Origin: Marinoscillum pacificum
Lineage (GTDB): Bacteria > Bacteroidota > Bacteroidia > Cytophagales > Cyclobacteriaceae
Assembly: GCF_024714495.1 (NCBI RefSeq)
Contig: NZ_JAMZMJ010000002.1
Span: 62,001 to 126,000, forward strand
Direction: 5' to 3'
Length of the DNA stretch: 64,000 bases
Within the stretch, counting starts at the first letter, position 1; every line of letters begins with the position of its first letter. The notes below the pieces were generated by a model that saw nothing but the letters and a program-made list of their open reading frames with translations, searched no databases and was not told the origin of the DNA. Of this stretch, positions 1 through 64,000 are shown piece after piece. The position numbers were made by a program, and so were the translations under genes.

Positions 1-1
1 A

Positions 2-2872
2 ACCGCCAATTTGATCTCTAAGGAGCTTTACAACTCCTACAAAGCAGAGATAAGGGAGCATTATTTGCGCTTCGAAAAACTCAGAGAAAAAATTGATGCC
101 ATTTTTCAATCAGAACAATCTCCAGCTAAAATTGCAGAGTCTATACACGACATATTAGTCTATGACTTGTACAACGATGGTGGCACGGATTTTCAACAAT
201 TTTCCGAATCTTTTAACAAGGAATTAATCAACCTATTTGACGAAATCCCTGAAAAGATAGTGATGGAACAAAAACAAGAACGCTTTGTCACGCAGGCGGG
301 TGATTCTTTTTTTGTGAAATCACGCAAGCCCTTCAAACACTTTGGCTACAAAGTATCTGACTCGCCAAGGCGAATTGCCAATGTCTTTAGAAAAACCAAA
401 AAGGATAAAAAATACTGGAATCACACAGTTCCGCTAAGAGCACTTTCTCAAAAGCATCTTCAGGGAGACTTTGTAGAGCGAATTAAGCCGCTTAGAAGAA
501 CATATTTCACGCAATTAACTAAAGCTTACACCGAATTATTGATTGATAGTGTGGACCAGAAAACTCCCCTGGTTGAGCCCAAAAATCTTCAGAAAGAATT
601 CACTAAAACCAGAAATCTTTTAAAGAAAGATCTTCTTGAAAAGCTTGATGAAACGTTCTCGCATCTTATCAAAGAAGCTGAACTGGTAGACACCATGGAG
701 TTAAAATCCAGCAACTACCAGTCTGGCAAATTAGAGGAAGCGATCGCGGAAGCAAATGAACTCTGGAAGAAAGAAGACAAGGAATGGAAGAACACCTTGT
801 TACTGCTTCATGAAGAATGGAGAAGTGATCTGGAGCTGAGACGCCTGACCGACCAAAGCAAAGATGCTCTAACAACCTATCAGGCATCACAATCTAAAAC
901 CTTCGAAGAGTCAATATCTCCAGACTTGAATGCAATCCTGCAGTTCATAGAAGAGTCTAGAGAGGCAATTGACTCAACCGAAGACCTGGGACAGTCATTA
1001 AAAAAGATTAATTACAGAGCTCAAAAAGATCTGGATGAGTCCACCATACCTTCTTTGGTAGAAAAACTAAGCAGCAAGAACACAATCAACGCGGTTGCGA
1101 GACTAGAAAACACCATTACTCAAGGACTAAAATCCATGAGTTTTGACTTACGTCTATGTAAAACAGCTACCCAATATCAAGAACCAATACCAAATAGCAG
1201 TATCACCACTATTCCATTATACGAATTATTAGCATTTGAAATTGCTCCGGCGTTGTTTCAAGAATTTGATCGTATAAAAGGATCTCTACTATCCCAACTT
1301 AACAAGCAAATCACTCTGAGTGGCGATCTGGACCACATGATCACCTTTGGTCTATCCACTGCCATTCAACAGCTTGATCAATCCGACTCTGAATCATCAC
1401 AGCGCGTTGCCCTGGGCACATTACAGAGATCTGAAGATCGTGTGAATGAAATCAAACAAGCGCTTTCTCAACTATTTATTGACACTCACTTGTCATTGAC
1501 GAATGCTGTGAATAAATACAATGAGGAGTTGGAGGCGTTGATGGTCAATGAAAACATTCGCGAAATGCGTTTGCGCATTGCCAAAGCCAAGACCATCCAA
1601 CAAACGAAAGCGTATCGTACAGAACTCAAGAGCAAGGCAGCTACCTATTTTGATCAAGGAAAGGAATATGCGACCAAGCGCTTCAAAGAAGCCAACAGCT
1701 TCATTGGTGAGTTTCGTCAACGCTTTATTCTTACCTCCAAGAAAGACACCGCAAGTAGAGCTGTTTCAGACTTCCTGGCCAGTGCAGAGGAGCGAATCAA
1801 TGCTTTGCCAGTGATCTATCGTAACCTGTATAAAACAGAGCCATTATCAGACCTGGAACTGTTTGTAGGACGAAAAGCTGAATTAGACCAATTAACCACA
1901 GCATACAACAAGTGGGTGGAAGGAAAAATGGGATCGGTGATCCTGTATAGTGAGAAATGGAGCGGAATGACTTCATTTATCAACTACATTCAAAATACTT
2001 CTACATTCAAGCACCCGATTACTAGAATAAAGTGTCAAACGTCACTTGATAGCAAGGCACAATTTGAGGAGATCCTACAAAAAATTAATCCTTCAGAAGA
2101 GGCATTAGGCTTCGAAGAGATCCAAAATAAATTAAACACTGGCTCCAGAAGAATCATCTTACTAGAAGACATACAGAATCTATACATCCGTAAAACTGGA
2201 GGATTCAGTGTACTGAAGTCCTTGATGACGTTGATTAGCAACACTTCTCAGAACGTGTTCTGGATGACTACCTGTACGGTTTATACCTGGGAATATTTCA
2301 AAAAGACCATTCAGATCCATGAAATTTTCAGCTATCCAATAGGACTAAAGAACCCTTCTGAAGAAGATTTGAGTCAGATTGTGCAGAAAAGAAACCGCAT
2401 CAGTGGATATAAGATTTATTTCGAACCTCAAATTAGTAAACTTGAAAGTAAGCGCTTTGCGAAGCTCTCAGAAGAAGAACAGCAAGAGTTTTTAAGAAGA
2501 AGATTCTTCAAAAACCTAATCGATTTCTCAGAGAGCAACATTACCATGGCTTTGATGTTCTGGTTGCTTTCCACAAAAAGTGTAGACCAGGATCGAATAG
2601 TGATCAATTCGTTCCAAAAGCCGGACTTAAGCTTCCTGGAAATTCTTAACCTGGAGAAGATTCAAACTTTGCATGCCTTGATATTGCATGACGGACTGAC
2701 CGTAGAGCAATTTTCAGAAGTGATGCGTAAAAAACTGCAAGCTTCTCACCTATTACTATCCATGATGCTGGAAGACGGCATATTGGTCAAAAAAGAAAAC
2801 CAATACCTGGTGAACACACTGGTATACCGAAGTGTCATCAGCTTATTGAAAGCTAAAAACTTGATTCATTAA
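2..2872 (+). CDS. Coiled-coil protein with degenerate AAA-type ATPase domain (5' partial)
   Basis: The reading frame is open to the window edge. A TTG at 11 could be a start, but truncation is more likely. The first ~600 residues are charged, helical and probably coiled coil, with no signal peptide. An AAA/ORC-like module begins near residue 617 (numbering from base 11) with a VGRKAEL motif. The P-loop position reads SEKWSGMTS (residues 647-655), so Met653 sits where the Walker A lysine is expected. The Walker B-like strand is IILLEDIQ and a sensor-like strand is WMTTCT. The last ~90 residues resemble a winged helix. The stop overlaps the ATG of the downstream channel gene (TAATG), so the two are probably translationally coupled. 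Function is not known. The architecture suggests a regulatory or scaffold protein, and loss of the lysine argues against ordinary ATP hydrolysis. Confidence 0.7.
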   Translation, partial: TANLISKELYNSYKAEIREHYLRFEKLREKIDAIFQSEQSPAKIAESIHDILVYDLYNDGGTDFQQFSESFNKELINLFDEIPEKIVMEQKQERFVTQAGDSFFVKSRKPFKHFGYKVSDSPRRIANVFRKTKKDKKYWNHTVPLRALSQKHLQGDFVERIKPLRRTYFTQLTKAYTELLIDSVDQKTPLVEPKNLQKEFTKTRNLLKKDLLEKLDETFSHLIKEAELVDTMELKSSNYQSGKLEEAIAEANELWKKEDKEWKNTLLLLHEEWRSDLELRRLTDQSKDALTTYQASQSKTFEESISPDLNAILQFIEESREAIDSTEDLGQSLKKINYRAQKDLDESTIPSLVEKLSSKNTINAVARLENTITQGLKSMSFDLRLCKTATQYQEPIPNSSITTIPLYELLAFEIAPALFQEFDRIKGSLLSQLNKQITLSGDLDHMITFGLSTAIQQLDQSDSESSQRVALGTLQRSEDRVNEIKQALSQLFIDTHLSLTNAVNKYNEELEALMVNENIREMRLRIAKAKTIQQTKAYRTELKSKAATYFDQGKEYATKRFKEANSFIGEFRQRFILTSKKDTASRAVSDFLASAEERINALPVIYRNLYKTEPLSDLELFVGRKAELDQLTTAYNKWVEGKMGSVILYSEKWSGMTSFINYIQNTSTFKHPITRIKCQTSLDSKAQFEEILQKINPSEEALGFEEIQNKLNTGSRRIILLEDIQNLYIRKTGGFSVLKSLMTLISNTSQNVFWMTTCTVYTWEYFKKTIQIHEIFSYPIGLKNPSEEDLSQIVQKRNRISGYKIYFEPQISKLESKRFAKLSEEEQQEFLRRRFFKNLIDFSESNITMALMFWLLSTKSVDQDRIVINSFQKPDLSFLEILNLEKIQTLHALILHDGLTVEQFSEVMRKKLQASHLLLSMMLEDGILVKKENQYLVNTLVYRSVISLLKAKNLIH

Positions 2873-3744
2873 TGTCTAGATATATAACATTTGGCCTTTT
2901 GTCTTTAATTGCTCTTGCAGGTCATGCACAGGAAGCTGTTCAAGACATCAAAGATGAAGCTCCTAAGCTGAGTGAAATCTTCTCCATTCCCAAGCTGTTT
3001 TGGTCCTTGGTAGTGATTATAACAGGTTATATCCTTATCCGATTCTTCAGCCACATTTTGCAAATCCTTGCAGAACGTAGCACACAGTATCGAATTACAC
3101 TCAAAGGAATCATTCCGGTAGTTCGGATCATGGGATGGATTCTCGTGATTATCACCATCATCACAGGCATCTTCCACCCGCCTATGGAGACGGTATGGGC
3201 TTTATCAGCTTCTGTGGGTGTTGCTATTGGTTTTGCAGCTCAGGACATACTTAAGAACATCTTTGGAGGTGTGATGATCTTATTTGACCGTCCTTTCCAG
3301 GTTGGTGACAAAATAGAGGTCGGCTCTTTCTATGGTGAAGTAACTGAAATTGGCCTTCGCTCTACTCGGATAGTAACTGCGGATGACTCTCTGGTGGCCA
3401 TCCCGAATAGCTCCATCATGAATGGTTCCGTATCCAACGCCAACTCAGGAGAAGCAAACTGCCAGGTAGTAGCTGAAATCTACTTACCTCTGAGCATTGA
3501 CACAGTGAGAGTACGAGAAATAGCCACACAGGCCGCTCAGGTATCCAAGTTTATCTACCTGAACAAGCCAATAGCCGTGCTGTTCTTCAACGAAGTAAAA
3601 GAGCGCAGATCGTATCTCAAAATGAGACTAAAAGCTTATGTAATGGATATACGAAGTGAGTTTGCTTTCAAAAGTGAAATGACGGAAATCGTAATCTCCA
3701 CACTGCTACAAGAAGGTTTGATGAAAGAAGAAGACTTTAGATAG
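2872..3744 (+). CDS. MscS-family mechanosensitive ion channel
   Basis: Small-conductance mechanosensitive channel that would release solutes across the inner membrane under hypo-osmotic stress. It has 290 residues, close to the minimal MscS size. An N-terminal hydrophobic stretch ending in AHAQ looks like a signal peptide. Two membrane segments follow (about residues 42-62 and 80-102), then the pore helix and beta domain with the family signature: VGVAIGFAAQDILKN, GGVMILFDRPFQVGD, and IPNSSIMN. Its ATG overlaps the stop of the upstream coiled-coil/AAA-like gene by one base, indicating a joint transcript. Family assignment is confident. The link to the upstream protein is inferred only from coupling. 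Confidence 0.93.
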   Translation: MSRYITFGLLSLIALAGHAQEAVQDIKDEAPKLSEIFSIPKLFWSLVVIITGYILIRFFSHILQILAERSTQYRITLKGIIPVVRIMGWILVIITIITGIFHPPMETVWALSASVGVAIGFAAQDILKNIFGGVMILFDRPFQVGDKIEVGSFYGEVTEIGLRSTRIVTADDSLVAIPNSSIMNGSVSNANSGEANCQVVAEIYLPLSIDTVRVREIATQAAQVSKFIYLNKPIAVLFFNEVKERRSYLKMRLKAYVMDIRSEFAFKSEMTEIVISTLLQEGLMKEEDFR

Positions 3745-3746
3745 CC

Positions 3747-4970
3747 TTAAAGGCTATCATAGTCTTGTAGAAATTTCTCCAACTTCTCTACAGTCACATG
3801 ATCCATTAGCACAATCTTGAACCATTTAGGGTTTTGATGATTGTCTGGCACCAATCCATACTTCTTACATAGCTCCGGTTTCAGGTACTGTGCTTTCATA
3901 GTCACAATGTTGGCATCTGGATATCTAAAGTATTCGATTCCTCTTTCTGTCAGATGATCGCACAACCAGGTAGTCCGATGATTCAACACCAGGGTCTTTT
4001 CAAACCAGCCATGAGGCCCGTAATTCATTAATATCATCCAGATTGCAATGGCATTGGCTCCTGACCTGGATCCGATCAGTGTGAAGTCCTGACCTTCTAC
4101 ATAGCTAGCCTCTTCCGTATTGGCAAAATGCATCCACCCTTTCTTGATAAGGAAAATACCAGTTCCATACGGTGCCTGAAGCATTTTGTGGGCATCCAGG
4201 GTCACGGAATTAACATGAGGATTACTAAAGTTCATATCGTTTTCCTGCTTGGCAAAAGGATAAAAGAAACCACCGTATGCTCCATCCACATGAAGTTTGA
4301 ACGTCAAATCAAGCTCAGTCAGCACATCAGTATAACAATCAATTGCATCAACTGAACCAAACATAGTGGTCATCATATTGGCCATGACGACAAAGTACTT
4401 CTTTCCGTCAGCCTGAGCTTGAAAAATCGTTTCTTTTACCGCCTCTCGACTGATGGACCGATCTTCTTCATCTACAGCCACTTTGTAAAAGGAGATTTGC
4501 AATACATTGGATGCTTTGGCCGAAGAATAATGTGCATCAGCAGAAGTAATCAAAGCAATCTCATCCGTGGTGGCATTCAGCTCCTGCATGAAGTAATTGC
4601 GATAGATCCAAACAGCCTGCAAGTTTGCTTCTGTACCTCCAGAGGCTACATACCCATCATAGTCACCCTCTCCTTTTAAAATATCATGAGCACATATGGA
4701 GATCACTTCTTTCTCAATCTGCTGAGTTCCTTTAAAGAAACTCTCAGATGAACCAAGTGTATGGCAACCTATATGATTAGGATTATGAATAAGCGTACTC
4801 AAGAAAGGAGCATCCTCCAGAAATGGTGCATTTTGATAGAATACACGATCATCCAGGTGCGATGCAGGCACACCCAATATATTCTCATTATAATAATCAA
4901 CATTCTCTGACAAGGCAGAAAACACGCGTTGCTTGATCTCTTCCTGAGATAGCTTTCTCCACTTTTTCAT
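3747..4970 (-). CDS. PLP-dependent group II decarboxylase
   Basis: Pyridoxal-phosphate enzyme of the glutamate/tyrosine/aromatic amino acid decarboxylase fold. Visible motifs are the phosphate-binding SGGTEAN, the cofactor-contacting HVDGAYGGF, and LDAHKM with the Schiff-base lysine at residue 262 (numbered from the start chosen here). I chose the ATG at 4970, giving MKKWRKLSQEE and a 407-residue protein that starts like other family members. The frame also runs open to an ATG at 5135, but those 55 extra residues look like translated intergenic sequence. The gene converges with mscS with only 2 nt between stops. The amino acid substrate cannot be read from the sequence. Confidence 0.88.
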   Translation of the reverse strand: MKKWRKLSQEEIKQRVFSALSENVDYYNENILGVPASHLDDRVFYQNAPFLEDAPFLSTLIHNPNHIGCHTLGSSESFFKGTQQIEKEVISICAHDILKGEGDYDGYVASGGTEANLQAVWIYRNYFMQELNATTDEIALITSADAHYSSAKASNVLQISFYKVAVDEEDRSISREAVKETIFQAQADGKKYFVVMANMMTTMFGSVDAIDCYTDVLTELDLTFKLHVDGAYGGFFYPFAKQENDMNFSNPHVNSVTLDAHKMLQAPYGTGIFLIKKGWMHFANTEEASYVEGQDFTLIGSRSGANAIAIWMILMNYGPHGWFEKTLVLNHRTTWLCDHLTERGIEYFRYPDANIVTMKAQYLKPELCKKYGLVPDNHQNPKWFKIVLMDHVTVEKLEKFLQDYDSL

Positions 4971-5387
4971 GGCAATACAATAAGATTTTAGGATTGGCTT
5001 TAAGGATCCTCGGGCAGAAGTCCTGTAGAAATGTGTGGTGAAAGTAGGTAATTGGAAGTGGATATCCAAACTGGATAATTGATTCAGAAGTATATTTAAA
5101 ACCTCGAGTTGGAGTTTATTATATACCAATACCAACCAAAAACTAAATCTGATTACTCAGAAACTTAATTCTCACCTTACTTTTCCATTGATGAAAAGTA
5201 AGCAAAAATCTAGGGCTGTATTCATTTCTTCACGATTTAAGTTCGACTAAATCAGGAAATAAAAAAACTCGCCAAAGTAAATTCTCAACATTAAGAGATT
5301 TCTCATGGCTCAAACAATTTTTATTTCTTATCTGATTTCCATCTTCTTAAATCTAAAATGAATAAGGCCCGTCCCAAAAAAATTGAC
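4971..5387. other. Non-coding gap with a 10-bp perfect hairpin
   Basis: No convincing gene is seen if the decarboxylase starts at 4970. The notable element is a perfect inverted repeat, CTTACTTTTC at 5176-5185 and GAAAAGTAAG at 5193-5202 around a 7-nt loop. It lies about 200 nt upstream of the decarboxylase start and has no T-run on either strand, so it is not an obvious terminator. It may be part of a 5' leader or an operator. Confidence 0.4.
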
Positions 5388-5591
5388 TTAATCCACCAAA
5401 ATGTACTGAACTCGCCCTACTTCTCCTGTTTCCAGCAACACCTTGATACCATGTGGATGAGTAGACGATTTGGTAAGAATCTTCTCCACAAAACCTGAAG
5501 TGAGTTCACCAGTCCGTTGATTGTGCTTTTCTACAATCTCTACCTCTGCTCCTATTTCGATATTACTTCGCTTCTGACCTGACTTTGACAT
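5388..5591 (-). CDS. YwbE family protein (DUF2196)
   Basis: Small 67-residue protein matching the YwbE/DUF2196 family in length and motif order: IEIGAEVEIV, a QRTGELTSGFV core, then HPHGIKVLLE and a terminal GRVQYIL. The family is widespread in bacteria, and its biochemical function is not established. It is basic at the N-terminus with no signal or membrane segment, so it is cytoplasmic. It appears to be a stand-alone gene. Confidence 0.85.
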   Translation of the reverse strand: MSKSGQKRSNIEIGAEVEIVEKHNQRTGELTSGFVEKILTKSSTHPHGIKVLLETGEVGRVQYILVD

Positions 5592-5642
5592 GAATCGGTT
5601 GGATGTTTTGGGCTTAAAGTTAGTCTTAATGATTATTTCAAG

Positions 5643-7145
5643 TTACCTACTAAATTTTCTGGTGGCTTTAAGAAAGTAAAATATAAAATACCCTGATGAA
5701 ATTCTCATGATAAAATCCTCAACTGCGATAACGGATTCTCCATTAACATCCACTAATTTGTGAACAGGATTAATTAAATGTAAATAGTATCCAAAAGCTT
5801 CTTTTGAAAAACTGCAACCTGAATCCCAATCAAAACACAAATCATAACCTAATTGATAATTTTGATTTAGGAGATAGAACAGATAAAAATGAATACTTAA
5901 AAGCCATAACAATGGTAAAATAAATGATTGACCAAAATTCGAAAATATTCTATTGGTCCCAAGTAATGTCAAATCAAAAAATTGAGAGAATGACAGTCGA
6001 TTCCATTTATGAAGTAAGTACCTCAAATATGCCTGCAACTCATTTCTTTGAAATATCGCTGCATCTATAGGGCTATCTTTCATCTTAAAATACTGCTTGA
6101 ATCTTCTATTAATCTCCATCAACTCAAGGTATTTATTAGTGACAGTGCGATTATCAGCAATATCCTCACTTAGCTTTAGAGAAAAAGACTTACCCCAATC
6201 AATGTAACCGATTTGCCATGTTTCAAAATCGGTATTTCGGATCTTGATTTCATTAACTTGTATTTCAGAAAGGAAAAGGCTTTTACATTTAACAAATTGC
6301 AAGCAAAGCGATTTAAGTCCATAAATCTTAAAAACACGCACATCAACTTCTTCACCAAAAGAACTTAGCTTCAATTTCGAAAAAGTGTTATCCCAAATTT
6401 TTACTATCGATTTTCCATAAGCTGGCTCAATGACTACTGATTTAGCAATGCAACTGCTTATATAAAGCTTTTGATCATTTCGAATATTACAGAACTCCAT
6501 ATTCTCTGACCTAATACTTGATATTGACATTTCAACAGGGGCATTAAAAACTGCCAACGTGTTGATTTCGCTATTTGCAAATTTCAATTCCGACGCACCT
6601 ATAAATCCCACATCACACTTTAAGTCTGTTATTTCCGAATCATCAATAAAAAAAGAGCTCAATCTTGAACCCTCTTCAAACTTAAAAGAAGAAATTTTAG
6701 ATTTCGCTTTAACACTTAAACTGTTAATAGATTCCGATAAATTCAACACATTAATGTGACAGTTGCTAAATTCTGCACTATTCTTAATAACTAACTGTTC
6801 ACCACTAAAAGAACAGTTATCAAAGTAGAACTGAGCGCCTTCGTGGGGTGATTTATAATCAATATTACAATGTATAAATGAACAATCTGTAAAGGTCAAT
6901 TCTCCACTAAAGACAGATAACCTTATTCCTTCAATAAAAACACAGTTATCAAACCGATACTGATAATTACTATCAATAACTAACCTCCTATTAAATTGGC
7001 AATAGGAGAATTCTCTTAATCTAGTTGATGCCCCTTCAAGTCTATCCAAATGATAATTCATAAACTTCTTCCTAAGGAGCACACCATTCTTAGGAAAATC
7101 TTCTATATGATTCTTGAACTGAATTAAGTGTGGGTGTAATTCCAT
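5643..7145 (-). CDS. Beta-helix (pentapeptide-like) protein with C-terminal membrane segments
   Basis: 500 residues with no signal peptide. Residues ~45-320 are a degenerate repeat of short beta strands with recurring NC-x-F / DCSF / NCSF steps, as in right-handed beta-helix or divergent pentapeptide-repeat proteins. Next comes the segment TNKYLELMEINRRFKQYF with an ELQAY about 25 residues later, a linker I associate with membrane-anchored pentapeptide-repeat proteins. Two hydrophobic segments follow near the C-terminus (LPLLWLLSIHFYLFYLL and YFIFYFLK). The gene is visibly more AT-rich than its neighbours and lies beside tRNA-Leu remnants, which suggests horizontal acquisition. Function unknown; a membrane-tethered binding or immunity-type role is a guess. 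Confidence 0.6.
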   Translation of the reverse strand: MELHPHLIQFKNHIEDFPKNGVLLRKKFMNYHLDRLEGASTRLREFSYCQFNRRLVIDSNYQYRFDNCVFIEGIRLSVFSGELTFTDCSFIHCNIDYKSPHEGAQFYFDNCSFSGEQLVIKNSAEFSNCHINVLNLSESINSLSVKAKSKISSFKFEEGSRLSSFFIDDSEITDLKCDVGFIGASELKFANSEINTLAVFNAPVEMSISSIRSENMEFCNIRNDQKLYISSCIAKSVVIEPAYGKSIVKIWDNTFSKLKLSSFGEEVDVRVFKIYGLKSLCLQFVKCKSLFLSEIQVNEIKIRNTDFETWQIGYIDWGKSFSLKLSEDIADNRTVTNKYLELMEINRRFKQYFKMKDSPIDAAIFQRNELQAYLRYLLHKWNRLSFSQFFDLTLLGTNRIFSNFGQSFILPLLWLLSIHFYLFYLLNQNYQLGYDLCFDWDSGCSFSKEAFGYYLHLINPVHKLVDVNGESVIAVEDFIMRISSGYFIFYFLKATRKFSR

Positions 7146-7180
7146 ATGTAAGAATAATCAAATATCCAGATAAAAATCTG

Positions 7181-7199
7181 TCACCCATTCTGTCACCCA
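7181..7199. repeat. Short tandem direct repeat upstream of the beta-helix gene
   Basis: The string CTGTCACCCA occurs twice, separated by one or two bases, within the 100 nt upstream of the beta-helix protein start. It sits next to a small hairpin (GTTGGTG...CACCAAC, 7213-7230). Such repeats can be recombinase or regulator binding sites, but no function can be assigned. Confidence 0.4.
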
Positions 7200-7238
7200 A
7201 AAACTTGCCTTTGTTGGTGTTGTCACCAACAAACCTAA

Positions 7239-7278
7239 ACTCTACCATATTTGGTGAAAATACCAAATATGGTAGAGT
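7239..7278. repeat. Perfect 17-bp inverted repeat
   Basis: ACTCTACCATATTTGGT (7239-7255) is followed after 6 nt (GAAAAT) by its exact reverse complement (7262-7278). A 17-of-17 match is very unlikely by chance in this AT content. It lies between the low-GC beta-helix gene and the tRNA-Leu debris. It has no T-run, so it is not a classical terminator. It could be an element end, a recombination site, or a regulator site. Confidence 0.7.
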
Positions 7279-7319
7279 ATGAATTCAGGTTATAACAATC
7301 AGGAACATATTAAAAACAA

Positions 7320-7349
7320 AAAACCTCATCCTTTTCAGAATGAGGTTTT
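7320..7349 (-). terminator. Intrinsic terminator 2 downstream of the tRNA-Leu region
   Basis: Minus-strand stem AAAACCTCAT / ATGAGGTTTT with a 10-nt loop, followed by TTGTTTTTAA. It lies just beyond the broken tRNA-Leu 3' fragment, so this fragment appears to be a duplicated tRNA 3' end plus its own terminator. Confidence 0.7.
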
Positions 7350-7351
7350 CG

Positions 7352-7399
7352 TACCTGAGGGAGGACCGGGCCAACGTTTGGTCGAGCCGGCGCTCCTTG
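7352..7399 (-). pseudogene. tRNA-Leu 3'-end fragment interrupted by a palindrome
   Basis: Read on the minus strand, this matches the 3' third of the intact tRNA-Leu next door. CAAGGAG, GCCGG, TCGA and the terminal TCAGGTAC are conserved, but the T-loop region is replaced by a ~19-nt insert containing CCAAACGTTGG. There is no anticodon arm or 5' half, so it cannot be a working tRNA. Confidence 0.65.
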
Positions 7400-7422
7400 A
7401 TTTTTTATAGTCTTAAACAAAA

Positions 7423-7449
7423 AAGGCCTTCTCATTTTGAGAAGGCCTT
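7423..7449 (-). terminator. Intrinsic terminator of tRNA-Leu
   Basis: Twelve-base-pair perfect stem, AAGGCCTTCTCA / TGAGAAGGCCTT, with a 3-nt loop and a following TTTTGTTT on the minus strand. It starts 6 nt past the tRNA 3' end. Confidence 0.85.
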
Positions 7450-7454
7450 CTAAG

Positions 7455-7536
7455 TACCTGAGGCCGGAATCGAACCGGCACTCCTTGCGGAACACGAGTT
7501 TGAGTCGTGCGCGTCTACCAGTTCCGCCACTCAGGC
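7455..7536 (-). tRNA. tRNA-Leu (anticodon CAA)
   Basis: Complete 82-nt class II tRNA. The acceptor stem GCCTGAG pairs with CTCAGGT (one G-U at the first pair) and the discriminator is A. The D-arm contains GGTAGACGC. The anticodon loop CTCAAAC, within stem CACGA/TCGTG, gives anticodon CAA for UUG codons. A variable arm is present, and the T-arm is GCCGG-TTCGATT-CCGGC. CCA is not encoded. A strong terminator follows directly. Broken copies of its 5' end lie immediately upstream and a broken 3' end lies downstream, but this copy is intact. Confidence 0.95.
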
Positions 7537-7548
7537 TTCTTGCGTTGA

Positions 7549-7588
7549 GCGTCTACCTCCCGATAGTTATCGGGACCGCCACTCAGGC
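7549..7588 (-). pseudogene. tRNA-Leu 5'-end fragment B with embedded palindrome
   Basis: The minus strand begins with GCCTGAGTGGCGG, identical to the first 13 nt of the intact tRNA-Leu, and resumes with GGTAGACGC. Where the intact gene has AACT, this copy has the 18-nt palindrome TCCCGATAACTATCGGGA (7558-7575), which contains AACT in its centre. There is no anticodon arm. It lies 12 nt upstream of the intact gene. Confidence 0.7.
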
Positions 7589-7609
7589 TTCTTAATGCTT
7601 GATCAAAAA

Positions 7610-7651
7610 CTGTCTCCCAGTTTCATCGGCGGACAAGTCCGCCACTCAGGC
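7610..7651 (-). pseudogene. tRNA-Leu 5'-end fragment A with embedded palindrome
   Basis: A second partial copy. GCCTGAGTGGCGG is followed by a 16-nt insert that creates the hairpin GGCGGACTTGTCCGCC (7628-7643), then AACTGGGAGACAG, matching AACTGGTAGACGC of the real gene. It ends before the anticodon arm. The flank CTCAACG precedes both this copy and the intact gene, pointing to tandem duplication. Confidence 0.65.
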
Positions 7652-7729
7652 ATTTTGGTTTTCGTTGAGCACACATTGTTGTCAAACGGAGGGCAAAACT
7701 ATATTATTGTTTTAATTAAAACAACAAAA

Positions 7730-7755
7730 AAAGGATGTCAAAATAGACATCCTTT
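7730..7755 (-). terminator. Intrinsic terminator of the downstream-adjacent secreted protein gene
   Basis: Perfect 10-bp stem AAAGGATGTC / GACATCCTTT with a 6-nt loop, followed on the minus strand by a T-rich tract. It lies 24 nt past the stop of the gene at 7779-8360. Confidence 0.8.
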
Positions 7756-7778
7756 CAAATAATTTAAATTTCTTTTTC

Positions 7779-8360
7779 TTAGAAGTCGAATGCTTGCTTT
7801 TTGATCAATTGATCATCGTGGTAAAGCAAGAATGTAACTTTCTGATTGCTAAGCTTTTCAAGATTGTATCTCTTATGAACTTGCTTCGTGTCATCGAATC
7901 CTTCATGGTAAACAACATCTTCGTTGCCATCAAGAATATAAAGCGTCATGTCTTTACCTTGAGCGTGAGATCCTACTAGAGATACAGATTTTTTCTCTAG
8001 TTGAGAAAGATCGAAGTTGAATCCTTTAACGCTTCCAAGCTCAAATTCTTCTTTGATGCTGTATCCTGCAGATTTTACTTCCATCTCGTAAGTTCCTTTT
8101 GGCAAGTAAGAAAGGTCATATTTCTTTACAAACTCTGAAGACTTTAGAGACTCTATATATACGATCTGGTCGTTGCTATTCTTAATCTGAACAGACACAT
8201 TCTCTTCTGTAGGAGCATAGAACATTACTCTATACATTTTCTCCTGCTCTGCAACAATCTTGCAAACAGTAGCCATGTAAACAGAATCTACGGCAAAGGT
8301 TGTAGATGTAGCACTAAAAACTATTAATAGTGCAAGTAGGTTTTTGATAGAATGTTTCAT
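7779..8360 (-). CDS. Secreted protein of unknown function, two beta-rich repeats
   Basis: An N-terminal signal peptide (MKHSIKNLLALLIVFSA, cleavage near TFA) is followed by ~170 residues without known motifs. Two segments resemble each other: VSVQIKNSNDQIVYIESL...KKYDLSYLPKGTYEM, and MTLYILDGNEDVVYHEGF...KRYNLEKLSNQKVTF. This suggests two small beta-sandwich units like those near T9SS sorting domains. I chose the ATG at 8360 because the signal peptide begins there; an ATG at 8372 adds four residues. Single gene with its own terminator. Likely periplasmic or surface; function unknown. Confidence 0.75.
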   Translation of the reverse strand: MKHSIKNLLALLIVFSATSTTFAVDSVYMATVCKIVAEQEKMYRVMFYAPTEENVSVQIKNSNDQIVYIESLKSSEFVKKYDLSYLPKGTYEMEVKSAGYSIKEEFELGSVKGFNFDLSQLEKKSVSLVGSHAQGKDMTLYILDGNEDVVYHEGFDDTKQVHKRYNLEKLSNQKVTFLLYHDDQLIKKQAFDF

Positions 8361-8663
8361 AATTGCATTCATGTTTCGTTATGAATTATGATACAAATTT
8401 GGGGAAAGACTGATCACATTCGCAAATTATTAACCCTTTTATTAGATGATTTATTAAGTAAACGGGAATTTTTTACATCTCATCCAATGAAATCGATGTC
8501 CGATTGAAAAGTTTCAGAAAAACAGCCTGAGAACGACTTAATTATTGAATTTTTCACACCGTTTTTAGGATTCTTTCAAGTATTTCAACAAAAGGCTATG
8601 AAAATTCTAATTCCAGCAACCACACTAGAAGAATCTATTTAAAAGTGCACTTTCCGCAAGGAA

Positions 8664-9674
8664 TTACTTAAATGGATAGTAGATATTGGTCTGCCACTGA
8701 CTGGTATCAAGCTCCGAATCGTACCCGGTGATGTATGATTCCCATGATAATCCGATGATATCATAGTTATAATACGATGCAAACTTGTTAATCTCTTCAT
8801 GGGCAGTAGGCAATTCATCATAAGATCCGAAATACTTGCCCACCAAACACTGCACGGTATCCTGATAGTAAAGCTGAATGCGCTCATCATATATGGTGTC
8901 AGTCTCCATAACAGGAAGACCGCAGGTGAAGTCTACATTAAAATCTCCACTAGCCGTATACATCGCAAAAGGAACTCCTTTCACCACCAAATCATATTGA
9001 TCTGCATACGCTACCAGATCACCAAAGTCGGCAGCCATCTTAGCATCTATTAAAGAAGGTTCATTCAAACTGGAATCTCGGACTCCTATATAGTGAAAAC
9101 CAACTACATATTCTGGAAATATTTTGACATTGAAATTGGGAAGACTTTCAACTCTCTTTTTCAACTCATTGAGACCTGATTCAAAATCACCTCCAAGAAA
9201 CCCATCTATACCTAACATGAAGATTTTAGAGAACCCTGAGATCCCCTCTTCATCGTAAGTCCAAACTACTTGTGTTTCCGAATCATTGATCTGACTTAAT
9301 AAGAAAGAAGACGTAGGACTACTCTGATACCCGTCAAAGTTCATTTCCCAAACCACTCGCTTACTCTTATCGGTTAACAAGATTTCCAATGAACCATTCC
9401 CAACGTCTGGATTTTCACTCAACCATGAAATAGTAGCCCCAGCTCCGAAATCCGGACCGGTATACGAATACTTGGCTGTAGGATCTTTGGCTGCCCATGG
9501 AGACCACTTGTTGAAATTTCGGAAGGTGATCAATTCATGATAAACTTTACTGGCAGGAGATTTAATAACGACTGATCTCTCCATATGAGCCTTGTTAGGC
9601 AAAAAGTAGATCATCGCTAATACGGACAGTACTAAAAGAAATACAATTAATACAACAATTTTTATGACCCGCAT
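8664..9674 (-). CDS. Membrane-anchored SRPBCC protein with GyrI-like effector-binding domain
   Basis: 336 residues. Residues ~5-26 form a membrane anchor (IVVLIVFLLVLSVLAMIYFL). Residues ~30-170 form a START/polyketide-cyclase (SRPBCC) domain beginning ERSVVIKSPASKVYHEL, with the NFNKWSPW motif typical of Bacteroidota members. Residues ~178-336 look like a GyrI/AraC-type effector-binding domain (FPEYVVGFHYIGVRD..., ending WQTNIYYPFK). Both domains bind small hydrophobic ligands in characterised proteins; the ligand here is unknown. It is transcribed divergently from the RDD gene across a 54-bp gap that must hold both promoters. Confidence 0.8.
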   Translation of the reverse strand: MRVIKIVVLIVFLLVLSVLAMIYFLPNKAHMERSVVIKSPASKVYHELITFRNFNKWSPWAAKDPTAKYSYTGPDFGAGATISWLSENPDVGNGSLEILLTDKSKRVVWEMNFDGYQSSPTSSFLLSQINDSETQVVWTYDEEGISGFSKIFMLGIDGFLGGDFESGLNELKKRVESLPNFNVKIFPEYVVGFHYIGVRDSSLNEPSLIDAKMAADFGDLVAYADQYDLVVKGVPFAMYTASGDFNVDFTCGLPVMETDTIYDERIQLYYQDTVQCLVGKYFGSYDELPTAHEEINKFASYYNYDIIGLSWESYITGYDSELDTSQWQTNIYYPFK

Positions 9675-9728
9675 GATTGGAATCCTATAATTCTTTGATC
9701 AATATAGTAGAAAAATACAAAAACAAAG

Positions 9729-10112
9729 ATGACGCATGCTGGTTTATGGACGAGATTGATGGCGCACAATATCGATCTGATAATACTATTGCCATTTTAT
9801 TATTTATTCAGTTTTCTCATTGCGTCTGACCACATCTTACTGGTGGTCTGTTTCTTAGTTTCATTTCTTTATGAAGTAATCCTTACCTCTCTCAATGGCG
9901 GCACAGTAGGCAAACGCATGATGAAGCTAAAGGTTACCAATAATTCCTTACAAAATATTAGCTTTTTTCGTTCCCTACTAAGATCCTCTACCAAGCTCAT
10001 AAGTGGCTTTCTGTTTTTTCTCGGGTTTGCCATCATAGAACTTAACCAACAAAAAAAAGGATTACATGACATGCTATCCGGTACTTTTGTAATAATTTCG
10101 AGCAATAATTGA
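9729..10112 (+). CDS. RDD family membrane protein
   Basis: 127-residue protein with three hydrophobic segments. It has the RDD-family N-terminal pattern RLMAHNIDLIILLPF, where the conserved Arg precedes the helix Asp, and the second signature GGTVGKRMMKLKV. The typical GLHDMLSGTFVI ending is present. Family members are small inner-membrane proteins, some implicated in ion/proton transport, but function here is unassigned. The ATG at 9729 is in the 54-bp intergenic region shared with the divergent SRPBCC gene. Confidence 0.85.
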   Translation: MTHAGLWTRLMAHNIDLIILLPFYYLFSFLIASDHILLVVCFLVSFLYEVILTSLNGGTVGKRMMKLKVTNNSLQNISFFRSLLRSSTKLISGFLFFLGFAIIELNQQKKGLHDMLSGTFVIISSNN

Positions 10113-10184
10113 TTTTTCGCGTTTTTCGACGCATTATAAAAATTGAAAATTGTATATTTCGCTCAGTAACTAAGATAAAGCAAC

Positions 10185-10775
10185 ATGGCACAAGATTCAG
10201 GCCTAAAAAAGTTTGAGAATTTTTTCGAAGGATTCATGTTCTGGAGTAGATGGGTACAAGCTCCTCTATACACAGGATTAATCATGGCTTCATTCTTATA
10301 CCTTTTCAAATTTTTTCAAGAGCTATATCACCTATGGCAACATACAATTTCCTGGGATGACAATCAGATGATGCTTGGAATTCTGGCATTGGTAGATGTA
10401 TCAATGGTAATGAACCTGGTGGTGATGGTAACTATTGGAGGTTATTCCATATTTACCAGTAGAATTGATGTTGATAGTCATGAAGACAAGCCGCTTTGGC
10501 TAGAAGATCTTGATGCAGGACAGTTGAAAATTAAACTTTCTACTTCCTTAGCGTCCATTTCCGGAGTGCAGCTATTGAAGACTTTCATCAACTACAGAGA
10601 GGCTATTCAAAAAGAAGATAGCGAGGCGGTAATCATAGAGATTGTTATTCACATGGTCTTTATTGTATCTGCATTCTTGCTTGCATTGACTGAGAAAACT
10701 ACTCACAGTTACAAACACGGTCATGCAGCAGCAATTAAGTTTGCTGATGAGGAAGACGAAAAAGAAGGACATTAA
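10185..10775 (+). CDS. YqhA / TIGR00645 family inner-membrane protein
   Basis: 196 residues matching the YqhA (UPF0114) family. The N-terminus FENFFEGFMFWSRWVQAPLYTGL leads into the first membrane helix. A second helix contains LALVDVSMVMNLVVMVTIGGY followed by the conserved FTSRID. A third helix follows near residues 150-172. The C-terminal tail is His- and acid-rich (HSYKHGHAAAIKFADEEDEKEGH). Function of the family is not established. An intrinsic terminator follows at 10796-10821. Confidence 0.9.
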   Translation: MAQDSGLKKFENFFEGFMFWSRWVQAPLYTGLIMASFLYLFKFFQELYHLWQHTISWDDNQMMLGILALVDVSMVMNLVVMVTIGGYSIFTSRIDVDSHEDKPLWLEDLDAGQLKIKLSTSLASISGVQLLKTFINYREAIQKEDSEAVIIEIVIHMVFIVSAFLLALTEKTTHSYKHGHAAAIKFADEEDEKEGH

Positions 10776-10795
10776 ATTCAAGAAAACATTAATAC

Positions 10796-10821
10796 AACCC
10801 TTCTTGCTTGCAGGAAGGGTT
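10796..10821 (+). terminator. Intrinsic terminator after the YqhA-family gene
   Basis: Stem AACCCTTC / GAAGGGTT followed by TTTTTAT on the plus strand. A TTG at 10808, in frame with the cyclase gene, lies inside this hairpin, which rules it out as that gene's start. Confidence 0.85.
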
Positions 10822-10831
10822 TTTTATTGCC

Positions 10832-11515
10832 ATGCGAATCATTGATCTAAGCCAGGAAATTTATGATGGAATGGCTGTACATCATACACAACCACAGGTA
10901 AAGGTTTCTGTCCATGCTACTCATGAGCAATGGAACGATGAACCCATAGACAAATGGGTTACACCTGCTGTGAACAAACTGGAATTTAGCGAGCACACTG
11001 GCTCCCATGTGGATGCTATTTCACATATGGGTAAAAGGTTTTCCAATGTGACGATCGATAGAATGCCGCTATCCATGTTTATTACCAGAGGAATATGCCT
11101 GGACCTGTCAGATAAAAATCCAGGAGAACTCATTACAAAGAAGAATTTAATTACTGCGCTTGGTGATCAGCAAATTCTGAAAGGTGATACCGTATTGATT
11201 TACACTGATCACTTCAGAAGACATTTTAACACTTCAGATTGGGCCAATAATCCCGGACTTGATGAAGAAGCTGCCATTTGGTTGGGTGTACAGAAAATCG
11301 CAGCATTTGGTGTTGAATCAATGGCTCCAGGAGTCAAGGGTAAAACGAATAAAGCTGTTCATCACATATGTGGTGAAATGGGGTTTACACATTATGAGAA
11401 CCTTATCAATCTACACCAACTTTTAAACAAAGGCCCTTTTCAGTTTATCGGATTACCTTTAAGAATCAAAGGTGGAACAGGCTCACCTGTAAGAGCGGTT
11501 GCTGTCTTCAATTAA
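10832..11515 (+). CDS. Cyclase family metal-dependent hydrolase (kynurenine formamidase-like)
   Basis: 227 residues from the ATG at 10832 (MRIIDLSQEIYDGM), the usual N-terminus of the family. The metal-binding signature HTGSHVDAISHM corresponds to HxGTHxDxPxH, with Ser replacing the Thr. Characterised relatives hydrolyse N-formylkynurenine or similar amide/lactone bonds. No kynurenine-pathway gene is nearby, so the substrate is open. Only 5 nt separate its stop from the next ATG, so it forms a two-gene operon with the SRPBCC protein. Confidence 0.85.
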   Translation: MRIIDLSQEIYDGMAVHHTQPQVKVSVHATHEQWNDEPIDKWVTPAVNKLEFSEHTGSHVDAISHMGKRFSNVTIDRMPLSMFITRGICLDLSDKNPGELITKKNLITALGDQQILKGDTVLIYTDHFRRHFNTSDWANNPGLDEEAAIWLGVQKIAAFGVESMAPGVKGKTNKAVHHICGEMGFTHYENLINLHQLLNKGPFQFIGLPLRIKGGTGSPVRAVAVFN

Positions 11516-11520
11516 TTACC

Positions 11521-11898
11521 ATGGACTACAAGAAATACTTTATTATCCCTGCCGAACCCGAAGAGATTTTCGCTGCATTAACCTTCAAACCAAGTATCGA
11601 GCTATGGACAGGCTCACCTGCTGTGTTTGAGAAGAAGGAAAATACGGAATTCTCACTTTGGGATGACAGCATCGTTGGTAAAAATGTGGCTTTTATTGAA
11701 GGCAAACAGATCGATCAAATCTGGTTTTTTGGCGAAGGTCATGAGTCACCTGTATCCATCAAGTTACATCCACATAAGAAAGGCACTTCTATGGAGATCA
11801 TTCAAACCAATATTCCAGAAGAAGCGTTCGACGACATCAGCGATGGATGGGAAAATGTATACATAGACAGCTTGATAGAATTCTATACGGAGGAATAA
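11521..11898 (+). CDS. SRPBCC (START-like) domain protein
   Basis: 125 residues, a stand-alone START/AHSA1-like domain. It opens KKYFIIPAEPEEIFAALTF, with the typical helix-grip start, and closes with a C-terminal helix (DISDGWENVYIDSLIEFY). There is no signal peptide, so it is cytoplasmic. It follows the cyclase gene after 5 nt. It may bind the cyclase substrate or product, but this is inferred from position only. Confidence 0.8.
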   Translation: MDYKKYFIIPAEPEEIFAALTFKPSIELWTGSPAVFEKKENTEFSLWDDSIVGKNVAFIEGKQIDQIWFFGEGHESPVSIKLHPHKKGTSMEIIQTNIPEEAFDDISDGWENVYIDSLIEFYTEE

Positions 11899-12005
11899 GG
11901 TTTCCTGACCGCTCATACCATCATATTCCTGTTCACTAGTTTTATTTTGGAATTCAGACCATTGATTGATTTAATTGCAATGAATTAACGTGAAAATTAC
12001 GATTA

Positions 12006-13238
12006 ATGAAATTTGCAATCATAACCAACCTACTATTTTTACTAAATTGTTCTATTGCCATTGGTCAAGCGACTGAAGAGCCGCTCTCCATCAAAACCCA
12101 GATTGACTGTAGGGGCTGTGATGGAAACTACATGAGACAGAACATCACATTTCTAGACCATGTTAGAGACCAGGACTTAGCAGAGATCTATGTATTTGTA
12201 AACACTTCTGGCAATCCATCTTCCGTGATCTATGAAATAGAATACACAGGTAAAGGTCGATTTGAAGGCATTAACAACAAGTTTAGTGTAGACTACTCCA
12301 AAACACTCACAGGAAACGAGATCAGAGATCTACTAAAAGAAACTCTGATTAAAGGATATATCCCTTATTTATTGCATACTGATCAAGCGGAACAATTAGA
12401 ACTTGTTCTTCATGAACTTCCAAAAACGACTACAGAGAAAATTGATGATCCGTGGAATAACTGGATCTTCTCCGTAAGAGGCAATATGGATATGGAGCAT
12501 CAGGATACTCGTGAAGAGTTCAACTACGATGTAGGATTTGATGGAGATAAAGTGACAGAACACTGGCGTGTACGCCTAGATGGTTATTACAATAAAAACA
12601 CGCTGAAGATTACAGAGTCAGACAATAGCTCATTCACCAGTGTTAGAAATAGAAAATTTTTAGGAGGAAGCATAGTCAAAAGCCTTGGTAATCATTGGTC
12701 TGCTGGAGTCTTTGGTGATGTTGGTACCAACTCCGTAGATAACTTCAAATTTAAATCAGCTGTAGCTCCAGCGATTGAATATTCATTATTCGATTACAAA
12801 GAAGTACTCACTCGAGAAATCACCTTTGCTTACCAAATCAACTATAACACACAGAAGTACTTTGAAACGACCATTTTTGATGTCTTGAGAGATCAATATT
12901 ACACTCAGTCACTTTCCATGAACTTAACATATCGGAAGAACTGGGGAAGTGTATACTCAAGTGTAAGAGCAAGTAACTTCCTGAATGACCCAAGCAAGAA
13001 CAGGTTATCCATTAATAACTGGGCATCAGTTCGCGTATTCAAAGGATTTTCAGTACGAGTTAACGCGAATTTTCAGGTTATAAAAGATCAAATTAATTTA
13101 CCAAAGGGAGAAGCATCGCTGGAAGATATTATCCTTCAGCAACGCGCTTTGGCCACCACCAGCAAATTGAATTTAGGTGTCGGTATGAGCTATACATTTG
13201 GCTCTATTTTCAACAACGTGTTGAATACCAGACTTTAA
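12006..13238 (+). CDS. Putative outer-membrane beta-barrel protein
   Basis: 410 residues. A signal peptide ends near CSIAIGQ. Residues ~25-135 form a soluble domain with a CRGC motif (TQIDCRGCDGNYM) of unknown type. From ~150 onward, alternating amphipathic strands and paired aromatic residues (VRGNMDMEHQDTREEFNYDV, WRVRLDGYYNKNT and so on) end in GVGMSYTFG, as expected for an outer-membrane barrel. It resembles DUF481-like barrels but I do not recognise the family. It converges with the GH32 gene, with 16 nt between stops. Confidence 0.65.
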   Translation: MKFAIITNLLFLLNCSIAIGQATEEPLSIKTQIDCRGCDGNYMRQNITFLDHVRDQDLAEIYVFVNTSGNPSSVIYEIEYTGKGRFEGINNKFSVDYSKTLTGNEIRDLLKETLIKGYIPYLLHTDQAEQLELVLHELPKTTTEKIDDPWNNWIFSVRGNMDMEHQDTREEFNYDVGFDGDKVTEHWRVRLDGYYNKNTLKITESDNSSFTSVRNRKFLGGSIVKSLGNHWSAGVFGDVGTNSVDNFKFKSAVAPAIEYSLFDYKEVLTREITFAYQINYNTQKYFETTIFDVLRDQYYTQSLSMNLTYRKNWGSVYSSVRASNFLNDPSKNRLSINNWASVRVFKGFSVRVNANFQVIKDQINLPKGEASLEDIILQQRALATTSKLNLGVGMSYTFGSIFNNVLNTRL

Positions 13239-13254
13239 TTCAGCAAAACTTAGT

Positions 13255-14730
13255 TTAATCCTCATTCGGGAGGTACGTTACCAGGGTACTTCCCGATGTT
13301 TTTACCTTACTCACTGGTTGTTCGAAAAAGAACAAATCAGTCATCACTAAGTCACCATTGTTGACGAACACTTCTACAGAAGAATTGTCAACATAAACAT
13401 CAAGGCTTTTCACTTCTATTCCATTCAACGGAGCTTGATGGCTGGCAGCAAATACATCACTAAACGCTACTTTACCTGCTTGCTCGCGATTGATGGTGAG
13501 ATAGTTCTCATCATAAGACACGATCAGACTATCTCCTACATCATTAGACAGCACCATAGCCCCAGTTGATGACTCAATAGTCATTCCTAATTTGAAAACA
13601 GAACCACTTACATTGATTAATTCACCATTAGCTCCTTCAATAGTGAATGCAGACTCCATTTCGCCCACTGGGACTGAACGAAGCAAATAACCATTCTCCG
13701 TATTTTGAATCTTTAGTTCTCTTGGAATCGTCATAGCGCTTCGCCATTCATATGTAGGCACGATGTTGGCATACTGCCAATTACTCATCCACCCGATGAA
13801 CAAACGTCTTCCATCTTCTTCAGGCACATCAGAAAAGGTAACTCCTGCATAATTATCAGCACCATAATCAATCCATCTAATGGCTGAGCCTAAAGGAGTG
13901 AACACACTTCCATCAAAATCACCTACAAAGTATTGCGTTGCAGAACCGCCTTGAGGTCCTCCCGGATTGATGCTCACCAGCATCACCCATTTAGTTACTC
14001 CATTCTGATCAGTAAGCTGAAATAGGTCCGGACATTCCCAAACTCCCCCATGAGCACCCAGATCCACACCAAATTCACTCTGATGAGTCCATTCTTTAAG
14101 GTTTGGAGAAGAATATAGATTGACATGATCCTTTACCGCTAAAATGAGGTTCCACTCCTCCGTTTCTGAATTCCAGGATACTTTGGGATCCCTAAAATCA
14201 CGTATTCCAGGGTTTGGAATAACTGGATTTCCTTCATACTTCGTCCAGGTTCTTCCTTTATCCAGACTATATGCTATTCCCTGTGTTTGGAAATCGATGG
14301 TATTGTTTCTTTCACCAATCGGATCATGGTAAGTGTACATAGCTACCATAGCAGGACTTTCTTCCGTTCCAAATCCGGCTGTATTTTGCCAATCAACTAC
14401 AGCACTACCACTGAAGATATACCCCAATGAATCAGGATACAATGCTATGGGCAGGTGTTCCCAATGTACCAAATCAGTAGAAACCGCATGTCCCCAATGC
14501 ATCGGCCCCCAAATATTGCTATCTGGATAGTGCTGGTAAAACAAGTGGTATTCACCTTCAAAATAGACCAATCCATTTGGGTCATTCATCCAACCTGAGG
14601 CAGGGGTAAAATGGTAAGCAGGTCGGTATTGACTATCTCCTGATTGCTCCACAACTTGCTCTTGGGTTTTAGGAGCGCATCCAATTAAAATGGTCAATAC
14701 CAGACCGAAGGTTAGTGTTGTATTCCTCAT
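13255..14730 (-). CDS. GH32 family glycoside hydrolase (lipoprotein)
   Basis: Fructan/sucrose-type beta-propeller hydrolase. The start is the ATG at 14730 (MRNTTLTFGLVLTILIGC), giving a lipoprotein signal. An upstream in-frame start would overlap the previous gene. The family triad is complete: WMNDPNG with nucleophile Asp50, RDPK with Asp181, and WECPD with acid/base Glu232. The C-terminal beta-sandwich module (~residues 350-490) ends with VDNSSVEVFVNNGD, as in levanases and inulinases. It is the last gene of the operon that begins with the MFS transporter. No fructokinase or levan-type SusC/D accompanies it, so fructose release from a mixed glycan is an inference. Confidence 0.9.
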   Translation of the reverse strand: MRNTTLTFGLVLTILIGCAPKTQEQVVEQSGDSQYRPAYHFTPASGWMNDPNGLVYFEGEYHLFYQHYPDSNIWGPMHWGHAVSTDLVHWEHLPIALYPDSLGYIFSGSAVVDWQNTAGFGTEESPAMVAMYTYHDPIGERNNTIDFQTQGIAYSLDKGRTWTKYEGNPVIPNPGIRDFRDPKVSWNSETEEWNLILAVKDHVNLYSSPNLKEWTHQSEFGVDLGAHGGVWECPDLFQLTDQNGVTKWVMLVSINPGGPQGGSATQYFVGDFDGSVFTPLGSAIRWIDYGADNYAGVTFSDVPEEDGRRLFIGWMSNWQYANIVPTYEWRSAMTIPRELKIQNTENGYLLRSVPVGEMESAFTIEGANGELINVSGSVFKLGMTIESSTGAMVLSNDVGDSLIVSYDENYLTINREQAGKVAFSDVFAASHQAPLNGIEVKSLDVYVDNSSVEVFVNNGDLVMTDLFFFEQPVSKVKTSGSTLVTYLPNED

Positions 14731-14746
14731 ATAAGGAAGATACAAA

Positions 14747-17044
14747 TTATTTCTTTTTTGGCTTACTGGACATGTAGAAAACAAGCTCTCCACCCGCCAT
14801 TAAGTCATCGTGAGAAAGGAAGTTGCTTTTCACTTCTTTGCCATTCAGAAGCACTTTGCTAACATACACATTCTTATCACTCTGGTTTTTTGCTACTACT
14901 TTGAAGTCCTTTCCATTCTCCAGGTGAATAGTAGCTTCTTCAACTGCCGGGCTTCCCAATGCATAATCAACAGAACCTGGCGCAACTGGATAGAAGCCCA
15001 AAGAACTAAATAAGTACCAGGCGCTCATTTGTCCAAAGTCATCATTTCCACCTAAACCATTAGATGCCGGCTTATACATCGCCTTCAAAATCATACGAAT
15101 CTTGTTTTGAGCTCTCCACGGTTCATCGGTCCAATCGAATAAATACACCACATGGTGTGACGGCTCATTTCCATGAACATAGTTACCAATGATTCCATCT
15201 CTGGAAATATCCTCTGTATGTTCAAAATACTTATCAGGGAGCTCCATTGTAAACAATGAATCTAAATGACCTGTGAATTGCTTCTTCCCCCCCATCATGT
15301 CTATCATAGATGCAGGATCGTGGGGTACATATAAACTGTAGTTCCATGCATTACCTTCTATGAACCCTTTCCAGTGCGTATCAAGAGGATCAAACTCTTC
15401 AACCCACTCTCCATTGGACAGCTTAGGTCGCATGAAGCCTGTTTTTGAATCATAAACTTGCTTGTAGCTTTCTGAGCGCTTCATGAACTCATCATATAAT
15501 TCCTTTTTACCTAACTTCTTCGCCATCTGAGCAATGCACCAATCGTCATAGGCATATTCCAAGGTTTTAGAAACAGAAGCGCGGCTCTTGTCCTCAGGCA
15601 CATAACCCATATCAATGTAGTCCCCTATTCCATCAAAGTATCGGGTATTGGCTGTTTGCACACATGCTGCAAAGGCTTTCTCGATATCAAAATCAGCATT
15701 TCCTTTCATCACCGCATCGGCAATCACAGGCACTGAATGATACCCAATCATGCACCAGTTTTCATTGGCATGGTGCGACCAGATTGGTAGCATCTTATGA
15801 ACACTTTGATCGTAATGTGCCATCATGGACTGAATCATCTGCTGATTTCTGGCAGGTTGCAACACATTGAACAATGGATGCAATGCTCGATAAGTATCCC
15901 AAAGCGAAAAACTTGTGTAATTGGTAAATCCGTCTGCCTGATGGATGTTCTGATCAATTCCTTTGTATTTCCCATCTACGTCCTGATAAATCGTTGGTCC
16001 CAAAAATGCATGATACATAGCCGTATAGAAATTGGTCATTTCTGGCTCATCAATAGTCTTCACTTCTACCTTATTCAACTCCTTTCTCCAGGCATTTTGA
16101 GTTAGACGTTTAATCGCATCAAAACTCAACCCGGCAGCCTCAGCTTGCAGGTTCTTCAATGCCCCTTCAGTACTAACTGGAGACAATGCCATCTTTACAA
16201 TAAGCTGCTCCCCTTCCTTCATATCAAAATCAAAGTGCACTCGGATCTTTTCATTCGCCGCTTCAGGGAAATTATTCTCCTGGTCAAATCGACCCCAAAA
16301 ACCTTTGTAAGGATGTTTCTCAAACGATTTGAAACCGTAAGACTTCACAGGCTTACTCAGCGACATGGCAAAATACATTGTACGGGTTCTTGCCCATCCG
16401 TTTGTTGATTTGTAACCAGTGATCAACGTGTCATTTTCCATGCGGATGAACGACCAGGTAGTTTTCTCATCATAGTTATAAATACCATACATCATGTCCA
16501 GAATCAAATGCGCTTCATCAGTTTCCGGGAAAGTATAGCGATGCACTCCTACTCTAGTAGTAGCTGTCAACTCCGCTTGAATATCATGATCATCCAGTTG
16601 GACTTTATAATATCCAGCCTCTGCATCCTCGGTATCATGTGAAAATCGAGATCGGTAACCAGTTTCAGGCTTATCAGAAGTCCCAGGATTTAATTGAAGC
16701 GATCCAACTGTAGGCATGATTAAGAAATCACCCAAGTCAGAATGTCCAGTTCCACTAAAATGCGTGTGGCTAAAGCCTACAATCGTTTTATCTTCATACT
16801 GATAACCTGCACAGTATTTATATACATCTCCAGTGTACTTACCATTAACAGCGTAAGGAATCGTATCTGTATCTGGACTCAACTGCACCATCCCAAATGG
16901 AGCTGTTGCACCAGGATAAGTATGTCCCATTCGGGCCGTTCCAATCATTGGATCCACATAATCTAAAGGATCTGTAGCTTGTCCAAAAACATTAATTGCT
17001 GTGAATAATACGAAGAAGCTGGTTATGATTTGTTTCATTTTCAT
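14747..17044 (-). CDS. GH92 family alpha-mannosidase (first copy)
   Basis: 765-residue calcium-dependent exo-alpha-mannosidase with a signal peptide ending VFGQ. GH92 hallmarks are PMIGTARMGHTYPGATAPFGMVQ at the N-terminal sandwich, IEGNAWNYSLYVPHD with the predicted acid Glu563, and GNDDFGQMSAWY with the predicted base aspartates 668/669. The pocket motif is HGNEPSHH, which differs from HGNQ in the other two GH92 proteins here, so linkage preference probably differs. It starts 5 nt after GH78 and ends 16 nt before the GH32 start. An ATG at 17038 is an equally good start. Secreted, likely periplasmic. Confidence 0.93.
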   Translation of the reverse strand: MKMKQIITSFFVLFTAINVFGQATDPLDYVDPMIGTARMGHTYPGATAPFGMVQLSPDTDTIPYAVNGKYTGDVYKYCAGYQYEDKTIVGFSHTHFSGTGHSDLGDFLIMPTVGSLQLNPGTSDKPETGYRSRFSHDTEDAEAGYYKVQLDDHDIQAELTATTRVGVHRYTFPETDEAHLILDMMYGIYNYDEKTTWSFIRMENDTLITGYKSTNGWARTRTMYFAMSLSKPVKSYGFKSFEKHPYKGFWGRFDQENNFPEAANEKIRVHFDFDMKEGEQLIVKMALSPVSTEGALKNLQAEAAGLSFDAIKRLTQNAWRKELNKVEVKTIDEPEMTNFYTAMYHAFLGPTIYQDVDGKYKGIDQNIHQADGFTNYTSFSLWDTYRALHPLFNVLQPARNQQMIQSMMAHYDQSVHKMLPIWSHHANENWCMIGYHSVPVIADAVMKGNADFDIEKAFAACVQTANTRYFDGIGDYIDMGYVPEDKSRASVSKTLEYAYDDWCIAQMAKKLGKKELYDEFMKRSESYKQVYDSKTGFMRPKLSNGEWVEEFDPLDTHWKGFIEGNAWNYSLYVPHDPASMIDMMGGKKQFTGHLDSLFTMELPDKYFEHTEDISRDGIIGNYVHGNEPSHHVVYLFDWTDEPWRAQNKIRMILKAMYKPASNGLGGNDDFGQMSAWYLFSSLGFYPVAPGSVDYALGSPAVEEATIHLENGKDFKVVAKNQSDKNVYVSKVLLNGKEVKSNFLSHDDLMAGGELVFYMSSKPKKK

Positions 17045-17049
17045 CTATT

Positions 17050-19722
17050 CTACTTTGATCTAAATGTCAGTTGATACTTACCTGATTTAAGTTCCAATTC
17101 CTCCAAATTAGAGACTTTATCTGAATCTACTTTTTGCAATACATAGCCGGTAGGTACGTTAAGCTGAGCGGTGCTGTTGGCAGGTATTTGCACGATCATT
17201 TCTACCGTCTTTCCTTTCCGCTTCCATTCGGAAATGATTCTACCATAAGGTCCATCATGATACCCGGACACTTCATCTAGTCCTATTGGAAAGTTTGGTG
17301 TCAACTTTACCTCTTTGAACCCAGGATTAGATTCCGATGGATTAATTCCAGCCAATGACTTGTAGAACCACGCTCCGATTTGGCCGAACATGATATGATT
17401 CATAGAGATATCACTTGCCGCCTCAATCTTCCAGTTTTCATAAAGTGTGGTAGCTCCATTAGCAATCCACCAACCCCAACCTGGGTAAGTATCTCTAGCA
17501 GCCAAATCATATGCCACCTGAACTTGTCCATTTTGACTTAATGCTCCAAGTATGGCTTTGGTGCCAAGTAAGCCAACGTCTAGTTGATTACCATCAGCAC
17601 GCACCCGATCAGCAAGGTTTTGTGCAATTTTTACTTTCAAATCCTCAGGGGCAACACCCCAATAAAGCGGAACACTCAATTCAGTCTGCAAGCCCTGACC
17701 ATAAATGGCCGTTTCTTTGTCTAGATATTTATCATTGATTGCAATCTTAATCTTGTTAGCTAGCTGCTTGTACTTTTCTTCATCTACTTGATTACCCAAT
17801 AAGTGAGCAGCCTTCGCCAAAATGGTCGCGTCAGCAAAGTAGTAAACCGAAGAAGTCAACTCTACAGGAGCTTTTGATTTCACGGGAATCCAATCGCCAA
17901 GCCCCCAGGTAGTTAGTCCAGTTGGGTATAAATCATCGATATGGTCTACATAACGCTTGATGTGCTCATAACTTCTTTCCAACAGCGTAGCATCACCATA
18001 ATATTGATAGATCGTCCACGGAATTACCGCAATGGTACTCGTCCAATCTGGCCCATTTCCCCATTCATACCCCCAGCCACCAGTTGGAATGATGGATGGC
18101 AATACGCCGTTTGGCTGCTGCTCATCGAAGTGATCATTGAGCCACTTTTCGTAAATGGTGATCCCATCAAAACTGTAAAGTCCAGTTTCGATGGCGATGG
18201 TAGCATCTCCAGTCCAGCCGTTTTTCTCCCGTTGCGGACAGTCGGTAGGATATCCAAAAAGATTAGACAGATATGAGCTGTTTGTTGCAAAAAGCAACTT
18301 ATTGAACATCTCACTAGAAGTCTTTATTTCTCCCACTACGGGCACATCAGAATGCATAAAATATGCTGTAAAGTTCGCGGCACTTAACGCTAAGGGATGG
18401 TCAACCTGGACTTCTACATATTGAAACCCTTTATAATTGAATTTAGGCAAGAAGGTATCCTCACCATTTCCCGACGTAATGAAAATATCCGTTTGGAATG
18501 GATCCAGATCATCTGTTGGTCGATAATGTGCATCTATGTTATTAATATCCACCAACCCATTTGACACAAGACGTTCGCCATGTTTCAAGCGCAATGTCGT
18601 TCCTGCCTCTGCTTCTATTTTCAACTGAGTCACACCTGCAATGTTTCTTCCAAAATCAATCACGTACAGTGAATCATTAACCTTCCTTACAGTCTTTGGC
18701 TGAATCGCTTCCACATGTCTAATTGGATGCATGGTCTGCGCTACAATTTTATCTGCTGGAGCCGCTCGATAGATGACATTACTCCATTTTGAATCATCAA
18801 AACCTGGCTGATTCCATCCTTCCTGAATCAGTCGGGCATCTTGATGCTCGGCAGTGTAAATGCTATTGAAAATGATTGATCCTGTTGAGGATTTCCAATC
18901 TTTTCCTGATGAAACAGTTTCAACTGTACCATCTTCATACGTAATCCTCAAATCCATGCAGAATGCCGGTCTGCCTCTCCAGGGAGCATTGTGGAAATTC
19001 CAAACCGCCGTGGACTGATGATTGTACCATCCATTTCCCAAAATCAGCCCTAGAGCATTCGCTCCGTCTGTAATTTGATTAGTCACATCATAAGTCACAT
19101 AAAGCAGTCTGCGATCAAATCGTGTATACATGGGGTCGAGGATATGATCTCCTACCTTTTCACCATTGAGAGATAATTCATACAACCCTGCTGCAGCAAT
19201 GTAAGCTCTTGCGGACTTCACCTTCTTTGATGCATTAAATTCTTTCCTGAAATAGGGAGCAGGCTTAAAATCGATATCGTGATGATCACTTATCCAGGAG
19301 CCCTTCCAGTCACTCACATCCATCATCCCTGTCTCGAAAGAAGCCACGCGTGATGTCTGTAATTCTTCATCCTGGTTCCAAAGCTTTACCTTCCAGTAAT
19401 ATCTGGTAAATGATTTCAAGGACTCTGACCGGTATTGATACAGAATCTGATCAGAGTCAATTCTGCCCGAACTCCAGACGGATTTCTCTGAAAGAAGACT
19501 CAAAGAATCAGTTCCGACAAAGATTTCGAATGCTCTTTGAGATGCGTCTTTGCGACTATCCTGCATCTGCCAGGTCAACCGGGGCTGCTGAGCATCTATA
19601 CCAATTGGATTAACCAGATATTCTGTTTTGAGCTCAACCACCTTAAATGCGTCAGGTTGCCCGAAGGCAACCTGTGCAAACAAAATAGTCAATATCAATA
19701 TCGTATTGGAAGCTATGCGCAT
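17050..19722 (-). CDS. GH78 family alpha-L-rhamnosidase
   Basis: 890 residues with a signal peptide (ending VAFGQ). The order is the usual GH78 one: an N-terminal fibronectin-like domain (QPRLTWQM...SFTRYYWKVKLWNQ), a carbohydrate-binding beta module (YIAAAGLYELSLNGEKVGD...), a beta-sandwich, then the (alpha/alpha)6 catalytic domain with CPQREKNGWTGDA and the WTIYQYYGD region, and a C-terminal sandwich. It hydrolyses terminal alpha-L-rhamnose. Its ATG overlaps the GH43 stop by one base (TAATG on the minus strand), showing tight coupling. Confidence 0.93.
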   Translation of the reverse strand: MRIASNTILILTILFAQVAFGQPDAFKVVELKTEYLVNPIGIDAQQPRLTWQMQDSRKDASQRAFEIFVGTDSLSLLSEKSVWSSGRIDSDQILYQYRSESLKSFTRYYWKVKLWNQDEELQTSRVASFETGMMDVSDWKGSWISDHHDIDFKPAPYFRKEFNASKKVKSARAYIAAAGLYELSLNGEKVGDHILDPMYTRFDRRLLYVTYDVTNQITDGANALGLILGNGWYNHQSTAVWNFHNAPWRGRPAFCMDLRITYEDGTVETVSSGKDWKSSTGSIIFNSIYTAEHQDARLIQEGWNQPGFDDSKWSNVIYRAAPADKIVAQTMHPIRHVEAIQPKTVRKVNDSLYVIDFGRNIAGVTQLKIEAEAGTTLRLKHGERLVSNGLVDINNIDAHYRPTDDLDPFQTDIFITSGNGEDTFLPKFNYKGFQYVEVQVDHPLALSAANFTAYFMHSDVPVVGEIKTSSEMFNKLLFATNSSYLSNLFGYPTDCPQREKNGWTGDATIAIETGLYSFDGITIYEKWLNDHFDEQQPNGVLPSIIPTGGWGYEWGNGPDWTSTIAVIPWTIYQYYGDATLLERSYEHIKRYVDHIDDLYPTGLTTWGLGDWIPVKSKAPVELTSSVYYFADATILAKAAHLLGNQVDEEKYKQLANKIKIAINDKYLDKETAIYGQGLQTELSVPLYWGVAPEDLKVKIAQNLADRVRADGNQLDVGLLGTKAILGALSQNGQVQVAYDLAARDTYPGWGWWIANGATTLYENWKIEAASDISMNHIMFGQIGAWFYKSLAGINPSESNPGFKEVKLTPNFPIGLDEVSGYHDGPYGRIISEWKRKGKTVEMIVQIPANSTAQLNVPTGYVLQKVDSDKVSNLEELELKSGKYQLTFRSK

Positions 19723-20711
19723 TACTTCAATGGTCTTTTTGCGACACCCTCAAAGGTAATTTTGACCGGTTTGATCTTACCCTCCTCATCAAACTCAAGC
19801 TTATCAATACAGGTAGCTCGGTGATTGTGATGCGTTTCTGTCAAAGGCCTTCTGTGATAAACGATGTACCATTCATCTTCATTAGGAACCTTGATCAATG
19901 AGTGATGTCCTGCACCCGTTGCTACGTCAGCATCTTGCTCCAACACCACACCAATACGCTCCCACGGACCGAATGGTGAGTCAGAAATTGCATAAGCCAC
20001 TTTGTAGTTCGGGCCTCCCCAGCCACCTTCAGACCACATGAAGTAATACTTACCATCTCTGATAAACATGAATGGACCTTCTACATACTGATCTGGTGTG
20101 ATCTCCTTATAAATGGAGCCATCTTCATATGGAAGAATCTCTTTGAAGTCATCACTTAATCGCACGATGTTACAATGTCTCCAGCCTCCATAAATCATGT
20201 ACCACTGACCATCCTGATCATGAAAAACAAATTGATCAATTGGCTGTGCTCCATTTACAATAGAGTCTAACAATGGCTTACCCAAATAATCTGAATAGGG
20301 TCCAGCAGGATTATCCGCCACACCTATTCCAATTCCTCCGACAGACTCATTGTTTTGAATGTCATTAGCTGCAAAGAATAAGAAATACTGCTCATTATTC
20401 TTTACAATCGCTGGAGCCCACATGGCACTATCTGCCCAACTAACAGCTGCTGTATCAATGATGTGCTCGTGCTTTTCCCAGGTGATTAAGTCCTTTGATG
20501 AAAAAGCATCCATAAAAACCTGCTTACTGTAATAATCCGAATAGGTAGGATAAATCCAGTATTCATCATCGAAGACAATACCTTCAGGATCGGCATACCA
20601 CCCATCAATGATCGGGTTACCAGCTTTCTCTACCGGAGCAGGTTGACTGCACGCAGCAAATACTGCTATAAGGAGTAAGTAAGAATAGTTTTTCAAGATG
20701 TTCATTCGCAT
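19722..20711 (-). CDS. GH43 family glycosidase (lipoprotein)
   Basis: Five-bladed propeller glycosidase of the arabinofuranosidase/xylosidase group. The triad is visible: base Asp41 in WYADPEG, pKa-modulating Asp159 in QPIDQFVF followed by HDQDG, and acid Glu211 in VEGPFMF. The N-terminus (MRMNILKNYSYLLLIAVFAAC) is a lipoprotein signal, so the enzyme is membrane-anchored. The start was placed at 20711, one base after the GH127 stop; 20705 is an alternative. With the GH127-type enzyme and GH78 on either side, an alpha-L-arabinofuranosidase role is the best guess. Confidence 0.88.
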   Translation of the reverse strand: MRMNILKNYSYLLLIAVFAACSQPAPVEKAGNPIIDGWYADPEGIVFDDEYWIYPTYSDYYSKQVFMDAFSSKDLITWEKHEHIIDTAAVSWADSAMWAPAIVKNNEQYFLFFAANDIQNNESVGGIGIGVADNPAGPYSDYLGKPLLDSIVNGAQPIDQFVFHDQDGQWYMIYGGWRHCNIVRLSDDFKEILPYEDGSIYKEITPDQYVEGPFMFIRDGKYYFMWSEGGWGGPNYKVAYAISDSPFGPWERIGVVLEQDADVATGAGHHSLIKVPNEDEWYIVYHRRPLTETHHNHRATCIDKLEFDEEGKIKPVKITFEGVAKRPLK

Positions 20712-20712
20712 A

Positions 20713-22914
20713 TTATTCTGTCCATTGAGTTCCATTCCCATCTGTTGATATAACTGGGAAAGAACTGATTCGTAATTTAGCTGCTCCCATTGGAATAAGC
20801 GTCACTTCTACAGTTTCTGTATCAGTGATTACAGGACTATCCTGCAATTCACCCACCAAACCATGAGGTCCTATTTTCCAATTCGGAATTTGCTTAGCCT
20901 TCACTTTTATTTCCAAAGGCACTACATCAGCTCCAAATGGGAAATCATTGGCTGGCCAAGGTTTTTCAATTACCTCAAACACTTCACCGGTTTCCCCATT
21001 CAAAACCAATCCGTAGTTCCATGGAGAGTCGGCATAGATTTCGAAAGAAGGCCAATTTTTGGTATCCGCACCTTCTTGCCACTTAGAATCATGAATAGCC
21101 GTTTCATCACTCTCTTTGCGCACATAGCGCTCATCAATATCTAATGAGAAAGTTAATGGACCATAATTCACACTGGCACTGTTGTGATTAGCTTCCCAAC
21201 GAGTCACAGTAATCGCTTTCGGAAGAGTCAACTCAACCTTGTCTCCATCCTTCCATTCACGATTGATTCTAACATACTTATTTCTTTCAATGGAAACATC
21301 TACAACAGGCTTTCCATTAATTTTAACTCCTGGTCCCATTGTCCATTCTGGAATTCTTAAGTAAAGAGGGAAAGTTTCATCTTCGGATAGACTTACCTCA
21401 AACTGGATGGATTTATCAAATGGATAATGCGTGGTTTCATGAATACTTACTTCTGCACCTGAACCAACTTTAGCAGTAACATTACTTGCTGCATACAGCA
21501 CAGCAGCTAATCCATTGTCTTGTGTAGCCATCCAAAGATTCTCTGCGTAGTATGGCCATCCCTGAGCATGATTGTGCTGACAACATCTTGAACTGAATGG
21601 ATTCATCATCAAGAATGGTCCTGCATTTGCAATACCCGGATGATGGTTTTCACTATCATTCAAAACCATGTTAGGGCTTGTGATGTATCTCAATGCTTTG
21701 AAATCATCAGTTACTGCCGCTGGATAAGTATTGAATGCAACATTCTCGGCATGATCGGCCCAGAAGATGTCGCCTGTAATTCTCAACAAATGCTCATCAG
21801 AGTTCATTTGCTCAACTATTCCACAAGTCTCGATTCCCTGTCTTGGATCGTCATAACCTGGTCGTGCATTTTCATCTGACCCAAACATACCTCCTGGAAC
21901 CTGTCCATAATATTTGCGGATGACGTCAAAGCTTTCATAAGTACCTTCCAGATCTGCCTTGTTTCCACTCACCTGATAGTATTGAGCAGGCTCTCTGAAT
22001 CCCTGAGCAATGTTTACATTGTGCCAATCGATCAAATCACCAAACCACTCCGGAAACTCACCATTTCTCGATTCCTTGTGACCATGAATAGCTTCAAAGG
22101 CATTCCCTCTGCTTGACCAGTCTGTCGTATTACGGTGAATCTTTTCCGCTAATTCCAACAAGAACTCATCTCCTGTGCGGTTGTACAACCAAATCACACT
22201 GTAGAGATTGTCCCCACCTCTTCTGGTTTGCCAATATTTGGTTTCTGATAAGAATAACGAATCAGGAACAGTCAATTCGAATTTGAAATAGTTAGTCATC
22301 AACTCGATAACACGCTCATCCTGAGAGTATTCATAATAGGACTGCAAACAATATAACATGATCATGTTCGCCCAGTAGTCCTGAACTTGTGTCATTTGCT
22401 GTTGACGCTCTTCCGTACGTTCGTTTTCCGCGATATAACTTTCCCAGGCAAACCCAGGTCCGAAGTAGCCATTTTCACGCTGACTTGCCAACGCACCTTC
22501 GATCCATATCTTGGTTTCTTCAATCATTTCTGGATCTTCCAGGATGTAAGCAATGTCGCCATAGCCTTTTAACCAATAAGGAACTTCTTCCCATCCCCAG
22601 GCTCCTTGCCCGTCTTTCGACAGCCAGGCATTGTTTTCCTTTTGAAGCCAGGCACTGATTTTACCCAAATTCCCTGTTAATCCATTCTTTTGACGATTCA
22701 GATATTCCAGAACCCAACCTTCTGGTTTCACATCACCTACCGGCAATTTGATTAAAGCATTTCGCTGTAATGGCGCACGATTGCTTGGGTAGAATTCATT
22801 TTTTGTAGACGTGTCAGGTCTATCTACCAGAGTAATTTCTTGTTTTATTTCGGGCGTACTACACCCAGCTGCTACCAGAACACCTAGTAGCAGAGATTTA
22901 TAATTCAATTTCAT
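20713..22914 (-). CDS. GH127-type beta-L-arabinofuranosidase (DUF1680)
   Basis: 733-residue lipoprotein (signal ends AAGC) with an (alpha/alpha)6 barrel. The zinc/cysteine catalytic set known from characterised GH127 is present: IETCG gives Glu362 and Cys364, and RCCQHN gives Cys444 and Cys445, with one of the paired cysteines acting as nucleophile. C-terminal beta modules follow. The family removes beta-L-arabinofuranose, but related families (GH142, GH146) share the fold, so the exact family needs a profile search. Six nt separate it from GH92 upstream. Confidence 0.88.
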   Translation of the reverse strand: MKLNYKSLLLGVLVAAGCSTPEIKQEITLVDRPDTSTKNEFYPSNRAPLQRNALIKLPVGDVKPEGWVLEYLNRQKNGLTGNLGKISAWLQKENNAWLSKDGQGAWGWEEVPYWLKGYGDIAYILEDPEMIEETKIWIEGALASQRENGYFGPGFAWESYIAENERTEERQQQMTQVQDYWANMIMLYCLQSYYEYSQDERVIELMTNYFKFELTVPDSLFLSETKYWQTRRGGDNLYSVIWLYNRTGDEFLLELAEKIHRNTTDWSSRGNAFEAIHGHKESRNGEFPEWFGDLIDWHNVNIAQGFREPAQYYQVSGNKADLEGTYESFDVIRKYYGQVPGGMFGSDENARPGYDDPRQGIETCGIVEQMNSDEHLLRITGDIFWADHAENVAFNTYPAAVTDDFKALRYITSPNMVLNDSENHHPGIANAGPFLMMNPFSSRCCQHNHAQGWPYYAENLWMATQDNGLAAVLYAASNVTAKVGSGAEVSIHETTHYPFDKSIQFEVSLSEDETFPLYLRIPEWTMGPGVKINGKPVVDVSIERNKYVRINREWKDGDKVELTLPKAITVTRWEANHNSASVNYGPLTFSLDIDERYVRKESDETAIHDSKWQEGADTKNWPSFEIYADSPWNYGLVLNGETGEVFEVIEKPWPANDFPFGADVVPLEIKVKAKQIPNWKIGPHGLVGELQDSPVITDTETVEVTLIPMGAAKLRISSFPVISTDGNGTQWTE

Positions 22915-22920
22915 GATCGA

Positions 22921-25197
22921 CTATTTTTCGTTAGTCAATGAATAAGGGAAATCTGATGGATTTACACCTCTAGACTTATTTGGTTGATCAACCATTTCAA
23001 AATCTAGTGTTGCCCCTTTCATCAACATGTTATGATCTAAATAATTTTTAGAGCTGGCTGCTCCATTTATCTTCAGTGACTGAACATATCTATTCTCATC
23101 ACTATTGCCTGGTGCATTGATAACCAAGTCGTTACCATTTTCCAGTTTTACTGTCACCTGCTTAAACAAAGGTGCTCCGAGTACATATTCATTGACAGCT
23201 GGACAAACTGGATAGAATCCCATCGCTGAGAAAATATACCAGGCAGAAGTCTGACCATTGTCTTCATCTCCACAGTAACCATCAGGGGTTGGCATATACA
23301 TTCTATTCATAGTCTCGCGAGCCCAATATTGGGTTTTCCATGGAGCACCAGCATAGTTGTATAAGTAAATCATATGCTGAATTGGCTGATTACCATGTGC
23401 ATATTGCCCCATGTTAGCAATCTGCATCTCTCTGATCTCATGAATCACAAAACCATAGTAGCTATCGTCAAACACAGGTGGCAATAAGAATACTGAATCA
23501 AGTTTCTTCACAAAATTCTCATGTCCGCCCATTAGTGTCGACAAACCTTCAATGTCATGGAAAACTGACCAGCTATAGTGCCAGCTATTTCCTTCAGTGA
23601 ATGCATCACCCCACTTAAATGGGTTAAATGGAGACATGAAAGTTCCGTCTTCGTTTTTACCTCGCATCAACCCAGTTTCCGGATCAAATAACTTCTTGTA
23701 GTTCTGTGAACGCTCTCTGTATAGTTTGATTTCTTTTTTAGACTTACCTAGTGCTTTCGCCAATTGATAAATCGCAAAATCATCATAAGCATATTCCAAG
23801 GTTCTCGCGGCATTCTCGTTGATGTTAACATCATAAGGTACATAGCCGAGTTTCTTGTAATATTCTGCACCAGCACGACCTACTGCCGTCATTGGACCTT
23901 CATTGTTTGCTCCGTGTATCAATGCTTCATAGAGTTTCTCAATATCATATCCACGCAACCCTTTGATATATGCATCAGAAACTACAGATGCAGAGTTGTT
24001 ACCAACCATAATATTGGCCAATCCAGGGCTAGACCACTCTGGCAACCAACCACCTTCCAGGTAATCGTTCACCAAACCAGCTTGCATTTCCTTGTTGATC
24101 GATGGATAAACCAGATTCAAGAATGGATACAGGGCACGGAAAGTATCCCAAAATCCTGTACCAGCAAACATGTATCCTGGCAAGATTTCTCCATTGTATG
24201 GGCTCCAGTGAACGATTTCGTTCTTCGCGTTGATCTCATACAGCTTATTCGGGAAGAATAGCGCTCTATACAAACAAGAGTAGAATGTTCTGTATTGATC
24301 AATGGTACCACCATCTACTTCTATTCTGCTTAGCTTTTCATTCCATTCGTCACGGGCCTTTTGCTTTGTCGTTTCAAAATCATCAGCACCAAGTTCTCTA
24401 TCAAGATTCAACTGTGCTTGCTCCAAACTGATAAATGAAGAGGCTACTCTCAAATTAATAACCTCGCCGGCTGAAGTTTTAAATCCAACCAAAGCACCCG
24501 CATGATTTGCTTCCATTTCAGACTGTCCAGATACAATTACAGAATCTTTCCAGGTATTCACATCGGCAAATGGCTTGTCAAATTCAATTACAAAGTAGTT
24601 TTTGAAATTGGTCAGTTTACCTCGAGCATACTTGGTGGTATACCCAATGATTTTCTTCTCTTCAGGAATCACCTTCACATAAGATCCCTTGTCAAATGGA
24701 TCTACAACAATGTAAGAAGAATCAGATTTCGGGAAAGTGATTTGAAATTGAGCAGCTCTTTCTGTTGGCGTCAACTCAACTGTCGCGTCATGATCTGCTA
24801 AATAAACACTGTAATAATACGGTGTTGCTGTTTCTGCCTTATGTGAAAAATAACTCGCTCTGGCTTCTTGCTCAAACTTTTTACCAATCACAGGCATGAT
24901 GGTGAACTGACCATAGTCATTCATCCATGGTGATGGCTGATGTGTTTGCTTGAAGCCTCTGATCTGATAAGCATCATAAGTGTATGCCCAACCATTCCCC
25001 ATTTTACCTGTTTGTGGTGTCCACATGTTCATCCCCCACGGCACACCAATTGCCGGATAGGTATTACCGTTGGACAAATAAGGTTCAGAGTCTGTACCCA
25101 TCAAAGTGTTCACATAATCCACAGGATCCTGAGATACAGCAGACAAGGCAAACAACATGATACATACAGATGATAGCGCGAAGCGAAAGGTTGACAT
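22921..25197 (-). CDS. GH92 family alpha-mannosidase (second copy)
   Basis: The start at 25197 (MSTFRFALSSVCIMLFALSAVSQ) gives a clean signal peptide. Forty more in-frame codons upstream overlap the MFS gene and are arginine-rich noise. GH92 motifs: TLMGTDSEPYLSNGNTYPAIG at the N-terminus, TEGNSWHY with the predicted acid Glu535, and GDEDNGQTSAWY with acidic residues 644-646 (D-E-D). The pocket motif is HGNQPIQH. It is well diverged from the GH92 copy at 14747, so it is not a recent duplicate and probably has another linkage or aglycone preference. Second gene of the MFS-led operon. Confidence 0.92.
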   Translation of the reverse strand: MSTFRFALSSVCIMLFALSAVSQDPVDYVNTLMGTDSEPYLSNGNTYPAIGVPWGMNMWTPQTGKMGNGWAYTYDAYQIRGFKQTHQPSPWMNDYGQFTIMPVIGKKFEQEARASYFSHKAETATPYYYSVYLADHDATVELTPTERAAQFQITFPKSDSSYIVVDPFDKGSYVKVIPEEKKIIGYTTKYARGKLTNFKNYFVIEFDKPFADVNTWKDSVIVSGQSEMEANHAGALVGFKTSAGEVINLRVASSFISLEQAQLNLDRELGADDFETTKQKARDEWNEKLSRIEVDGGTIDQYRTFYSCLYRALFFPNKLYEINAKNEIVHWSPYNGEILPGYMFAGTGFWDTFRALYPFLNLVYPSINKEMQAGLVNDYLEGGWLPEWSSPGLANIMVGNNSASVVSDAYIKGLRGYDIEKLYEALIHGANNEGPMTAVGRAGAEYYKKLGYVPYDVNINENAARTLEYAYDDFAIYQLAKALGKSKKEIKLYRERSQNYKKLFDPETGLMRGKNEDGTFMSPFNPFKWGDAFTEGNSWHYSWSVFHDIEGLSTLMGGHENFVKKLDSVFLLPPVFDDSYYGFVIHEIREMQIANMGQYAHGNQPIQHMIYLYNYAGAPWKTQYWARETMNRMYMPTPDGYCGDEDNGQTSAWYIFSAMGFYPVCPAVNEYVLGAPLFKQVTVKLENGNDLVINAPGNSDENRYVQSLKINGAASSKNYLDHNMLMKGATLDFEMVDQPNKSRGVNPSDFPYSLTNEK

Positions 25198-25217
25198 AGG
25201 TTTGATTTTTCTATAAG

Positions 25218-26549
25218 TTATTTTCCGACAAGTTCTTCTTCTAGTTCTTCCAGCGATTTCCCCTTGGTCTCTGGCATCATGAAATGAGTGTATAACAATT
25301 GCAACACCATGAAACATCCAAAAAACACAAAGGCAACATAGGGCTCAAAAGCATTTATCAATACTGCTCCAAACAATGTAATCAAAGCTGCAAATACCCA
25401 GTGAGTACCACTACCCCAGGCCTGACCGTATGCACGCACTCTATTCGGGAATATCTCAGAGATAAATATCCAGATCACTGATCCCTGACCAATGGCATGT
25501 GAAGCAATAAAGGTTAATATGAATACTAGTTTGAATAGCGCTTCTGATTCAAAATAGAACCCGTATGCCACCATGAATAAACTAACGATATATCCAAAAG
25601 ATCCAATGTACATGAGTTGGCGTCTACCCAACTTATCGATAAGTAGCATTCCAACAAATGTGAATCCTAAATTGACGATACCGATAGAAATCGAGCTTAG
25701 CAAGGAGTCTGAGGAACCAAAACCTGCTTTTTGCAAGATTTCAGGTGCATAGTACAGAATGAAATTAATCCCAGATAATTGATTGAAGAAAGCAATTAAA
25801 AAAGCCAAAATCAACGAACGCTTATATTTTGGAGCGAAAACTGAAGAAGTATCATTCTTGGTTCGGTTGTGATCTTCTTCAATATCTTGAAGCATCTGCT
25901 TCGCTTGCTCAGGAGACTCTGCCAATTCATTCAAAACCTTGGTAGCGGAAGCCACATCATTTTGATGAATGATCAACCAACGCGGGCTCTTAGGTACACC
26001 TATTACCATAATGGTGTATAAAAATGCTGGTACCGCTTCTATGCCAAGCATCCATCTCCAATCATTCTCACCACCTACTCCCTGGAGTAAATAGTTCGAT
26101 ATGAAAGCGATCAGGATACCAAACACCAAATTGAATTGGTAAAGGATACCAAGTCTGCCTCTATTGTTCGCAGATGAAATCTCTGAGATGTAAGTCGGAG
26201 CCGCTATAGATGAAATACCTACACCTAAACCACCGATGAAACGGAAAAACGAAAATGTATAAGGGTCTGGAGCTATTCCGCTACCTACCGCAGATACAAA
26301 GTATAGTACCCCAATCCAAATCAAGGTAGTCTTACGACCCAATTTATCCGTTGGAATACCTGCTAATAAAGCGCCAACTACTGTTCCCCATAGGGCCATG
26401 GACATAATAAATGTACCATGAAACCACTCGGAGGTTTGCCATAATTCTTTGATGGGCAGATTCGCCCCCGAAATTACTACCGTATCAAATCCAAACAGAA
26501 AACCTGCCAGGGAAGCAGTAATTGAGGCTATTAATAATTTCTTATTCAT
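25218..26549 (-). CDS. Sugar porter family MFS transporter
   Basis: 443 residues and twelve membrane helices, with the sugar-porter signatures GFLFGFDTVVISGA in helix 1, DKLGRKT and DKLGRRQ in the two 2-3 loops, PKSPRWLI after helix 6, and PETKGKSLEELE at the C-terminus. It would import a monosaccharide by proton symport across the inner membrane. The start at 26549 places MNKKLL directly before helix 1. It leads the operon running to GH32, so it probably imports a sugar released by GH92, GH127, GH43, GH78 or GH32. Which one is unknown. Confidence 0.92.
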   Translation of the reverse strand: MNKKLLIASITASLAGFLFGFDTVVISGANLPIKELWQTSEWFHGTFIMSMALWGTVVGALLAGIPTDKLGRKTTLIWIGVLYFVSAVGSGIAPDPYTFSFFRFIGGLGVGISSIAAPTYISEISSANNRGRLGILYQFNLVFGILIAFISNYLLQGVGGENDWRWMLGIEAVPAFLYTIMVIGVPKSPRWLIIHQNDVASATKVLNELAESPEQAKQMLQDIEEDHNRTKNDTSSVFAPKYKRSLILAFLIAFFNQLSGINFILYYAPEILQKAGFGSSDSLLSSISIGIVNLGFTFVGMLLIDKLGRRQLMYIGSFGYIVSLFMVAYGFYFESEALFKLVFILTFIASHAIGQGSVIWIFISEIFPNRVRAYGQAWGSGTHWVFAALITLFGAVLINAFEPYVAFVFFGCFMVLQLLYTHFMMPETKGKSLEELEEELVGK

Positions 26550-26789
26550 CAGTCTTGTGTTAGTTATATTGAAAGCATTCGTCAACTGCTTAATTTAATA
26601 AGCAATATCCAGAATGCTTTCATACAGGGTTTAAGTCTATTACAAGTAATATTCAGAGCTCTCAATTTTAAATACTTAATATTGATTGGTTAAAAAATGA
26701 ACTCGTAATTATTAGTAATACCTTCGAAAGTAATATTTCACCTAATCAAGTATCGAACTTTTTACAAACCAGATGAATTATTCTAACCT
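26550..26789 (-). promoter_or_regulatory. Upstream region of the MFS-led operon
   Basis: 240 nt between the DUF4965 gene stop and the MFS start, very AT-rich. On the minus strand the string AATATTACTT occurs twice (around 26643-26653 and 26730-26740), and TATTACTAATAATTACG lies between. No terminator hairpin is obvious. The region must carry the promoter for the seven-gene operon, but I cannot place it exactly. Confidence 0.35.
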
Positions 26790-29270
26790 TTATTTTTCTA
26801 ACATCTTTATAAAATACCCCCCAACAACTGATCTTGCCTGAAATCCAACCTGTTCAGCATCAGGTGTTTCATACCAATCTGACATTGGAACTCTATCTGG
26901 TGTAGTGGTCACATAGTCATGGACTGGATTGATGAATTTTTGGAAAGTTTCTTTGTTATCAGCAAGAGTAGCAGTCCAAACAATCCAGTCAGATTTGGTA
27001 TAAGTTCTTCTATTGTCCAACGGAAGTCCAAAGTCATTCTGAACTGTCAGGTAATATGGAATCTCTTTTTTCACAATCTCTTCAGGGAAGATTTCATAAC
27101 CTAAAAGTTTATCCCAGACCAGGTTATATTTCTGACTCCAGGTTCCTTCCTTATCAAATGTCAACTTGTAATGATCCCCATCAGCAGCCATTTTTTCCCA
27201 CTCAGAAGCCATCTTTCGAGCTTCTGCTGTGTACTTCTCTGAGATCTCAGGTTTTCCGAGCATTTCTGCTAATCTACCATAGCTAGCAATTCCCATAATG
27301 GCTTTAATAGAAAGATTCGCATTGTGTGCAAAATGACCAGCAAAATCATCTGTACACAGTTGATTTTCAGGATCCAACCCATTCTCCAACAGATAATTAG
27401 CCCACACAGTAAGCACTTCCCAGTGATCTTTTGCATAATTAGCGTTTCCTTCCATTTCCGCAATTGCGGCTGTTAGAATAATCATGTTACCACTTTCTTC
27501 TACAGGCATGTCCCCTCCATATGTCTGGCCATTAGCCAATGGGTACGTTCCCACATCATGGGCAGCAAAAGGCTTAGTCCATTTTCCACTCTCTGAATAG
27601 TAAAAAATAGGATTCAACATCCCTTTCAATAAATCCGGATTGTATTTCAAGAATAAGGGCGCTGAAGGGTATGTGACATCCACAGTTCCTATCGATCCGT
27701 TACTGAAGTTTTCTTTAGAAAGGAACAAGATATTACCATCCTTATCCTTAGTCAGTTTATGAGCTGCGATTGACTGACGATAAGCAAGCACACACAAATC
27801 GGCATATGCTTTTCCTCCAGCTGTAACTGCTTCATTCCACATTTCATTGTCAAAATTGACACACTTACTAATCACTTTATCATGCGATTTTCCAGCATCC
27901 GTCAGTTCTTCGCTGAAGGTACTTCCATCCTGTGCCCACCATGCCTTTAAGTTGTTGTCAAAATATTGAATCGCATACAAATCATCATATCCTAACATCA
28001 AGAAACCTGATCCTTGATCAACAGAACCTAAATCGTCCGCATAGGTCATTACTGGTGTATTGGCGGTGATTTTAGACTTTTGTGTAGACAAACCGTTTCC
28101 TACATCACCACTTCTTGCAAATTGACTTTTACCATCAAAATATTTGCTAATTGCCAGGTTTCCATTTGTTTTTGGAGCTCCAGCCAAATAAGCATACCCC
28201 CAGTCGATTCTTACATTATCACCCTTCTTCCCAAGGATATTTTGAGAAGTAGTACCCGTTCTTAAAAATAAAACTTCACCTGCAGAACCAGACTCTACAG
28301 ACACTTCTTGAGACTCATCGTTCACGGCAAATTGTGGTGACATTTCGAAGAAGACTTGCACTTCATGCTCTTTGCCATCAGTGGAAGCAACACTATAGTC
28401 TATGTAATTGACAGGACGAGATAAAAGATTCAAATCATCCATTAACAAAGGAGATGTGAAACTAACATCCAGATTTACAGGCCCTGCATTGAAGCTGTAG
28501 ATCGTTTGAGTGGCAGAAAGTGAAACTCCTGTCTGCTTAGCAGTTTGAGTGAAAACCTCTTTCAAATCACTTTCGGTATAAATGCCAAAGTCTACATAAG
28601 CCCAACCTTGTCTATCTAAACAGTGTGCAGCAATGACGTTTTTTCCGCCTTGATTGATTAATGAAGCATCAATTTCCTGTACCACATCAAAGCGAGCAGC
28701 ATTTCCTGTATTGACAACCTGAGTACCGTTGATGTATAGCTCAAAATCATCATCATGAGAGAAAATAAGATATAGAGGAGTGTTTGTTTCAGGAAAATCA
28801 AACTCACGTCTCACCCAAATTTCATTATCCTCCCAAATGGTCTTTACAGACTTCATGTGATCATAACCAAATGCACCCTGACCTTCAGACCATCCTTTCG
28901 TATCAAAACCAGCTTGTTCCCAACCTTCCTTTGGCTCTGAAAACGTGTATTGTCCTGTCCAATTTTCTTCTCCTGCCATCGGAATAACAGACTCAAGAGG
29001 CACTTCCTCTTTTCCCATGAATCGATACACCTGACCGTCTACTCGTACAGCTCCGATCATCGATTGATTCTTACCTGTCCAATGCTTAGTAGGCGTATCA
29101 TATAGGTTATCAGACATAGACCACAAACTCGTATAAGGGTCAATGGTAATCAGCGGATAAGCTGGTGCCCTCAGTGAGGTGGTAAGATGTTCCACCTTTT
29201 TCTCTGCACAATTTGATAGGAGTATCATTGCACAGATCAAAGACAGACTCAATTGCTTCATTCTCTTCAT
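26790..29270 (-). CDS. DUF4965/DUF1793 glutaminase-A-like family protein with inserted domain
   Basis: 826-residue lipoprotein (signal ends LLSNC). It opens with RAPAYPLITIDPYTSLWSMSD, the DUF4964-type start of the family. DUF5127-type sandwich regions and a long (alpha/alpha)6-like DUF4965/DUF1793 region follow, the latter with HDVGTYPLANG and the C-terminal SDWYETPDAEQVGFQARSVVGG. Between residues ~80 and ~180 there is an inserted galactose-binding-like module (WEQAGFDTKGWSEGQGAFGY...DDDFELYINGTQV). A few fungal relatives are called glutaminases, but in PULs a glycosidase role is more likely. It has its own upstream operator-like element at 29303-29319. Confidence 0.82.
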   Translation of the reverse strand: MKRMKQLSLSLICAMILLSNCAEKKVEHLTTSLRAPAYPLITIDPYTSLWSMSDNLYDTPTKHWTGKNQSMIGAVRVDGQVYRFMGKEEVPLESVIPMAGEENWTGQYTFSEPKEGWEQAGFDTKGWSEGQGAFGYDHMKSVKTIWEDNEIWVRREFDFPETNTPLYLIFSHDDDFELYINGTQVVNTGNAARFDVVQEIDASLINQGGKNVIAAHCLDRQGWAYVDFGIYTESDLKEVFTQTAKQTGVSLSATQTIYSFNAGPVNLDVSFTSPLLMDDLNLLSRPVNYIDYSVASTDGKEHEVQVFFEMSPQFAVNDESQEVSVESGSAGEVLFLRTGTTSQNILGKKGDNVRIDWGYAYLAGAPKTNGNLAISKYFDGKSQFARSGDVGNGLSTQKSKITANTPVMTYADDLGSVDQGSGFLMLGYDDLYAIQYFDNNLKAWWAQDGSTFSEELTDAGKSHDKVISKCVNFDNEMWNEAVTAGGKAYADLCVLAYRQSIAAHKLTKDKDGNILFLSKENFSNGSIGTVDVTYPSAPLFLKYNPDLLKGMLNPIFYYSESGKWTKPFAAHDVGTYPLANGQTYGGDMPVEESGNMIILTAAIAEMEGNANYAKDHWEVLTVWANYLLENGLDPENQLCTDDFAGHFAHNANLSIKAIMGIASYGRLAEMLGKPEISEKYTAEARKMASEWEKMAADGDHYKLTFDKEGTWSQKYNLVWDKLLGYEIFPEEIVKKEIPYYLTVQNDFGLPLDNRRTYTKSDWIVWTATLADNKETFQKFINPVHDYVTTTPDRVPMSDWYETPDAEQVGFQARSVVGGYFIKMLEK

Positions 29271-29302
29271 AATTTTGATAATAGGATGTCTACTTGTTTA
29301 TT

Positions 29303-29319
29303 AACGTATTTTTAACGTT
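29303..29319. promoter_or_regulatory. Operator-like element AACGT-N7-ACGTT, site 1
   Basis: 17-bp element with half sites AACGT and ACGTT, 33 nt upstream of the DUF4965-family start. The same arrangement occurs upstream of a sulfatase gene (40927) and the GH2 gene (44402). The repeated position and spacing point to a shared regulator not encoded in this window. Confidence 0.5.
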
Positions 29320-29345
29320 TAATTCATTCGATAAAAATATATAAT

Positions 29346-29377
29346 CAAAAACCGCCCTGATCAAGAGATCAGAGCGG
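29346..29377 (-). terminator. Intrinsic terminator of the susC-susD-DUF3823 operon
   Basis: Eleven-bp stem CCGCTCTGATC / GATCAGGGCGG (one G-U pair) with a 4-nt loop, then TTTTTGA on the minus strand, starting 20 nt after the DUF3823 stop. It separates the transport operon from the DUF4965 gene. Confidence 0.85.
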
Positions 29378-29397
29378 CATGATTCATATGAGAAGGA

Positions 29398-30102
29398 TTA
29401 AAATTCTAGCTTTTGAACTGGAGAAAACAGCATGTCCTCCACTCCACTAATCTTCACCCCAACTCGGGCATATACATATGATTGACTTGGTGTCAAATCA
29501 GGTATTTCTGTAGATAATGTGATATTTCCAATATCAGTGATATCACCACCTCCAATTTCTGCAGAGCTTACACTTGTATTTCCACTTACAAAATGGGTCT
29601 TACTGATGTACAAATTCACTCGATCTATGTTCCGCTCATCCACTCCGGTAACCACTTTATTCAAGGAAGCAGACATGTTAACCGTAGTGCCAGATACTGA
29701 CATATCTGCGCTGTTAAACACATAGAAAGGAAGTACTTCGATATCCATTTCAGTGCTACCATTCAAATCCACGATAATCGTATCTGAGTTAGTACCACTG
29801 TTTTCAATTGACATAAATGGTCCCTGATGTGAAGGAATGATCAATTTGTACTGTGCGTCGAAAAGCAATGCAGAAAACTCTCCATCCTGACTTACAGTCA
29901 CATCTATTGACTTACTCAATTCCCATCCTGGCTCCCAAAGCTGGAAAGAAACCTGATTGTACTCTACACCAATTGGCTCTCCTTGATAAACAATTCGTCC
30001 TTTCAAAAAAGAACCTGGCTCTTCATAGTTATCCAAAGCACATCCTGTCAACAGAAGAAGTGCTACAGCGAACATTGATAGTTTATTTAATATTTTGTTC
30101 AT
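29398..30102 (-). CDS. DUF3823 family lipoprotein (SusE-position glycan-binding protein)
   Basis: 234 residues with a lipoprotein signal (LLLLTGC). It shows the DUF3823 arrangement: a first beta domain (GSFLKGRIVYQGEPIGVEYN, QLWEPGW, SQDGEFSALLFDAQYKLI) and a second fibronectin-like domain ending SQSYVYARVGVKISG. In Bacteroidota these lie directly after susD and are thought to be surface glycan-binding lipoproteins of the SusCD complex. It starts 22 nt after the SusD stop and is followed by a strong terminator. Confidence 0.85.
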   Translation of the reverse strand: MNKILNKLSMFAVALLLLTGCALDNYEEPGSFLKGRIVYQGEPIGVEYNQVSFQLWEPGWELSKSIDVTVSQDGEFSALLFDAQYKLIIPSHQGPFMSIENSGTNSDTIIVDLNGSTEMDIEVLPFYVFNSADMSVSGTTVNMSASLNKVVTGVDERNIDRVNLYISKTHFVSGNTSVSSAEIGGGDITDIGNITLSTEIPDLTPSQSYVYARVGVKISGVEDMLFSPVQKLEF

Positions 30103-30123
30103 GATTCTTCTAGTTTAGATGGA

Positions 30124-31992
30124 TTATTGATTTGGATTCTTCACTAGTTTCGGGTTCTTGTTCAGCAAGTCATCACCTATTCTAGAATAGTAATTACCAA
30201 GTCTGAATCTGTCGGGATTGGTTACCTGACTAGGCAACACTTCCTTAAACACCCACTTTCCATCATTTGGACCATCTGGATCATGTACTTTGTACGGCCA
30301 TAAACCGAATGGTCTTGTACTTGGCTCAGTCGCAACACCAGGATTTTCTGTTAGTTCATCACTAGTACCGTTCCAAACGATATGAGCCAGTCTCCAACGC
30401 TTCATATCCCATAGTTGGTGACCTTCAAATGCTAATTCTACTTTACGTTCATGTACGATTCTGTCAAAATTGATGTCCGCAGCAGTCAACGGAGTAGTCA
30501 AACCTGCTCTAGTGCGTACCTGATTCATATAGTTAGCAGCATCTGCCGTATTTCCTAATTCGAAAGAAGCTTCAGCAGCATTCAAAAGCACTTCTGAGTA
30601 TCTATATCTCACCCACCAAACTTCACTTTGCACACCTCTCTGACCTGAACCAGGAGTTGGATCTAAGAATTTACGGATGTAGAAACCAGTTTGTGCACTG
30701 AATTCCAGGTTATCAATAGGACCACTGTATCCTACAACCTGAACATCTTCATCGATGCCAGGAATAGAACCTTTAGCACCAAATTGGTTTCCAGTAATGT
30801 AAGTATCATCACCCAGATAGTATCCTGCCCAAATTTCCACGTCGGTATCCTTAAAAGTGGTACCAGGAAGGATGACCGTACCACTCAAACGAGGATCTCT
30901 ATTCGCAAACAAATCAGTTGGCTCATCATAATAGATGAAGTCTGAATCGTCAGCGGTTCTGGTGGATAATTTACCAAAAGTGTTATCCAATCTCTCGAAG
31001 GATTGAACCAGGTTCAACGAAGGATTGATTCTACCTCCTTCTTGCTCCTCAGATTGATATCTTGGTTGATTAGAAATGGTGAACCCATGAACCTTACCAC
31101 TCTGCAATTTGAAATCTTCTACAAAGATTACTTCAGGGTTATTGTTCTTATCAAGGAAGATATTAGAGAAGTTATCGCTTCTGTCTGGAGTACGATCATA
31201 TAGTGAATAGCCAGACATTTCATTGAATGCTGACATCACTTTTTGATAGTACCCTGTAGCCATACTAGATGGTATGCCCACTTCATCGCCAGAAAGAGAA
31301 ACTTCAGGAGTTGTAGCACCATACTTAGCGATAGATCCAGCATACAAAGCAGCTCTCATTTGCATCGCTAATGCTGCTCCTTTGGTAGCTCTAGATTTGA
31401 TAGAAGCATCATCTGGAAGTATATTCTTGATCTCATCCAGTTCACTGATGACGAAATCATAAACTTCGTGCTCTTTAGCTCTTGCTTGTTGCAAGTAAGT
31501 AGGGTCACCACTGTAGTCGTAAGTCAATGGTTCCAATACAATTGGCACTCCACCCATACGTTTTACATGCTCGAAATATACTGCCGCTCTTAAAAATCGA
31601 GCTTCAGCCAGGAAACGCTCTCTTGCTGCTTCCGTCAATTGATCCGCCTCCTCTGCCTTTTCAATGAACAGGTTGATTTCACGGATATAACCATAATCCC
31701 AGTATCCCCAGTCAAAGTAGTTCCAGTCTTGATTGTGGTGTCTCCCATAGTCTCCAAATGCAGAAGCAAATGCCTCATCGAAGTTGGTAAATTCTACCCA
31801 GTTTTCAATTGTTTGGTAATCTGGGAAACGACCGTAAAGGTCCGCCATCACAGATAATACAAGCCCTTCATCAGACCATACTTGTTCATTAAGCAAGATG
31901 TTTTTAGGCTCCTTATTCAGAAAAACTTCATCGTCGCATGCCATTACTAAGAACAGTACTGGCACTATTAGTATTAAAAGTTGTTTTTTCAT
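30124..31992 (-). CDS. SusD/RagB family glycan-binding outer-membrane lipoprotein (PUL 1)
   Basis: The start was set at 31992 (MKKQLLILIVPVLFLVMAC), which gives a standard lipoprotein signal; an ATG at 32013 adds seven residues. Family features are the early KEPKN and VLSVMADLYGRF region, the TPR helices (RFLAEARFLRAAVYFEHVKRMGGVP), and the C-terminal RagB region with LLNAAEASFELGN, FDRIVHERKVELAFEGHQLWDMKRW. It forms the lid of the TonB-dependent SusC transporter encoded just upstream and helps capture oligosaccharides at the surface. Confidence 0.95.
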   Translation of the reverse strand: MKKQLLILIVPVLFLVMACDDEVFLNKEPKNILLNEQVWSDEGLVLSVMADLYGRFPDYQTIENWVEFTNFDEAFASAFGDYGRHHNQDWNYFDWGYWDYGYIREINLFIEKAEEADQLTEAARERFLAEARFLRAAVYFEHVKRMGGVPIVLEPLTYDYSGDPTYLQQARAKEHEVYDFVISELDEIKNILPDDASIKSRATKGAALAMQMRAALYAGSIAKYGATTPEVSLSGDEVGIPSSMATGYYQKVMSAFNEMSGYSLYDRTPDRSDNFSNIFLDKNNNPEVIFVEDFKLQSGKVHGFTISNQPRYQSEEQEGGRINPSLNLVQSFERLDNTFGKLSTRTADDSDFIYYDEPTDLFANRDPRLSGTVILPGTTFKDTDVEIWAGYYLGDDTYITGNQFGAKGSIPGIDEDVQVVGYSGPIDNLEFSAQTGFYIRKFLDPTPGSGQRGVQSEVWWVRYRYSEVLLNAAEASFELGNTADAANYMNQVRTRAGLTTPLTAADINFDRIVHERKVELAFEGHQLWDMKRWRLAHIVWNGTSDELTENPGVATEPSTRPFGLWPYKVHDPDGPNDGKWVFKEVLPSQVTNPDRFRLGNYYSRIGDDLLNKNPKLVKNPNQ

Positions 31993-32033
31993 TTTGAAAA
32001 TATTTTTAGTCATAGATCAGATCTACGAGTCGA

Positions 32034-35000
32034 TTAAAACGAAACATTTACACCAACATTCACCAGCTTGTTCTGCGGGTACTGTAGACCATTCTCGTCC
32101 ATAATCTCTGGCTCGATGCCTAAGTACTTCACATTATCAAATGAGAGTAGGTTGTAAGTGTTTACATACACTCTCATGCGCTGTAATCTAATCTTCTGAA
32201 GCAATGACTCAGGGATGTTGTATCCGATTTCCATTGTTCTAAGTCTCAAATATCTCACGTTTGTAATCCAGAAATCTGAATCTCTGTAGTTACTATGACC
32301 ACCTTCATTGAATCTCAATGAAGGGTATTTTCCAGGAATCCACTCACTATTTGGATCAAATGGATCCTCTCTATGCCATCTATCATCATAGAATTCTTTT
32401 AGCAAGTTTCCTGTGTTTTGGTAAGCAACTCTCATTTCCCAACGCTGTACATAAGAGTACATCGCTCCTCCTGAGAAGTCAGCTCTGAAATCGAAGTTTT
32501 TATATCCTAGAGTGAAATTCAAACCAAAGTTGATCGTCGGGTTTCTATCTCTAGCATGTGCAATAGGTCTACGATCATTTCCATCAATTACCTTATCGCC
32601 ATTCACATCTTTGTACATGAAGTCACCTGGAAGAAGTGTTTTATTTCCTTGTCCATCTACATTGATATCATAATCACCGATTTCTTCCATAGACTTGAAC
32701 TGACCAATTACTTCGTAGCCCCAGATAGTTCCACTCCATCTGTCTTCTTGAGAGTTCCAGTAGTGATCCAATGAGTTCCCCCAGTTCAGCTCCGGTTTGT
32801 AAGACTGTAAGAACCTGGATCTTGAGTAAGAACCATTTGCGCCAACACTATACGTCAACTCACCTGCATTACCAGAATAGTTCAGAGCAATCTCTCCTCC
32901 TACTTGTGCATCGCTTCTTAAGTTTTCCTCAGCTTGCTCATATCCAAGCAATGCTGGAAGCAATAGATCTTGTCTTCTCTGCTTCAAACCACTTCTTTTT
33001 CTATAGAAATAGTCCATGGAACCGTTTAATCTTCCATTCAAGAAACTCATATCCATCCCAACATCAAAAATCTTACTGGTGAACCAGCTGATGTTGTTGA
33101 TCGGAACACCTCTATCTCTTGCTCCATTGATCAATTCACCATCAAGAATCACTTTTGATGAAGCGTAGTTATAACCAGAGATATAATCAAACGCTCCAAT
33201 GTCCACGTTATCATCTCCAAGCTCACCATATGAAGCTCTTAATTTCCAGTTATCGATGATGCTAGAAAGATTAGATCCCTTGTAGAACCCTTCTTCACTA
33301 ATTCTCCATCCACCAGAAACTGACGGAAAAAATCCCCATCTTTTGTCTGGAGCAAACTTCCAGGAAGCATCTCTTCTACCTGCAATTTCCAGCAAATATT
33401 TATCGTCATAGTCGTAGCTAATTCTGCCTACATAACCAACACGAGCTTCTTCGTAATCATAGTCGTCATAGGTATCCATATCAGCAAACTGAAGTAATGG
33501 AAGTTCATTTGTCTTTGGTACTGTGTGTACCCATACTTCTATATTTCTTCTGTCAATATGCTCAGCCACAGCAGTAGCCTGAACATGGTGCTTGCCAAAC
33601 TTATTGTCGTAATCCAACTGTAACTGGCTTACGTTCTCCAACACCTTACGAGTTCCTCTTTCTCTCCATGGGTTGGTACTACCAGCAGTTCTGATATACT
33701 CATCGGCAACTTCATCATAAGTGTACGCATCGTAAGTATACTCGTGACCGTTCATTAATCGATCAGCCATATAGTGTGAATACAACCCTTTCACCAATAA
33801 ACCCTTAATTGGTGTTTGGTATTCAGCATTGAAGTTCAGCTGAATTACTCTCCAGTCTTCTCTCCAGTATCCAGAAATGTCTTTGTTATGAATTGCCCAG
33901 TTGGTTTCTGTATGACCTTGATCTGCAGGATAATCAGGATTATCATTCGCATAAGGTCTCTCCATCGGTCGGTTTCTGAATAAAGCAAAACGTGGTAACC
34001 AATAATCATCCGCTCCTGGGATACCTGGTTGATCACGGGTTTCAATTCTACCATTAATTTGAGAACCAATTTTTAGATTGTCCGTCAGGTTTACATCAAG
34101 GTTTGACTGAAGGTTGGTTCTATTGAACGTATATTCTCTTCCCAGAACTGATGATTGATCCAAATGACCTAGAGACAAGTAATAAGCTACTTTATCAGAT
34201 CCACCTGTTGCACTTACGTTAAACTGTGTTTGTGGAGCATTTTTCTGAATGATGAAATCATACCAATCAAAACTCTGATATCCTGTTTCATTTCCTGCTT
34301 GCCATTTGGCTAATTCTTCCGGAGTAATGTCAGTAACACCATTTCTATTAACATCAGCATCTACTTTACCAGTCATCCACTCGGCAGCATTGACCGTTTC
34401 TGGAAAACGTGACCAGTTTTGAACTCCAGTATAAGCATCTACATTGAATGTGTTTTTCTGACCAGTTTGACCTCTCTTGGTCGTTACAATAACAACCCCA
34501 TTCGCAGCTCTTGACCCATAGATTGAAGCTGACGCATCTTTAAGAATGGTGATACTCTCGATATCATTAGGGGAAATATTGTTAAACTGACCAGCATCTT
34601 TTTGAATTCCGTCAATTACATAAAGTGGATTGCCCATGTTTCTGATTTGGATATTCGCACTTGACCCAGGTCTACCATCGGCTTGTCTAAAAGTCAAACC
34701 TGAGATTTTACCAGCAAGCATGGAACTGGTAGTTACCGCATGAACACTTTTTAGATCTTTACTGGTCACGTTCGAGATAGCTCCTGTTAAAGAGTTTTTA
34801 TCTCTGCTACCATAGCCAACTACTACAACCTCCTCGAGACTGCTGTAATCTGGAACCATTTTCACATTGATTGCTCCACCGTCCATTACAGTTACTTCCT
34901 GTGGCGCATAACCAACAAAAGAAACCAATAATATTGCGCCTTCAGCTACTGTCATGCGGAAATTACCATCTACATCGGTAATGGAACCATTGGTGGTTCC

Positions 35001-35468
35001 TTTCTCCACAACCGTAGCTCCTGGAAGACCTTGACCGTTTTCATCTAATACCTGACCACTCACAGTGATATCAGCAAGAATTTCGACGATCGGCGCTTCT
35101 TTTCTTCTTAGTTTTTTGATGTAAATCGTTTCATCTACCCGTCTAAACGAAACATTGGCCTGAGATGAAATCTCACGCAACAAATCACCCAAAAATAACG
35201 TCTCATTACTGAGGTTTAGTTTGGATGATCGAAACATTCCGTCGATGTAGGAAAACTTAAAATCAGTACTTTCCTCAATCTCATTGAATACCAGCTCTAA
35301 GTCGGTGGGACTTTTTAAGGCCAAATCAATGGGAATCAGGTCCACACTTTTCTTCTGCGCATTGCCAGTTACAGCAAAGGCAAAGGTGTACATCGAAAGC
35401 TGGATGATAAGTCCGTATATGCAGATTTTAGACACCTTAATTAGATTTTTGTATAACTTTGAATCCAT
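32034..35468 (-). CDS. SusC/RagA family TonB-linked outer-membrane transporter with STN domain (PUL 1)
   Basis: 1144 residues from the ATG at 35468 (MDSKLYKNLIKVS). Domain order: signal peptide, STN domain (~45-110, linking to FecR signalling), carboxypeptidase-D-like beta domain (TVSGQVLDENGQGLPGATV), TonB box region (SLEEVVVVGYG), plug, and a 22-strand barrel ending VNVGVNVSF. It imports oligosaccharides with SusD. The STN domain plus the adjacent fecR and sigma genes show transduction from substrate binding to sigma release. The gap to fecR contains a plus-strand terminator, and the start codon would be covered by the proposed antisense RNA. Confidence 0.95.
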   Translation of the reverse strand: MDSKLYKNLIKVSKICIYGLIIQLSMYTFAFAVTGNAQKKSVDLIPIDLALKSPTDLELVFNEIEESTDFKFSYIDGMFRSSKLNLSNETLFLGDLLREISSQANVSFRRVDETIYIKKLRRKEAPIVEILADITVSGQVLDENGQGLPGATVVEKGTTNGSITDVDGNFRMTVAEGAILLVSFVGYAPQEVTVMDGGAINVKMVPDYSSLEEVVVVGYGSRDKNSLTGAISNVTSKDLKSVHAVTTSSMLAGKISGLTFRQADGRPGSSANIQIRNMGNPLYVIDGIQKDAGQFNNISPNDIESITILKDASASIYGSRAANGVVIVTTKRGQTGQKNTFNVDAYTGVQNWSRFPETVNAAEWMTGKVDADVNRNGVTDITPEELAKWQAGNETGYQSFDWYDFIIQKNAPQTQFNVSATGGSDKVAYYLSLGHLDQSSVLGREYTFNRTNLQSNLDVNLTDNLKIGSQINGRIETRDQPGIPGADDYWLPRFALFRNRPMERPYANDNPDYPADQGHTETNWAIHNKDISGYWREDWRVIQLNFNAEYQTPIKGLLVKGLYSHYMADRLMNGHEYTYDAYTYDEVADEYIRTAGSTNPWRERGTRKVLENVSQLQLDYDNKFGKHHVQATAVAEHIDRRNIEVWVHTVPKTNELPLLQFADMDTYDDYDYEEARVGYVGRISYDYDDKYLLEIAGRRDASWKFAPDKRWGFFPSVSGGWRISEEGFYKGSNLSSIIDNWKLRASYGELGDDNVDIGAFDYISGYNYASSKVILDGELINGARDRGVPINNISWFTSKIFDVGMDMSFLNGRLNGSMDYFYRKRSGLKQRRQDLLLPALLGYEQAEENLRSDAQVGGEIALNYSGNAGELTYSVGANGSYSRSRFLQSYKPELNWGNSLDHYWNSQEDRWSGTIWGYEVIGQFKSMEEIGDYDINVDGQGNKTLLPGDFMYKDVNGDKVIDGNDRRPIAHARDRNPTINFGLNFTLGYKNFDFRADFSGGAMYSYVQRWEMRVAYQNTGNLLKEFYDDRWHREDPFDPNSEWIPGKYPSLRFNEGGHSNYRDSDFWITNVRYLRLRTMEIGYNIPESLLQKIRLQRMRVYVNTYNLLSFDNVKYLGIEPEIMDENGLQYPQNKLVNVGVNVSF

Positions 35469-35560
35469 AAAATTTTGTTTTTGGTGATTGATTATCAGAA
35501 ACAATAGGCCCACAAATCCTGGTTACATTTTCCCGATGGTCTCAGGTTTGTGGGTTTTTT
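35468..35560 (+). ncRNA. Candidate cis-antisense sRNA over the susC leader (PUL 1)
   Basis: On the plus strand a -7-like box TAACTTTG (35454-35461) lies inside the first codons of the opposite-strand susC. About 50 nt further on, a hairpin with arms CCCACAAATCCTG (35509-35521) and CAGGTTTGTGGG (35543-35554) is followed by TTTTTT, a standard intrinsic terminator in the plus direction only. The predicted ~90-nt transcript would be complementary to the susC start codon and 5' leader. No good -33 box was found. Antisense sRNAs at this position are known in Bacteroides PULs of the sigma/anti-sigma type. Confidence 0.4.
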
Positions 35561-35587
35561 ATTTTCATAGGCACTATGGGTTTATTT

Positions 35588-36580
35588 TCATCTTAGTTGG
35601 ACGGTATCACCGTCGATTTCATATTTAAATTCATAAAGGAAAGAAAGCCCTTTTAAAACCGCATCAAGCGATTTATTTTTATACTCTCCTGTAAAGGTTC
35701 CTTTCACACTAAAGTCTTTGGTATAGTGGATTTTCACTCCATACCACATCTCTAAGTCACGAACTATGTCCTTGAACTCCTCATTCTTGAAATAGAGAAT
35801 CTTATCTTTCCAGCCATACATGTCTTTTGGATCAAATGGCTTCTTAATCATGTGCTTACTAGATTCATTATAGGTCACCATTTCATTCGCTTCCAGTACA
35901 ACCTTCGTTTTCTCTTCTGAAGAGGTGAATGCTACGCGACCTGTTGCTACTGCGACACTCACTTCACTTTCTTCATCATAAGTTCGGATATTAAAGGATG
36001 TTCCAAGAACTCTCACCTCTGAGTCTTTAAACTTCACATAGAAAGGTTTATGAGGATTGTGTGCTACTTCGAAAAAAGCCTCCCCTTCCAATTCAACTAC
36101 ACGTTTATTGCCGGTAAATTTTTCAGGATACTTTATTGAACTGGATGAATTGACAGTGATGATGGTACCATCTGAAAGTTGAATCGTTGACTTCTGTCCG
36201 GCATCTGTTGTTCTAGTTGTTTGAGCCACCAATTCTTTTTTTACAACAGGCTTATCCATCGCTTTGTAAACAGCAAAAACGGTAGCAAAAGAAACCACTA
36301 AAATGGCCGCTACTTTCACATACCAACTATATGATGAATTTGTACTTTCTAAAGATGGTTTTAATACGGTTTCTTGATTTTCAAGCTGAACACGGTGTCT
36401 GAAATCATCCCAAACTTCTGTGCGTGCTTTATCCAACTCTTCGATGCTCAAGTTTTCAAAAGAGTCCAGTTTATTTAGAGCCACTAGCTCCTCTGGGTGT
36501 TCGGACAACCAGGCTCTTAGCTCTACCATCTCACTGGCAGAAAGTTCATTGTTCAAATATTTCCGGAATAATTCCTCCAT
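35588..36580 (-). CDS. FecR family anti-sigma factor (PUL 1)
   Basis: 330 residues. The N-terminal ~85 residues are the cytoplasmic sigma-binding region (EELFRKYLNNELSASEMVELRAWL). A single membrane helix follows (WYVKVAAILVVSFATVFAVY, ~85-105). The periplasmic FecR domain has TIQLSDGTIITVNSSSSIKYPEKF and VRVLGTSFNIRTY, and a DUF4974-type C-terminus is fed by SusC's STN domain. It relays substrate binding at SusC to the ECF sigma encoded upstream. A 9-bp inverted repeat adjoins its start codon. Confidence 0.94.
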   Translation of the reverse strand: MEELFRKYLNNELSASEMVELRAWLSEHPEELVALNKLDSFENLSIEELDKARTEVWDDFRHRVQLENQETVLKPSLESTNSSYSWYVKVAAILVVSFATVFAVYKAMDKPVVKKELVAQTTRTTDAGQKSTIQLSDGTIITVNSSSSIKYPEKFTGNKRVVELEGEAFFEVAHNPHKPFYVKFKDSEVRVLGTSFNIRTYDEESEVSVAVATGRVAFTSSEEKTKVVLEANEMVTYNESSKHMIKKPFDPKDMYGWKDKILYFKNEEFKDIVRDLEMWYGVKIHYTKDFSVKGTFTGEYKNKSLDAVLKGLSFLYEFKYEIDGDTVQLR

Positions 36581-36615
36581 TTATTAATGCAGTTATATGA
36601 CCACTACATTAATAA
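36581..36615 (-). promoter_or_regulatory. Inverted repeat abutting the fecR start codon
   Basis: TTATTAATG and CATTAATAA (36581-36589 and 36607-36615) form a perfect 9-bp inverted repeat with a 17-nt loop, ending directly against the fecR ATG. It could fold in the mRNA and limit translation of the anti-sigma factor, or bind a regulator. Function inferred only from position. Confidence 0.35.
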
Positions 36616-36713
36616 AGAGCTAATTCTATAAGTAAGAGGGGACAAAAAAGTTAATATTTACAAAACAATAGATGATATTCATTCGTTAACATAATCTTTC
36701 GCAAGAAAAAAGA

Positions 36714-37355
36714 TTAAATGTTAGCAAATTCGCAATAGCCCAGCAATATCAAGTACTGACCAATCAGACGGATATCTGGAACTAGATTAGGATTACGTTC
36801 CTGGTAGTATGCAAGGATCTCCGCTTTCAACTTCTTTTGTGCTCTGGCAATATGTGTTTTCACCGTTTCTGTAGAAACACCTAATTCAATGGCAATTTCA
36901 GCATGTTTCAAGCCTTTATCTTTAGAAAGTCGATAGGCTAGCTGACAGACGTCTGGTAGATTATTAACGATGGACTCCAGTTTTTTACGAAGTTCTTTCT
37001 CCAATAGGACTTGCTCTGGATTAATTAAATCTATTTCATTTAAGCGATTTTTGATATCTGCCTTATGTCCAGCTTCTTTGACCTGCGCTGAAAATGCTTT
37101 TACCGCCTGATTCTTTATACCAATAAAAAAATACCCATCCAGATCTTCAATGGAAGAAATATCTATCTGACTTTTCCAGAGACTAAAGAAAAAATCAGAG
37201 ACTACATCCTTAGCCATTTCTGAATCTTTGGTAATCATCTTGGCATATCCATACAATTTATCAAAGTAGTCTTTATACAACTGTTCAAACTGAGCCTCAC
37301 GAGTACTACTCGCCAGCCCTTTGTGAACAGAAATTTTGCCTAGACTACCCGACAT
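36714..37355 (-). CDS. ECF sigma-70 factor (PUL 1)
   Basis: 213 residues. Region 2 spans about residues 23-90 (FEQLYKDYFDKLYGYAKMIT, MAKDVVSDFFFSLWKS). Region 4 spans about 135-195 with the HTH KGLKHAEIAIELGVSTETVKTHIARAQKKLKAEI. It belongs to the Bacteroidota FecI-like group that activates its own susCD operon once FecR releases it. Co-oriented with fecR and susC, as is usual. The upstream region holds a 13-bp direct repeat. Confidence 0.93.
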   Translation of the reverse strand: MSGSLGKISVHKGLASSTREAQFEQLYKDYFDKLYGYAKMITKDSEMAKDVVSDFFFSLWKSQIDISSIEDLDGYFFIGIKNQAVKAFSAQVKEAGHKADIKNRLNEIDLINPEQVLLEKELRKKLESIVNNLPDVCQLAYRLSKDKGLKHAEIAIELGVSTETVKTHIARAQKKLKAEILAYYQERNPNLVPDIRLIGQYLILLGYCEFANI

Positions 37356-37414
37356 GATTTTATGAAATTGATGATTTAACGACTTGAAATAAGGATAATT
37401 TTATGAAAAAAACA

Positions 37415-37495
37415 AAATATTAAACACTCTTTAGAAAATAAATCAAATATAATTATTCAAATATTTTAATATGCGCATTAGCAAATATTAAACAC
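37415..37495 (-). promoter_or_regulatory. 13-bp direct repeat upstream of the PUL 1 sigma gene
   Basis: AAATATTAAACAC occurs at 37415-37427 and exactly again at 37483-37495, in the 188-nt gap between the sulfatase stop and the sigma start. Candidate regulator sites for the sigma-fecR transcript. Confidence 0.35.
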
Positions 37496-37508
37496 ATTCC
37501 ATACATCA

Positions 37509-37525
37509 GATGATTTCCAATCATC
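37509..37525 (-). repeat. Hairpin downstream of the first sulfatase
   Basis: Seven-bp stem GATGATT / AATCATC with a 3-nt loop, 19 nt after the sulfatase stop. No T-run, so it may be a weak or Rho-type end of the sulfatase transcript rather than an intrinsic terminator. Confidence 0.35.
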
Positions 37526-37543
37526 AGCACCATATACATCAGG

Positions 37544-39190
37544 CTAATGACTAGCATTTTTAGATTGAATAATTTGAAGAATCTCATCCCACGGCTCTAC
37601 CTGATGAGTATCCGCCCAGTTTTGCCAAAGAGCAATCATCTCTGTTTTCTTTTCAGACATCTGATCTGATAAATCATTTTGCTCAGTACGATCCTTCACC
37701 ACATCGTACAACTCCCAAGTTTGTGGACCTTTGTCATTCCATTTGGAGACCAGTTTTAGATTACCAAGACGCAATGCTTTATTTCCTTCATGTTCCCAAA
37801 AAATAGGTCTGGCATCCATAGCCACATCCGCAACTAAGAGCGGGGCAAGGCTTTTTCCTACTAATGTTGGTACTCTCTGCCCATCCTTTTCCACTGCATA
37901 ATCCGCATTGGCCAGATCCTTAAACGTAGCCATGATATCAGGCAAAAATGCATAGTCCTTTACCAGGCTTCCATTTTTAGTCTTTTCAATCCCTTTGGGC
38001 CAATGAACAATCATAGGTGTTGAGATTCCTCCTTCATGAACATAGTGTTTGTATTCTCTATAGGGCGTGTTAGATGCATTTGCCCATGACTGCCCATAGG
38101 TAAGCCAATAACCTTTTTTTGTTTCCAAAATATTAGCAGGTCCTCCTCCAAATGTTCCGCCTTCAGCACACGCGCCATTATCATTCAAAAACACAATAAT
38201 GGTGTTATCTAACTCTCCCGTTTCCTGAAGGAATTGAGTCAGTCTTCCAATATTTTGATCCATTCGATCCACCTGAGCAGCATAAATAGACATTCGCAAG
38301 CTCATTTCATCTCGCACTTCCTGTGATAAAGTATCCCAATCCGGAGAATCTTGAGCAGAAAGTGGCCAATTTTCTTCCACCAACCCCATTTGCTTCATGC
38401 GCTGATAGCGCTCTTCTCGGAGGGTTTGCCACCCATCATCATATCTTCCGCGATACTTATCGACATCTTCTTTTGGAGCATTGAGCGGCCAGTGCGGTGC
38501 ATTGTACGCCAAATACAAGAAAAACGGCTGATCATCAGACTTCACACCATCGATAAATGCAATCGCATGATCAGTAAATGCATCAGTGGTGTAATAATCT
38601 GGATTGGTAATTTCTATTTGTTCATTCTGAGTGGTAATCCCACGCAATCCATCTGGCTTGAAATAATTAGCAGCACCACTGAGTATGCCATAAAACTTAT
38701 CAAAACCTCGCTGAAGCGGCCATTGTGATGAATCTGCCATCCCCAGATGCCATTTACCTGACATCAACGTATGATATCCGGCACCACCAAGCACTTCTGC
38801 AAGTGTATTGGTATTCGTCTGCAGAAAGCCCTGATATCCCGGAAGGTTGTAATTGTGATTGGTCGGATTATCTGGAACATTGGTCATATGACCAATCCCT
38901 GTTTGATGTGGGTATAATCCGGTTAGTAATGAGGCTCTGGTCGGACAGCAACGTGCGGCGTTGTAAAACTGGGTAAATCGCAGCCCACTAGCTGCAAGTT
39001 GATTGAGATTCGGAGTATTTATTTCACCCCCAAAACAACCCAAATCAGAATACCCCATATCATCAGACATAATCAAAATGATATTGGGTCTGTCCTCCAC
39101 GGGAGCTTCAGCAGTAGTACAAGACAACACAAGCTGTGCTATTATCAAAGCAAGTAGTGTCAGTGCAATCGGTTTTCTTTTTATCATCAT
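37544..39190 (-). CDS. S1 family arylsulfatase (lipoprotein, first copy)
   Basis: 548 residues from the ATG at 39190 (MMIKRKPIALTLLALII, lipoprotein signal ending LVLSC). The alkaline-phosphatase-like fold begins NIILIMSDDMGYSDLGCFG, where the Asp pair binds calcium. The sulfatase signature RCCPTRASLLTG carries the Cys81 that is converted to formylglycine. Other family motifs are SGKWHLG and FLNDNGACAEGG. It removes sulfate esters from glycans and needs an anaerobic sulfatase-maturing enzyme or FGE from elsewhere in the genome. It starts 18 nt after the second sulfatase stops. Confidence 0.93.
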   Translation of the reverse strand: MMIKRKPIALTLLALIIAQLVLSCTTAEAPVEDRPNIILIMSDDMGYSDLGCFGGEINTPNLNQLAASGLRFTQFYNAARCCPTRASLLTGLYPHQTGIGHMTNVPDNPTNHNYNLPGYQGFLQTNTNTLAEVLGGAGYHTLMSGKWHLGMADSSQWPLQRGFDKFYGILSGAANYFKPDGLRGITTQNEQIEITNPDYYTTDAFTDHAIAFIDGVKSDDQPFFLYLAYNAPHWPLNAPKEDVDKYRGRYDDGWQTLREERYQRMKQMGLVEENWPLSAQDSPDWDTLSQEVRDEMSLRMSIYAAQVDRMDQNIGRLTQFLQETGELDNTIIVFLNDNGACAEGGTFGGGPANILETKKGYWLTYGQSWANASNTPYREYKHYVHEGGISTPMIVHWPKGIEKTKNGSLVKDYAFLPDIMATFKDLANADYAVEKDGQRVPTLVGKSLAPLLVADVAMDARPIFWEHEGNKALRLGNLKLVSKWNDKGPQTWELYDVVKDRTEQNDLSDQMSEKKTEMIALWQNWADTHQVEPWDEILQIIQSKNASH

Positions 39191-39207
39191 TGGGTTTGGG
39201 ATATATC

Positions 39208-40896
39208 TTAAGGTTTCGGCAATACTTGATTGGCTTCTGCCCACTCATACCATTTACCTTCTAGTTCTTTTACCACCTCAGGATTTTCATCAGCCACGTT
39301 AATCGTTTCTGTTCTGTCCTCGCTGATTTTATACAATTCCCAGGGCTGCTTTGCATTAAGGGTCACTAGTTTCCACTCGCTAGTTCGAACATATCGCCCA
39401 CCTTCGTGCTCATTAAACAAGATTGGATGGCCATCTCTTCTATTTCCCTGAAGCACTGGCAGTAAACTTTTTCCAGCCAATGGGGTAATGGCATTTTCAT
39501 TGAATTGAGCTGGATACTCAGCATCTCCTACATCAACAAAGGTTGCCATGAAGTCCATCACATGTCCAACCTGATCAGAGTTACTTCCTTTAGGTGCTGT
39601 AATTCCTTTTGGCCAGAAGGCAATCATTGGTGTATGAATACCACCTTCAAAGGACTCCATTTTCCAGTAACTAAACGGTGTATTCGCCACGTTTGCCCAC
39701 CGTCTACCAATGGATGTAAAAGTCGTTTCAGGACCAGGCAATACACCTTTATCTATTGGATAAACGACCTCTTCACCTGTCCTGGTTTCGCTTGGACGAT
39801 CAAAACCTGTACCATATGCCATGCAGTTTTCATAACTCGCTCCATTATCACTCAAGAACACAATCATGGTATTGTCTAATTCACCTGTTTCTCTTAGGGT
39901 TTGAATGATTCTACCTATTCCTTGATCCATTCGATCAATCATAGCTGCATGTACTGCCATAGCACGAGCATCCCACTCCTGATGTGGATTATCTTCCCAT
40001 GCCAAATCACCACCCCAGCGCTCAGTTAATGGATAAATAGTTGAGTCAAGCAGACCTGATTCAGTCATTTTCTTATACCTGGCTTCTCTAATCGCCTGCC
40101 ACCCTACCTTGTAGGTATCTTCGTATTTGGCAATATCTTCAGGAAGGGCATGAAGCGGCCAGTGAGGTGCCGTTTGCGCTACATAAAGGAAGAATGGTTT
40201 GTCTTCTTTAGCCCATTCACGGATATAAACTGAAGCAGTATCATTGATCGCATCCGTGTGATAGTATCCTTCTGGAACTTCCGTCACAGGTTCTGTACCA
40301 TTCACCAAACTGAACGGATCAAAGAAGTCAACTACACCCCAGATGTTTCCAAAGTACTTTTCAAAGCCTCTACTGGTTGGATACTGCTCTACAGGCGAAA
40401 AGTATGGATGTTCTTCATGATGGTTTAGCCAATTCAGTTGCTTCTCTGGTGTTTCCTGAACGACCGTATTGGAAACATGCCATTTCCCAACCATGCCTGT
40501 GTGGTAACCAGCTTCTTTTAAAACTTCTGCGATGGTAACCGTATTTTCTGTAAGATGTCCACGGTATGCCGGCTGATTGGTTTCTGTAGTCATATGACCA
40601 ATACCCGCCTGATGGTTGTATAATCCTGTGAGCAATGAAGCTCTTGTGGGACAACATCTTGAGGTGTTGTAAAACTGAGTAAACTTCATCCCATTTGAAG
40701 CTAACCAATCTAGATTTGGTGTTTGTATTTCAGAACCATAGCTACCCAAATCTGAGAAACCTAAATCATCAGCCATAATTAGGACGATGTTTGGTCGGTC
40801 TGGTTGGGTAGACTGCTCTACTTCCGTTGTTTTGGATGTTGAACATCCGATTAATGCCAATGCAGTGAATGCACAGGTAATCTTATTGAACTTCAT
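39208..40896 (-). CDS. S1 family arylsulfatase (lipoprotein, second copy)
   Basis: 562 residues with a lipoprotein signal (LALIGC). It carries the metal motif NIVLIMADDLGFSDLGSYG, the modification signature RCCPTRASLLTG with Cys81, VGKWHV and FLSDNGASYEN. It is a clear paralogue of the neighbouring sulfatase, with the modified cysteine at the same residue number, but the middle regions differ (for instance the HHEEHPYFSPVEQYPTSRG segment), so sulfate position preference may differ. It is the first gene of a two-sulfatase unit with its own operator-like element 31 nt upstream. Confidence 0.93.
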   Translation of the reverse strand: MKFNKITCAFTALALIGCSTSKTTEVEQSTQPDRPNIVLIMADDLGFSDLGSYGSEIQTPNLDWLASNGMKFTQFYNTSRCCPTRASLLTGLYNHQAGIGHMTTETNQPAYRGHLTENTVTIAEVLKEAGYHTGMVGKWHVSNTVVQETPEKQLNWLNHHEEHPYFSPVEQYPTSRGFEKYFGNIWGVVDFFDPFSLVNGTEPVTEVPEGYYHTDAINDTASVYIREWAKEDKPFFLYVAQTAPHWPLHALPEDIAKYEDTYKVGWQAIREARYKKMTESGLLDSTIYPLTERWGGDLAWEDNPHQEWDARAMAVHAAMIDRMDQGIGRIIQTLRETGELDNTMIVFLSDNGASYENCMAYGTGFDRPSETRTGEEVVYPIDKGVLPGPETTFTSIGRRWANVANTPFSYWKMESFEGGIHTPMIAFWPKGITAPKGSNSDQVGHVMDFMATFVDVGDAEYPAQFNENAITPLAGKSLLPVLQGNRRDGHPILFNEHEGGRYVRTSEWKLVTLNAKQPWELYKISEDRTETINVADENPEVVKELEGKWYEWAEANQVLPKP

Positions 40897-40926
40897 TCCG
40901 CTTAAATTAGAGGTATATCAAAAATA

Positions 40927-40943
40927 AACGTAAATTTTACGTT
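40927..40943. promoter_or_regulatory. Operator-like element AACGT-N7-ACGTT, site 2
   Basis: The sequence AACGTAAATTTTACGTT is a perfect 8+1+8 palindrome, 31 nt upstream of the second sulfatase start. It is the most symmetric of three such elements in the window. Confidence 0.55.
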
Positions 40944-40978
40944 ATAAAAATTGTACAAAATACACTTATTCGGAAATC

Positions 40979-41010
40979 AAAAAACGGATGCCAGTTTCCC
41001 GACACCCGTT
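40979..41010 (-). terminator. Intrinsic terminator after the first GH125 gene
   Basis: Stem AACGGGTG / CATCCGTT (one G-U pair) with a 12-nt loop, then TTTTGATTT on the minus strand, 23 nt past the GH125 stop. It splits the sulfatases from the mannanase genes. Confidence 0.75.
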
Positions 41011-41032
41011 TACATCCCAACAAACTAATGCG

Positions 41033-42448
41033 CTAGCCAAGAAGATTTGGCGTATTTTGATAGGTTTTCCATAAAAACTCACCGAACAATGTATTTGCCC
41101 AGGCAAACCAGGACCTTGAGAAGTTTTTAGGATCATCTTTATGAAAAGTTTCGTGCATAAATCCAGTATCACCATGCGTAGCTTTCAGCATTTGAATGCA
41201 CTTTTTAATTTCTTGATCACTCGTACTTGTTAATCCCTGAATGGTGATAGCCATCGGCCAGATCATGTCCATGCCTACATGTGGACCACCAATACCTGCT
41301 CCTGCTTTCCCTTTGAAGAAGAATGGATTATCTGTTGATAAAACGAACTTTCTTGTATTCTGATATACAGGATCATTCACATCAATAGCTCCCAGATATG
41401 GTAAGGACAACAAACTTGGTACATTGGCGTCATCCATTAACAAATGACTTCCAAATCCATCAATCTCAAAGGCATAGATTTCTCCGTATTTTGGATGCTT
41501 TACTTTAGCATGTTGATCCAATGCTACAGCCACTTCTGAAGATAAACTTCGCATTTCCTTAGATGTATTCTGCTCGCCATGAATGGCCTCCAACATATCG
41601 GCGGCTTGCTTAAGACTTACAACCGCAAAGAAGTTGGAAGGAATAAGGAATGAAAATACCGTAGAGTCATCACTTGGACGGAATGCAGAACTAATCAACC
41701 CAACAGGATTGACCGGATAGCCATAGCCATGCAGATCGCGCGTATCAGTACCTACTGCAGTGGTTCTCTGAAACTTATAACTACCTTTCCCATTCTTTTG
41801 CTGTTGATCTTTGAATACTCGAAGAACCTCCCCCATAGCTTTCACCCAGGCAGCACCAAATGGAGCAGTGTCTCCAGTGGTTTTCCAATAGTGATAGCCT
41901 AAACGGATTGGATAACACAAGCTATCAATCTCCCACTTACGCTCATGAACCCCTGGCTTCATGTCCGTCAGATCAGTAGACCACTCTCCTCTTTTGTCTG
42001 GATCTTCATAAAAAGCATTCGCAAATGGATCTTTGAGAATGTAACTCGTTTGCCTGTTGACTACACCTGCAATTAACTTTTTCAAGTCTTTATCCTGATT
42101 CGCAAACTGCATGTAAGGCCAAACCTGAGCAGAACTATCTCTTAGCAACATAGCATCTATATCTCCAGTGATGACATAGGTATCCGGCTTACCACTATCC
42201 TCCGAATAGGTTACGGTCGTATCCAGTGTATTCGGAAAGCAGTTCTCAAATAACCACACCAGTTCCGGATCCTTCACATTTTTAGCAAATTCCGCGATAG
42301 CTTTCTCTACGGACTTACTCGTAAAATTTCTTTTTGATTGGGCTGTACGAACTACCGGAAAGGATGCTTGCGCAAAAAGTGAGGCAGGGTTTACAAAAGA
42401 TGCGGCACCAAGCACGGCTGTGCTTTGAAGAAACGTTCTTCTCTCCAT
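41033..42448 (-). CDS. GH125 family exo-alpha-1,6-mannosidase (first copy)
   Basis: 471 residues from the ATG at 42448. The N-terminus MERRTFLQSTAVLGAAS has a twin-arginine-like signal. GH125 ((alpha/alpha)6 fold, former DUF1237) motifs are WLFENCFPNTLDTTV, TGDIDAMLLRDSSAQVWPY, GTDTRDLHGYGYPV and FMHETFHKDDP. Known family members are inverting exo-alpha-1,6-mannosidases. It is almost collinear with the copy at 48691, with the same length and most residues identical. Where that copy has DIDAMWLRDSSAQ, this one has DIDAMLLRDSSAQ. Confidence 0.92.
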   Translation of the reverse strand: MERRTFLQSTAVLGAASFVNPASLFAQASFPVVRTAQSKRNFTSKSVEKAIAEFAKNVKDPELVWLFENCFPNTLDTTVTYSEDSGKPDTYVITGDIDAMLLRDSSAQVWPYMQFANQDKDLKKLIAGVVNRQTSYILKDPFANAFYEDPDKRGEWSTDLTDMKPGVHERKWEIDSLCYPIRLGYHYWKTTGDTAPFGAAWVKAMGEVLRVFKDQQQKNGKGSYKFQRTTAVGTDTRDLHGYGYPVNPVGLISSAFRPSDDSTVFSFLIPSNFFAVVSLKQAADMLEAIHGEQNTSKEMRSLSSEVAVALDQHAKVKHPKYGEIYAFEIDGFGSHLLMDDANVPSLLSLPYLGAIDVNDPVYQNTRKFVLSTDNPFFFKGKAGAGIGGPHVGMDMIWPMAITIQGLTSTSDQEIKKCIQMLKATHGDTGFMHETFHKDDPKNFSRSWFAWANTLFGEFLWKTYQNTPNLLG

Positions 42449-42502
42449 TACAAAGGGGGTTAAAAAATCATCAAATTGGTTACTCATTGTTGGTATAAAG
42501 AA

Positions 42503-42526
42503 GAGCTCCACTAAATCGCGGAGCTC
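42503..42526 (-). terminator. Weak hairpin between GH2 and GH125
   Basis: Seven-bp stem GAGCTCC / GGAGCTC around a 10-nt loop, followed by TTCTTTA on the minus strand. Placed after the GH2 stop; possibly a leaky terminator or processing site. Confidence 0.4.
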
Positions 42527-42545
42527 CTAACCAAATAAACTAAAC

Positions 42546-44363
42546 TTATTCTTGAATAGCGTTAATCACTGCTTCGTTGGCTTTCTTAACAGCCTTCTCA
42601 TTCAGTTTGATTACTTTTCTGTCATAGGTCATTAGACCGTTCACTTCACCTTCCACATCTGTAGTTTGGGTATACACAGCAGCCGAGAAACCTGTTTTAG
42701 CCATCTGAGCAAGCTCTTTAGCAAACTCCACATATTTTTCAGTTACTTCTTTAGACGTTTTGAACTGTACGTATCCCCAGTTTCTGTCAGTTACCCAAAG
42801 GTGATCTTTCAGTGCCAACCCTATTCCACCGTACTCACCAAGTACCGTAGCTCTTTGACCATCGTACAAAAACATTTCTGGACCAGGATAATGGTGTAAA
42901 TCCAACATATCTCCTACTGGGAAATGGTTACCACCACTTGCAGGGTTTACGATTCTAGAAGCATCATAAGCCATAGTCCATTTCACAATTTCTTCTGTTT
43001 TGAACTGACCCCAGGCTTCATTGAATGGCACCCAACAAACAATACTTGGATAGGAATACAAGTAATCCATGATTTCTTTCCACTCTTTTCTGTAGATCGC
43101 CTCAGACTCTGGAGTTCTTTGCAATTCAGTACCGGTGAAATACTTTCTCATTTGCCAGATTGGCTGATCATCGCCATTTGGCATGTCTTGCCAAACCAAA
43201 ATACCTAAACGATCACAATGTGTATACCATCTAGCTGGCTCCACTTTCACGTGTTTTCTGATCATGTTAAATCCGAAATCTTTGGTCTTTTTGATATCAT
43301 ATGCCAAAGCCTCATCTGTTGGCGCGGTATATAAACCATCAGGCCACCAACCTTGATCCAATGGACCAAACTGGAAGTAATCTTTGTTATTCAATTGCAA
43401 TCTTACGATTCCATTAGCATCTCTTTTTGAAGAGATTTTACGCATAGCGAAGTAGCTTTTTACTTCATCAGTTGCTTTACCACCACTCATTAAAGACACT
43501 TTCATATCATATAAGAATGGTGACTCAGGAGACCAAAGCTTAGGTGAAGGCAATGAGATGGCCACTTTTTGACCTACAGCAGCTTTCGCAGTTTTGATTA
43601 CCTGCCCAGCAGCAGACACTTCAACAGACACCAAGTCTCCATAAGCCGCGCCTGTAGCAGCTACTTCAACTGAAATAGTGTTGTTATCAATGTTTGGAGT
43701 AGTTCTAATGCTTGCAATTGACTTGGTGCTCACTGGCTCCAACCATACCGTCTGCCAGATACCTGTTACTGGAGTATACCAAATTCCCTCTGGACGATTT
43801 ACTTGCTTACCTCTAGGCTGAGCACCAGAGTTGGTCGGATCCCATACCTTTACTTTCAACTCTTGTTTACCTGAAGCCAGGTATGGAGTGATATCAAATG
43901 AGAACGGTGTATATCCACCTTCGTGCATTCCAATTTTCACATCGTTGATAAAGATTTCTGCTCTCCAATCAACCGCTCCGAAATGCAACAACACATTTTT
44001 ACCATTCCAATTAGATGGTACTTCAAATGATCGATGATACCAAACGACATTTTCTTCTCCAACTTGCTTCATTACGCCCGACAAACTAGACTCGACAGCA
44101 AATGGAACAAGGATTTTTTCTGAATAGGATGATGGCTCTGCATCCTTCGCCGGAACAATTGCCACATCCCAAAGCCCATTTAAGTTCTTCCAATCTTTTC
44201 TTTCCATGATAGGTCTTGGATATTCTGGAAGGGGGTTATTTGGATCAACTTTGCTACTCCAATCGGATTTAATTTTGTCTCCCGCAGGTTTCCACTGAGC
44301 TTGAGCTGAAGCCACAAACCCAATCATCATTGCGATTAATACTGTTTTCCTCATTCTGATCAT
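42546..44363 (-). CDS. GH2 family glycoside hydrolase
   Basis: 605 residues with a signal peptide (ending ASAQAQ). GH2 order: sugar-binding jelly roll ([14 protein letters not shown]...[35 protein letters not shown]), Ig-like sandwich (~190-310), and a TIM barrel with [31 protein letters not shown]. Predicted acid/base is Glu449 in PFNEAWGQF and nucleophile Glu510 in LGEYGG. It could be a beta-galactosidase, beta-mannosidase or beta-glucuronidase; the sequence alone does not decide. Its upstream region has an operator-like element 39 nt from the start, so it probably begins a transcript with GH125. Confidence 0.9.
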
Positions 44364-44594
44364 TATTATTTATTGGTCAACTTAAATTTTCACCTTACTT
44401 AAGCGTACTTTTTACGTTTTTATAAAAAAGCAGAGCTATGCCCGTTATGGGCTTCACCTTTAAAGAGACCTTTTGAGATAAAAAGGCCTACAATTCCTCA
44501 AAATTTTACATTCACGATTACCCAGTCTCCAAATCTTTCAAAATAAGCGAATCAAACTTTGCAATAGTTATCAAATTCACAATAGCATTTCTAA
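44364..44594 (-). promoter_or_regulatory. Upstream region of the GH2 gene
   Basis: About 230 nt without a gene between the GH76 terminator and GH2. It contains the AACGT-type element (44402-44418) and a small GCCC-GTTAT-GGGC hairpin around 44447-44460. The distance and the elements fit an independent promoter for GH2-GH125. Confidence 0.4.
44402..44418. promoter_or_regulatory. Operator-like element AACGT-N7-ACGTT, site 3
   Basis: AGCGT-N7-ACGTT (one mismatch in the left half), 39 nt upstream of the GH2 start. Same length and similar distance as sites at 29303 and 40927. Confidence 0.45.
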
Positions 44595-44629
44595 AGGAGT
44601 TCTGCCTTACCTCCTAAAGCAGAACTCCT
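44595..44629 (-). terminator. Stem-loop terminator after the GH76 T9SS gene
   Basis: Perfect 11-bp stem AGGAGTTCTGC / GCAGAACTCCT with a 13-nt loop, 8 nt after the GH76 stop, followed by TTTAG on the minus strand. Strong stem but short T-run. Confidence 0.65.
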
Positions 44630-44636
44630 GATCTGA

Positions 44637-46268
44637 TTACTTGATAAGTACTTTACTCGTGAAAACACTTCCTCCTCTGATCCGCACAATGTAAGTTCCT
44701 GCCTTCACACCAACGGTACTCATCTTATACTTTGAGTCAACAACAGCATGTGAGAACACTTCTCTGCCCATTAAGTCCAGCAACTGGATTTCATACACGT
44801 CAGAAGAACCATCGAAATCAAATTGAAGTTGATCTCCTATTGTAACTGGGTTTGGGTATACCATCATTTCCCTATTTTCTTGTACCACTACGGGACCTGA
44901 AATCCTGGCTCCACTTTGACTTACCACAACCGAACTGATATCATCGTTGAAACCATCATCAACCAAACAAGCATCATTACTTGTTTTAGTAATTGATCCA
45001 CCGGTGAAGTTATAATCCCGATACATTGTGAGTGAGTAGCCACTTGCTACGTCTACCGATGAGATATCATCGTTTGTTACTCCCAAAGCCTGCAAATCGG
45101 CCATCGCATAGCTACCTACTCCCAAACTCACTGAGTATCCTCCTCCGTTACAATCCTGATATAGAACTGCCGGTGGAGTAGGAGCTGTAAAACCTAGCTC
45201 AGCCGCCACTTCCAGCATCATGATCCCACTCAACTGAGCTGACATCCATGTAGTACTTCCTGGTGCTTGCGTCCAACTTTCACCAATCAAATTATGAGTC
45301 CAGTTGAACCCATTAGTGTATATAGCTTCTGCTTGAGCTTGCAATACAGTTTGATAAGTGTTGCGCTTTGTTAGTGGCACGGCAGGCTCTTGTGCCAATA
45401 AAGCTAGATATCTTGCCAATATTCCTTTGAACAGTGCGCCATCACCTCCACCTTCATTTCTAAAGATTCCATTGTCCATAATATCCGTGGTAGCAATGGC
45501 ATAGTCTGCAGTGGCAATGGCATCATTTAAATAGGCAGCATTGTTCGTTGACTGATACATTTCCAGAGCAGCACCGATGAATACACCATAATTGTAAGTA
45601 AACTGCCAATAGTCAATTTGGCTACTCCCCTGACGATTGATTCCGTCATTGATTCTTCCAGAAGATTCTCTAAGTGTGGATTTTAACCAATTATAAAGAT
45701 CAGTTGCCAAGCTTAACTCCCAGCTATGACCCCACATCTGATGCCTGCGACATGCATAGATAATGGCCGGAGCATTGGCAGGTGTATTCTTATAATCTAA
45801 TTGACTTTTTCTCCAGGCTATTCCGCCACCCTGATTAGAATTTTGGCCCGTTTTAATATCATCCCAGATATCTGTAGACATATTCAGAAAGGTATTATTA
45901 CCAGTTTCTTCATAAGCCCTGAATAGCGATAAAGCCAACCATTCCATATCATCATAGTAGTCTTTGTAAATACTTCCACCATTGTTAGTACTCCAGTTGT
46001 TAACCAGCGTATTTATTCTTGCCACATACTTAGAATCATTGGTCCGAATGTATGCATCGACTAACACATCCAGGGCATGAGCATTCCACCAATAATGGAA
46101 ATACGTATTGGATGTACCACTATTCTCGATGTAATAGGTACCTCCTGAATTTCGGAAAGAGTTGTGAAGTTTGTCTTGAGCGCGATCCGCCAATGAAGCA
46201 TAAGATTGAGCCTGAGATGCATAGCTCACCAAAATAGCAGCCAGCAATGTGAAAAATACTTTCATCAT
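44637..46268 (-). CDS. GH76 endo-alpha-1,6-mannanase with beta/gamma-crystallin-like and T9SS sorting domains
   Basis: 543 residues. A signal peptide (ending QAQ) precedes the GH76 (alpha/alpha)6 domain (~25-375), with the paired catalytic aspartates Asp106-Asp107 in YYDDMEW and the family motif FHYWWNAHALDVLVDAYIR. Residues ~378-460 contain two repeats (LYQDCNGGGYSVSLGVGSYAMADL... and MYRDYNFTGGSITKTSND...NDDISSVVV) that look like a beta/gamma-crystallin domain, often calcium-binding. The last ~80 residues (VYPNPVTIGDQLQF...GTYIVRIRGG) are a type A T9SS sorting domain, so it is exported to the surface or medium. It cuts alpha-1,6-mannan backbones. Confidence 0.92.
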   Translation of the reverse strand: MMKVFFTLLAAILVSYASQAQSYASLADRAQDKLHNSFRNSGGTYYIENSGTSNTYFHYWWNAHALDVLVDAYIRTNDSKYVARINTLVNNWSTNNGGSIYKDYYDDMEWLALSLFRAYEETGNNTFLNMSTDIWDDIKTGQNSNQGGGIAWRKSQLDYKNTPANAPAIIYACRRHQMWGHSWELSLATDLYNWLKSTLRESSGRINDGINRQGSSQIDYWQFTYNYGVFIGAALEMYQSTNNAAYLNDAIATADYAIATTDIMDNGIFRNEGGGDGALFKGILARYLALLAQEPAVPLTKRNTYQTVLQAQAEAIYTNGFNWTHNLIGESWTQAPGSTTWMSAQLSGIMMLEVAAELGFTAPTPPAVLYQDCNGGGYSVSLGVGSYAMADLQALGVTNDDISSVDVASGYSLTMYRDYNFTGGSITKTSNDACLVDDGFNDDISSVVVSQSGARISGPVVVQENREMMVYPNPVTIGDQLQFDFDGSSDVYEIQLLDLMGREVFSHAVVDSKYKMSTVGVKAGTYIVRIRGGSVFTSKVLIK

Positions 46269-46381
46269 TTTAAGGGTTTAGATTAAACATTTCATTAGTT
46301 CAATCATTCTGAGCACGATGGGAAAAATCTTTGTGACCGCTTCTACCAACCCTTTTTATCCTGTCACTATATGCAAAACCA

Positions 46382-46405
46382 GGAGAAGACCAATTGGCCT
46401 CCTCC
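46382..46405 (-). terminator. Hairpin after the third GH92 gene
   Basis: Ten-bp stem GGAGGAGGCC / GGTCTTCTCC (two G-U pairs), loop AATT, then TGGTTTTGC on the minus strand, 9 nt past the GH92 stop. A plausible intrinsic terminator. Confidence 0.55.
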
Positions 46406-46413
46406 CGAGTTGT

Positions 46414-48588
46414 TTACTTCGTCTTTATATCTAGTTTACCTCCTGAACTGAAAAGGTCATGAGTGATGAAATATCCTTCCAATGTTTTTCCATCAACCTG
46501 AATATCCTGCAAAGCTCTCCCTGATCCTTGCTTGGAGATCACTACTTCTTTCCCTACTGGTGTAGTCCAACTCACCTTATCAAATAATGGAACAGAAACA
46601 ATATATTCTTCATCACCAGCCGATAGCGGATAGAACCCTGCCGCAGCGAACACATACCAGGAAGACATCTCTCCTGCATCATCCATTCCCGAAAGGGCAA
46701 TACCATGCTCCCCTACACCGTAAAAATTATTCAAAATGTTATCTAGAACCTTCTGAGATTTCTCTGGCTTATTCACGAAATAGTAAGCCCACGGCGTTTC
46801 ATGATCGGGCTGATTCCCATGGCAATACTGACCGATAAAGCTGGAAACGTTTCTGGCGATGTGATTGGGATTCCAAGGCACAGAAAACAATGAATCAAGC
46901 TTTGCTTCGAATGAATCAGCGCCCCCATAGAGAGCAACCAACTCAGGCATTGCATGCGGAGCGAAGAATGAAACCTGCCAGGCATTGGCCTCACGATACA
47001 TGTACTCATAATATGGATACTGTGGATCAAAATTAGGTACCCAGCTACCATCCTCTAGTCTACCTCGCATAAAGTTGGTAGACGAATCAAAAAGGTTTTT
47101 AAAATTCAGAGAACGTTCACTCATCAACTCATAAGTAGGTTGATCTCCAAGTTCTTTAGCTAATAATGCCAAGGAATAATCGTCATAAGAGTACTCTAAT
47201 GTCTTGGATACCCCAGCCTTAGCCTTGCTCTCCACATGCGGCGTCTCTACAACAGGAGTAGAGATATATCCTTTTTCGATGTATTCCGCAATGTGCGGAC
47301 GAGTGCCTCCTTCTTTAGTTGCATTATTCAGCAATAACTGATAAACCTTCTGCACATCATAGTCTCTAACACCTCGCAAATAAGCCCCACTTACATAGGC
47401 TGCTGCATGATCTCCATGAAAAAAGGTAGGAATGAAACCCCGGTTCTCCCCAATATCCTGAAGCGTTCGAATGACATCATTAGAAACATCCGGAGAGATC
47501 ATACTCAGCAAAACCAACTTATTTCGGTAAGTATCCCAAAGTGACGGAATAGTGTAGTATCGGAAACCTTTATTTTGCACCTCCCCTTTAGTGTCCTTAA
47601 AGTCTCCATTGACATCACTTCGCAGTGCCGGCCAAAGAAAAGATCGATATAGAGAACTGTAGAACATCTCTCTGTTGCGTTCAGAACCACCTTCAACCTT
47701 AACTTTCGACAGCAAGGTTTCCCATTGTTGGTCTGCATCCTCTCTTACCTGATCAAATGTCTTACTTCCAATTTCAAAATCTAGATTAGCTTTCGCATTG
47801 TCTGTACTTACCCATGATAAACCGATCTGCATTTCAACAATTTTCTTACCATCCTTCAGCGTAATCAATGCATTTCCTCCTCTATTACCTTCTGGCTTCA
47901 CTACCTCCATGTCAGCTATTGGCTCACTGAGTTTGGCAAAGAAGTAGATGGTCTCACCACCCATATTTTGATAACCCTGCACAGAATGATCATCTACACG
48001 AGTAATGTCCCATTCGCGTACGTGGTTATTGGCTCTAGAAAGATCAAAAAGCACTTTTTTACCATTAGAAGAAGCATATTCATATTGGTGAAAACCACAT
48101 CTCAAAGTAGTGGTTAACTTCACGTTAATGTCAAAATCCTGAAGTTTTACGCTGTAGAATCCTGGAGATGCTGTCTCCTCATCGTGGCTAAATTCCGACT
48201 GATACCCTCGATCCCCATTGACAGCTCCAACAACAGGGAGTACAGGGATATTGCAAAGATTCCAGTGCCCTTTGTTGGTATGAGTAAACCCATAAATAAT
48301 AGAATCTTCGTATTGATACCCAGCCCCAGTGTGATAGGCTGTTATGGGACTAAGCTGCACCATTGCATTGGGCAATGATGCTCCCGGATAGGTCAACCCT
48401 GCCCACACACGCCAGTCTTTTGGAGGAGTATACCCAATAAAACCTGGATCGGTCAAAGGCGCAGTACCCACAAAAGTGTTGACGTACTGCGTATATTTTT
48501 CTGGTTTCGTCTCCGCTTCTTTTTGCTGACAGGCAACAGCCAAAACCACACAAGAAGCGAGTCCCAAAATGTATTTGATGATTTTCAT
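46414..48588 (-). CDS. GH92 family alpha-mannosidase (third copy, PUL 2)
   Basis: 724-residue lipoprotein (signal ends VLAVAC). GH92 hallmarks are VNTFVGTAPLTDPGFIGYTPP at the N-terminus, the predicted acid Glu533 in REANAWQ (EAN instead of the more common EGN), and the base aspartates 636/637 in GMDDAGEMSSWY (Glu where the other two have Gln). The pocket motif is HGNQPDHE. It therefore belongs to a different GH92 branch from both PUL 1 copies. It probably trims mannose side chains to expose the backbone for GH76 and GH125. Located between two hairpins. Confidence 0.92.
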   Translation of the reverse strand: MKIIKYILGLASCVVLAVACQQKEAETKPEKYTQYVNTFVGTAPLTDPGFIGYTPPKDWRVWAGLTYPGASLPNAMVQLSPITAYHTGAGYQYEDSIIYGFTHTNKGHWNLCNIPVLPVVGAVNGDRGYQSEFSHDEETASPGFYSVKLQDFDINVKLTTTLRCGFHQYEYASSNGKKVLFDLSRANNHVREWDITRVDDHSVQGYQNMGGETIYFFAKLSEPIADMEVVKPEGNRGGNALITLKDGKKIVEMQIGLSWVSTDNAKANLDFEIGSKTFDQVREDADQQWETLLSKVKVEGGSERNREMFYSSLYRSFLWPALRSDVNGDFKDTKGEVQNKGFRYYTIPSLWDTYRNKLVLLSMISPDVSNDVIRTLQDIGENRGFIPTFFHGDHAAAYVSGAYLRGVRDYDVQKVYQLLLNNATKEGGTRPHIAEYIEKGYISTPVVETPHVESKAKAGVSKTLEYSYDDYSLALLAKELGDQPTYELMSERSLNFKNLFDSSTNFMRGRLEDGSWVPNFDPQYPYYEYMYREANAWQVSFFAPHAMPELVALYGGADSFEAKLDSLFSVPWNPNHIARNVSSFIGQYCHGNQPDHETPWAYYFVNKPEKSQKVLDNILNNFYGVGEHGIALSGMDDAGEMSSWYVFAAAGFYPLSAGDEEYIVSVPLFDKVSWTTPVGKEVVISKQGSGRALQDIQVDGKTLEGYFITHDLFSSGGKLDIKTK

Positions 48589-48643
48589 ATTGTAGTTATT
48601 ACAAGGTGAATCAAATAAATTACACCTAACTTTTATAAAGAAA

Positions 48644-48680
48644 AACAGAACCCTATGCGCATCAGCCCTGTGGTTCTGTT
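48644..48680 (-). terminator. Intrinsic terminator after the second GH125 gene
   Basis: Nine-bp perfect stem AACAGAACC / GGTTCTGTT with a 19-nt loop, followed by TTTCTTTATAA on the minus strand, 10 nt past the GH125 stop. Confidence 0.7.
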
Positions 48681-48690
48681 GATGAAATAT

Positions 48691-50106
48691 TTATGACAAC
48701 AATCGTGGACTCTCCTGGTACGTCTTCCAGAGGAATTCTCCGAAAAGTGTATTAGCCCAGGCGAACCATGATCTCGTGAAGTTCTTTGGATCGTCTTTGT
48801 GGAATGTCTCATGCATAAAGCCTGTGCCTGCATGTGTTGCTTTTAGCATTTTGATACATGCACGAATCTCATCTGCACTAGAGCTGGTCAATCCTTGCAT
48901 GGTGATGGCCATTGGCCAAACCATATCCATACCCACATGCGGACCTCCAATACCTGCTCCTGCTTTTCCTTCAAAGAAGAAGGGGTTATCTGTAGACAGC
49001 ACAAACTTTCGTGTGTTCTGATAAACAGAATCTTTTGGATCTATCGCTCCCAAATATGGCAAAGACAACAAACTAGGCACATTGGCATCATCCATAAGCA
49101 GGTAGCTACCAAACCCATCGATTTCAAATGCATAGATTTCTCCGTATTGCGGATGTTTCACTTTCGCATATTGATCAAGTGCAGTTGTCACTTCTTTAGA
49201 TAGTGCCAACATCTCATCAGCAAGAGCTTGCTCTCCATGAATTGCATTGAGCATTTCTGCAGCTTGCTTCAAACTAACCACAGCAAAGAAGTTGGATGGA
49301 ATCAGGAATGAAAATATCGTAGAGTCATCGCTAGGGCGGAAAGCTGAACTAATCAATCCTACTGGTTTTACTGGATATCCATATCCATGAAGATCCCTTG
49401 TATCTGTACCAACTGCTGTGGTTCTCTGAAACTTATAGCTCCCACGACCTTCTTTCTGTTGCTGATCTTTAAAGACTTTGACTACTTCTTTCATTGCTTT
49501 TACCCAATCTGAGTCAAATGGAGTAGCATCACCTGTTGTTTTCCAGTAGTGATATCCCAATCTGATCGGATAACAAAGTGAATCTATCTCCCACTTGCGC
49601 TCATGCACACCAGGTTTCATATCCGTCAAATCAGTAGACCACTCACCACGTTTATCAGGATCTTCATAAAAAGCATTGGCAAACGGATCTTTGAGAATGT
49701 AATTGGTCTGACGATTAATTACGCCAGCTATCAGGTTTTTCAAATCCTGATCTTTTTTCACAAACTGCATATAAGGCCAAACCTGTGCCGAACTGTCTCT
49801 GAGCCACATAGCATCGATATCTCCAGTAATCACGTAGGTATCTGGCTTGCCGTTTACCTCGGAGTAGGTTACAGTGGTATCCAGAGTATTAGGAAAACAG
49901 TTTTCAAATAGCCAAACCAATTCTTTATCCTTGACATTTTTTGAAAATTCCTGAATGGCCTTTTCCACTAATTTACTTTTGAAATTTCGCTTGCCTTCTG
50001 CTACTCTAACCACAGGAAATGTAGACTGTGAAAATGCAGAAAATGGATCCATCATAGAAATTGCTCCGAGCGCAACAGTGCTCTGTATAAATGTTCTTCT
50101 TTGCAT
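48691..50106 (-). CDS. GH125 family exo-alpha-1,6-mannosidase (second copy)
   Basis: 471 residues with a twin-arginine-like N-terminus (MQRRTFIQSTVALGAIS). All family motifs match the copy at 41033: WLFENCFPNTLDTTV, DIDAMWLRDSSAQVWPY, GTDTRDLHGYGYPV, FMHETFHKDDP. It is 12 nt from the upstream GH76 stop, so the two are co-transcribed and act in series: GH76 cuts within the alpha-1,6 chain and GH125 removes terminal residues. The duplication spans only this gene and not its neighbours. Confidence 0.93.
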   Translation of the reverse strand: MQRRTFIQSTVALGAISMMDPFSAFSQSTFPVVRVAEGKRNFKSKLVEKAIQEFSKNVKDKELVWLFENCFPNTLDTTVTYSEVNGKPDTYVITGDIDAMWLRDSSAQVWPYMQFVKKDQDLKNLIAGVINRQTNYILKDPFANAFYEDPDKRGEWSTDLTDMKPGVHERKWEIDSLCYPIRLGYHYWKTTGDATPFDSDWVKAMKEVVKVFKDQQQKEGRGSYKFQRTTAVGTDTRDLHGYGYPVKPVGLISSAFRPSDDSTIFSFLIPSNFFAVVSLKQAAEMLNAIHGEQALADEMLALSKEVTTALDQYAKVKHPQYGEIYAFEIDGFGSYLLMDDANVPSLLSLPYLGAIDPKDSVYQNTRKFVLSTDNPFFFEGKAGAGIGGPHVGMDMVWPMAITMQGLTSSSADEIRACIKMLKATHAGTGFMHETFHKDDPKNFTRSWFAWANTLFGEFLWKTYQESPRLLS

Positions 50107-50118
50107 GTAAGATTTTCG

Positions 50119-51273
50119 TTAAAGTTTTTCTTGTGACTCCAATAAGGCAGCAGCTTCCATTAGCATAACACCACTCAGCTGTGTGGACAAATCAATGCGG
50201 TCTCCAGGCTGGTTGCGCCAGTTAGGACTACAAAGCATTGATGGTCTATCGATGGCATTGGTATAAAATGTTTGCGCATTAAAAGTGAAAAAGTCGGTGA
50301 AAGTCTGCCGATCGCTCTCCGTCAGATCATCTCTTAACATCAACTGAGTAAAATATCTAACCAGAATTCCTTTGAACAAGCCTCCGTCACCCTGACCTTC
50401 ATCTTTGAGCAATCCTTCAGTAGTCAATTGAGAACTGTTCACCATCGATCTAGCCGTTTTCAAGGCCTCATTTAAGTAAGAAGACTCACCGGTTTCATTG
50501 TATAATTCTAAAGATGCACCAATGTAGGTCCCAACGTTATAAGTGAAAATCCATTCTTTTTTCACCAAAACCTGTCCATTTTCAGTATACATATGATCCC
50601 AAACTAAGCCTGTCACAGGATCCACCAAATTGCTTTTTTGCCAGGCATAAATATCTTTTGCCCATTGCAAGTACTTTGCATCTCCATCCAACTGGTATAA
50701 CCTCATCGAAAGAATAGCAACTGGAGCATTGGAAACTGCATTTTTGCTTTGTGGTGTGTTGATTTTCCAGGTAATCCCTCCTCCATAAAGATCGCTCCAG
50801 CTTTTGAGAATTTCTTCCCAAAGCAACCTTGATACATCCAGGAAATACTCGTCGTTTGATTGCTCATAGGCTCTAGTACAGGCTATTGCCAGCCAAGCCA
50901 TGTCATCATTAAACTCATTTGGAAAGTGACCATTGTTTCGTGTGTTTATACCCTCAACCAACGCTTTTGCTCTAGTCAAATACGTCTGGTTATTGGAACG
51001 AATATATCCATCCACCAACACATGAACCATGTGAGCATTCCACCAGTAGTTGAAAAACTCATTACCCAAATTATCTTGCTTGTAGGTGCTCTCAATGGTG
51101 AGATAGGTATTGTTGGTTGCTTCCTGCATGGAGTCTGCAGTAGCCGCATAAGTATATTCTACTTCAACCTTTTTATCCGGATCTCTAAGAGCTCCCAAAT
51201 CCTCCTTGCAGCCTATACTCCACGAAGCAGCGAGCATGACCATAACTAAAGGAAGCTTATTTTTCAACTGCAT
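50119..51273 (-). CDS. GH76 endo-alpha-1,6-mannanase (lipoprotein)
   Basis: 384-residue lipoprotein (signal ends SIGC), so it is probably anchored at the cell surface. The single GH76 domain has FFNYWWNAHMVHVLVDGYIR and the catalytic pair Asp123-Asp124 in FNDDMAW. Unlike the 543-residue GH76 it lacks the crystallin-like and T9SS parts. The pair therefore gives one freely secreted or attached enzyme and one lipid-anchored enzyme, the usual PUL division of labour. An 86-nt gap with a hairpin separates it from SusE. Confidence 0.92.
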   Translation of the reverse strand: MQLKNKLPLVMVMLAASWSIGCKEDLGALRDPDKKVEVEYTYAATADSMQEATNNTYLTIESTYKQDNLGNEFFNYWWNAHMVHVLVDGYIRSNNQTYLTRAKALVEGINTRNNGHFPNEFNDDMAWLAIACTRAYEQSNDEYFLDVSRLLWEEILKSWSDLYGGGITWKINTPQSKNAVSNAPVAILSMRLYQLDGDAKYLQWAKDIYAWQKSNLVDPVTGLVWDHMYTENGQVLVKKEWIFTYNVGTYIGASLELYNETGESSYLNEALKTARSMVNSSQLTTEGLLKDEGQGDGGLFKGILVRYFTQLMLRDDLTESDRQTFTDFFTFNAQTFYTNAIDRPSMLCSPNWRNQPGDRIDLSTQLSGVMLMEAAALLESQEKL

Positions 51274-51298
51274 ATTGTTTCTAATTCTTGAATTGAGG

Positions 51299-51328
51299 GT
51301 TGAAGTGAGGCACTACCCCCACTTCAAC
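51299..51328 (-). repeat. Hairpin between susE and GH76
   Basis: Nine-bp perfect stem GTTGAAGTG / CACTTCAAC around a 12-nt loop, in the gap after the SusE stop. No T-run follows on the minus strand, so it may be an attenuator or an RNA-processing/stability element separating transport genes from enzymes. Confidence 0.5.
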
Positions 51329-51358
51329 ATCTAACAATTAACTAAACTATAATGATGA

Positions 51359-52471
51359 CTATTGTGGCACTATCTCGTGCGTATACTCAGGCACCTCTGC
51401 ATTGAACATGACAGATACATCATTTACTGCATTATCAACTGCTGTAGCAAACTTGAATGTATAGTCCCATCTAGACTCCTCTATAGGGAACATGTACCAA
51501 AATTCCTCGCCGGCACTGTCAGGTCTGGAGTTATCTCTGTTGATGCTACCATACCACTGATATTGATCCGTGTTGTATGTAAATCTGAATTTGTAACGCT
51601 CATCTCTACCCCAGGATTCTTGTCTGAATTCAATTAGTTGATCTTCCACTTTCCAAATTCCACCTCCTACGTATGGCAATTCAAACAAGTACTCATCATT
51701 GGGTGAAAAGTAGAGCTCTACTGTGTTAATTATCTGAGTAGCGACATTTCCATTGGAAAAATCAATCATCAACCTTACCGTTTCACCATTAAATGACGAT
51801 GACGTTGTTCCTCCTTCTTGCATTTTGGCATTTGCTATAGAGTAGGTTTGTGCATCATCTGCTCTACCTTCTGTAATGAAATACTCTCCAGCATTCATTG
51901 TGGTATAAATTTCGAATGTGCTTTCGCCTGTTTTCTTAAACTGTCTTGCTGCAGCTAAGTCAGCACCAGTCTCAGTAGCAGCTCCTGCCAGGAATACTTC
52001 ATTTGGCACTGGAAATCCAGCTGGACGTTGAACTTCCATCAGCCTAGTAGTTTGAACGCTAGTAGCATTCAAACCTCTTGTAGCTACTACAGACCATTTC
52101 AATTTTCCTGCTGCGCCACGTCCAATTCCTGCTAATCCTGCTACTTTATTGAGTTGTGAAAACTCCATGGTCAATGTTCTTTGCAAGCCATTGCCATCAG
52201 AAGCTGTTCTGTAAATTGGAGCGGAGAAATCTCCAGATTCGGTATCAAAATACACTTCATATTGCACCACACCATTGTCTGATGTAGCTGATGCTGCCCA
52301 TTCGAAAGCCACAGAATTAGCAGCTTCCAAATCGAAGAAGGCATCATTTTCTGGACTATACAGGTCGTTTACAGGATTTACATCTCCTATCGAAAAAGTG
52401 TTTTCCTCCTCGCAGCTGACGGTAAAAATCACTGCGAGTGTTAAAATCAATAAATTATATATCGTTTTCAT
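51359..52471 (-). CDS. SusE-like outer-membrane glycan-binding lipoprotein (PUL 2)
   Basis: 370 residues with a lipoprotein signal (VIFTVSC). The N-terminal SusE-type domain (NDLYSPENDAFFDLEAANSVAFEWAASA...VQYEVYFDTESGDF, ~35-150) is an Ig-like fold. C-terminal beta domains (VFLAGAATETGADL..., YLFELPYVGGGIWKVED..., ending SVMFNAEVPEY) resemble SusE/SusF starch-binding-like modules. It probably binds the polysaccharide at the cell surface together with SusD. It starts 37 nt after the SusD stop. Confidence 0.88.
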   Translation of the reverse strand: MKTIYNLLILTLAVIFTVSCEEENTFSIGDVNPVNDLYSPENDAFFDLEAANSVAFEWAASATSDNGVVQYEVYFDTESGDFSAPIYRTASDGNGLQRTLTMEFSQLNKVAGLAGIGRGAAGKLKWSVVATRGLNATSVQTTRLMEVQRPAGFPVPNEVFLAGAATETGADLAAARQFKKTGESTFEIYTTMNAGEYFITEGRADDAQTYSIANAKMQEGGTTSSSFNGETVRLMIDFSNGNVATQIINTVELYFSPNDEYLFELPYVGGGIWKVEDQLIEFRQESWGRDERYKFRFTYNTDQYQWYGSINRDNSRPDSAGEEFWYMFPIEESRWDYTFKFATAVDNAVNDVSVMFNAEVPEYTHEIVPQ

Positions 52472-52508
52472 TTTAATCTATGTTTTGAATGTTTTGAGTT
52501 GGTTGTGT

Positions 52509-54137
52509 TTAATTCCAGTTAGGATTTTGTCCCAGGTTAGGATTTAGATTTCGCTCGTCTCGAGGCACTGGCCACAAGTAGTGCTTGCTCGGATCAAATG
52601 AACGCTCATTCACTCTCAAATAGCCATCATCAATCCCCGAAGGACCAAACTGAGCACCATGCACCCAACCATTCAGAACCTCCTCTGCAATTCCCCATCT
52701 TCTAATATCAAAGATTCTAAGACCTTCCATTGCCAACTCCACTCTTCGCTCATTTCGTATTACATTTCTCAATTCACCTTGAGACAATGCAGCATTATAA
52801 TCCAGAGCGCCAGGACTGGTAAATCCTGCTCTATTGCGCAATGCTTTAATGGTCATATCCCATTCTCCTGCACTCAACTTGTTTAGCTCATTTTTAGCTT
52901 CTGCATACATCAACAGTACATCTGCATATCTGATCAACATCAGATCAAGCCCTGATGCGAAAGCTGTTTGGTGTGTTGGATCAAAGTATTTGCGCCAGTA
53001 ATATCCTGTAGAGGTAGATGACGATCCTGACACGTATTCGTCTATACCTGCTCCAGAAGGATCTGAACCTGGCTCAATGTAAATGGTGTGAGAACCTCCA
53101 CCTGCTTCTTCCCATTCGTAACCATGGTACACAACCGTATGGGTTAACCTTGGATCTCTGCTAGCATAAGGATCATTTTCATCATAACCAGAGCCAGCAT
53201 CATTGATTCGACTACCATTTAACATGAGGTAACTATCTACCAACTCTTGTGTTGGAGCCATTGCATTGAGTCTAGCACCTGCAGATAATGGCGCATAATC
53301 AAAATATTCTCCCCATGTTCTCAATTGTGGAACGTATTGCAAGCTCAAAATAGCCTCATCACTGTTCTCATAGTCTGGAAGGAATAACTGCTCGTATGAA
53401 GCATGAAGTGAATAAGTGCCAAACTCTGTTCCATTGATTAATCGCTCACACTCTGTGACCGCTCCTGCCCAATTACCTTCATAAAGTTGAACCCTAGCTT
53501 TCAAAGCTACCGCAGCTCCAGCTGTAATTTTTCCATTCTCATCTTCAGCATACTCAGTGTTGGCAGGCAAGATTTGTGCAACCTCTTCCAATTCTGAAAG
53601 AATAAACTCCAAAACCTGAGCTCGTGGTGTTCTACTCATTGACTGGGCGGTTTCAATATCAATGTCTGAATCCAATAGCGGAATATCACCCCACCAGGTC
53701 ATTAATTGAAAGTGTTTAAACGCTCTTAAGAACCTGGCCTCGGCCTTCATTTGCTGGAGTTTCGCCTCGTCGATATCAGGAATTCTGTCAATATTATCCA
53801 AAAGGATGTTGCATGTCTTGATACCTTGATAGTGAAAACCCCATTCATCTTTCAATCTCTGCAATGATGGATCATAAGTACCGGCAGCAAGCGATGCTGC
53901 CCCCATATTGTCACCTCTTCCATTGAATGCATTGTCAGATAATGCTTCATTGTAAAAGAAGTAATTGGCCCCAAACATTTGAGAATAAGCAGTATTTAAC
54001 ACGGTCTGAGCCTTGGCTTCAGAAGTCCAGTAGGTCAGATCTGTAAATGAGTTTTCCGGAGCTAAATCCAACTCCTTACACCCAATAAGTGCAATGGTCA
54101 AGAGGACTGATAATCCGAAAGTATATATGTTTTTCAT
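52509..54137 (-). CDS. SusD/RagB family glycan-binding outer-membrane lipoprotein (PUL 2)
   Basis: 542 residues. The lipoprotein signal ends LTIALIGC. Family marks are the N-terminal DLAPENSFTDLTYWTSEAKAQTVLNTAYSQMF, the TPR region MKAEARFLRAFKHFQLMTWWGDIPL, and the C-terminal LLMYAEAKNELN, NERRVELAMEGLRIFDIRRWG and DERNLNPNLGQNPNW. It lies 12 nt after the SusC stop, so the pair is co-translated. It forms the lid of the alpha-mannan transporter. Confidence 0.95.
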   Translation of the reverse strand: MKNIYTFGLSVLLTIALIGCKELDLAPENSFTDLTYWTSEAKAQTVLNTAYSQMFGANYFFYNEALSDNAFNGRGDNMGAASLAAGTYDPSLQRLKDEWGFHYQGIKTCNILLDNIDRIPDIDEAKLQQMKAEARFLRAFKHFQLMTWWGDIPLLDSDIDIETAQSMSRTPRAQVLEFILSELEEVAQILPANTEYAEDENGKITAGAAVALKARVQLYEGNWAGAVTECERLINGTEFGTYSLHASYEQLFLPDYENSDEAILSLQYVPQLRTWGEYFDYAPLSAGARLNAMAPTQELVDSYLMLNGSRINDAGSGYDENDPYASRDPRLTHTVVYHGYEWEEAGGGSHTIYIEPGSDPSGAGIDEYVSGSSSTSTGYYWRKYFDPTHQTAFASGLDLMLIRYADVLLMYAEAKNELNKLSAGEWDMTIKALRNRAGFTSPGALDYNAALSQGELRNVIRNERRVELAMEGLRIFDIRRWGIAEEVLNGWVHGAQFGPSGIDDGYLRVNERSFDPSKHYLWPVPRDERNLNPNLGQNPNWN

Positions 54138-54149
54138 AATTAGTTCTGA

Positions 54150-57100
54150 TTAAAAAGTTACATCTAAACCGAATCCATAATAGATCATGGTAGGATAAGC
54201 ACGGCCACTGTTGGCTCCTGAGCTTCCCAAACTGTTGTTGAACTCTGAAAGCTCTGGATCCACAAACTTGAGCTTGGAAAGCGTAAACAGGTTTTGACCG
54301 GACACATACGCTCTAACTTTCTGTGCTCCTACTTTTTGTGAAAGGGATTGTGGCACTGTGTAGCCCAACTGCACATTTTTCACTCTCAGATACGATGCAT
54401 CAAATAGGTACATATCTGACCCTCTGCGGAAGTTGTTGGTATTGGACTGGCTACCATTATCAGCCAATCTTGGAAACGCCGCATCTGTGTTCGTTGGTGT
54501 CCAGTAATCAAGCTGATGCTCATACATGGTCATACCATAGTTAAAATGGAATGGTTCTACCAGCTCACCTCTTAGCATCATGGTACGTTTACCCACACCT
54601 TGTAGGAATATATTTAGGTCAAATCCTTTATACTGAACGTTGTACGTAAGACCATAAGTCAATCGTGGGAACGGATTGCCGAAAACAACCTTATCGTCAT
54701 CATTTATCACTCCATTACCATCCAAGTCTACATACTTGTTATCTCCAGGATATAGATTGGTCAACCCTTCTGGTTTGGCACTGTTTTGCACATCTTCCAT
54801 GTTTTGGAAATAGCCATCTCTTTTCAAACCAACGTATGAATTGAATGGATACCCCTCACGCAAAAGAATCTGAAGTTCTTCTCTTCCTACGAGCCGCTCT
54901 TGTCCCTGGAAGTCTAAAACTTCATTTTGTGAATCGGCTAGGTTTCCAGAAAATGTATGCGTAAAATCATTGGTTCTGTGAACGTAAGAAACGACAACTT
55001 CCCAACCCTGATTACCCACTTTACCGGCATTGAAATCTGGTAGACTTGTTCCAAATACCCCAGGAACTGCCGGAGGCACTAAAATATCAGAAGTCACTTT
55101 GTTAAAGTAATCCAATGAAACTGTCAGGTTTGCATCAAAGAAATCCAGATCGGCTCCAATATTGAAGGTGGCAGCTCTCTCCCATCTCAAGTTTGGATTA
55201 GCAAAGTTGTAACCTGTACCGGATACCGGATTGTTGTTAAATCCATAGGCATTTTGGTAGGTAAAGTATGTGGTTTGGTATTGATAATTGCCCACGTTTT
55301 GGTTACCCAAGACACCATAAGAAGCTCTCAACTTAATCCCACCAACCTGCTGCAGGTAGTTGCCCATAAATGCCTCCTGAGTCAAACGGTACCCTACGGA
55401 AGCAGAAGGAAAAAATCCCCATCTGTTGTTTTCATTGAATTTGGAAGATCCGTCATACCTAAAGCTCACTTCAGCAAAATACTTATCACTGAAAGAGTAT
55501 GAAACCCGACCAAACGCAGAATTTAAGCTGTTTTCCTGTGCATCCCCGTTTGACGTATTGGTTTGACCTTCATCGATAACACTTTCACTAGTTGGAGTGC
55601 CCAGGTCTGGATCCGTAAATCGATATCTTATGCTCGTTGCTCTGCGGGTATGGTTCTCATTGGACACCCCAACCAACACTCCCACATCATGGTGACTGGC
55701 AAATGTTTTGGAATAGTCCAACATGAGCTGTGTGTTGAGATCGATGGTTTTACTGTTTTCATCATAGGTGATACGATCTCCACCATAAGTTCCTTTAGGG
55801 TAGAAGTTTACTTGCTTAGTACGTGCATACTGATGATTAGAATATAACGCTCCACCAAACACCGCTTTAGCTTTCAATCCGTCCAATATTTCGAACTCTC
55901 CTTGAAGATTTCCAAAAACATTATCATCCTCATACCTTCTGAAACCACCTTCTTCCAAAATACCAAGAGAGTTAAATTCCTGAAGTACATCATTGGTCAC
56001 GAATCTACCAAGAGAATCTCTCTGCTTGTAAATCAAAGGCACGCGATTAGCGTCTACCATTAGTGTACTTGTGGAACTGGAATGGTCATCAATTTCTCTA
56101 CGCACATAATTGAGCATTGAAGTCATCTTGAAGCGACCAAACTCATTGGTCATATTGATACGGTAGTTGTATCTCTGCATACCTTTATCCGGACCTACGA
56201 AGTTGCTATTTTGATCCACATAGCCCATGGAGATAAAATAGGTAGACTGATCATTTCCTCCGGAAAGGCTTAAGTTATGGTTTTGCTGCCACGCTGGCTT
56301 GGTGATCTCATCGGCAAACCATTCCTCATCACCATTTTGTTTAAATTGACGAATCTGCTCTGGAGTATAAACTACCGAGTTTTTACCAGCATTGGCTGCA
56401 GACTCATTTCTAAGTATCGCATTTTGATAACCGCTTACTGGCTGCATAAAAAAGTGCGGGGTATTCACACCAGCCAGGCCATTGTAAGTCAAGCTCATTG
56501 CTCTACCTTTCTTACCTTTTTTGGTGGTCACAAGGATCACACCATTGTTAGCTCGAGATCCATAAATGGCGGCACTTCCTGCGTCTTTCAAAACAGAAAT
56601 ACTTTCAATATCTGAAGGGTTAATAAGGTTAATATCTCCACCAACTATTCCATCGATCACCACCAGAGGACTGTTATTACCCAAAGTGCTGATACCACGA
56701 ATGTTTAAGTTCATTTGAGCACCTGGCTCCTGGTTGGTCTGTTGAACAATTAGGTTTGGGGAAACTCCCTGAAGAGCCTGAGTCATGTTGGCATTGGGTC
56801 TACCTTCCAGCTTTTCTGCAGTCACCTGATCAACCGATCCTACCACGCTAGCCTTCTTTTGTACTCCGTAGCCCAAAACCACTACCTCCTCAAGGCTGGT
56901 ATAATCCGGCTCCATTTGGACGGTAAGGTTAGACTGATCGCTGACCTTCACTTCCTGAGAAATGTATCCAACAAATGAAATCAACAACGTGGCTCCGCTA
57001 GTTACATTTAGTGTGAATTTGCCATCCATACCTGTAATGGTTCCATTGGTTGTTCCTTTTTCCATTACAGTAGCACCAGGCAGGGCTTCACCGTTTTCAT

Positions 57101-57530
57101 CCAGAACCTGTCCAGTGATACGGTCTTGTTCAATTATTACTTCTATTTCACTAGAATTGCGACCAGCGTTTACCTTCACACTAATGCGATCGTTTACTTG
57201 CCGAAACCCTACTTTGGTCTGTCTCGAAATCTCTAAAAGAACTTCCTCTACGGTATTTCTTTTTGATTTGATGTTCACAGATCCATAATCCTTTAATTGA
57301 GCAGGATCATAGACAAATACATAGTTTGTTTTGTCTTCAATTGCTTTTAACACACTTGTCAATTGGGCATCAGAAACATCAAGGCTTATGGTCGCCTTTT
57401 TGACGCTCACAATCCCCTGCGCATGACCATTACTGGCCAGGGCTACGGTAAACAGCACAGTGCTGAATACATACGTGTAGATTGCATACTTTCCAAGCAT
57501 CACTAAATAGTAGTAATGTTTATTTTTCAT
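54150..57530 (-). CDS. SusC/RagA family TonB-linked outer-membrane transporter with STN domain (PUL 2)
   Basis: 1126 residues. Signal peptide ending NGHAQG, then an STN domain (~40-120; ISLDVSDAQLTSVLKAIEDKTNYVFVYD), a carboxypeptidase-D-like domain (ITGQVLDENGEALPGATVMEKGTTNGT), a TonB box region (SLEEVVVLGYGVQKKASVVG), plug, and a barrel ending YYGFGLDVTF. It imports mannan oligosaccharides and signals to FecR2. As in PUL 1, the gap to fecR holds a plus-strand terminator. Confidence 0.95.
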   Translation of the reverse strand: MKNKHYYYLVMLGKYAIYTYVFSTVLFTVALASNGHAQGIVSVKKATISLDVSDAQLTSVLKAIEDKTNYVFVYDPAQLKDYGSVNIKSKRNTVEEVLLEISRQTKVGFRQVNDRISVKVNAGRNSSEIEVIIEQDRITGQVLDENGEALPGATVMEKGTTNGTITGMDGKFTLNVTSGATLLISFVGYISQEVKVSDQSNLTVQMEPDYTSLEEVVVLGYGVQKKASVVGSVDQVTAEKLEGRPNANMTQALQGVSPNLIVQQTNQEPGAQMNLNIRGISTLGNNSPLVVIDGIVGGDINLINPSDIESISVLKDAGSAAIYGSRANNGVILVTTKKGKKGRAMSLTYNGLAGVNTPHFFMQPVSGYQNAILRNESAANAGKNSVVYTPEQIRQFKQNGDEEWFADEITKPAWQQNHNLSLSGGNDQSTYFISMGYVDQNSNFVGPDKGMQRYNYRINMTNEFGRFKMTSMLNYVRREIDDHSSSTSTLMVDANRVPLIYKQRDSLGRFVTNDVLQEFNSLGILEEGGFRRYEDDNVFGNLQGEFEILDGLKAKAVFGGALYSNHQYARTKQVNFYPKGTYGGDRITYDENSKTIDLNTQLMLDYSKTFASHHDVGVLVGVSNENHTRRATSIRYRFTDPDLGTPTSESVIDEGQTNTSNGDAQENSLNSAFGRVSYSFSDKYFAEVSFRYDGSSKFNENNRWGFFPSASVGYRLTQEAFMGNYLQQVGGIKLRASYGVLGNQNVGNYQYQTTYFTYQNAYGFNNNPVSGTGYNFANPNLRWERAATFNIGADLDFFDANLTVSLDYFNKVTSDILVPPAVPGVFGTSLPDFNAGKVGNQGWEVVVSYVHRTNDFTHTFSGNLADSQNEVLDFQGQERLVGREELQILLREGYPFNSYVGLKRDGYFQNMEDVQNSAKPEGLTNLYPGDNKYVDLDGNGVINDDDKVVFGNPFPRLTYGLTYNVQYKGFDLNIFLQGVGKRTMMLRGELVEPFHFNYGMTMYEHQLDYWTPTNTDAAFPRLADNGSQSNTNNFRRGSDMYLFDASYLRVKNVQLGYTVPQSLSQKVGAQKVRAYVSGQNLFTLSKLKFVDPELSEFNNSLGSSGANSGRAYPTMIYYGFGLDVTF

Positions 57531-57543
57531 AGATTTGTTTGGA

Positions 57544-57611
57544 TTTAGTTAAGTCTAAATTGCATTTGAGGCTCTCTGTGATCTGTTGGCGCATATCGGG
57601 AGAGCCTTTTT
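57544..57611 (+). ncRNA. Candidate cis-antisense sRNA over the susC leader (PUL 2)
   Basis: On the plus strand a -7 box TAGATTTG (57530-57537) abuts the opposite-strand susC start codon. A hairpin with arms AGGCTCTC (57569-57576) and GAGAGCCT (57600-57607) is followed by TTTTT. The minus direction has no T-run after this hairpin, so it works as a terminator only for plus-strand RNA. The predicted ~65-nt transcript would pair with the susC mRNA leader. The arrangement repeats that of PUL 1. The -33 region is weak. Confidence 0.4.
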
Positions 57612-57613
57612 AC

Positions 57614-58666
57614 TTACTGGGTAAATCTTATGTAAACCCGCTCTTTATTGATCTCATATTCAAATTCATGTGCATAGCTTATACTGTTTAATACATTAGC
57701 TAAATAGTCTTTATCAAATCGTCCTGACACTTTTTTATCCGCTATCAAGCGATCATTCTCTACATTAATTTTCACTCCATACCATAGCTCAAGAGTCTCA
57801 AAACATTCCGAAAGTGGAGTGTTTTCAAAATAGATAATACCATCTTTCCACAATGCTTTGGTTTTCCTGTCAAATGTTCCTTTTGTAATTTGATTGTTAC
57901 TAAAAGTGATTTCTTCCCCTGGCACCAGATAAGCTGTTTCATTCTTTTCTAATGCATCTACTTGTACCTTTCCGGTTAGCAGACTCACTTGCTGATAATG
58001 ATCTTCTCGGGCTTTGACGTTAAATGAAGTTCCCAACACAGTGGTACGGAGTTGAGTAGTAGTCACTACAAATGGCTTGTCTTTGTTTTTGGTCACTTCA
58101 AAAAATACTTCACCTGCCACCTGAACACTTCGAAGTGTATCTGAAAACTCCTTAGGGTATGAAATGGAACTATGTGCATTAAGAATAGCCACTGATCCAT
58201 CTGATAAATGAATGGTCAATTTCTGCCCCGTTTCAGTACGCTTAGTTACTATCTCAGCAACCTGCTCAGAAGTTTGATCAAAAAATGAAAGTTCACCATG
58301 TAGTAATGTCAATACCGTAGCAACAATTAATAGACTTACAGCCGCTGCAACTTTCCAAATACTCTTCCATTGTGGTGACTTTCCACCAGGACTAACCTGA
58401 AACGCTGCTCCATTTTCCTGACTAATTACATCATTAACCAGTGACTCCTCCGCCAAACGTTTATGAATGTTGGACAGCATTTTCTCGCTATCTAAAGATG
58501 AACCAGACTGCTCCTCCCTGAACGAATCAAATAATTTTTCAAACTCGGCTTTACCTTCATCAGAATTGATCCATACCAACACCTCATGTGCCTGCTTAGG
58601 TGTGCACTCTCCGCGGAAAAATTTATGTAGTAGTTCAGACTTCAAGTTTCTCTCTGTTTTACTCAT
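57614..58666 (-). CDS. FecR family anti-sigma factor (PUL 2)
   Basis: 350 residues. Cytoplasmic N-terminus (~1-100; LLHKFFRGECTPKQAHEVLVWI), one membrane helix (WKVAAAVSLLIVATVLTLL, ~105-125), the FecR domain (LTIHLSDGSVAILNAHSSISYPKEF, LRTTVLGTSFNVKAR) and the DUF4974-type C-terminus (LWYGVKINVENDRLIADKKVSGRF). It transmits SusC2 occupancy to the divergent ECF sigma gene. Its start faces the sigma gene across 212 nt. Confidence 0.94.
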   Translation of the reverse strand: MSKTERNLKSELLHKFFRGECTPKQAHEVLVWINSDEGKAEFEKLFDSFREEQSGSSLDSEKMLSNIHKRLAEESLVNDVISQENGAAFQVSPGGKSPQWKSIWKVAAAVSLLIVATVLTLLHGELSFFDQTSEQVAEIVTKRTETGQKLTIHLSDGSVAILNAHSSISYPKEFSDTLRSVQVAGEVFFEVTKNKDKPFVVTTTQLRTTVLGTSFNVKAREDHYQQVSLLTGKVQVDALEKNETAYLVPGEEITFSNNQITKGTFDRKTKALWKDGIIYFENTPLSECFETLELWYGVKINVENDRLIADKKVSGRFDKDYLANVLNSISYAHEFEYEINKERVYIRFTQ

Positions 58667-58753
58667 TAATACCCATATGGAGCGATCAACCCTATATCAG
58701 AAAAACAATTTTTCATTCACAATGATAAAATATCGTTTTCATTGAATATTATT

Positions 58754-58797
58754 CATTTTAACAAGCAATTACTTAAAATATTCGCATTTTAATAAGC
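58754..58797. promoter_or_regulatory. Direct repeat in the divergent fecR-sigma promoter region (PUL 2)
   Basis: CATTTTAACAAGC (58754-58766) and CATTTTAATAAGC (58785-58797) differ at one base and start 31 bp apart, about three helical turns. They lie in the middle of the 212-nt gap between fecR2 and the sigma gene. This fits a pair of sites for one regulator on the same DNA face. Confidence 0.4.
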
Positions 58798-58878
58798 GTA
58801 ATTCCAACGAAAAATATAAATACGAAAACCCACATGGTTCAACGTTTTCTATAGATTAGTCCTCCAGACCAGAAGAAA

Positions 58879-59454
58879 ATGATGTGTAAAAAAGCGATAC
58901 AGATGATGAAAAATGATGATCAAAGAGGTTTTGATCAGTTATTCGAAATGTATCACAAAAAAATCTACTTCTTTTGTATAAAAAACGGTCTTAACGATGA
59001 GGATTCGCAGGAAATTGTTCAGGAAGTTTTTGTGAAATTCTGGGGTTCCAGAAAGAATTTAGATCCATCAAAAAACATACAATCCTACCTCTACACCATT
59101 GCCAAGAATACCATGTTGGATGAGTTCAAAAGAAGAATAAAACAGAAGGCAGCGGAAGATTACCAATTAAGATTATTACAACCAGAAAATCACACCCAAA
59201 ATAGTGTGAATTATAATGAGCTACAGGAAATCATTGCAGAAACGTTAAGAAACCTTCCTGAAAAACGAAGGCTCGTGTTCGAACTCTCCAGATATCGAGG
59301 TTTTAGTAATAAAGAAATTGCAATAGAAATGGGTATATCTGTGAAAACTGTAGAAGCCCATCTTACCTTGGCCCTTCAAAGCTTCAGAACGGTCTTTAAA
59401 CGCGCCGAAATCATCGGAATCACAGGGCTACTCTATTCAGTATTCTGTATTTAA
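58879..59454 (+). CDS. ECF sigma-70 factor (PUL 2)
   Basis: 191 residues with region 2 (~17-85; FDQLFEMYHKKIYFFCIKN, DSQEIVQEVFVKFWGSRKNL) and region 4 (~115-175; RNLPEKRRLVFELSRYRGFSNKEIAIEMGISVKTVEAHLTLALQSFR). FecI-like group of Bacteroidota. It is transcribed away from fecR2, unlike PUL 1 where sigma, fecR and susC are collinear. It presumably activates PUL 2 once FecR2 releases it. A downstream ATG (MKNDDQRG) is an alternative start. Confidence 0.92.
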   Translation: MMCKKAIQMMKNDDQRGFDQLFEMYHKKIYFFCIKNGLNDEDSQEIVQEVFVKFWGSRKNLDPSKNIQSYLYTIAKNTMLDEFKRRIKQKAAEDYQLRLLQPENHTQNSVNYNELQEIIAETLRNLPEKRRLVFELSRYRGFSNKEIAIEMGISVKTVEAHLTLALQSFRTVFKRAEIIGITGLLYSVFCI

Positions 59455-59516
59455 GTACTTAAAACCGACTGTTTATCGACAAATCCAACGTGTCTGAAAA
59501 TAAAATCACATAATTT

Positions 59517-59536
59517 GGTTCTCTTTTTTGAGAACT
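59517..59536. promoter_or_regulatory. Operator-like element GGTTCT-N8-AGAACT in front of the efflux regulator
   Basis: A 20-bp element with half sites GGTTCT and AGAACT (inner GTTCTC/GAGAAC palindrome), overlapping the -33 region of the promoter at 59524-59557. The same half sites recur in opposite orientation before tolC (60065-60084). Confidence 0.6.
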
Positions 59537-59557
59537 AAAAAAACCTTTATAGTTTTG
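59524..59557 (+). promoter_or_regulatory. Predicted Bacteroidota promoter of the GbsR-type gene
   Basis: TTTTTTG (59524-59530) is followed after 19 nt by TAGTTTTG (59550-59557), matching the -33 TTG / -7 TAnnTTTG consensus. Transcription would start about 10 nt upstream of the ATG at 59575. Confidence 0.6.
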
Positions 59558-59574
59558 CAGCGTAAACAGTCTCA

Positions 59575-60048
59575 ATGATGGAAGCAATCAATCTTACAGA
59601 GAAGCAGAAACAACTAGTTGAAAAACTAGGTGTGAATACTGAAAAAGAAGGTATGCCACCTGCTCCTGCCAGAATTATGGCCCTGCTGATGATTTCGCCA
59701 GAACTAGAACTTACATTTGATCAGATCCGTGAAACCTTAAATCTAAGCAAAAGTGCTACAAGTAATGCACTGAACATGCTAATGAACACAGATCGAATAG
59801 ATTATATCACTAAGTCTGGAGACCGTAAACGCTATTTTAAAAATCGCATTGGATCATGGAAGGAATCTATTCAGCAAAGCTTTCACAAACTAGAACGTGG
59901 TGCAGACCTGCTAGAAGAGATTCTAGAAAACAGGCCTCAACACACTGTTGATTTTAACGAGAACCTTAAAGACATTATTAGTTTCATGAGATATGTGACC
60001 AAAAAATTACCCACTATCTACGCTGAATGGCAAGAAAACAGGGAATAA
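59575..60048 (+). CDS. GbsR/MarR family transcriptional regulator
   Basis: 157 residues with a winged-helix DNA-binding domain (~30-90): PARIMALLMISPELELTFDQIRETLNLSKSATSNALNMLMNTDRIDYI, then a wing (KSGDRKRYFKNRIGSW) and a helical dimerisation tail. It is the first gene of the efflux cluster. Two matching operator-like elements, one at its own promoter and one before tolC, suggest it represses itself and the pump genes, with release by an unidentified inducer. ATG at 59575; the alternative start is the next codon. Confidence 0.9.
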   Translation: MMEAINLTEKQKQLVEKLGVNTEKEGMPPAPARIMALLMISPELELTFDQIRETLNLSKSATSNALNMLMNTDRIDYITKSGDRKRYFKNRIGSWKESIQQSFHKLERGADLLEEILENRPQHTVDFNENLKDIISFMRYVTKKLPTIYAEWQENRE

Positions 60049-60064
60049 AAAAATTTACCCACTT

Positions 60065-60084
60065 AGTTCTTTTAATACAGAACC
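60065..60084. promoter_or_regulatory. Operator-like element GGTTCT-N8-AGAACT in front of tolC
   Basis: On the minus strand it reads GGTTCT-N8-AGAACT, the same twelve half-site bases as the element at 59517. It sits in the 75-nt gap between the regulator and the TolC gene. Confidence 0.6.
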
Positions 60085-60123
60085 AATCACTATTAACTAT
60101 ACTTTACTTAATTATTAATAACA

Positions 60124-61470
60124 ATGAGAAATAGAAGCATATTTATGCTCTTCACCCTTATAGGGCTTTCTTGTGTCAGGGAAGTTCGGGCTCAATCTGC
60201 TGAACATCATTTTGATCTGAAAGCAGCAGTGAGCTACGGACTAGAAAATAGCTTAACACTACGTCAAGCAGTACTTGATCAAGAGCAAGCCGAATATCAA
60301 ATAGGAGAAGTAAGAAGCAGTGGACTACCACAAATAACAGGTTCAGGGCAATTTCAAAATTTCCCGAACTTACCTACTCAGCTCTTACCTGGTGAGATCG
60401 TGGGTCAACCTGGCACTCAAATCCCAGTCCAATTTGGTACAGAGTATACCACCAGCGGAACTCTGGAAATCTCTCAACTTCTTTATAGTCACGAGTTCTT
60501 TACTGGCTTAAAAGCGGCAAAAAGCTCAAGAGAACTCTACGCATTGATGAAAATCAAATCTGAAGAGGATGTCATATATCAGATTACCGATGCTTATTAT
60601 CAGACGCTCCAACTTCAAGAGCAAATCAAAGTGTTGGACAGCAACATGGTGATGCTTCAAAGGCTGGAAGACCTGATGAAGGTTCAGTACGAAAACGATG
60701 TGGTCACTAAGACTAGTTACTCTCGGGTAAAAGTTCAGAAGGCAAACCTGTCAACACAGTTGCAGTCCCTTAAAACCGGATTCGAACAACAAAAGAACTA
60801 TTTGAAACTCCTGATGGGAATGCCAATAGAAGAAGGTCTCATTCTAGAAGAATCACCTGACTTGCAAGAAGTTTCATTGAGCAGTTTGAGTTTTCAAAAA
60901 GAAAATCCAATTGATCTGCAGATTTTGGACAAACAGCAATCTCTACACTTGCTAAATGAAAAAGTAACCAAAGCAGGCTATTACCCTACACTGGCATTAT
61001 TTGGACAACAATCATGGCAGGCACAACGCAATGAGTTCAATTTCTTTGATGGTGATCAACCTTGGTTTGAGCAGACAGTAATAGGTCTGCAACTGAATGT
61101 ACCCATTTTTGATGGGCGAAAGAAACATTTCCAGATAGAGCAAATCAAAATGGACATTGCCAAAGTAGAACTGCAAAAAACCAATGCTGAAAGACAGTTG
61201 GACATGCAGTACGACAATGCTCAAAAGCAACTTTCCAACAGTCTGGCATCTGTAGAAGTACAGAAAGAAAACAAGGAATTGGCTCGCGAGGTGTATGATG
61301 AAACTCAACTGCTATACAAAGAAGAAGTAGCTGACCTGACAGACCTACTAGACGCAGAACAAGCCTACAGAGACGCCCAAAATAATTACTACAACGAAGT
61401 GCTCAAGTTCCGAAAATCAGAATTGGACCTTCTAAAGGCACAAGGACAACTCAAAACATTAATAGACTAA
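60124..61470 (+). CDS. TolC family outer-membrane efflux protein
   Basis: 448 residues. A signal peptide is followed by the two OEP repeats: FDLKAAVSYGLENSLTLRQAVLDQEQAEYQ (~29-60) opens the first, and a strand/helix pattern with long coiled coils follows (~150-220 and ~330-430). Typical features are SYSRVKVQKANLSTQLQ and LLYKEEVADLTDLLDAEQAYRDAQNNYYNEVLKFRKSELDLLKAQG. It forms the outer-membrane channel of the tripartite pump with the next two genes, 26 nt upstream of the adaptor. Confidence 0.92.
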   Translation: MRNRSIFMLFTLIGLSCVREVRAQSAEHHFDLKAAVSYGLENSLTLRQAVLDQEQAEYQIGEVRSSGLPQITGSGQFQNFPNLPTQLLPGEIVGQPGTQIPVQFGTEYTTSGTLEISQLLYSHEFFTGLKAAKSSRELYALMKIKSEEDVIYQITDAYYQTLQLQEQIKVLDSNMVMLQRLEDLMKVQYENDVVTKTSYSRVKVQKANLSTQLQSLKTGFEQQKNYLKLLMGMPIEEGLILEESPDLQEVSLSSLSFQKENPIDLQILDKQQSLHLLNEKVTKAGYYPTLALFGQQSWQAQRNEFNFFDGDQPWFEQTVIGLQLNVPIFDGRKKHFQIEQIKMDIAKVELQKTNAERQLDMQYDNAQKQLSNSLASVEVQKENKELAREVYDETQLLYKEEVADLTDLLDAEQAYRDAQNNYYNEVLKFRKSELDLLKAQGQLKTLID

Positions 61471-61496
61471 TAAGATCTAAATAAGACCAACAGACA

Positions 61497-62549
61497 ATGA
61501 AAAAATTAATCATAACCGTAATAAGCCTGGCTGTAATTGCATTGATTGCCTATACGCTATACGGCAATAAAAAAGAAATGGAAGAGAATGCGAAGCTCTC
61601 TGAAGTTACAAGCGAATCCATTCCGGTAGAAACAACTTCTTTGCAAAAGAAATCTCTAAACCTACAGGTAACTGCTGATGGCACTTTTGAAGCCAAAACG
61701 GATCTTACAATTCTATCCGAAACACAAGGTAAGGTTATCAAAATATACAAAGAAAAAGGAGAGACCGTTTCGAAAGGAACTTTGCTCGCTCAGGTGGAAA
61801 ATGATCTACTAAGTGCTCAAGTGGATGCAGCTGATGCTAATCTGCAAAAACTTCAAAGTGACCTGAGTCGATTTACGAAACTAGCTGAAAGTGATGCAGT
61901 GACGCAGCGCCAGCTGGAAGAAGTGAAAATTGGCGTAAAAAACGCTGAAGCACAATACAAGTCAGCCAAGAAAAATCTGGACAACACTTACATAAGAGCT
62001 ACAACAAGCGGAACGATCAACGAAGATTATTTACAAGAAGGTGGATTTATTGCCGGTGGTTCTAAACTCTATGACATTGTAGATATCAGCAAACTGAAAC
62101 TGAATGTAAAGCTTACCGCCAATCAGGTATTGCAGGTAAAAGAAGGAGATGAAATCAGCATCACTACTTCTGTTTATCCGGGAAGTGAGTTTACAGGTAA
62201 AATCAAATCAATAGCCGTAAAAGCTGACCCGTCTCTGAAGTACAATGTTGAAATAGAATTGATTAACAAAGGAGACAAAACGTTGAAACCTGGGATGTAC
62301 GCTACTGCTCATTTTGATTTTAATTCAGCTGCAGCGTCTACCTATCTAGATAGAAATGCACTCATAGGCAGTATTCAAAATCCACAAGTATATGTAGTGG
62401 AAAATGGTCAAGCAGCACTAAAAGACATTAAAGTCGGTGAAATCTATGACGATTTAATTGAAGTTCTTGGTGGACTATCTACTTCCGACAAGGTGGTAAA
62501 ATCCGGACAGATCAACCTGACAGAAGGCACCAAAGTAAAAGTGCTTTAA
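61497..62549 (+). CDS. RND efflux periplasmic adaptor (membrane-fusion) protein
   Basis: 350 residues. N-terminal membrane anchor (LIITVISLAVIALIAYTLYG), then a lipoyl/barrel-sandwich half motif (VIKIYKEKGETVSKGTLLAQVEN), a coiled-coil hairpin (~100-160; QVDAADANLQKLQSDLSRFTKL, SDAVTQRQLEEVKIG), the second lipoyl half (TYIRATTSGTINEDYLQEGGFIAGG) and a beta-barrel/MP domain. It links the RND permease to TolC. Confidence 0.93.
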   Translation: MKKLIITVISLAVIALIAYTLYGNKKEMEENAKLSEVTSESIPVETTSLQKKSLNLQVTADGTFEAKTDLTILSETQGKVIKIYKEKGETVSKGTLLAQVENDLLSAQVDAADANLQKLQSDLSRFTKLAESDAVTQRQLEEVKIGVKNAEAQYKSAKKNLDNTYIRATTSGTINEDYLQEGGFIAGGSKLYDIVDISKLKLNVKLTANQVLQVKEGDEISITTSVYPGSEFTGKIKSIAVKADPSLKYNVEIELINKGDKTLKPGMYATAHFDFNSAAASTYLDRNALIGSIQNPQVYVVENGQAALKDIKVGEIYDDLIEVLGGLSTSDKVVKSGQINLTEGTKVKVL

Positions 62550-62608
62550 TCTAATAATTTCAAGTCATCTCCGATATCCGGACTTAACGATAATTAAGAA
62601 ATCATACA

Positions 62609-64000
62609 ATGAAAATAACTAAAGTATCCATCACTCGGTCTACCATCGTCACGGTGCTCTTTACCATACTGATAGGTGCAGGGGCCTTCAGTTATACCAT
62701 GCTGGGCTACGAGCTACTGCCCGATATGAGTGTGCCTGTGCTTACGATCTCTACAGTATATCCTGGTGCTTCACCAAGTGAGGTAGAAACATCAGTAACC
62801 AAAGAAATAGAAGATGCAGTAGCAACGCTGGAAGGACTGGATAGAATCACCAGTACCTCTATGGAAAGTGTCTCAGTAGTCACCGTAGAAATGAAACAGG
62901 ATGTTGATCCTGATCAGGCTCTGCAGGAGGCACAGCGGAATATTAATGCAATGCTTAATGACTTGCCAGATGACGCAGAGCAGCCTTCCATCGGGAAATA
63001 TGACATCAATGATCTTCCCATTATGAAACTCGGCGTTTCTGCTGACATATCAGACACAGAATTGTATGACCTGATAGATGAGCAAATAAAACCAAGGCTA
63101 TCCAAGATAGAAGGTGTAGCAGATGTAGATGTGTTAGGTGGACAACCTAGAGAGATCCGTATCAATCTCAACGCGGATAAAATGGAAGTATATAAGATCA
63201 GTCTGCTCCAGTTAAGCTCACTGATAGAAAATGCCAACATGGATATCCCTGCAGGAAAAATCAAAAATAACAACTCGCAAACATTGATCAGACTGGCAGG
63301 TAAGTACACTTCCTTGGATGAGATAAGAAAGCTGACTGTAGGTGTACAATCCGACAGGTCTCCCGTAAGATTATCTGACATTGCTGAAGTACAGGATACT
63401 CAAAAAGAAGCGGAGATTTTAAGTAGAATAAATGGCGAACCTGCAATTGGGCTAAATATCCGAAAACAAGGTGATGCCAATGCAGTGGAAGTAAGTGAAG
63501 AAACAAGAAAACTTATTACAGAGATTGAGCAAGACTATTCAGGCGATAACCTGAAATTCTCAATCGCTTCAGACAACTCTGAGTTTACCTTGGAAGCAGC
63601 TGATGCGGTAATTCACGATTTGGTTTTCGCGGTAATTCTAGTGGCGATCGTAATGCTTCTTTTTTTACACAGTTTGAGAAATGCGGTCATTGTAATGGTT
63701 GCTGTTCCAGCATCAATCATCTCCACATTCACAGCTATGATGCTAATGGGCTTCACTTTGAACTTGATGAGTTTGTTAGCTCTTTCACTAGTAGTGGGTA
63801 TTCTCGTGGATGATGCCATTGTGGTCATAGAAAACATCTATCGTCACATGGAAATGGGTAAATCAAAATTTCAGGCAGCCTATGACGGTATCCGTGAAAT
63901 CGGAGTTACTGTAATCTCCATTACACTTGTAATTGTGGCTGTATTCGTCCCTATCTCATTGACAGGAGGCATTATCGGAAACTTGCTTCGTCAGTTTTCT
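62609..64000 (+). CDS. RND efflux transporter permease (3' end beyond window)
   Basis: The frame from the ATG at 62609 is open to the last base, giving the first 464 residues. It begins MKITKVSITRSTIVTVLFTI (first membrane helix), followed by YELLPDMSVPVLTISTVYPGASPSEVETSVTKEIEDAV, the typical porter-domain start of HAE/AcrB-type permeases. Later come VFAVILVAIVMLLFLHSLRNA and the proton-relay helix GILVDDAIVVIENIYRH, with the adjacent aspartates. Roughly 1,000 residues are expected in total, so more than half is missing. The 59-nt gap to the adaptor has no obvious promoter, so it is part of the same operon. Confidence 0.93.
   Translation, partial: MKITKVSITRSTIVTVLFTILIGAGAFSYTMLGYELLPDMSVPVLTISTVYPGASPSEVETSVTKEIEDAVATLEGLDRITSTSMESVSVVTVEMKQDVDPDQALQEAQRNINAMLNDLPDDAEQPSIGKYDINDLPIMKLGVSADISDTELYDLIDEQIKPRLSKIEGVADVDVLGGQPREIRINLNADKMEVYKISLLQLSSLIENANMDIPAGKIKNNNSQTLIRLAGKYTSLDEIRKLTVGVQSDRSPVRLSDIAEVQDTQKEAEILSRINGEPAIGLNIRKQGDANAVEVSEETRKLITEIEQDYSGDNLKFSIASDNSEFTLEAADAVIHDLVFAVILVAIVMLLFLHSLRNAVIVMVAVPASIISTFTAMMLMGFTLNLMSLLALSLVVGILVDDAIVVIENIYRHMEMGKSKFQAAYDGIREIGVTVISITLVIVAVFVPISLTGGIIGNLLRQFS

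Follow-up and report, generated by a model that had tools for sequence, protein, structure and literature searches.

The window, by which is meant the whole 64-kb stretch of DNA that was analysed, contains a PUL with its genes on the minus strand. An ECF-type sigma factor (36714-37355; Pfam Sigma70_r2 and Sigma70_r4_2) precedes a fecR anti-sigma factor (35588-36580; FecR and FecR_C), which is followed by a susC-type TonB-dependent receptor (32034-35468; Plug and CarbopepD_reg_2) and by susD (30124-32013; SusD_RagB). The longest open reading frame of susC opens at a GTG (35513), a start that was replaced by the likely ATG at 35468. Downstream of the ECF sigma/FecR pair, and encoded on the plus strand opposite the 5' end and leader of the susC homologue, its presumed target, lies a putative antisense element. 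It begins with the -7 promoter box (TAnnTTTG) TAACTTTG at 35454-35461, within susC codons 3-5, and continues in plus-strand order across the susC start codon (35466-35468, read here as its complement) to a 5' hairpin whose sequence is complementary to that of the susC leader (35477-35502; from fold and covariation), an intrinsic terminator hairpin (35508-35555; from the fold) and the T6 tail of that terminator, read directly from the sequence (35555-35560).

Taken with the fold and a covariance model, the box and the terminator predict a cis-antisense sRNA of about 96 nt (35465-35560, plus strand), with a start site placed near 35465 because the box is expected to be centred at -7, as described in the accessible part of one report (PMC7366714). 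Since TAACTTTG belongs to the +7 class of boxes defined below, the predicted RNA should cover the susC start codon. Read on the minus strand, the terminator hairpin has A6 before it and CCTATTG after it, so that a U-tail exists only on the plus strand. The earlier note had pointed to a box inside the first susC codons ahead of a hairpin, to six T's following that hairpin on the plus strand alone, and to a potential RNA of about 90 nt complementary to the susC start codon and leader, and this anatomy, from box to T-run, bears it out on each count. The -33 element of the locus, read by eye as TTTTAG, is weak, and a sigma-70 promoter scan of the window returned nothing relevant.

The family of PUL cis-antisense RNAs that includes DonS was reportedly described by Cao in 2016. 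In the accessible parts of the literature, DonS and this family are documented in Bacteroides fragilis and B. thetaiotaomicron (PMC7366714, PMC10994844, PMC11697453), with lengths of 78-128 nt, a housekeeping promoter for 52% of the B. thetaiotaomicron cis-antisense candidates, and strong predicted folding for selected B. thetaiotaomicron members (PMC7366714). The same partial sources state that DonS acts as a repressor of its PUL through a mechanism not yet understood (PMC11697453), and that both negative and positive correlations are reported between the antisense RNAs and susC genes of B. thetaiotaomicron (PMC10994844). Random promoters are among the origins considered for PUL antisense RNAs (PMC7366714). 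The window RNA resembles the DonS family, as far as these sources describe it, in being antisense to the susC homologue of a PUL and in its predicted length. Its exact TAnnTTTG box would provide its own housekeeping-type promoter, as in part of the B. thetaiotaomicron set, and it has its own intrinsic terminator (-21.4 kcal/mol, followed by T6). However, the host is a member of the Cyclobacteriaceae (Marinoscillum) rather than Bacteroides, the likeness to DonS seen here is one of layout, and these reports give expression and repression for Bacteroides only, whereas the window RNA is predicted from sequence. Antisense transcripts were also measured in Flavobacterium psychrophilum, likewise a non-Bacteroides member of the phylum, and the authors of that study refer to the PUL antisense RNAs of Bacteroides as a model; unlike the window RNA, these transcripts are not tied to fecR-susC gaps or to a promoter/terminator layout in the accessible text (PMC9723704). 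A literature search of partial coverage found no description of such PUL antisense RNA genes outside Bacteroides. To the extent that these sources allow, the window RNA would be a further case of a known, DonS-like kind, with a wider range than previously described.

On the plus strand, the region 35468-35566 (99 nt) folds at -34 kcal/mol (z -5.3), a value equalled by none of 200 shuffles, and the minus strand over 35450-35587 (138 nt) behaves as an ordinary leader (z -0.84). The 5' hairpin, which was absent from the earlier note, is partly held by plus-strand G-U pairs; as these turn into A-C on the minus strand, the hairpin is not equivalent there. The terminator ranks second among the plus-strand T-tailed hairpins of the window, in a list of 35 clusters at -15 kcal/mol or better on both strands together. 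It was not listed by a simple terminator scan, probably because that scan was limited to loops of 3-8 nt. At the gathering threshold, Rfam matched only a tRNA in the whole window, while permissive Rfam searches gave snoRNA and RybB matches far under their cut-offs in 35400-35650 and only a tRNA across 12 loci. A DNA similarity search in plasmids returned no match. Among the matches listed in a DNA search of 98 genomes, one clear homologous gap was found besides the window (L026 in G003, E 5.5e-13), the others listed being short stretches at E 7.8e-4 or worse.

The layout was then followed across FecR_C (PF16344) loci from the same genome, its genus, family, order and phylum, together with 80 further regions; the rows taken were those with a locus plus the 80 fetched regions, a part of all FecR_C rows. 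In each case the gap from fecR to the next ORF was searched for T-tailed hairpins on both strands. The next ORF was taken as susC, with profile confirmation as SusC at some loci rather than all, and where an antisense hairpin was found the susC start codon was set, irrespective of any box, as the first in-frame ATG after the hairpin. From 208 loci, 195 were scored and 13 dropped (no next ORF, no orientation, or a stop too far away); 145 of the scored gaps measured 60-320 nt, 48 were under 60 nt and 2 over 320 nt. At -12 kcal/mol or better, antisense terminators were present in 76 of the 95 gaps from the same genome, genus and family, and sense terminators in 12. By rank, antisense terminators were found in 9/12 gaps of the same genome, leaving 3 of the 12 without one at this threshold, and in 22/24 of the genus, 45/59 of the family, 9/17 of the order and 20/33 of the class/phylum, where the sense counts were 3, 4, 5, 3 and 7. 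In a first set from the same genome, genus and family, 43 of 52 gaps had an antisense terminator against 8.4 of 52 in dinucleotide shuffles. Control co-directional gaps of the same genome (n=70) showed the reversed bias, with 10 antisense and 23 sense; the comparison of fecR gaps with control gaps gives a Fisher p of 1e-17, and such p values overstate the difference since the loci are related to each other.

This asymmetry bears on the alternative that the hairpin acts on the sense strand, as part of the susC leader or as a fecR-susC intercistronic stem that stabilises the mRNA or attenuates transcription. The hairpin does fold on the minus strand as well (-15.8 kcal/mol), and over 162 loci the median z of the complete region on the sense strand is -2.3, as expected of any strong inverted repeat, but a sense-strand element would not place the T-tails on the antisense side.

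Named relatives collected through FecR (80 loci, of which 6 were dropped, 74 scored and 61 fell in the gap range) gave antisense terminators in 48 of 61 gaps, sense terminators in 10 and the exact box in 26. Loci with an antisense terminator include those of Dyadobacter, Imperialibacter, Algoriphagus, Echinicola, Chitinophaga, Niabella, Flagellimonas, Sinomicrobium and Marinifilum. The Bacteroides comparison, intended as a positive control, covered Bacteroides sp. Marseille-P3684 together with 14 more genomes from its genus, with 3 of 20 rows dropped in one set and 9 of 26 in another. In this genus 22 of 34 scored gaps were under 60 nt; the 7 eligible gaps included none with the exact box and 5 with a T-tailed hairpin of -12 kcal/mol or better on the antisense strand. 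Five FecR loci of the window genome (L010, L012, L014, L016 and L019) have the next ORF within 20 nt of fecR, and such short-gap loci are a second class with no room for an antisense element. Some fecR relatives lie on MAG contigs labelled Rickettsiales (PBTY01000012.1, in the L265-L276-L285 set) or Thalassovita (PBYL01000134.1, PBYL01000139.1); these labels look wrong for the contigs of L265, L276 and L285.

A second regularity concerns the promoter. TAnnTTTG is the housekeeping sigma -7 consensus in Bacteroides and was confirmed in Flavobacterium johnsoniae, according to the accessible part of the source (PMC7366714). Among the 114 loci that have an antisense terminator (-10 kcal/mol or better), 46 carry an exact TAnnTTTG on the antisense strand no more than 30 nt from the susC ATG, as do 3 of the 31 loci that lack such a terminator; the exact sense-strand box was found near the susC ATG in 0 of 145 loci (0 of the 114 with a terminator). 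In a narrower window around the start, 44 of 114 loci carried the exact antisense box against 2 of 114 in shuffles. The positions are concentrated: 38 of the 46 boxes sit exactly at -7 or +7, and the ranges from -8 to -6 and from +5 to +8 together take in 43. The exact box is absent from 68 of the 114 terminator-bearing loci, and boxes with one mismatch mean little, because shuffles yield them equally often (52/114 observed, 53/114 shuffled). Among controls, receptors with a short gap had the box in 2 of 48 cases, for 255 other gene starts the bins from -20 to +20 contained 7 boxes, and 1 of 70 control starts had one at exactly -7.

When named relatives are included, the box falls between -8 and -6 or between +5 and +8 in 65 of 161 distinct loci. 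Thirty-eight of these have it at -7 with a C (CATAnnTTTG, overlapping the start codon) and 18 at +7, the remainder being 5 at +8, 2 at +5 and 2 at -8. The predicted RNAs of these 65 loci have a median length of 97 nt, with 54 within 78-128 nt, and CAAA occurs at the -33 spacing in 21 of them against 9.4 expected. For boxes of the -7 class, the predicted 5' end falls upstream of the susC start codon by about 11 nt. Elsewhere in the same PUL, a GtaA-like gene (ORF 26790-29270, minus strand) has CAAAnnTA exactly at -7 of its ATG (window 29270), and no antisense terminator was found at that gene start.

A fixed antisense promoter box is left unexplained if the hairpin is a sense-strand element, and its placement also bears on another explanation, in which the hairpin is a guard terminator that halts stray antisense transcription from susC into the fecR and sigma factor genes, the RNA itself being functionless. 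The element does sit just ahead of these regulators in the antisense direction, and antisense transcription is described in the accessible parts of two reports as widespread and perhaps partly noise (PMC7366714, PMC9723704). Stray transcription would not account for boxes that, instead of being scattered, cluster at -7 and between +5 and +8 relative to the start codon.

The part between the start codon and the terminator played no role in the selection of loci, and it could be scored in 152 of 162. Its median z is -1.73 on the antisense strand, with 46% of loci below -2, and -0.41 on the sense strand, with 14% below -2 (paired Wilcoxon p 2e-16, the loci being treated as independent despite their kinship). 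Structure in this part thus lies mainly on the antisense strand, which further argues against a sense-strand element and, together with the T-tails and the box, makes that explanation unlikely.

Covariation was assessed in two groups. In the group formed by the own-genome locus L005 and its relatives (9 sequences, aligned with MAFFT), 9 pairs changed on both sides; 16 two-sided cells were counted against 5.3 in shuffles, a number reached by 0 of 500, while further pair types were not raised (474 of 500 shuffles reach that number). Aligned by a covariance model with weak matches included, this group gave 22 two-sided pairs (0 of 500 shuffles). The window group, aligned by its own covariance model, gave 15 two-sided pairs (0 of 500 shuffles) from 11 matches, 10 of them distinct and weak ones included, in an alignment that leans to the model. 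A plain MAFFT alignment of the window sequence and its 4 closest relatives, which is poor over the 5' hairpin, had 4 pairs changed on both sides, and its covariation term of +0.76 speaks against the structure.

The covariance model built from these 5 sequences was searched against 60 whole genomes of the family. It gave 9 matches with E values of 0.1 or lower. As judged from flanking translations, 8 of these fall in fecR-susC gaps; 3 of the 8 are training sequences, so that 5 of the 6 independent matches lie in such gaps. The odd match (L377, E 0.013) falls between unrelated genes, and the same model run over 82 loci gave a weak off-target match (L264 at 723-812, E 0.096). The window RNA, itself a training sequence, scores 92.9 bits. 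The earlier note had held that a hairpin without conservation in relatives would speak against its proposal and had suggested a covariation search of the fecR-susC gaps of related genomes; alignment, model matches and covariation uphold the conservation, and five of the six independent matches fit the expected location. A structured, covarying 5' hairpin ahead of the terminator also counts against a mere guard terminator.

The terminators share a further feature in part. Among 159 distinct hairpins, 23 have the apical loop TGTTNNNGCA, against 0.57 expected from shuffles, and 4 have its reverse complement; the loop is common to otherwise unrelated stems and occurs in 1 of 44 and 0 of 224 control terminators. 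TTCCCCAA is found in 9 of the 159 hairpins and its reverse complement in 1. The loop of the window terminator, TTTTCCCGA, is not of the TGTTNNNGCA type. C-rich loops were considered as a general feature and rejected, CCC being present in only 12% of 155 loops (0 of 31 control loops). In the near-identical fecR-susC gaps L109 and L110 the loop appears in opposite orientations (TGCTGGAACA and TGTTCCAGCA), as if it had been inverted inside its stem.

A conserved loop is not expected of a guard terminator, and with the placement of the box and the covarying hairpin it renders that explanation improbable. Conservation of loop letters across unrelated stems would also fit a DNA element, in which the loop, read in the sense direction as TGCNNNAACA or GGGGAA, serves as an operator or as the -35 box of the susC ECF promoter, with the palindrome of secondary importance. 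AAC and GGAA recall ECF -35 boxes, and the sense loops carry one or the other. On the other hand, a strong, conserved -10 motif at a fixed distance after the loop was not found in 23 loci, so that the loop is not read as an ECF -35 box; no AAC-CGT type pair was present among the top-ranked dyads listed for 161 loci, nor was a sense promoter of susC found among them; and the loop is reversed in 4 loci. A DNA element is accordingly very unlikely. A role as a kissing loop would agree with the strand bias and also with the fact that inversion is tolerated, but the loop may instead be a protein site.

A second antisense RNA candidate in the window spans 57530-57611, over the start of another susC. 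This ORF (54150-57530, minus strand; Plug, CarbopepD_reg_2 and TonB barrel) has its start codon overlapped by the plus-strand box TAGATTTG (57530-57537, offset -7), followed by a plus-strand terminator hairpin (57568-57608) with the apical loop GTTGGCGC, which is of the TGTTNNNGCA type, and a T-run. Beyond it lies a fecR ORF (57614-58666, minus strand), and this equivalent hairpin is the third of the plus-strand T-tailed hairpins in the window.

The locus is thus probably a DonS-type cis-antisense small RNA gene outside Bacteroides, a reading based on observed gene anatomy, conservation, strand asymmetry and covariation. We infer that the predicted RNA is transcribed, pairs with susC and represses it. 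The housekeeping sigma factor would read TAACTTTG in the first susC codons, producing an RNA that would end at the hairpin and T6 in the fecR-susC gap and have full complementarity to the start codon and leader of susC. First contact with the susC mRNA would be a loop-loop interaction, followed by pairing along the leader, which would block susC translation and lower the mRNA level. Leaky ECF transcription would then yield no receptor until substrate frees the sigma factor. Transcriptional interference, by polymerase bound over the susC start, is a possible alternative route of action.

The suggestion of the earlier note that the mechanism is a wider one holds at the level of gene anatomy, as the same promoter/terminator layout recurs in the genome, genus, family, order and class; given that the Marseille-P3684 genus, within the Bacteroidales, is largely without it, the layout is widespread but not universal. 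Because promoter position, terminator strand and RNA structure recur across orders, selection appears to act on the antisense RNA itself. A more far-reaching and tentative proposal, which at present seems rather doubtful in its full extent, is that much of the class Bacteroidia has sigma/anti-sigma controlled susC genes with a built-in antisense RNA gene, in which the promoter keeps one of two set distances from the start codon and the terminator hairpin doubles as a recognition element, with a shared loop frame TGTTNNNGCA, variable in its three-base core, on unrelated stems in part of them.

The role of PUL antisense RNAs in Bacteroides is unsettled, judging from the accessible parts of two reports (PMC10994844, PMC7366714). 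RNA-seq data from any member of the Bacteroidota can be compared with a simple rule, namely TAnnTTTG at -7 or about +7 of susC accompanied by an antisense terminator between fecR and susC. If the more far-reaching proposal for the class is true, the TGTTNNNGCA frame would be a kissing loop or the site of a common RNA-binding protein, coupling or separating the control of many PULs per cell. Antisense RNA control of PULs, as known from gut Bacteroides, probably has a much wider reach, in a phylum whose glycan uptake matters in the gut, in soil and in the sea.
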